From a virus, in the IMG/VR virus record IMGVR_UViG_3300011113_000471, positions 1-20,195 of that record: DNA of 20,195 nucleotides. One strand, written 5' to 3'. This document shows positions 1 through 20,195 of this stretch, piece by piece. The notes under the pieces were generated by a model. It did not search any database. It was not told the origin of the DNA and saw only the letters and a program-made list of their open reading frames with translations. The position numbers and the translations under genes are program-made. The first letter of the stretch is position 1. Every line of letters begins with the position of its first letter.

Positions 1-53
1 TCCTTCAGGTTCTCGGGAATTTCAACGCCTTTGGGGATGGTAAAAACCGGCAT
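1..53 (-). CDS. Start of a protein that runs off the left edge
   Basis: An ATG on the minus strand at position 53 opens a frame that stays open to the window edge and encodes MPVFTIPKGVEIPENLK. This reads like a genuine N-terminus. It lies just downstream of the terminator that ends the HNH gene, in the same leftward direction, so it is probably the next gene of the virion block. Only about 17 residues are visible and no function can be assigned. No clear SD is seen before the ATG. Confidence 0.5.
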   Translation of the reverse strand, partial: MPVFTIPKGVEIPENLK

Positions 54-89
54 GAAGGGAGCATCACTCCACGCTCAAACCTGTCAATC

Positions 90-125
90 AAAAACCCCCC
101 ACCAGCCTTTCGAGCCGATGAGGGG
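90..125 (-). terminator. Rho-independent terminator after the HNH gene
   Basis: Read on the minus strand, CCCCTCATCGGC can pair over 12 positions (including G-T wobbles) with GCTGGTGGGGGG across a 7-nt loop, and a run of five T follows directly. It lies downstream of the leftward HNH gene and before the next leftward start at 53. A second small hairpin (ACCACC/GGTGGT, 128-144) sits between this stem and the HNH stop. Confidence 0.7.
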
Positions 126-161
126 CTACCACCGTGATGGTGGTGTTAGTAGACAACCAAC

Positions 162-953
162 CTATGAGTCAACCGGGGCGACGATAGCGCATGGTTGGTC
201 AGCATCAACAGGAATCTTATCGCTCTTGATGATATTCTCAATCGCCTCCAACGGCTGAAGATTCGTCCAATGACTTAAGCCTTTGATTTCATCCGCGCTA
301 TTACCGCTGGCCAATGGAATCCGATGATCGACATGCCAATGCGAACCATAGTTTTCCCATGTCATCCCCGGTTTGAACTGCTTCTCCAAATGGCCGCGCA
401 GGAAGTCTGGCGTACACCCCACAATCTCAAACGTCGATCCGCGACGAGTCTTCTTGCTTCCAAGATACGCGCGGATTGAGCCGCGAATGGCATCACGAAG
501 TCTCAAGAACGGATCGTTGCGGCGACGTTCGCGGAGTTTGGACATAATCTTGTCCTTGTTGGCGTCTCGGTATTTCTTGTTCCACGCGCGCGATCTGTGG
601 CGGTTTTCCGCGCGGTATTCGTTGGCTTTTTGCTTTAGATGCTCAGCGTTTTCCTTTCGATACTGTTTGTTTATCTCAAGCATTCTTTCCTGATTTTCAG
701 CGTAGTATTCCTTTGCCTTTGCTTTGTAATACTCAGCGTTTTTGCGGTACTTCTCGGCCTGTTTGATGCGAATTCGTTCCGCATTCTCGACCACATACTT
801 GGCCAACTTCTCCTTCTCGTTCGCCACCTTCTCGGCGAAACGCTCTGGCGTCAGCCATTGATACCGCTTGTTTCCTTGGGAATCCTTCCAGGTGTAACCC
901 CAGCAGATCATTCCATCATCGCGTACGTCGCCACGTTTTGGTTCGTTGTCCAT
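162..953 (-). CDS. HNH endonuclease with coiled-coil N-terminal half
   Basis: The protein is 263 residues from the ATG at 953. A start further upstream at 992 would add 13 residues that do not look coding. After a short N-terminus comes a long Lys/Glu/Tyr/Asn-rich helical stretch with irregular heptad-like repeats (about residues 45-145), then a C-terminal HNH nuclease domain. The visible motif is HWHVDHRIPLAS, followed by HWTNLQPLEAIENIIKSDK, which supplies the second half of the beta-beta-alpha metal fold. Phage HNH proteins of this shape act as homing or nicking nucleases, or help packaging when next to terminase genes. Here the gene follows the capsid gene in the leftward block with its own terminator. 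The nuclease assignment is firm. The biological role (homing or packaging) is not. Confidence 0.85.
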   Translation of the reverse strand: MDNEPKRGDVRDDGMICWGYTWKDSQGNKRYQWLTPERFAEKVANEKEKLAKYVVENAERIRIKQAEKYRKNAEYYKAKAKEYYAENQERMLEINKQYRKENAEHLKQKANEYRAENRHRSRAWNKKYRDANKDKIMSKLRERRRNDPFLRLRDAIRGSIRAYLGSKKTRRGSTFEIVGCTPDFLRGHLEKQFKPGMTWENYGSHWHVDHRIPLASGNSADEIKGLSHWTNLQPLEAIENIIKSDKIPVDADQPCAIVAPVDS

Positions 954-990
954 GCGTGGTAAATATGGACTAAAAACTAACGATGGCAAC

Positions 991-1022
991 AAAAAATCCG
1001 CAAGTCTTTCGACCTGCGGATT
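991..1022 (-). terminator. Rho-independent terminator after the capsid-type gene
   Basis: AATCCGCA (995-1002) pairs with TGCGGATT (1015-1022), and GTC/GAC extend the stem past one mismatch to a TTTC loop. On the minus strand the stem is followed by a run of six T (991-996). It sits just past the stop of the leftward gene 1042-2289, so it should end that transcript before the HNH gene. Confidence 0.75.
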
Positions 1023-1041
1023 CTTGAGTTTTACTGGTATT

Positions 1042-2289
1042 TTACGAGCAAATCACAGTCGTGAGCGCGCCAGTGCAGCGGCGGAAGATGATCGTCATGC
1101 CCTGGTTAGTGAAGACGGGTTCGGGGGCATGAATGAACTCAGCATAGTGCTGACCCTTCTTCTCGAGCGGATCGGCGCAATCCACGTTGAGCTTGTAGGC
1201 ACCAGTCACCCACTGCCACTCGCCCATGTAGTTGGTCGGCAACCAGCTCAAGTCACCAACACGGTTCACAGGGCGAACGATGTGCGACTTGAACACATAC
1301 GGCGTGACGATGAACGCAGCCTCGTAAGGAGCGGTCGTCCAGCTCGGATTGACGCTGTAAACCGTACCCTTCGTGCCAGAAGCACTGGTGAACGGCTGAA
1401 CCAGCGTGTACTTGCCGCCGGCATAGGTGAAGCGGGGCGGGAACAGATTCGGCACATGCCGGAAGTTCTTGATGACCCGATTCGCACCAATGCGCTTGAG
1501 CAACTCCGCGCCGCTGCCGCTGCCCATCTCGGCATAGCGCAGATCATCGCGGAACGCAGGATTGTTCTGAGCGATGCGCTGGCTGGCTTCCAGTCCGATG
1601 TAGAGCGGGAACACCGGACCGTCGCTGCTGTAGCTGATGAAGCCAGAGCTGTCGGGGTTCGTCGCGCCATTGCGGATCAGCGTGGCGGCAGCGACATCCA
1701 GCATCTCCTGAGTCAGTTCCGAGGTGGACTGATTCAGAGCCTGACCGGTGCTAACGCCATCGATCCAGGGGAACTCATTCACACCAGCCGGAATCGTTTC
1801 GGTCTGGGTGAAGCTCGAATCGGCAATCGCCTTGATGGCGTACTTGGCGAAAATGTTCTGATAGCGAGTCTCCCAAGACCGCTGCGCGCGGATCGAGAGC
1901 TTCTCCAAGTACACCCGCAAGAACGCCTCGACGCGATGGTCGAAAGTCAGATCGTCCTTACACAGAAGCGGACCCTTCAGGGCGAACCGCTCAGGACTCC
2001 AGGTAACGGCATTGTAGCCGACCGGAACGTCGTTGTAGGTGACATCGCAAGCACCACCGTTGTCGCCCGGATTGCCGGACGCCAGCGTGATGGCGGACCA
2101 GGTTTCAGCCGCAGTCGGCTCGATGCTGGTCGTGGTGAACGAGGTCTGGGTCAGACCCGTACCCTGCGGATACTCGCCGCGCTCGATGAGGTTAAGCCAC
2201 ATCGAACGATACGATGCGCGCTTGTAAACGTCCTGCGCGAGCGACTCAGTAGCCACCGCAAAGGCGTTAAAGACATTAGGACAAGCCAT
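1042..2289 (-). CDS. Probable major capsid or other major structural protein
   Basis: The protein is 415 residues from the ATG at 2289 (MACPNVFNAFAVATES). A TTG at 2367 would add 26 unconvincing residues. It is rich in Asn, Thr, Pro and aromatic residues, with no signal peptide or membrane segment. The pattern around residues 90-150 (WSPERFALKGPLLCKDD, then a Leu-rich helix and SWETRYQNIFAKYA) resembles a family of environmental-phage proteins generally taken to be capsid proteins. The size suits a major capsid protein, and the gene is separately terminated, as highly expressed structural genes often are. This is a family-resemblance call from memory, with no catalytic motif to anchor it. A neck or minor structural protein is the main alternative. 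No strong SD precedes the ATG. A 456-residue rightward frame (946-2316) overlaps it antisense and is not credited. Confidence 0.6.
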   Translation of the reverse strand: MACPNVFNAFAVATESLAQDVYKRASYRSMWLNLIERGEYPQGTGLTQTSFTTTSIEPTAAETWSAITLASGNPGDNGGACDVTYNDVPVGYNAVTWSPERFALKGPLLCKDDLTFDHRVEAFLRVYLEKLSIRAQRSWETRYQNIFAKYAIKAIADSSFTQTETIPAGVNEFPWIDGVSTGQALNQSTSELTQEMLDVAAATLIRNGATNPDSSGFISYSSDGPVFPLYIGLEASQRIAQNNPAFRDDLRYAEMGSGSGAELLKRIGANRVIKNFRHVPNLFPPRFTYAGGKYTLVQPFTSASGTKGTVYSVNPSWTTAPYEAAFIVTPYVFKSHIVRPVNRVGDLSWLPTNYMGEWQWVTGAYKLNVDCADPLEKKGQHYAEFIHAPEPVFTNQGMTIIFRRCTGALTTVICS

Positions 2290-2325
2290 GAGATTATGAA
2301 ATTTAACCGACGTTAGACCGACATT

Positions 2326-2505
2326 ATGGCTGGCCATCCATCCACCACACGGTGGCCGATTATCCAACCTGCTGCTGCATGCGGAGTGTCATTGCCGCTT
2401 AGACGGTTTGCATTTGCTGACCAAGCGAATGCCCTGCTTAAGGTCGTTACGCGGGATGGAGCGATAGAAACGCTTATCGCGTCAATTAAAATGTGGCGTC
2501 CATAG
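2326..2505 (+). CDS. Possible 59-residue protein antisense in the capsid-gene leader
   Basis: The 196-bp gap between two leftward genes contains a rightward ATG-to-TAG frame of 59 codons. Its C-terminal half reads plausibly (RRFAFADQANALLKVV, then GAIETLIASIKMWRP). It ends 20 nt inside the 3' end of the nuclease gene on the other strand. No SD or promoter is evident, and its orientation is opposite to its neighbours, so it may be chance. No leftward gene was found in this gap. Confidence 0.2.
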   Translation: MAGHPSTTRWPIIQPAAACGVSLPLRRFAFADQANALLKVVTRDGAIETLIASIKMWRP

Positions 2506-3016
2506 GGTTGGCCACCAGCTCCGATTGGGTGGCGACATAAGATCGATAACCCTTGATCGTCTCGATCCGATGCGGGGCGATGATTATCTCACGGGCTATC
2601 ATTCCGCGATAGGTGTACGGACCGGGGAAAGTACCCGTCATCAGCACATAGAAATCAATCGCGCTCGTTTTCACGCTGTCCTTCCTAGCATCCACAAGCA
2701 GCTTTCCAGTCTCATACTTGGTCGTCTTCACATCGATGCGATATCCCGGCGGCGGCGGGATTGTCGCGTCGTAGAACGGATGCGGGGGTGGGCGGTCGGT
2801 ATCCAGATCGGGATACACATTGAACAAGCGACAGAAAGCAATCTCACCAGCTATCCCCTCCAAATCCACCGTCAACGGCGACTCCGCGCTGATCTTCAGA
2901 TTCGCCACATTGAAATGGCGATTGTTGCCGTTGCGATGCTTAGCGACAAAGTGGGCCAGCTTCTGCTCGCAGTAGGTGAGAGTAATAGTTTGACCAATTT
3001 CAATTTTATTTAGCAT
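2486..3016 (-). CDS. PD-(D/E)XK-type nuclease-like protein
   Basis: The protein is 176 residues from the ATG at 3016. A TTG at 3022 could add two residues. The fold signature is an early helix with Glu (LEGIAGEIAFCRLF, about residues 52-65), an Asp (FYDATIPPPP), then YRIDVKTTKYETGKLLVD, whose D-x-K gives the catalytic strand, followed by DFYVLMTG and a later hydrophobic strand. This order (E, D, DxK) is typical of PD-(D/E)XK nucleases of phages and restriction systems. Substrate and role are unknown. A processing or Holliday-junction-type function, or host-DNA degradation, are options. It lies between the HTH protein and the capsid gene in the leftward block. Its upstream spacer holds short direct repeats that may regulate it. 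Confidence 0.65.
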   Translation of the reverse strand: MLNKIEIGQTITLTYCEQKLAHFVAKHRNGNNRHFNVANLKISAESPLTVDLEGIAGEIAFCRLFNVYPDLDTDRPPPHPFYDATIPPPPGYRIDVKTTKYETGKLLVDARKDSVKTSAIDFYVLMTGTFPGPYTYRGMIAREIIIAPHRIETIKGYRSYVATQSELVANPMDATF

Positions 3017-3078
3017 GGTCAAAAAGGCGGAAAATTTTTGAGGGGGGTATCGTAAACGAAGCCCACCCGCAAAGGGGG

Positions 3079-3116
3079 TGCCAGTCTCCCTGCCAGCGTT
3101 CGCCTTTCCCTGCCAG
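3079..3116. repeat. Short direct repeats TCCCTGCCAG, 20 bp apart
   Basis: TCCCTGCCAG occurs at 3087-3096 and again at 3107-3116, exactly 20 bp apart, with a third TGCCAG at 3079-3084. They lie 63-100 bp upstream of the leftward nuclease start. Two-turn spacing is compatible with a protein-binding site, but no binding protein is known. Confidence 0.4.
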
Positions 3117-3142
3117 AAAACAATCCTTTTCCTTCGGCCGTT

Positions 3143-3173
3143 ACATAAGTTTCCCTTATGTCACCCATAAGTT
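3143..3173. repeat. AT-rich inverted and direct repeat (ACATAAG/CTTATGT)
   Basis: ACATAAG (3143-3149) and CTTATGT (3155-3161) form a perfect 7-bp inverted repeat around a 5-nt centre. CATAAGTT occurs at 3144-3151 and again at 3166-3173, running into the palindrome GTTAAC. It lies between the HTH gene and the nuclease gene, both leftward. The stem is too AT-rich for a terminator and no T-run follows, so an operator is more likely. Confidence 0.4.
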
Positions 3174-3201
3174 AACGAATGACGCACAAGATGTGTTATG
3201 T

Positions 3202-3648
3202 TCACTTGATTTCCGGCTCACCCTGGACCTGGACCTCAACCGAGTTCCTATCCGGCAATGCCCCGAGAATATTGACGCTGACAGACGGTGCTTCCCCAGT
3301 TTCGGCCCAACCAAAGGTCAACGCGCTACGTTTCGCGACGCTCGCAAGGATCGTCTCGCGAACACTTTCGTCCTTTATCCCTTCCAAAACGTAGCCTTCG
3401 ACTCTTTCAAGCGTTGAAGCAGCATCGGCCGCAAGCTTGTTTCGAACCAAAGCGGAGAGGCTTTCTAAAGAAACCGTTTCTTTAGAGGAAACCGTGTTCC
3501 TCAACTCCTTCCTAACCTTAGGCAATCCTTCCCTAGAGGCTTTGGACAATAGAGTTGACTGATTCAATCCCAAGTCGTCTGCAATCGCTTTCCAAGTCTT
3601 ACCCGCAAGGTAGAGGCTCTTTGCTTTCGTCCATTGCTCTGCTTTCAT
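3202..3648 (-). CDS. HTH DNA-binding protein, possibly small terminase subunit
   Basis: The protein is 148 residues if translation starts at the ATG at 3648 (MKAEQWTKAKSLYLAGKTWK). A GTG at 3708 would add 20 residues. Residues about 5-42 form a clear helix-turn-helix: a first helix (QWTKAKSLYLAG), then TWKAIADDLGLNQSTLLSKASREG. This opening, followed by a helical middle and a variable C-terminus, is the usual architecture of small terminase subunits, which bind the packaging site. It is the first leftward gene of the virion block and sits next to tandem repeats that could be its binding site. However, the next gene is not a large terminase, so a transcription regulator remains possible. Confidence 0.55.
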   Translation of the reverse strand: MKAEQWTKAKSLYLAGKTWKAIADDLGLNQSTLLSKASREGLPKVRKELRNTVSSKETVSLESLSALVRNKLAADAASTLERVEGYVLEGIKDESVRETILASVAKRSALTFGWAETGEAPSVSVNILGALPDRNSVEVQVQGEPEIK

Positions 3649-3684
3649 CTCCCCTACCTTGCAATCCAAGGTAGCCTTTCGCAA

Positions 3685-3762
3685 TCCCTCGTTTTCCAAT
3701 CCTGACACTGTCTAAATCCCAGTCGTTTTCCCTCGTTTTCCTAAGGTTTTCCCTCGTTTTCC
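3685..3762. repeat. 21-bp tandem repeats in the divergent spacer
   Basis: Two adjacent 21-bp units (3721-3741 and 3742-3762) share the 17-bp core GTTTTCCCTCGTTTTCC. A partial copy, TCCCTCGTTTTCC, lies at 3685-3697. They sit between the leftward HTH gene and the rightward early operon. The 21-bp period places every copy on the same DNA face, as expected for an operator or a packaging recognition site. Confidence 0.6.
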
Positions 3763-3792
3763 ACTCAATCAAAACTTTTTAAAACTTTTTCT

Positions 3793-3821
3793 TTGACTCT
3801 TTCCACCCTCCACCCTAGTCT
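3793..3821 (+). promoter_or_regulatory. Weak rightward promoter candidate
   Basis: TTGACT (3793-3798) is followed after 17 bp by TAGTCT (3816-3821). The -35 match is good and the -10 match is poor. It lies just downstream of the repeat AAAACTTTTTAAAACTTTTT (3771-3790) and 130 bp before the first early gene, where a promoter for the rightward block is expected. This is inference from position. Confidence 0.25.
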
Positions 3822-3950
3822 GTCTGTCGTGAACCAAAACTTGCGTCAAAAACTCGCCTCTCTCGCTTTCCAATGCCTTGCCTATGCTGCCCTTGGCCTT
3901 TTCGCCTTTTGGTTCTTTGTCGTCTCTCAATTCTAAACCCATCAAATCCC

Positions 3951-4616
3951 ATGAACGTCCATTTAACCCTAAAGTCCGCAAACGCGAAAACCGGGCCTAT
4001 TCCGGTTTCCACCTCATCATCCGTCACTTGTGCCGACGACTGCCCTTTCAAAGCGAAAGGTTGTTACGCTAAGGGCGGACCGCTTGCCCTTCACTGGTCT
4101 AAGGTAACCTCAGGCGAGCGTGGCATCGATTGGCAATCCTTCATCAAACAAGTCCGCGCTTTCCCGGCCGGGCAGTTGTGGCGACATAATCAGGCCGGAG
4201 ATTTGCCCGGTATCGGCAACGCAATTGACGCAACCGCCCTTTCGCAATTGACGGCCGCAAACGAAGGAAAGCGCGGTTTTACCTATACGCACAAGCCACC
4301 GACGGGCAGCAATCTGTCCGCCCTGCGCGCAGCAAATGCGGCCGGATTTGTTGTCAATCTGTCCGCCAATTCCGTCAGTCATGCCGACACCCTTGCCAAG
4401 CTTGGCCTTCCGGTTGCGGCCGTTGTCCCTCAGGAAAGCCCGGACCGTTTCACGACACCCGAAGGAAACCGAGTTGTCGTCTGTCCGGCCCAAAGGGTTG
4501 ACGGTATTTCCTGCGACAAGTGCCGATTGTGCGCGAAAGGCAACCGTGGCTTCATCATCGGTTTTAAACCACACGGCGCAGGCTCAAAGGCAGTCAATCA
4601 AATCGCGAGCAATTGA
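3951..4616 (+). CDS. Conserved phage protein with two cysteine clusters (DUF7227-like)
   Basis: The protein is 221 residues from the ATG at 3951. The open frame extends upstream to 3873, but that part is Pro/Leu/Cys-rich and unlike the family. The N-terminus LTLKSANAKTGPIPVST is followed by a cluster with C27, C31 and C38 (CADDCPFKAKGCYA) and the block GPLALHWSKVTSGERG. Near the C-terminus is a second cluster, C178, C188, C191 and C194 (SCDKCRLC). From memory this is a common phage protein family of unknown function, I believe DUF7227. The cysteines could bind zinc or an iron-sulfur cluster, and I infer no reaction. It opens the rightward early operon. The start is preceded by CATCAAATC and not by an SD. 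Confidence 0.75.
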   Translation: MNVHLTLKSANAKTGPIPVSTSSSVTCADDCPFKAKGCYAKGGPLALHWSKVTSGERGIDWQSFIKQVRAFPAGQLWRHNQAGDLPGIGNAIDATALSQLTAANEGKRGFTYTHKPPTGSNLSALRAANAAGFVVNLSANSVSHADTLAKLGLPVAAVVPQESPDRFTTPEGNRVVVCPAQRVDGISCDKCRLCAKGNRGFIIGFKPHGAGSKAVNQIASN

Positions 4617-4671
4617 CGGTTCGTGCCGGACCGTGCGAAAGCGCGGTTCGTGACGTGCTTTCAATTCAAAC

Positions 4672-4691
4672 CATCAAATCAAATCAAATCC
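4672..4691 (+). promoter_or_regulatory. CATCAAATC leader in place of a Shine-Dalgarno
   Basis: CATCAAATC followed by two more AAATC-type steps ends one base before the ATG at 4692. The same 9-mer precedes the ATGs at 3951 (3940-3948), 4952 (4941-4949) and 5569 (5553-5561), 2-7 nt from the start. A relaxed form, CATCAAAACCC, precedes an ATG at 8866. None of these starts has a GGAGG-type SD. Confidence 0.5.
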
Positions 4692-4925
4692 ATGACCAAC
4701 AAATACCCCGGCCAATGCGTCCAATGCCATGAATACGTTCCCGCTGGCCTTGGCACCGTAACGAAACGCAACCGCGCATGGCGCATAGATTGCAACGCAT
4801 GCACCGGCCGCATGCCTGAGGACTCCGGCCTAGTCTGTGTCCGCGCGTCATCCGGTTGGACAGGCGCCAGGAATGCGCGCGGCCGTTGTGAAGACGCTCC
4901 GTGCTGCGGTTGCTGCTCTTTCTAA
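4692..4925 (+). CDS. Cys-rich small zinc-ribbon protein
   Basis: The protein is 77 residues from the ATG at 4692. An upstream in-frame start at 4623 lies before the CATCAAATC leader and is not favoured. C9/C12 and C34/C37 form a CxxC...CxxC zinc ribbon (CVQCHEYV and DCNACTG) with a basic KRNRAWR strand between them. The tail adds C49, C66, C71, C72, C74 and C75, ending APCCGCCSF, which is unusual for a plain zinc ribbon. It may bind nucleic acid or a protein partner. It follows the DUF7227-like gene, which is also Cys-rich, so the two may work together. No specific function can be assigned. Confidence 0.65.
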   Translation: MTNKYPGQCVQCHEYVPAGLGTVTKRNRAWRIDCNACTGRMPEDSGLVCVRASSGWTGARNARGRCEDAPCCGCCSF

Positions 4926-4951
4926 ACCTTAACCCATACGCATCAAATCCT

Positions 4952-5371
4952 ATGGCAACCCTAAGCAAAAACGGCCGCGAACTTGCGCGCTTCGATCAGC
5001 TCAAAGCCTCTTATTCCATTCGTTCAAACGGTAAAATACTTCGAAACGAGGGTTTTGGCTGGAAAGTCTGCACCCTTAAGGAAGGCTGGACGCTGGAAAC
5101 CTTTCGCGCGCGCCTTGAACAAATCGAATCGAAGGTGTCCGAATCATACCGCATTTACCGCGCGGCCGTCCAAGCGGAATTCCCGCTCCCTGTCCGTTGG
5201 CAATATCTTACCCTGTCCGATTTACTGGGCGACGACCTAGACGGCATTTATTCCGATTTACAAGACCGCCACATTTACACCGATTTGGACACGCTGCGCG
5301 AACTTCACGACCTGCATCAATCCTATCGCGCGGAATTCGAAGCGCGCAAAACGGGAAAGGTTATCGCGTGA
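4952..5371 (+). CDS. Hypothetical early protein
   Basis: The protein is 139 residues from the ATG at 4952, which is placed by the CATCAAATC leader two bases upstream. A longer frame from 4901 would begin inside the previous gene. The N-terminal third is basic and beta-like (SYSIRSNGKILRNEGFGWKV). The rest is helical and acidic, with a possible short coiled coil (ARLEQIESKVSESYRIYRAA). No motif is recognised. Its stop overlaps the GTG of the next gene by 4 nt, implying coupled translation. It lies in the GCGCGC-rich part of the early operon. Confidence 0.65.
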   Translation: MATLSKNGRELARFDQLKASYSIRSNGKILRNEGFGWKVCTLKEGWTLETFRARLEQIESKVSESYRIYRAAVQAEFPLPVRWQYLTLSDLLGDDLDGIYSDLQDRHIYTDLDTLRELHDLHQSYRAEFEARKTGKVIA

Positions 5372-5550
5372 AACTTGTGGAATTCCTTCGCGCGCGCGCC
5401 TTCGAAGAGCCTTTCGTCATGCATGCCGAAAAGTGGCAATTTGTAACAGTCCGCCGCGCGGACGGTGCGGAAGACATCGGCGTTTACCGCTTTGCAACGG
5501 ACTTGTGTTACGACTACGCGGACTTTCGCGCGCACTTCAACCTACAGTAA
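5368..5550 (+). CDS. Small hypothetical early protein
   Basis: The protein is 60 residues from a GTG at 5368 that overlaps the preceding stop as GTGA. The open frame reaches back to 5197, but the extra sequence is Arg/Pro-rich shadow sequence. The protein (starting MKLVEFLRARAFEEPF) contains a compact alternating strand pattern and an aromatic C-terminus (DLCYDYADFRAHF). The 4-nt overlap is the main evidence for this start. Function is unknown. Confidence 0.55.
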   Translation: MKLVEFLRARAFEEPFVMHAEKWQFVTVRRADGAEDIGVYRFATDLCYDYADFRAHFNLQ

Positions 5551-5568
5551 ATCATCAAATCAAACCAT

Positions 5569-5781
5569 ATGGCATCAATCCAACGCATAGAAACTGCCGT
5601 TTCAAACCTCATCAACGGAAACCTCACGGATGCGCGCAAATCCGCGCGCGGACTGTCGTATTCTGACATATTCGATTGGCTGACAGGCTCTGTCGGCTGG
5701 TCTGAAAACCGTTCGCGCGCATACGCGGACTACCTGAAAAACCGCATCGATTTCCGCTCATTCTGCGAAACCTCCAAATAA
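5569..5781 (+). CDS. Small hypothetical helical protein
   Basis: The protein is 70 residues (MASIQRIETAVSNLINGNLT start) and predicted all-helical. The block DARKSARGLSYSDIFDWLTGSVGW is reminiscent of small phage helical proteins, but no family is recognised. The ATG lies 7 nt after a CATCAAATC motif. The gene is 18 nt after the previous stop and 7 nt before the next start, so it belongs to the same operon. Confidence 0.6.
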   Translation: MASIQRIETAVSNLINGNLTDARKSARGLSYSDIFDWLTGSVGWSENRSRAYADYLKNRIDFRSFCETSK

Positions 5782-5788
5782 ACCATCC

Positions 5789-6124
5789 ATGCAATCCACA
5801 ATCGAAACCTTCCGCGCGCTTGAATCCGACGGCCAAGTCCGCCTCCGCGCGCTTCCCGAAACCGAATCGTATTTCGACGTTTACGGCGAGCCGGATTCCC
5901 CAGAGGAACGACAGGAAATCATCGACCAGATAGAGCGGAGCGGATGCTGGTTTGTCATCTCCGAATATTTCGCGGACGGAGAATGGCATCATGCCGATTC
6001 TGTCGGAATGTGCGTTGGATACGAAAACCCGCTCAATCCTGCGGAGAACTGCTACATCGAAGACCTCATGCGGTCCGCAATCCGCGCGCACGAGATGTTG
6101 TCAACGGAAGGTGCGATGATCTAG
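5789..6124 (+). CDS. Hypothetical acidic early protein
   Basis: The protein is 111 residues and strongly acidic. It starts with a helix (MQSTIETFRALESDG), then a strand-rich middle with WFVISEYFADGEWHHADSVG, and a helical C-terminus. The middle resembles a small alpha/beta fold, but no known motif is visible. The first base of the ATG is preceded by AACCATCC and not by an SD. It follows the previous gene by 7 nt. A 71-bp spacer after it has a weak hairpin (TTCGC/GCGAA, 6149-6167). Confidence 0.6.
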   Translation: MQSTIETFRALESDGQVRLRALPETESYFDVYGEPDSPEERQEIIDQIERSGCWFVISEYFADGEWHHADSVGMCVGYENPLNPAENCYIEDLMRSAIRAHEMLSTEGAMI

Positions 6125-6195
6125 GACCGGCCCATCCTCCGCGCTTCATTCGCAAGAGTGGAGCGAAAGGGTAGGCCACCTATCCGCATCTAAGC

Positions 6196-6798
6196 ATGAA
6201 AACCATTCACCAAGTCATCCACGAAATCCAATTCTTTGACCCCGCCGTTCGCGCATTTGACGCGCATGATCTTCCGCAATCGGTCCGCGCCTATCTGCAC
6301 AACAAATATCCCATGGACGCGCGCCTGACGGACGATGAGCAACAACTCATTGAAGTCTCTTTCGAACCGTTCGCGGACAATCTCCGCGAAGTATTTCAGG
6401 ACGACCCTCGCCCGGATGCGACTCGGTTTTACCTGTTCGACGACCTCAGTCTTTACGTCCGCACTAATGCCGGACCGGAATTATGGGCTGACGCGCAGGT
6501 TTTCGTTGTGGAGCGAATTCTCCCGCGCATGCGCCTTTCGCGCCTGGAGGCTGATTTGATGCGTGAAATCGGCATGGACGATCAGGTCAACGAGGTCCGC
6601 GACGACTTTTTCTCCGCCTTCGCGCATGTTCTCCATCGCGACTGCGGCATTCCGCACTGCGACGCGCGCGAACATTGGAACGCCTTTTCCCGACAACTCT
6701 CGGACTCCGCGTGCGAGTCAATCGTCCTGGGCGGCGGCGAGTCTGGCCGCGCGGAAGGCCTTCGGTTCGCGTCGGAATACAGCGTCAGCAACGCCTGA
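6196..6798 (+). CDS. Hypothetical early protein
   Basis: The protein is 200 residues and the largest unknown of the early block. It is acidic and mostly helical (EIQFFDPAVRAFDAHDLP, then LTDDEQQLIEVSFEPFADNL). It has an aromatic middle (RFYLFDDLSLYVRT) and a Cys/His segment (HRDCGIPHCDAREHW) that could hold a metal but is not a standard finger. The Gly-rich stretch LGGGESGRAEGLRF near the C-terminus is probably a loop. No family is recognised. The start has no SD. It is followed after 7 nt by the next gene. Confidence 0.65.
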   Translation: MKTIHQVIHEIQFFDPAVRAFDAHDLPQSVRAYLHNKYPMDARLTDDEQQLIEVSFEPFADNLREVFQDDPRPDATRFYLFDDLSLYVRTNAGPELWADAQVFVVERILPRMRLSRLEADLMREIGMDDQVNEVRDDFFSAFAHVLHRDCGIPHCDAREHWNAFSRQLSDSACESIVLGGGESGRAEGLRFASEYSVSNA

Positions 6799-6805
6799 AA
6801 ACACC

Positions 6806-7048
6806 ATGAAAACCACATACACCCCCGGTCCATGGAATCTGACATACGATGCACATGATGCGGTAATCCATAACGTCGTCACGATTGCGAGCGTTTGCCG
6901 CGACGCGCCTCAATGGAAAGCCAATGCCCACCTAATTTACTCCGCGCCTGAGCTACTGTCCGCCCTAGAGCGCCTGGTTCACCCTATGGCCGACGACGAG
7001 GATTTAGACTACGCGCGCGAAATCATTGCGAAGGCTAAAGGTAATTGA
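6806..7048 (+). CDS. Conserved phage protein of the 'TPGPW...SAPELLSALE' type
   Basis: The protein is 80 residues from the ATG at 6806. The longer frame from 6563 is antisense-like and rejected. It begins TTYTPGPWNLTYDAHDA, continues with a short strand pair, and has the block NAHLIYSAPELLSALERLV, then DYAREIIAKAKG. Proteins of this pattern (TPGPW at the start, N-A-x-L-I-x-x-A-P-x-L-L in the middle, A-I-A-K-A at the end) are very common in phages of many hosts and have no known function. The family recognition is by pattern memory and is fairly secure. Confidence 0.75.
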   Translation: MKTTYTPGPWNLTYDAHDAVIHNVVTIASVCRDAPQWKANAHLIYSAPELLSALERLVHPMADDEDLDYAREIIAKAKGN

Positions 7049-7082
7049 GTAAAACTCCCACGCGCGCCTAAACCAACGAATC

Positions 7083-7460
7083 ATGCATCCACTCCTCCTC
7101 TCCGCCCTGATTCAGATTGAGTCAGGCGGCAATGACCAAGCCCGTGGCCGTCACGGCGAACTCGGCGCGCTTCAAATCAAACCGATCCTGGTCCGCGACG
7201 TAAACCGCATCATGGGGACGCATTACGCGCACCAACAAGTCACCAATCGCGCAATCTCAACCTTCATTGCCACCGCCTATCTGAGCCACTACGGCAAGAA
7301 TCTATCGGACGAATCTCTCGCGCGCATCTGGCAGGGAGGTCCGAATGGTCCTCGGAAATCCTCCACGCGCGCCTACGCCCGACGTGTCATGCGCCAGCTT
7401 CAATCGATGGACGACGCGAACCGTCTATCTACCGAAACCCACCATTTCACCGCCCGTTGA
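7083..7460 (+). CDS. Lysozyme-like / lytic transglycosylase-like protein
   Basis: The protein is 125 residues. The opening LLSALIQIESGGNDQARG contains the E-S-G-G signature, with the probable catalytic Glu at residue 13. GELGALQIKP is the second transglycosylase motif. YLSHYGKNLSDESLARIWQGGPNG is the third block, typical of short phage proteins of the lysozyme superfamily. It would cleave peptidoglycan. There is no signal peptide or membrane segment, so export would need a holin or a virion context. Its place in the early operon, away from any recognised lysis cassette, is unusual. An alternative is a virion-associated muramidase expressed from this block. Confidence 0.75.
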   Translation: MHPLLLSALIQIESGGNDQARGRHGELGALQIKPILVRDVNRIMGTHYAHQQVTNRAISTFIATAYLSHYGKNLSDESLARIWQGGPNGPRKSSTRAYARRVMRQLQSMDDANRLSTETHHFTAR

Positions 7461-7474
7461 AACCCCGATAACCA

Positions 7475-7720
7475 ATGAAACTAACCATAAGCAGCAAGAC
7501 AAACGCCCAAACGATCATCGACCTGTTCAATGCCATCATTACGGGCGAAACCGAGGAGCATGGAGCAACACCCATGAGCATCTACGACGACGACAAGCAC
7601 ATTTGCAGCATCGTCGCGGCCAACGGCGAGCAGATCCTGGAACTCATCATCGAGCGAGAACCTGGCGACAGGATTTGTCCCGCGTTTGAGGGAAACCCCG
7701 ACGAGGAGAAACTGCCGTGA
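7475..7720 (+). CDS. Small hypothetical protein
   Basis: The protein is 81 residues. It has an alpha/beta look: TISSKTNAQTIIDLFNAIITG, then acidic strands SIYDDDKHICSIVAANGEQ and ILELIIE. The C-terminus is acidic. No family is recognised. It is the first of five genes joined by 4-nt overlaps (7475-8772), so it is probably translated with them. The start has no SD. Confidence 0.6.
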   Translation: MKLTISSKTNAQTIIDLFNAIITGETEEHGATPMSIYDDDKHICSIVAANGEQILELIIEREPGDRICPAFEGNPDEEKLP

Positions 7721-8016
7721 GCGATTGCCAAAGTTTTTCCAGCGCGGAACTGGAGGTGCGGAAAACGAGTCTCAAGGAACTCATCGCGCGCCTTGAGCAT
7801 CTGTCCACTCTAGCGGAGTCGCCGATCCTGCTCGAAGCATCCATTCGCCTTGATCAGGTGTCGGACGCTCTTATCAACCTTGAGCATGCTCTCTTTTACG
7901 TCCGCATGTATCGGTCAGCCGATAATACAGGCGACGGAGAGCGGCGCCGCCAGCAACTCATTGACGACTCGGAAGCCATCATCAACCTGATTCGTGATGG
8001 AGGATTGTATCCATGA
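7717..8016 (+). CDS. Hypothetical helical protein
   Basis: The protein is 99 residues from a GTG overlapping the previous stop (GTGA). GAGGAG ends 9 nt upstream, so this start has a real SD, unlike the genes at the front of the operon. The protein is all-helical with heptad-like Leu spacing (ELEVRKTSLKELIARLEHLS, then IRLDQVSDALINLEHAL), suggesting a helical bundle or oligomer. Function is unknown. Confidence 0.6.
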   Translation: MSDCQSFSSAELEVRKTSLKELIARLEHLSTLAESPILLEASIRLDQVSDALINLEHALFYVRMYRSADNTGDGERRRQQLIDDSEAIINLIRDGGLYP

Positions 8017-8255
8017 GGAATGACCCAGCATCATACCTGAGCGGCACGGAACTCCGCGTGTGCCAGCTAATCGCCGAGCGACAGATGCGTGGCATTGCGA
8101 AGTACGGGACGACCGTGAGCGACAATCCGCTTCCCCTCCGCGCGTGGCTGAGGCATGCGCTGGAGGAGACGTTGGACAACGCCATCTATCTCCAGCGGGC
8201 GATTGAGCAGCTAGAGCGCAATGGATTGGTCAGCGAGGAGGAGGTTGGCCAATGA
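8013..8255 (+). CDS. Conserved small phage protein, MazG-like pattern
   Basis: The protein is 80 residues. The block RQMRGIAKYGTTVSDNPLPL, then WLRHALEETLDNAIYLQRAI, is a pattern seen in many phage proteins. It resembles the all-alpha NTP pyrophosphohydrolase (MazG) fold, with the E-E-x-x-D helix (HALEETLDNAIYL). If so it could act on nucleotides, but the protein is short and the resemblance is from memory. It starts with ATGA overlapping the previous stop and has GGAGG upstream. Confidence 0.55.
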   Translation: MRNDPASYLSGTELRVCQLIAERQMRGIAKYGTTVSDNPLPLRAWLRHALEETLDNAIYLQRAIEQLERNGLVSEEEVGQ

Positions 8256-8503
8256 GCCGCAATCTATTCGCCCCGCCCAAGTTCAAGGTGCAGGTCAGCG
8301 GCGCGATTGGCTGGAGCGACTTGAAGGAAAGGGTCGTGAGCTATCGAACCCTCGAATACCCCACGCGCAAGGAGGCTGAATCTGTCGCCAAGGAACTAAA
8401 CCCCGGCGAATTCACGCAGGGTCGGATTCGCGTTGTCCCGGTCGAAATGAGCGAGGACTACGATGTCTATCCAACGCCGGAGCGGACCAAAACTAACCCA
8501 TGA
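8252..8503 (+). CDS. Small hypothetical protein
   Basis: The protein is 83 residues. It is predominantly beta (FKVQVSGAIGWSDLKERVVSY, then GRIRVVPVEMSEDYDV) with one helix between (RKEAESVAKELNPG). It probably folds as a small alpha/beta domain. No family is recognised. Start ATGA overlaps the preceding stop and is preceded by GGAGG, 9 nt away. Its stop in turn overlaps the next start. Confidence 0.6.
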   Translation: MSRNLFAPPKFKVQVSGAIGWSDLKERVVSYRTLEYPTRKEAESVAKELNPGEFTQGRIRVVPVEMSEDYDVYPTPERTKTNP

Positions 8504-8772
8504 GAACAATCCGAGAACTCCTGTCCGACATCGACGATGAGCTTCTGCTCATGGACGGCTTCGATGACTGCATCATTGGGATATGCCATAGCTTCGGCGG
8601 CGAGCCGGTCGTCGCCTACGACTATGAGAAGGTTATCGCGCAGCTTCAAAGCCACGGCATGACCTACGAGGAAGCGGTCGAGTACCATGAGTTCAATCAG
8701 GCCGGAGCCTACGTTGGCGAACTAACCCCCGTCTTCATCGTCCGCATCGAAAATCCAAAATCCGCCGGATAA
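8500..8772 (+). CDS. Conserved phage protein ('GMTYEEAVEYHEFNQ' family)
   Basis: The protein is 90 residues. After an acidic helix it has FDDCIIGICHSFGGEPVVAYDYEK, then GMTYEEAVEYHEFNQAGAYVGE and TPVFI. This block recurs in phage proteins of many hosts and is a well-known conserved hypothetical family, found from memory. No catalytic role is established. It is the last gene of the early operon and is followed by the structured gene-free region. Confidence 0.75.
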   Translation: MRTIRELLSDIDDELLLMDGFDDCIIGICHSFGGEPVVAYDYEKVIAQLQSHGMTYEEAVEYHEFNQAGAYVGELTPVFIVRIENPKSAG

Positions 8773-8909
8773 CTTTTTATCCGACGAGAGGTAGGCCACC
8801 AACCCCATTCCGGCGCATCCAAAACCATGCCATCCAACCGATTCGATTCTAGCGCATCAAAACCCATGTCCGCTGTCATCACACCATCTCGCAATCAAAA
8901 CGCATCAGC

Positions 8910-8960
8910 GCGTCGTTTAGAGCGTTTGAGCGGCATTCGAACCGAGCAACTGAGCGACGC
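8910..8960 (+). ncRNA. First hairpin of a structured region
   Basis: GCGTCG (8910-8915) pairs with CGACGC (8955-8960). Inside, TTG/CAA and CGG/CCG (8926-8949) form a second short stem across a 2x2 internal loop. This is a weak-to-moderate fold on its own. It gains weight because two stronger hairpins follow directly. Confidence 0.35.
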
Positions 8961-8971
8961 ATCTTCTTCTT

Positions 8972-9039
8972 TTTCATCCCGAACGGTTGCGGCACCGCCC
9001 TCAAAGGCGGGGAGCAAGCATACCGTTTTCGGGATGAAA
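8972..9039 (+). ncRNA. Long 12-bp stem hairpin, possible antiterminator arm
   Basis: TTTCATCCCGAA (8972-8983) pairs perfectly with TTCGGGATGAAA (9028-9039). CGGT/ACCG (8984-8987 with 9022-9025) extends the stem past a TT bulge. Inside, CCGCC (8995-8999) pairs with GGCGG (9006-9010). The 3' arm includes ATGAAA, which is also needed by the next hairpin. Confidence 0.55.
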
Positions 9040-9079
9040 CCACCCCTCCTTGGGTTTTTAATCCCAAGGGGGGTTTCAT
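9034..9079 (+). terminator. Terminator-like hairpin ending the early operon
   Basis: CCTTGGG (9048-9054) pairs with CCCAAGG (9063-9069) around TTTTTAAT. The stem extends through CCCC/GGGG and, past bulges, to ATGAAA (9034-9039) with TTTCAT (9074-9079). TTTT follows at 9079-9082. It sits after the last early gene and shares its outer strand with the preceding hairpin. Confidence 0.55.
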
Positions 9080-9105
9080 TTTAGTGAAATAGATGGCGAG
9101 TGTAG

Positions 9106-9151
9106 CTAACCGTGGAAGAGTTGAATCTAACCGAGAAAATAGAAATCTAAC
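9106..9151 (+). repeat. Phased CTAAC repeats before a coiled-coil gene
   Basis: CTAAC starts at 9106, 9127 and 9147, that is 21 and 20 bp apart. The first two copies extend to CTAACCG. The array lies 25-70 bp before the ATG at 9176, where a regulator would bind. The factor is unknown. Confidence 0.4.
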
Positions 9152-9165
9152 TTCTGGGTCTTGAC

Positions 9166-9170
9166 AGGAG
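9166..9170 (+). promoter_or_regulatory. Ribosome binding site that fixes the start at 9176
   Basis: AGGAG at 9166-9170 ends 5 nt before the ATG at 9176, a normal SD arrangement. A TTG at 9161 would lie upstream of the SD itself and is rejected. This SD contrasts with the SD-less starts of the first early genes. Confidence 0.6.
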
Positions 9171-9175
9171 TTGGT

Positions 9176-9706
9176 ATGAACCGCAGACTAGAGTTCGTTA
9201 TGAGCTATTTACCTTCAGGAAAAACCCCTCGAACCATGTTCAGTCAGATGCCCCCGAAGCGGCATGACCTGGACCCGAGCAAGTCGGAAGTTCTGGCCTA
9301 CATCGGCCAGGAGATGGGCTGCGACTTGGCGGCGGCGATACGGGCCTTCAATTCGATGCGGCATCCCAAGTGTCGGGTGCTGGTGTTCGATAAGATTGAG
9401 CGGCAGTGGAAGGGATGCGAGTTTCGGCCAGCCGACGCTGAGACAAGCGAGCTGTCGATCATCCGTGAGCATCGCGCTTTTGAGCGGCAGTTGGCCGTTT
9501 TGAAGTCAACCGTGCGCCGGTTGCAAGATGATGTTGAATGCCTCAAGCGGAAGACTGCAAAGCGAACCAAGGGCAAAAAGGGCGATGACAGGAAGGCCGA
9601 TGAACCGCATGAGGAGCCGCCCGCTGAGGGTCAGCCAACGGAACCAGACCGACCATCACTGTCTGAGGAGTTTGCCAAGTTGTTCCCTGAATTAGCCGAC
9701 AAATAA
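9176..9706 (+). CDS. Hypothetical coiled-coil protein
   Basis: The protein is 176 residues from the ATG at 9176, placed by AGGAG. The N-terminal half is a small globular part (SEVLAYIGQEMGCDLAAAIR, then CRVLVFDKIERQWKG). Residues about 100-130 are a heptad coiled coil (AFERQLAVLKSTVRRLQDDV). A Lys-rich then acidic Pro/Glu linker leads to a final helix (LSEEFAKLFPELADK). The linker suggests a flexible scaffold or partner-binding protein. No family is recognised. It is followed after 9 nt by another coiled-coil gene. Confidence 0.65.
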   Translation: MNRRLEFVMSYLPSGKTPRTMFSQMPPKRHDLDPSKSEVLAYIGQEMGCDLAAAIRAFNSMRHPKCRVLVFDKIERQWKGCEFRPADAETSELSIIREHRAFERQLAVLKSTVRRLQDDVECLKRKTAKRTKGKKGDDRKADEPHEEPPAEGQPTEPDRPSLSEEFAKLFPELADK

Positions 9707-9715
9707 CTGATTACC

Positions 9716-10165
9716 ATGGAAACCGATAAATCGTCCGTGTTGAAAGACCAGTTGGAAAAAGCCGCCACGATGTTCAAGCGAATATCTGAAAGCGTTGATA
9801 GAATTGAAAAAACCTTGAAGGAGCATGAACGCAAGATCAATGAAGCGTTGAAGCGTTCATCCTGCCAGGACGATGACGACGATGACTCTTGGGAAGGCTT
9901 CGGCCCGAAACCTGAGCGTCAGCCGTTCAATCCGAACGCCGAAACGTACACCCTGGTACTTCATCACGGCCCGTACACGATCCGCCGCGACGACGGTGAA
10001 TCCGACAAGGAATGGCAACGCCGCAAGGACCATCTCATGGACCAGCGCGTGACGTTCCTCAACGGCAGCGGCGTGAACGGAACACCGGAGCAGGTGGCCC
10101 ACCTTCAGAGGATCGAAGAACGCCTCGGTCGAAAAATTTTCAAATATCCTCTTGCAACGACTTAA
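9716..10165 (+). CDS. Hypothetical coiled-coil protein with acidic linker
   Basis: The protein is 149 residues. Residues 1-47 form a coiled coil (VLKDQLEKAATMFKRISESV, then RIEKTLKEHERKINEALKRS). A run of six Asp and a Trp follow (DDDDDDSWEGF), then a compact C-terminal domain with YTLVLHHGPYTIRRDD and a basic helix. The pairing with the previous gene and the similar design (coil plus charged linker) suggest they act together. Function is unknown. Confidence 0.65.
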   Translation: METDKSSVLKDQLEKAATMFKRISESVDRIEKTLKEHERKINEALKRSSCQDDDDDDSWEGFGPKPERQPFNPNAETYTLVLHHGPYTIRRDDGESDKEWQRRKDHLMDQRVTFLNGSGVNGTPEQVAHLQRIEERLGRKIFKYPLATT

Positions 10166-10195
10166 GACGACTGCTAACGTGTCGCAACAATTTTA

Positions 10196-10276
10196 ACAGC
10201 GTTCAGGACTAGAGCGCGGAGAGAGTCCGCGACGGGGATTTTGGATTTTCACCCTGATTGAACACTTGAACGCTGT
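10196..10276. repeat. 10-bp inverted repeat enclosing a hairpin, before the HTH gene
   Basis: ACAGCGTTCA (10196-10205) and TGAACGCTGT (10267-10276) are perfect inverted copies 61 bp apart. Between them CGCGGA (10215-10220) pairs with TCCGCG (10226-10231). TTGAAC also occurs twice as direct repeats at 10258 and 10266. The whole set fills most of the 125-bp spacer upstream of an excisionase-like gene. An operator, replication origin or recombination site are options. Confidence 0.5.
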
Positions 10277-10290
10277 CGATTTTCTAACCA

Positions 10291-10554
10291 ATGACCCAGT
10301 GCTTTACATCCGCCGAAGCCGCCGACCGCTTGAGGATCTGCAAGGAGACACTCCTTCGAATGGTCCGTGTGGAGGGCGTTCCCCATCGGCGAGTGGGTCG
10401 GAAGGTGCTTTTTACGGAGAGTGATTTGGCCGCGATTCTTGAATCGAAGAGCATGCGCGGTGAGGTCAATCCGTTCGCAAGGAAACCAAAACAAGTAGTA
10501 TCGGAGAACACAAACAATGAGCAGCAACAACACATTGACGGTAGTCGCGCCTAA
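10291..10554 (+). CDS. Excisionase/MerR-type helix-turn-helix protein
   Basis: The protein is 87 residues. Residues about 4-52 have the winged HTH of the excisionase/MerR group: FTSAEAADRLRICKETLLRM, then GVPHRRVGRKVLFTESDLAAIL. The final 30 residues are basic and polar. Such proteins bind DNA to steer recombination or repress early promoters. It directly follows the inverted repeat at 10196-10276, which could be its site. No integrase is visible, so a regulatory or replication-control role is as likely as excision. Its 3' end overlaps the RecT-like gene by 38 nt in another frame. Confidence 0.75.
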   Translation: MTQCFTSAEAADRLRICKETLLRMVRVEGVPHRRVGRKVLFTESDLAAILESKSMRGEVNPFARKPKQVVSENTNNEQQQHIDGSRA

Positions 10555-11344
10555 CCAGCCTCAATCGCTGGAACAGCCGCAATCAGGGGCAGAGTTCTAT
10601 TCCCAGGCATGCACGTCGCTCGACGCCGTGAAGCAGCTTGGCGAGTGGATGGCCCACTCTGGACTCTTTGGTCTGACCAAGCCGGAGCAAGGATTCGTTC
10701 TGGCTCTTGAGTGCATCGCCAGTCGCCAAACTCCGCTGACGTGGAAGAAGAGCAACCACGTCATCAATGGCCAGATCGCCATGAAGTCCGAGGCGATGCT
10801 GTCCGGGTTGATGGATGCGGGTTGGGAAATTGATTGGGTGCAGTTTGACGCTCAGGCCGCAATCGCTGATTTCTCGAAGGGTCAAAAGAAGGTTCGCATC
10901 TCGTTCACGGCTGAAGACGCGAAGCTGGCCGGACTGCTTCCCGCGAAACCCGGCAGCGGATGGCAGAAGTTCCCGGCGGCGATGATGCGAGCGCGTCTGG
11001 TGAGCCTCGCCACTAGGATGCTCGACCCTCGTATTACCCAAGGTCGATATTGCGTGGAAGAAGTCGCTGATTTCTCCGCCACCACATCGACACCCACCGC
11101 CACGACTCAAACGCGCCAGACGGTCAATGTGACGCCGGAATCGACCTTCTCATTGACGGACAAGCTGGAGCAGATTCTCGAACCGCACAGCGACATCGCC
11201 AATGCGTTCCTGCTCTCGAAGAACTTGATCAAGGAAGGTCAGAACTTCCGCGATGTCAGCACCAAGGTGGCCAACATGATCGTGTCCGATCCTGACAGCT
11301 TCCTCATTAAGGCCAAAGCGTTCTCCAGCCCGACAATCGAATGA
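10517..11344 (+). CDS. RecT-like single-strand annealing protein
   Basis: The protein is 275 residues. The block GFVLALECIASRQTPLTWKK, then VINGQIAMKSEAMLSGLMDAGW, KKVRISFTAEDAKLAG and WQKFPAAMMRARLVSLATRM, then DPRITQGRYCVEEVAD, follows the order of phage RecT-type annealing proteins. These promote strand annealing at resected ends. The C-terminal 80 residues are Thr-rich then helical. The next gene overlaps by 4 nt and is a RecE-like exonuclease, which matches the usual recombinase pair. The family call is by pattern and context. Conventional RecT sequences are diverse. Confidence 0.65.
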   Translation: MSSNNTLTVVAPNQPQSLEQPQSGAEFYSQACTSLDAVKQLGEWMAHSGLFGLTKPEQGFVLALECIASRQTPLTWKKSNHVINGQIAMKSEAMLSGLMDAGWEIDWVQFDAQAAIADFSKGQKKVRISFTAEDAKLAGLLPAKPGSGWQKFPAAMMRARLVSLATRMLDPRITQGRYCVEEVADFSATTSTPTATTQTRQTVNVTPESTFSLTDKLEQILEPHSDIANAFLLSKNLIKEGQNFRDVSTKVANMIVSDPDSFLIKAKAFSSPTIE

Positions 11345-12135
11345 GCATTCAAAACCGACACATCAACTGGGACATGCCAGCCGAGAAGTATCACGCCGTT
11401 GATGCTCTCTCCAAAAGCATGATGTCCAAGATCCTCAAGTCACCGGCGCACTACAAAGCTGCGCTGGAGGAACACCAGGAACCGAGCAAGGCGATGCAGC
11501 TTGGCACTGCGATTCACACCGCTGTTCTTGAGCCGCATCTGTACTCACAGGTCGTCGCCGTGATTCCGCCTGACATCGACGGTCGGACCAAGGAGGGCAA
11601 AGCGTGGAAGGAGCAGCACAAGTCACGCATCCATCTCGCTCATGCCGAGGACATCGATGTTCAGGGAGTGGCCAACTCTGTTCGTCGCCATCCGTTCTGG
11701 GACATCATCCACCTCAACCACAAGATTGAGGCGAGCGTGTTCGCCGAGGACATTGAAACCGGCATTCCGCTCAAAGCGCGTCCCGATCTGTGGGTCGAGG
11801 ATCATACCTTGGTGGACGTTAAGACCACCGATGACGCTTCTCCCGAAGCGTTCAGCCGCACCATCACCTCGTTCGGCTACCACATTCAGGCCGCGCATTA
11901 TCTGGCGATGACTGAGGCTGAGAACTTCATCTTTGTCGCCGTCGAACGCAAAGCTCCGTACGCGGTTGGAATCTACAAGCTGGATGCAGAATGGCTTCTG
12001 GCTGGAGAGAACCTGCGGCGGAAAGCCATCTCGACGCTGCACGAGTGCCGCGCACTGGACAGTTGGCCAGCCTATCCGACTACGACCATTACCCTTTCAT
12101 GCCCAAAGTGGGTCTTGAATAAGTCAGAAGCATAA
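11341..12135 (+). CDS. RecE-like exonuclease, PD-(D/E)XK fold
   Basis: The protein is 264 residues and starts ATGA on the stop of the RecT-like gene. Visible motifs in order: SKSMMSKILKSPAHYKA (N-terminal helices), MQLGTAIHTAVLEP with H59, KARPDLWVEDHTLVDVKTTD with D149, D159 and K161 as the metal and catalytic residues, and FGYHIQAAHYLAM with Q183. This arrangement matches the exodeoxyribonuclease VIII (DUF3799) group, which resects double-stranded DNA to give 3' tails. It is the partner of the preceding annealing protein. The catalytic set looks complete. Confidence 0.85.
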   Translation: MSIQNRHINWDMPAEKYHAVDALSKSMMSKILKSPAHYKAALEEHQEPSKAMQLGTAIHTAVLEPHLYSQVVAVIPPDIDGRTKEGKAWKEQHKSRIHLAHAEDIDVQGVANSVRRHPFWDIIHLNHKIEASVFAEDIETGIPLKARPDLWVEDHTLVDVKTTDDASPEAFSRTITSFGYHIQAAHYLAMTEAENFIFVAVERKAPYAVGIYKLDAEWLLAGENLRRKAISTLHECRALDSWPAYPTTTITLSCPKWVLNKSEA

Positions 12136-12159
12136 AACCAGAATCGAAACCTACATAAT

Positions 12160-12582
12160 ATGTTCAAAGTTAACCGCAAGGACGCTGGAGGCAGTTACAT
12201 CAATGCCGAAGGCGAGTACACCGTCACCGTGATGAAGGTCGAGGAAACGCTCGACGCGAAGGGCCGTGAGGTCTGCAAGGTGACGTTCGCAACCGACGAT
12301 GGAGCGAGCATCGCAGACCGTTTCATTAACCAGGAGAATGTCTGGTTCCGTGTGAACCAGCTTGTCGCCGCCACCAACCACAACGTGCCGGATGGCACCG
12401 AGGTGGACTTTCTTGGAGTCAAAGGCAGCTACGCGAACTTCCTCCGGGGAATGATCGGTCTTGAGCTGGCCATTGTTGTCCGTGCTGAGGAGTACGAATC
12501 CAATGGCGAGAAGAAGAAGGCCTATCGCATCAAGACGATGAAGGCCATTGCCACGACAGAGGCGGAAGAAAAGCCGTTCTAA
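12160..12582 (+). CDS. DUF669-like recombination or ssDNA-binding protein
   Basis: The protein is 140 residues. It opens FKVNRKDAGGSYINAEGEYTV with a beta-rich middle (VCKVTFATDDGASIADRFI) and a short charged C-terminus (EAEEKPF). This is the pattern of the DUF669 family, which in phage recombination operons is regarded as an OB-fold-like single-strand DNA-binding partner. It follows the RecE-like gene by 24 nt. A canonical SSB lies at 17066, so it is probably not the only single-strand binder. Confidence 0.65.
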   Translation: MFKVNRKDAGGSYINAEGEYTVTVMKVEETLDAKGREVCKVTFATDDGASIADRFINQENVWFRVNQLVAATNHNVPDGTEVDFLGVKGSYANFLRGMIGLELAIVVRAEEYESNGEKKKAYRIKTMKAIATTEAEEKPF

Positions 12583-12652
12583 CCCAAACTCACGGAGGGG
12601 AGCGCATTCCGCGATAACGCTCGATCAATCCTAACGCATCCAATTCGCATCC

Positions 12653-13300
12653 ATGAGAGTCAAACTTGTAGCTATCACCAAACCCCTTGTCGGCGACGGT
12701 AACCTGACCGCATCCGACTTCATCACGTTCGCCGCCCGCGTCAGCAATCCATCGAACCAGATGAGCTTGCTCACCGCTCCGAAGTTACTGGCCTACTGCA
12801 TCAAGCACGGCCATTGGAGCATCTTCGAACAGGCGAGCATGACCGTTGAGATTCAGACCAGCCGCGCTATCTCCGCCCAGATCCTGCGCCATCGCAGTTT
12901 CTGCTTTCAGGAGTTCAGTCAGCGTTATGCGCCGAGCGATGCGGCGGAGCCGGTCGAGCTTCGTACGCAGGACCGAGCCAATCGCCAAGGAAGCGGCGAA
13001 ACATTTCCTCAGGAGTGGGCCAATGAAGTTGTTGCCAAGTCAGTCGATCTGGCGTTCAGAACCTATCGTACGCTGCTGAACGAGGGCGTGAGCCGCGAGA
13101 CGGCGCGAATGGTTCTGCCGCTCTGTACGCAGACGACGTTGTACATGACCGGCAACATCCGCTCATGGATTCACTACTTCGACCAGCGGTGTGCCAAGGG
13201 GACGCAGAAGGAGCATCGAGACATCGCCACAGCCATCCGCGATACGATCTTCGCCAAGGAATTCTCCGTCATCCATCAAGCTATCGAGGAGTCGAAATGA
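12653..13300 (+). CDS. thyX: Flavin-dependent thymidylate synthase
   Basis: The protein is 215 residues. It carries the ThyX signature RHR-x7-S at R79, H80, R81 and S89 (QILRHRSFCFQEFSQRYAP), preceded by HWSIFEQASMTVEI and followed by LPLCTQTTLYMTGNIRSWIH and QKEHRDIATAI. ThyX makes dTMP from dUMP with reduced flavin and methylenetetrahydrofolate. Phages carry it to supply thymidylate for replication. The ATG follows CATCC with no SD. The next gene overlaps by 4 nt. No key residue appears missing. Confidence 0.95.
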   Translation: MRVKLVAITKPLVGDGNLTASDFITFAARVSNPSNQMSLLTAPKLLAYCIKHGHWSIFEQASMTVEIQTSRAISAQILRHRSFCFQEFSQRYAPSDAAEPVELRTQDRANRQGSGETFPQEWANEVVAKSVDLAFRTYRTLLNEGVSRETARMVLPLCTQTTLYMTGNIRSWIHYFDQRCAKGTQKEHRDIATAIRDTIFAKEFSVIHQAIEESK

Positions 13301-13665
13301 CACGAGAACAAACCAAAGAAGCCATCCGCATCATGGATGCGTATGTGGATGGATACGAAATCCAGCATCGCATAAAGAAGTGCGATTCAAGAAGCGTGTT
13401 GAAGCCAGATTGGTGCGATACAGATGAACCCTGTTGGGATTTCGATAGCTACGACTACCGCATCAAGCAGACGCTCCGCCCGTGGACTGCGGATGAGGTT
13501 CCGCTTGGTGCGTGGATACGGTTCAAGAAAGCTCCATATGATCGGCATCTTCTTGGATGGGTATCCGGACAAGCTGACAGAGAGCTATGGCTTGAGGAAC
13601 GTGAACACAGCACCGACGGCGGTGTGACTTGGAAACCGTGTGGGGTCGTGGAGGAATCGAAATGA
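13297..13665 (+). CDS. Conserved phage hypothetical protein
   Basis: The protein is 122 residues from the ATGA at 13297, with GAGGAG 5 nt upstream. The pattern IRIMDAYVDGYEIQHRIK, then DEPCWDFDSYDYRIKQ and LRPWTADEVPLGAWIRFK, recurs in phage proteins of unknown function. The C-terminus is a strand-rich Trp-containing region. Start and stop both overlap neighbours by 4 nt. Confidence 0.7.
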   Translation: MTREQTKEAIRIMDAYVDGYEIQHRIKKCDSRSVLKPDWCDTDEPCWDFDSYDYRIKQTLRPWTADEVPLGAWIRFKKAPYDRHLLGWVSGQADRELWLEEREHSTDGGVTWKPCGVVEESK

Positions 13666-13907
13666 GCCACGTTTATCCAGATCCAATTCAAGGACCGAAC
13701 TCGCCACTCGCAAACACATTCTCGTATCAACCAATGCAACATTATCCAGCAGCGGTGGTTCCGCAGATCAGTTTACGCGACTACTTCGCAGCGTCAATCA
13801 TGCAGGGGCTGATGGCGAGCCAATGCGAGGTAACCGATGATCCATATCCGATTTACGCCTACAAGATAGCCGATGCGATGCTCAAAGCGAGGGAGGCCAA
13901 GCCGTGA
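13662..13907 (+). CDS. Conserved small phage protein
   Basis: The protein is 81 residues from the ATG at 13662 (ATGA overlap, GGAGGA upstream). An earlier in-frame ATG at 13629 is rejected. The block ISLRDYFAASIMQGLMASQ, then YPIYAYKIADAMLKAREAKP, is a pattern found in many phage proteins of unknown function. It is the first gene in the run whose last codons (EAKP) come from the repeated junction sequence. Confidence 0.7.
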   Translation: MSHVYPDPIQGPNSPLANTFSYQPMQHYPAAVVPQISLRDYFAASIMQGLMASQCEVTDDPYPIYAYKIADAMLKAREAKP

Positions 13908-14347
13908 GCTTTTGCCCACATTGTCATTCTGGAGTTGATCCAGTTTTAAAAGACACCACTTGGTCCTGTGGAGTGCGATTCAATGACGCACTCTGGAGAA
14001 CGAAGGAGTGCTACAAGAGACAAATCTATGTTGGAGATGAACACCTGCGCTTGCAGGAGCAGCACATCTCCGAGCTTGAGGAAGAGAATGGGCGACTCAA
14101 GCAGCGCATCAAACGGCTGGAGGAGGCGGGAGTGTGGCAACCCATTGAAACAGCACCCACTGACATGACATGGGTGATTGGGTACGACGCCAAGGATGGA
14201 GAGGTTGGCACAATCATCTTTGACCTGACTGGCGACGTGGACGACGAGGACGTCCACTACGAGTGGACGGATGGTATGAGGACGTGGAATCCGACGCATT
14301 GGATGCCGCTTCCAGAGCCACCGGAAGCCAAGGAGGCCAAGCCGTGA
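13904..14347 (+). CDS. Zinc ribbon, coiled coil and DUF551-like tail protein
   Basis: The protein is 147 residues from a GTG in the junction repeat. It has three parts. Residues 1-35 have a Cys/His cluster (FCPHCHSG, then C at about 22). Residues about 45-75 form a coiled coil (RLQEQHISELEEENGRLKQR, then IKRLEEAG). The C-terminal half is VWQPIETAPTDMTWVIGYDA to WNPTHWMPLPEPP, which resembles the small phage domain DUF551. Part of the coil is nearly identical in DNA to the next gene (27 of 30 bases, 14102-14131 versus 14422-14451). It looks like a composite gene. Confidence 0.65.
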   Translation: MSFCPHCHSGVDPVLKDTTWSCGVRFNDALWRTKECYKRQIYVGDEHLRLQEQHISELEEENGRLKQRIKRLEEAGVWQPIETAPTDMTWVIGYDAKDGEVGTIIFDLTGDVDDEDVHYEWTDGMRTWNPTHWMPLPEPPEAKEAKP

Positions 14348-14523
14348 GCCACCTAGTCGATGCACACGTTGCATACATCAAAACGATCAGCGATTTGAAT
14401 CAGGACAAAGCAGAGCTTCTTGAGCGCATCAAACGGCTGGAGGATGCGGGGGATGAAATGTTCAAGTGGTCGGAACGTGTAGGTCAGGAGTACTGGATGA
14501 AAGCCAAGGAGGCCAAGCCGTGA
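14344..14523 (+). CDS. Short coiled-coil protein, copy A of a tandem pair
   Basis: The protein is 59 residues from a GTG in the junction repeat. The body is a coiled coil (ISDLNQDKAELLERIKRLED), followed by a Trp-containing stretch and the repeat-encoded KEAKP tail. It is a clear paralogue of the next gene. The unit length from its GTG to the next GTG is 176 bp, and the aligned bases keep that offset. Function is unknown. A partner-binding or scaffolding role is inference only. Confidence 0.6.
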   Translation: MSHLVDAHVAYIKTISDLNQDKAELLERIKRLEDAGDEMFKWSERVGQEYWMKAKEAKP

Positions 14524-14620
14524 GCAATATGGTAAATGTACACGCTGAATATTGGAAAACGATCAACGATCTGAGTCGGGACAAAAAAGAGCTTCTTGAC
14601 CGCATCAAGCGGCTGGAACA
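14344..14620 (+). repeat. Tandem duplication of a 176-bp unit
   Basis: The stretch beginning AAAACGATCA at 14380 recurs at 14556, always at offset 176, and the similarity continues to about 14440 and 14616 (GAGCTTCTTGA, CGCATCAA, CGGCTGGA shared). 176 bp is exactly the distance between the two GTG starts, so gene and junction were duplicated together. Confidence 0.65.
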
Positions 14621-14816
14621 GGAGCTAATGGAAGTGAAAAACAAGCACTCCGTTTTGGTTGCTGACGTTGTCCTGTACGAGGACAGAGCCGACCGGATCA
14701 AACAACTGGAGGACCGCATTCACCGAGCGGCAACAGCGTTCTTCCGAGACGGATCGGACGGTCATGTTGCGAGTCAAATGCTTCAGATTCTGGAGGAGGA
14801 GAGGCACAAGAAATGA
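14520..14816 (+). CDS. Coiled-coil protein, copy B of a tandem pair
   Basis: The protein is 98 residues from a GTG in the junction repeat. Residues 1-40 parallel copy A (WKTINDLSRDKKELLDRIKR), and a second coil follows (DVVLYEDRADRIKQLEDRIH), then a final helix. Compared with copy A it has lost the KEAKP tail and gained about 40 residues. The following start is ATGA. This looks like duplication followed by divergence and extension. Function is unknown. Confidence 0.6.
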   Translation: MSNMVNVHAEYWKTINDLSRDKKELLDRIKRLEQELMEVKNKHSVLVADVVLYEDRADRIKQLEDRIHRAATAFFRDGSDGHVASQMLQILEEERHKK

Positions 14817-15097
14817 AATACACAGAAGGCCATAAGAAGCTGCTGATTCAGACAATAAAATCGCTTCCGGCACAGATTAGATGCCTGTTTTGCCAACACT
14901 CAAAACTCGATATTTGTGAGGTGGTTGATACGACAGAGTACAATGATGGAATACCGGCTGCGCTGATTCAGGGCGCATCACACATACCGTTTATCCAACT
15001 CGCTTGCATGAAGTGTGGATATGTTCACCTGTTTAACGCCATTGCACTCGGTGTTGTTGACAAAAGAACAGGTGTTCTGAAGGAGGCCAAGCCGTGA
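14813..15097 (+). CDS. Small zinc-ribbon protein
   Basis: The protein is 94 residues, starting ATGA with GGAGAGG upstream. RCLFCQHSK and LACMKCGYVH form a CxxC...CxxC zinc ribbon about 45 residues apart. The segment between is strand-rich. The C-terminus KEAKP is encoded by the junction repeat. The protein likely binds nucleic acid or another protein, but no specific family is recognised. Confidence 0.65.
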   Translation: MKYTEGHKKLLIQTIKSLPAQIRCLFCQHSKLDICEVVDTTEYNDGIPAALIQGASHIPFIQLACMKCGYVHLFNAIALGVVDKRTGVLKEAKP

Positions 15098-15300
15098 GAA
15101 CCTCAACTGAAACACTGATCGCAGCCATGCACATATTGGCAACAGAAATCCAATCCGACGACGGCGCGGCCAACGCGGCAGTCGCTGAAGCAGCGGAGCG
15201 ACTAGCGGAGCAGCATATGCGCATAACTCAACTAGAGCAGGAAAACGATTCACTCCGCGCCGATCTGTTGCTGTGGGAAGAGAAGGAGGTGAAGCCGTGA
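15094..15300 (+). CDS. Short coiled-coil protein
   Basis: The protein is 68 residues from a GTG in the junction repeat. Its N-terminal half is helical and Ala-rich (NAAVAEAAERLAEQHMRITQ) and continues as a coil (QLEQENDSLRADLLLWEEK). The final EVKP is encoded by a slightly changed junction copy. It belongs with the coiled-coil set around it. Function is unknown. Confidence 0.6.
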   Translation: MRTSTETLIAAMHILATEIQSDDGAANAAVAEAAERLAEQHMRITQLEQENDSLRADLLLWEEKEVKP

Positions 15301-15515
15301 AGCATCTTGTTAACGCCAACAAAAAGGTCGTCAGCAAAACCCCGCGCACAGATCGGCAGGTGCGACTTTGGTCTGATTTGAATCAGCAGTGGGTTAAAAT
15401 CGGATTCGCCCGTCAGCTAGAGCGGCAACTGGCGGGTGCGAACAAGCGGATCAAGGAACTAGAACTCAAGGAGGACGAACTGAACGACCTCAAGAAACGG
15501 TTGGAGGGACGATGA
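15297..15515 (+). CDS. Short basic coiled-coil protein
   Basis: The protein is 72 residues from a GTG in the last junction copy. Its first residues (MKHLVNANKK) echo those of copy A (MSHLVDAHVA), suggesting shared ancestry of the N-terminus. A basic strand-like middle with two Trp leads to a coil (RQLERQLAGANKRIKELELK). It has GGAGG 7 nt before the GTG. Function is unknown. Confidence 0.6.
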   Translation: MKHLVNANKKVVSKTPRTDRQVRLWSDLNQQWVKIGFARQLERQLAGANKRIKELELKEDELNDLKKRLEGR

Positions 15516-15730
15516 ACGTGCCAATTGGACCAGCAGCATTCGTCTTCAAGCACAAACGAACCAAGCAAATCGTCGTTGTTTCCAACGAGCGATGGCATGA
15601 ATTGTACGCCAACAAGGAGGACTGGGAACACACATCAAGCCTGAACGCTTGTGGTGCTTTGCAGTACATCATCGACGCCAAACCGGCTGAGAGAAATCGT
15701 TACATCAAGAGACTTACGGAATACCCATGA
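15512..15730 (+). CDS. Small hypothetical protein
   Basis: The protein is 72 residues, starting ATGA with GGAGGG upstream. It has a beta-like start (AAFVFKHKRTKQIVVVSNER), an aromatic helix (WHELYANKEDW) and a C-terminal helix (NRYIKRLTEYP). No family is recognised. It overlaps both neighbours by 4 nt. Confidence 0.6.
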   Translation: MNVPIGPAAFVFKHKRTKQIVVVSNERWHELYANKEDWEHTSSLNACGALQYIIDAKPAERNRYIKRLTEYP

Positions 15731-15909
15731 AAAAAGAAAAGATGACGCGAGTCGTCACGATCGACACGCAGCTCCATGAAGACCTCAAGGAGTTCTGCAA
15801 CCGCAACGGACTTAAGATCCAATTTGTCGCTCGGGAGGCGCTAAGGAAGTACATGGAAACTCAACATACGACGCAACCGTTGACTCCCTGCGCCGCTACC
15901 GCCCGCTAG
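15727..15909 (+). CDS. Ribbon-helix-helix DNA-binding protein
   Basis: The protein is 60 residues. The strand RVVTIDTQLHEDLKEFCNRN, then GLKIQFVAREALRKYME, has the beta-strand/helix/helix layout of CopG/Arc-type repressors. These bind DNA as dimers. As the last gene of the overlapping run it may regulate this block. The C-terminal 15 residues are Thr/Pro-rich and probably disordered. Start overlaps the previous stop (ATGA). Confidence 0.65.
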   Translation: MKKEKMTRVVTIDTQLHEDLKEFCNRNGLKIQFVAREALRKYMETQHTTQPLTPCAATAR

Positions 15910-15940
15910 TAGCGATTCGTGCCGTGTGGTACGGACAAAC

Positions 15941-15973
15941 CCCTCCGGCTGTCATGAAGCGGCGGTCGGAGGG
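15941..15973 (+). other. Hairpin before the helicase gene
   Basis: CCCTCCG (15941-15947) pairs perfectly with CGGAGGG (15967-15973) across a 19-nt loop. There is no T-run after it. It ends 16 nt before the helicase ATG and contains the only GGAGG in the spacer. It could limit readthrough or alter translation. Its function is not clear. Confidence 0.4.
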
Positions 15974-15989
15974 CCAAATTTCCAAAACT

Positions 15990-17069
15990 ATGAATCTGAG
16001 AGAATACCAACAGAAAGCAGTCGAGTGGGCCAGGGGTAGCGATGGGCTTATCATCGCACCCGCAGGGAGTGGAAAGACATGGATTGCCGCGAGCATCATC
16101 AAGCATTACGCAACGCTGAATCCAGCGTGGACGTTCGGATGGACAGCACCGACCAGGGAAACCTGTCAGCAAGCCAGAGTATCTCTTCGAGTTGCCGGTG
16201 TGCCTGAAAGCGTCGTCGATGTCCGCTGTCCGCATGAGTCAGTGGACTTCAGCAAGAAGCAGCTTCTTGTAATTGATGAATGTAAACACAGCCCTGCTCG
16301 CGTCCTGAGAGGAATCATCGAGTCCTGTAACGGACTGCGTTATGGCTTCGATGCGACTCCATGGTGCGATGACGAGGAGAGAAATGCCGTAACGCGAACG
16401 CTATTCCGCAACCGCACCTACGAAATCAAGCGCAGCGACATCGGCGATTCATTGGCCGACGCTTACCTCGAAATCAGCGATGCCACCGATCTGAACATCC
16501 AGCAGAAGATCGATGACAACATCGACCGTCTCTTCAATGCGCGGCGTCGGTACATGCGGATAAGTGACGACGAATTGAAACGCATGTGCGCCTGGGAATC
16601 GCTTGTGGACATCGGAATCTGCCAGAACCGCGAGCGCAATCGGTACGCCATGAATTACGCGCTGGAGCATCTGGACATGCAGACTCTGATCCTCATACCT
16701 CGCATCACGCTGGGCGAGGAATACGAGAGCTGGATTCCGAATTCTCGGCTCGTTCATTCCAAGATTGGGAAGAAGGATCGACGCGCCTACATGGAGGAAT
16801 TCAAGGCTGGCAACCTGCGGACCATGATAGCCACAAGTCTGGCCGACGAAGGACTCGATCTGCCGAATGTCGAACTGCTCATCATGGTGAGCGGAGGCAG
16901 GTCGTCGCAGAAGACGATTCAGAGGGCGAGTCGCGCATTGCGAAAAACAGAAACCAAAAACTGTGCGACAATCGTAGACTTCTCTGACAAGTTCCACCCC
17001 ATCGGAGCGTTTCACGCGAAAAAGCGAATGAAATGCTACCGAGAACTAGGTTGCGTCTTCATCCAATGA
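15990..17069 (+). CDS. Superfamily 2 DNA helicase
   Basis: The protein is 359 residues from the ATG at 15990. GTG 15924 and ATG 15954 would add residues that lack the Q-motif pattern and overlap the hairpin. Motifs: LREYQQKAVEWA (Q-like, 3-14), APAGSGKT (Walker A, 23-30), LLVIDECKH (motif II, D96-E97; the residue normally H in DExH is K99), DATP (motif III-type, 121-124), ATSLADEGLDLPNVELL (motif V) and QRASRALR (motif VI). It couples ATP hydrolysis to DNA unwinding or remodelling. The following SSB overlaps by 4 nt, fitting a replication or recombination role. Confidence 0.9.
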   Translation: MNLREYQQKAVEWARGSDGLIIAPAGSGKTWIAASIIKHYATLNPAWTFGWTAPTRETCQQARVSLRVAGVPESVVDVRCPHESVDFSKKQLLVIDECKHSPARVLRGIIESCNGLRYGFDATPWCDDEERNAVTRTLFRNRTYEIKRSDIGDSLADAYLEISDATDLNIQQKIDDNIDRLFNARRRYMRISDDELKRMCAWESLVDIGICQNRERNRYAMNYALEHLDMQTLILIPRITLGEEYESWIPNSRLVHSKIGKKDRRAYMEEFKAGNLRTMIATSLADEGLDLPNVELLIMVSGGRSSQKTIQRASRALRKTETKNCATIVDFSDKFHPIGAFHAKKRMKCYRELGCVFIQ

Positions 17070-17410
17070 CAAACGAATCATCGCCAACACCCACTGAGAA
17101 CACGGTACTTTTGATCGGAGAATTTCGAACGGTCAGCCGCAAGACAGAGACGAAGACCGGAGCATTGATGGTCCGTCGCGTCATCTCAATCGCTCGCCAC
17201 TGGACAGACGCTGACGGTCGTTTCCGCGAGGAGTACGACGAGTTTGAAGTGTCATCCTGGGGACAGGTTGCTGAGAAGATCCTGTCGATTGAGAGCGGCG
17301 CGCTGGTGCGTGTTAAGGGTCGTGTGAAAGTTGAGAAGTGGAGCGAAGGCGGTGAAACCAAGAGTGCCGTGCGTATCGCGGCGGAAAATGTAACTTTGCT
17401 CTGTTATTGA
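17066..17410 (+). CDS. ssb: Single-stranded DNA-binding protein
   Basis: The protein is 114 residues from the ATGA at 17066. An upstream in-frame ATG lies inside the helicase gene and is rejected. The OB-fold pattern is clear: VLLIGEFRTVSRKTETKTGA, MVRRVISIAR, FEVSSWGQVAEKILSI, ALVRVKGRVKVEKW, and VRIAAENVTLL. It lacks the acidic C-terminal tail of bacterial SSB. It would coat single-stranded DNA during replication and recombination. Position between helicase and resolvase fits. Confidence 0.8.
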   Translation: MTNESSPTPTENTVLLIGEFRTVSRKTETKTGALMVRRVISIARHWTDADGRFREEYDEFEVSSWGQVAEKILSIESGALVRVKGRVKVEKWSEGGETKSAVRIAAENVTLLCY

Positions 17411-17413
17411 ATC

Positions 17414-17878
17414 ATGAGTAAAACAAACAAACCTATCGTTGCCGTTGACCCTGGTGTCGGCGGCGGATTCGCAGTCAATACACCGGACGGAATTGTCCTG
17501 TTCAAGATGCCGGAATCACTTCCCGACATCTGCGCGCTGATCAATCAGCTCAAGGTGGCCAACTCAGAGTTATGGATTGAGGAGCTTCCGAACTTTGTGT
17601 CTCCCATGACGAAAAGCTCGTCGATGGCTGTGCTTCACAGAAACCTCGGTCGTGTTGAAGCTGCTGCCTATGCTTACGGATACGCTCTTCACAGAGTTGC
17701 TCCCAAAGTGTGGCAGGCTCCTCTAGGCTTAGGCGGGAAAGCATCGTGTAAGGATTATTCCGAATGGAAACGCAAGCTCAAGGCCAAGGCGCAGGAGTTG
17801 TATCCTCACCTCGACGTTACGCTCAAAAACTGCGACGCCCTTCTGATCCTCCATTACGCCATCGGAGGTGGACGATGA
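17414..17878 (+). CDS. RuvC-like Holliday junction resolvase
   Basis: The protein is 154 residues. IVAVDPGVGGGFAV gives the first catalytic Asp (D12) of the RNase H-like fold, LWIEELPNF supplies the Glu (E56), and NCDALLILHYA gives the last Asp (D141). A conserved basic region (KVWQAPLGLG and KRKLKAKAQELYP) would contact DNA. It resolves four-way junctions or branched DNA before packaging. RuvC normally has a fourth acidic residue three positions from the last Asp. It is Leu here, as in some phage relatives. Confidence 0.75.
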   Translation: MSKTNKPIVAVDPGVGGGFAVNTPDGIVLFKMPESLPDICALINQLKVANSELWIEELPNFVSPMTKSSSMAVLHRNLGRVEAAAYAYGYALHRVAPKVWQAPLGLGGKASCKDYSEWKRKLKAKAQELYPHLDVTLKNCDALLILHYAIGGGR

Positions 17879-17997
17879 TTCACAAGATGCATCGCCCTCC
17901 GTCGCCGGAGGAAATCAAGCAGCTCCTCATCGCCGCTTTCGCCGCTGGCGTTGTCATCACAAGCGCGTACTTCATGCTCTTCGTCGTAAAACCATGA
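17875..17997 (+). CDS. 40-residue single-membrane-span protein
   Basis: The protein is 40 residues, starting ATGA on the resolvase stop with GGAGGTGG upstream. A cytoplasmic-looking start (HKMHRPPSPEEIKQ) is followed by a 20-residue hydrophobic span (LLIAAFAAGVVITSAYFMLF) ending near the C-terminus. It resembles small phage membrane proteins or a small holin, but there is no lysis cassette here. Its downstream overlap and SD support it as real. Confidence 0.55.
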   Translation: MIHKMHRPPSPEEIKQLLIAAFAAGVVITSAYFMLFVVKP

Positions 17998-18206
17998 ACG
18001 CACAAACCGAAGCTGACCTCCGAGAGGAGCTGGCCGAGTACAAATGGATTTCCAAGGAATTAGCAAAATCTCTTGGATGCGGATGCACGGTTGGTGGAGA
18101 GTTCCTCGACCTGTGCATCAACTGCAAAGAAACACAACAAGCATACAAAAGCATACTGAAGACCTATGAACACGAGCAGCTCACACAGAATCGTCCGAGT
18201 CGCTGA
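17994..18206 (+). CDS. Small hypothetical protein with Cys motif
   Basis: The protein is 70 residues from the ATGA at 17994. The N-terminal helix (TEADLREELAEYKWISKELA) is followed by a Cys-rich stretch (LGCGCTVGGEFLDLCINCKE), with CxC and CxxC that could bind zinc. It then ends in a helix. No family is recognised. Its 3' end overlaps the next gene by 41 nt. Confidence 0.55.
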   Translation: MNAQTEADLREELAEYKWISKELAKSLGCGCTVGGEFLDLCINCKETQQAYKSILKTYEHEQLTQNRPSR

Positions 18207-18375
18207 TGCCGACGAATCGACGCCCAAGATCGACTTCGCCTACATCGACAAGAAGTACAAGGAATGGCTGGTTCGCCGTGGATTCGCCGCAGAATCCGAT
18301 AGCGGTGAACTTGGAATGCGTCGTTCCAAACTACGGGGTGTCGCCAAACGAACCGCTTTCCATGACAACGACTGA
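18166..18375 (+). CDS. Small hypothetical basic protein
   Basis: The protein is 69 residues. It has a plausible folded middle (IDFAYIDKKYKEWLVRRGFA) and a basic C-terminus (RRSKLRGVAKRTAFH). It overlaps the previous gene by 41 nt and the next by 14 nt. A competing frame starting at 18206 on a TGATG overlap gives an Arg/Ser/Pro-rich N-terminus and is less likely. Function is unknown. Confidence 0.5.
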   Translation: MNTSSSHRIVRVADADESTPKIDFAYIDKKYKEWLVRRGFAAESDSGELGMRRSKLRGVAKRTAFHDND

Positions 18376-18565
18376 AATATCCAGAGAACAGCTCTTGAAG
18401 GAAGCTCCGAGACTCGTCGAGTATGCTATCCTGCGGGGTTGGATGAGTAGGCCAAAGAAGCTCAAGGTGATTGATGGCTCCTGGCACTCAAACGACGCCG
18501 GTCAGGTTCAGACGCTTACAGACGATGAAATACAAAAACTCAGGAAATCCGTCGGTATCGGTTGA
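18362..18565 (+). CDS. Small hypothetical helical protein
   Basis: The protein is 67 residues from the ATG at 18362. It has a helix (EISREQLLKEAPRLVEYAIL), a basic turn (RPKKLKVIDGSW) and a C-terminal helix (LTDDEIQKLRKSVG). The frame is open upstream to 18206, but this start fits better. It overlaps both neighbours. Function is unknown. Confidence 0.5.
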   Translation: MTTTEISREQLLKEAPRLVEYAILRGWMSRPKKLKVIDGSWHSNDAGQVQTLTDDEIQKLRKSVGIG

Positions 18566-18713
18566 AGTCATCTCCGACGACGTAGAAATACGGATCGGGG
18601 AAACGAAATGGGCAGGCGTGGTCTACACGCGAGAGGGCAAATCGAAGGTGTACGTCCGAACGAAAGCTGAATTCAAAGCCAAGTTCACACCAGCATCCGG
18701 TGATAAGCCCTGA
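18525..18713 (+). CDS. Small basic beta-rich protein
   Basis: The protein is 62 residues from the ATG at 18525. Strands SVSVEVISDDVEIRIG and WAGVVYTREGKSKVYVR suggest a small beta barrel or Tudor-like fold, ending in a Lys-rich helix. An earlier in-frame start at 18471 is rejected as shadow. It overlaps the previous gene by 41 nt. Function is unknown. Confidence 0.5.
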   Translation: MKYKNSGNPSVSVEVISDDVEIRIGETKWAGVVYTREGKSKVYVRTKAEFKAKFTPASGDKP

Positions 18714-18921
18714 CCATTACATCGCCGCACAAGAGCAGCTCTTTGGGAAGTTTCAGAATCGCTCCATCAAGATCCAGCACTGGAGCAAGTACCTGATAAC
18801 ACCCAAAGAGCTGACTCTCCTTTTCAAGAAGTTGGAGGAACACAAGTCGGTCATTCGCCAGATTGCCACGACAGACATCGGCAAGAGCGGCGACATAGCG
18901 CGTAAACACCTTGGAATCTGA
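18700..18921 (+). CDS. Small hypothetical helical protein
   Basis: The protein is 73 residues from a GTG at 18700, overlapping the previous gene by 14 nt. It is helical and basic (YIAAQEQLFGKFQNRSIKIQ, then TPKELTLLFKKLEEHKSVIR), ending TTDIGKSGDIARKHLGI. This pattern is compatible with a DNA-associated or replication-accessory role, since it directly precedes the primase gene by 2 nt. No family is recognised. Confidence 0.5.
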   Translation: MISPDHYIAAQEQLFGKFQNRSIKIQHWSKYLITPKELTLLFKKLEEHKSVIRQIATTDIGKSGDIARKHLGI

Positions 18922-18923
18922 GT

Positions 18924-20195
18924 ATGAATCAATCGAAACTCGACCGTGCAAGAGCATGGGTCAAAGCCACGCCGGGAGCCATCGCAGGTCAGAACGGACA
19001 CGGGGCGACATTCGCTGTTGCCACCGCTCTCGTTCACGGGTTTGAACTGACCAGAACGGAAGCCGAGACGCTTCTCTGCGAGTACAACTCGAAATGCTCG
19101 CCACCGTGGAAACCGAATGAACTGGCCCACAAGCTGAATCAGGCGCAGATAGTCTCGCACGACAAGCCGCGTGGATGGCTTCTGGAATCGCATTCCGGCA
19201 TCGGTCAGGGCGGCACTCCGATATCGCCCACCGGCAAGTTCGTGGTGCGAAAGATCCAAGAAATTCCGAAGTCTGACTTCCGATTTTCAACCATAGATTT
19301 CTTAAAAGCCTGCTTTGAACAGGACGAGGTTGTCTGCATCTGCAACGACATCCTGAGCGACGAGGAAGGCAGGAGTAGGCCAGCTTCCAAGGGTACGTTC
19401 CTCAAGCGCGAGGAGTGGATTCAGAATCACTTCACGCCGCCAATTAGTTCCATGTGGAACGGTCCTGACAGTCGTGGCGCCTACGTCCGCATCAACCCGT
19501 GTCTCGATGAGAGCGGTTCAGACTCCGGTGTCTCCGCCTATCGCCATGTCCTCATCGAGATGGACGAGAAGTCGAAGGACGAGCAATGGACAGCGTTGAA
19601 GGAGTCGAAGTTGCCGCTGTCCGTCGTCATCGATTCGGGCGGCAAGAGCTTGCATGGCTGGGTGCGAGTGGATGCGGCGAACAAGGAAGAATGGGCAGAG
19701 CGCCGCGACATCGTTTACCGGCATCTGGAGAGCATTGGAATCGATCCGAAGAACAAGAACGCCAGCAGGTTCAGCCGCCTCCCCGGAGTGATGCGTAATG
19801 GTGTCGAGCAGAAGCTCATTGCCGTCAATGTCGGCGCGGTGAACTGGGAAGCGTTCAAGGACGATCTGGATGCTCAAGATCTGCCGATGGAGTTCACGCT
19901 CGATAGCATCATCGAGTACGATCCTAAGAACGATCCTGACAATCTGATTGGAGACAGGTGGATTCGACGCGGTTCATCTCTTCTCTTCGTAGGCCAGAGT
20001 GGTTGCGGCAAAAGCTCGATGGCGGCGTATCAGGGGCTGAAATGGGCGTCGGGTGCAGACTGGTTTGGCGTCCGGCCCGTCCGTTCGCTAAAAGTGGTTT
20101 ACATTCAGGCGGAGAACGACATCGCTGACCAGCATGACGCGCTCAAGGGGGCGGCTCAGATGACATTTGGAAAGGAGAACTGGGAGCGAGGATTG
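18924..20195 (+). CDS. Primase-ATPase fusion, C-terminus beyond the window
   Basis: The frame opens at ATG 18924 and is open to the edge (424 residues seen). Residues 1-74 are a helical domain (RAWVKATPGAIAGQNGHGAT, then CSPPWKPNELAHKLNQA) like the PriCT-type domain beside viral primases. Residues about 200-300 look like an archaeo-eukaryotic primase small domain: LIEMDEK (E212, D214), SGGKSLHGWV (H244) and ASRFSRLPG (280-288). From about 340 a RepA/KaiC-like ATPase starts, with Walker A GQSGCGKS (357-364) and then VVYIQAEND. This combines priming and helicase-loader or helicase activity in one chain. Primase and ATPase parts are clear. The exact sub-family is inference. Confidence 0.8.
   Translation, partial: MNQSKLDRARAWVKATPGAIAGQNGHGATFAVATALVHGFELTRTEAETLLCEYNSKCSPPWKPNELAHKLNQAQIVSHDKPRGWLLESHSGIGQGGTPISPTGKFVVRKIQEIPKSDFRFSTIDFLKACFEQDEVVCICNDILSDEEGRSRPASKGTFLKREEWIQNHFTPPISSMWNGPDSRGAYVRINPCLDESGSDSGVSAYRHVLIEMDEKSKDEQWTALKESKLPLSVVIDSGGKSLHGWVRVDAANKEEWAERRDIVYRHLESIGIDPKNKNASRFSRLPGVMRNGVEQKLIAVNVGAVNWEAFKDDLDAQDLPMEFTLDSIIEYDPKNDPDNLIGDRWIRRGSSLLFVGQSGCGKSSMAAYQGLKWASGADWFGVRPVRSLKVVYIQAENDIADQHDALKGAAQMTFGKENWERGL

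Follow-up and report, generated by a model that had tools for sequence, protein, structure and literature searches.

In trp-type leader-peptide attenuators, segments of the transcript pair 1-2, 2-3 and 3-4, and a small ORF runs into them. The put RNA of HK022 lies just after the early promoters and suppresses downstream terminators. Ingham et al. reportedly described, in 1995, terminators without poly-U in the early region of the actinophage phiC31. In bacteria, RNA-seq of 13 genomes described hairpin clusters as terminators for which poly-U is unnecessary (Gupta and Pal 2021, PMC8355165). The locus studied here belongs to an uncultured phage represented by the 20-kb IMG/VR virus record IMGVR_UViG_3300011113_000471, and the window refers to the whole stretch of 20,195 nucleotides analysed. 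It carries three hairpins (P1, P2 and P3) that adjoin one another, with at least two hairpins within 15 nt at an operon end, as in the cluster definition of PMC8355165, and P2 has the GC-rich hairpin of the canonical intrinsic (L-shaped) terminator. P1-P2-P3 is an undescribed, strongly conserved and well-supported structured RNA element of lake phages, absent from Rfam, and we give about even chances to its being an unusual hairpin-cluster terminator/insulator of an undescribed RNA family.

Position and folding of the hairpin cluster

In the left part of the window, minus-strand ORFs include 162-992, 1042-2367 and 2486-3022, and the larger ORFs from 3873 rightward lie on the plus strand. Terminator-like hairpins were also observed at 995-1022 of the window and, in L307, at 4034-4066, the latter followed by TTTCGTTT. 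A stretch of 427 nt without a gene of annotated size separates the end of the upstream block at 8772 from the gene at 9200-9706 (hereafter MSYL). No match to the MSYL family was found in Pfam or PHROG, and the predicted structure of its protein (pLDDT 73, pTM 0.39) shows N-terminal helices and one long helix. This gene is followed, in order, by those for HTH_17, RecT-like, exonuclease-like, ThyX, helicase-like, SSB and Holliday-junction resolvase proteins. The element is thus located at the boundary of two co-directional gene blocks, 5′ of recombination/replication genes. The initial annotation had placed the region between an early operon and a replication block, and the separation of two co-directional gene blocks is supported.

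The same annotation had pointed to three complementary hexamers, all of which were confirmed in the sequence (TTTCAT 8972-8977, ATGAAA 9034-9039 and TTTCAT 9074-9079); a fourth copy, GTGAAA at 9084-9089 (GTGAAAT to 9090), had been overlooked. A repeat search recovered both the perfect 12-bp stem (arms 8972-8983 and 9028-9039) and the terminator-like stem (arms 9044-9057 and 9060-9073) described previously, together with the shared-arm pairing 9034-9045/9068-9079. The second TTTCAT is paired in P3 with GTGAAAT 9084-9090 across a UUUA loop, and the 5′ arm of this hairpin overlaps the foot of P2. The 201-nt region folded at −91.3 kcal/mol, in comparison with −60.2 ± 4.2 kcal/mol in dinucleotide shuffles (z −7.5, 0 of 200 as stable), which indicates that the folding of the region is not due to chance. 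A terminator scan of the region resulted in three matches against 2.6 expected, a non-significant difference, P2 being the longest and most GC-rich of them.

Table 1. Coordinates of the features at the boundary between the two gene blocks of the window.
Feature	Position	Strand	Description
Final annotated-size gene of upstream block	8500..8772	+	phrog_13182, unknown function
Small ORF, 85 codons	8827..9084	+	Spans P1 and P2, stop within P3
Conserved stretch 5′ of P1 (CGATTCGATTCTAGCG ... GAGCG)	8837..8960	+	Gapless over 120-125 nt, lineages A-H
P1, long hairpin	8972..9039	+	Outer stem 8972-8983/9028-9039, 12 bp; covarying helices 1, 2
P1, inner part		+	ACGGT/ACCGT, then GC-rich tip CCGCC 8995-8999/GGCGG 9006-9010
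Shared arm b (ATGAAA)	9034..9039	+	3′ foot of P1; could lengthen P2 via 9074-9079
P2, terminator-like hairpin	9042..9074	+	Core 9044-9054/9063-9073, then TTTCATTTT; covarying helix 3
P3, hairpin GTTTCAT-TTTA-GTGAAAT	9073..9090	+	Arms paired in 13/13 lineages
Promoter-like sequence	9161..9189	+	TTGACA 9161-9166, 17-nt spacer, CAGACT 9184-9189; 10 nt before ATG 9200
Downstream gene (MSYLPSG..., 168 aa)	9200..9706	+	Always 3′ of element

Conservation of the element among related phages

Relatives were collected through the downstream protein (47 loci, and then the best 80 of 350 with its alignment), the upstream gene phrog_13182 (80 of 190) and a tip pattern (85 stretches), these sets being overlapping, and were assigned on visual inspection to 13 lineages (A to M). 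Three hairpins precede the MSYL start codon in all 13 lineages where the contig is long enough. Their arms differ among lineages, as illustrated by P3 (TTTCA in A and B; CTTAT in C, D, F and H; TTATC in E; CTCCC in G, I, K, L and M; TATGT in J), and yet stay paired: over the 13 hand-listed lineages, 249 Watson-Crick and 4 G-U pairs were counted in 255 cells (101 of 103 in the P1 outer stem and 87 of 87 in P2, all Watson-Crick; 61 Watson-Crick plus 4 G-U of 65 in P3), a count that leans towards pairing because the arms were picked from folds. When 3′ arms were swapped between lineages, pairing fell to 0.41 (P1 outer), 0.64 (P2) and 0.66 (P3). In addition, RNAalifold analysis of a MAFFT alignment of lineages G, I, K, L and M revealed double-sided changes in 12 of 29 pairs. 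In an alignment of 31 sequences, covariation reached 0.638 vs 0.193 in shuffled and at most 0.12 in slid alignments; this alignment was fitted to the covariance model described below and so leans towards structure, and the P2/P3 region of clade A is poorly placed in it. The plus strand folded better than the minus strand in 18 of 20 elements. The tip of P1 and its internal bulges are conserved, and most members of K, L and M have GCAA or GUAA tetraloops in P1. Two kinds of P1 tip, CACCGCC...GGCGG and TCCGCCCCGTCAGGAGGCGG, were observed (window 8993-9010; L151, L154, L263), joined to different outer stems across lineages as if swapped by recombination.

A covariance model, R1, was built from the alignment of lineages G, I, K, L and M, with no sequence from A-F, H or J and hence without the lineage of the window. 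Its single match in the window was at 8974-9073 on the plus strand (32.8 bits, E 1.4e-6). When 12 phage records were searched with R1, some of them containing sequences of the training lineages, each gave a single site (E at most 0.1), always at this same locus; lineage J was recovered weakly (E 0.076), and in two of the 12 records an extra overlapping match on the opposite strand (E 0.28 and 0.42) was taken as noise. The element is single copy, with a fixed position and an orientation that favours a plus-strand RNA. No match at the gathering score was obtained for it in a search of Rfam 15, where the E-value matches to mir-605 and Ysr251 were at chance level, and no DNA or protein relatives were found in the cultured-phage collection. 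Only one contig of the genome collection contains both the MSYL gene and the element, a 3.3-kb contig (L294) in a Pirellula MAG, one of 294 genomes of that phylum; all its genes are phage genes, and since the contig looks wholly phage, its host assignment is uncertain. Record IMGVR_UViG_3300042456_000346 (L051, L125, L240) carries an element near either end, the two differing in version. These were not taken as a duplication: L125 breaks off immediately 5′ of the start codon and its counterpart is located close to the far end, so that this contig is probably an assembly join of variants.

Regarding the start of the downstream block, a TTGAC-17-NANNNT sequence occupies a fixed place between P3 and the ATG, about 10 nt before the latter, in nearly every lineage, and the same site was found in L024, L033, L134, L144, L148, L258, L262, L281 and L290. 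Scored singly, such hexamers were generally no better than shuffled sequence, and the putative promoter is credited because its position is shared in otherwise divergent sequence. If used, it would generate a nearly leaderless downstream mRNA. Three direct CTAAC repeats (9106-9110, 9127-9131 and 9147-9151; spacing of 21 and 20 bp, or roughly two turns of the helix) adjoin the −35-like hexamer on its 5′ side, and GCTAAC-like motifs are present there in most lineages; these repeats are possible binding sites for a regulator. In L262 (lineage J), the promoter-like TTGACGCGAGCAGAAGTGAA occurs twice in tandem, about 100 nt or less 5′ of the MSYL start. Upstream of P1, no conserved promoter-like sequence was found across lineages.

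Coexistence of the stems and the shared arm

The hairpins formed with the shared arm had initially been regarded as mutually exclusive structures, competing for the same strand as in attenuators and riboswitches. Folding analysis did not bear this out, as the minimum-energy structure holds P1, the P2 core and P3 together. Transcripts starting at 8900 and ending at positions between 9040 and 9160 were folded, and the foot pair of P1 (8975:9036) showed a probability of at least 0.999 at every length, and the core pair of P2 (9050:9067) reached 0.993 once its 3′ arm was made (end 9070) and 0.998-0.999 thereafter. On the contrary, the shared-arm extension pair (9036:9077) had a probability of about 0 in transcripts ending at 9070 to 9160. 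P1 and the P2 core are thus both present at 0.99 or above at all lengths, a result that leaves the proposed competition unsupported; one structure being overwhelmingly more stable at all transcript lengths, which had been named as an outcome that would refute the switch, is essentially what was found. In energy, P1, P2 and P3 together amount to −63.0 kcal/mol, and extended P2 plus a 1-4 closing stem to −59.4 kcal/mol, the alternative being about 3.6 kcal/mol worse. The two stems overlap in only six bases at their feet and do not exclude each other: the shared arm adds at most six pairs to P2, whose formation is not blocked by P1.

Covariation among relatives, the other check that had been suggested, strongly supports P1-P2-P3, but the alternative pairings are lost in several lineages. 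The foot of P1 pairs perfectly in A, B, C and J; in D this pairing is broken, and in F and H it is disrupted in part. Perfect shared-arm pairing is seen in A-D, a nearly perfect one (partly broken) in F, and a broken one in E, H and J; lineages in which either is broken still keep the three hairpins. Complementarity among all four segments is present in lineages A, B and C, where it involves the arms of P1 and P3. In G (L154), I, K, L and M it sits instead between P2 and P3, and there a nested single hairpin beats two separate ones by 1.4 to 6.7 kcal/mol, the two folds being about equal in energy in L279. The repeated arms therefore recur in different hairpins, with no particular alternative pairing conserved. 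Altogether, the cross-complementary arms are repeated arm sequences of neighbouring hairpins and not a two-state switch in the phage of the window; in lineages G (L154), I, K, L and M, a P2/P3 rearrangement is energetically possible in the folding model and may have a role.

Candidate roles and known systems

We infer that the region is transcribed and that the element acts in termination and insulation. P1-P2-P3 would be a cis-encoded cluster of RNA hairpins ending the early transcript: P1 would fold first behind the passing RNA polymerase, P2, with its neighbour P3, would then form, and transcription would be stopped or strongly slowed. P1 would cap the 3′ end of the early RNA, and the next block would be insulated, with its own promoter-like sequence 70 nt further downstream. 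The TTTCATTTT stretch directly after P2 in the window and another hairpin followed by TTTCGTTT in G009, a related phage, were counted in favour of this proposal. Against it counts the conserved tip of P1, which exceeds the needs of a terminator. The position equivalent to TTTCATTTT is rich in U in part of the lineages, G, K, L and M being exceptions; as no lineage has a U tract after P3 either, a canonical intrinsic terminator is not conserved. Furthermore, the nesting of P2 and P3 in G (L154), I, K, L and M implies that the geometry of the proposed stop is not constant. The weak recovery of lineage J by R1 also counts against the proposal.

The overlapping small ORF may make the putative termination sensitive to translation. 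An in-frame ATG was found in 24 of 27 representatives and frame +1 is open in 26 of 27, with many stops in the other plus-strand frames. Stop-creating changes in the ORF frame numbered 0 against 7.8 expected (spanning tree, P ~4e-4, the recombinant-looking L266 left out), and were as expected or more in other frames; the spanning tree and possible recombination make this P rough. On the other hand, the part of the ORF 5′ of P1 showed no third-position excess (1227/1141/1093), and its synonymous fraction was 0.243, where 0.276 would be expected in the absence of selection; the downstream gene, used as a control, gave 0.78. On codon positions, a conserved protein encoded by the 5′ stretch was rejected, although the frame stays open; an open frame with no selection at the codon level suggests that translation rather than the peptide may matter, or that nucleotide constraints keep the frame open. 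Clade A relatives mostly have AGG in place of the first ATG, with an in-frame ATG 13 codons later, and no ORF of comparable kind was recognised in J, K and M. Overlap of the ORF with P1 is no evidence in itself, since P1 is open in most frames anyway. The motif GTAGGCCA has seven sites in the window vs 0.26 expected, including 6171-6178 and 8791-8798; two sites lie 17-28 nt before start codons (6196 and 8827), and related phage records likewise have the motif ahead of genes.

These data could also fit a translation-coupled attenuator, in which ribosomes on the small ORF hold P1 and P2 open and transcription continues, and in which failed or stalled translation lets the hairpins form and end transcription, whatever the peptide sequence. 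The start codon, the open frame, the depletion of stop changes, the indifference to the peptide and the GTAGGCCA motif shared upstream with gene 6196 agree with such a mechanism, but the first ATG missing from most of clade A, the lineages in which the ORF was not recognised, the open frames across P1, the rough P and the occurrence of GTAGGCCA inside genes as well make it rather unlikely. The switch initially proposed, with P1 or extended P2 on the nascent RNA setting termination or read-through, is very unlikely: the cross-complementarity in A, B and C and the alternative P2/P3 pairing, which is the joint minimum-energy fold in five lineages (about equal in L279), would suit it, but P1 and the P2 core coexist, P1 is no bar to P2, and the pairings it requires are lost in D, E, H and J, and in part in F. 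In addition, a promoter-like sequence before the next gene in nearly all lineages means that read-through is not obviously needed for the downstream block. We also consider unlikely a phage RNA family with a terminator controlled by small-ORF translation, the peptide being unconstrained, and with four-segment cross-complementarity that was either retained or arose anew, from unrelated sequences, in different hairpins.

Alternatively, the element might be a structured non-coding RNA with its own role (protein binding, decoy or action in trans) ended by P2/P3. The conserved tip and bulges of P1, the tetraloops of K, L and M and the conserved 120-nt block 5′ of P1 would be explained by such an RNA, which is nevertheless improbable in view of the lack of a conserved promoter-like sequence upstream of P1, the swapping of P1 tips between lineages and the fixed place at one operon boundary, which fits a role in cis. 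We assign a very low probability to a DNA element, either a replication origin or a cruciform site, in place of an RNA: the locus lies upstream of recombination/replication genes and the slope of GC skew changes nearby in some genomes, but no consistent skew extremum coincides with the element in six phage records, its reading direction relative to the genes is fixed, and the G-U pairs of P3 and the better folding of the plus strand point to RNA. A replication origin defined by GC skew was rejected as inconsistent among these six records.

The element offers a clear example of clustered hairpins at an operon boundary for which selection on pairing is strong and no U tract is conserved, a combination that makes U-independent termination testable. 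It also illustrates how adjacent hairpins with repeated arms can look like an attenuator. Like trp-type attenuators, the locus has four segments able to pair 1-2, 2-3 and 3-4 and a small ORF running into them; unlike them, its 1-2 pairing and its terminator core coexist, the ORF is not conserved in all lineages, and no regulatory codon run was identified in the small ORF. It shares with HK022 put the nature of phage-encoded cis RNA hairpins near an operon boundary, but it is found where a block ends, right at a terminator-like hairpin. The phiC31 early terminators would resemble it as hairpin terminators without U tails in a phage early region. With hairpin-cluster or V-shaped terminators (WebGeSTer classes; PMC8355165) it has in common adjacent hairpins at an inter-operon boundary and no need for a poly-U tail; it differs from them in its long, bulged and conserved P1, its single position per related phage record and arms that co-vary across lineages, termination being putative here.
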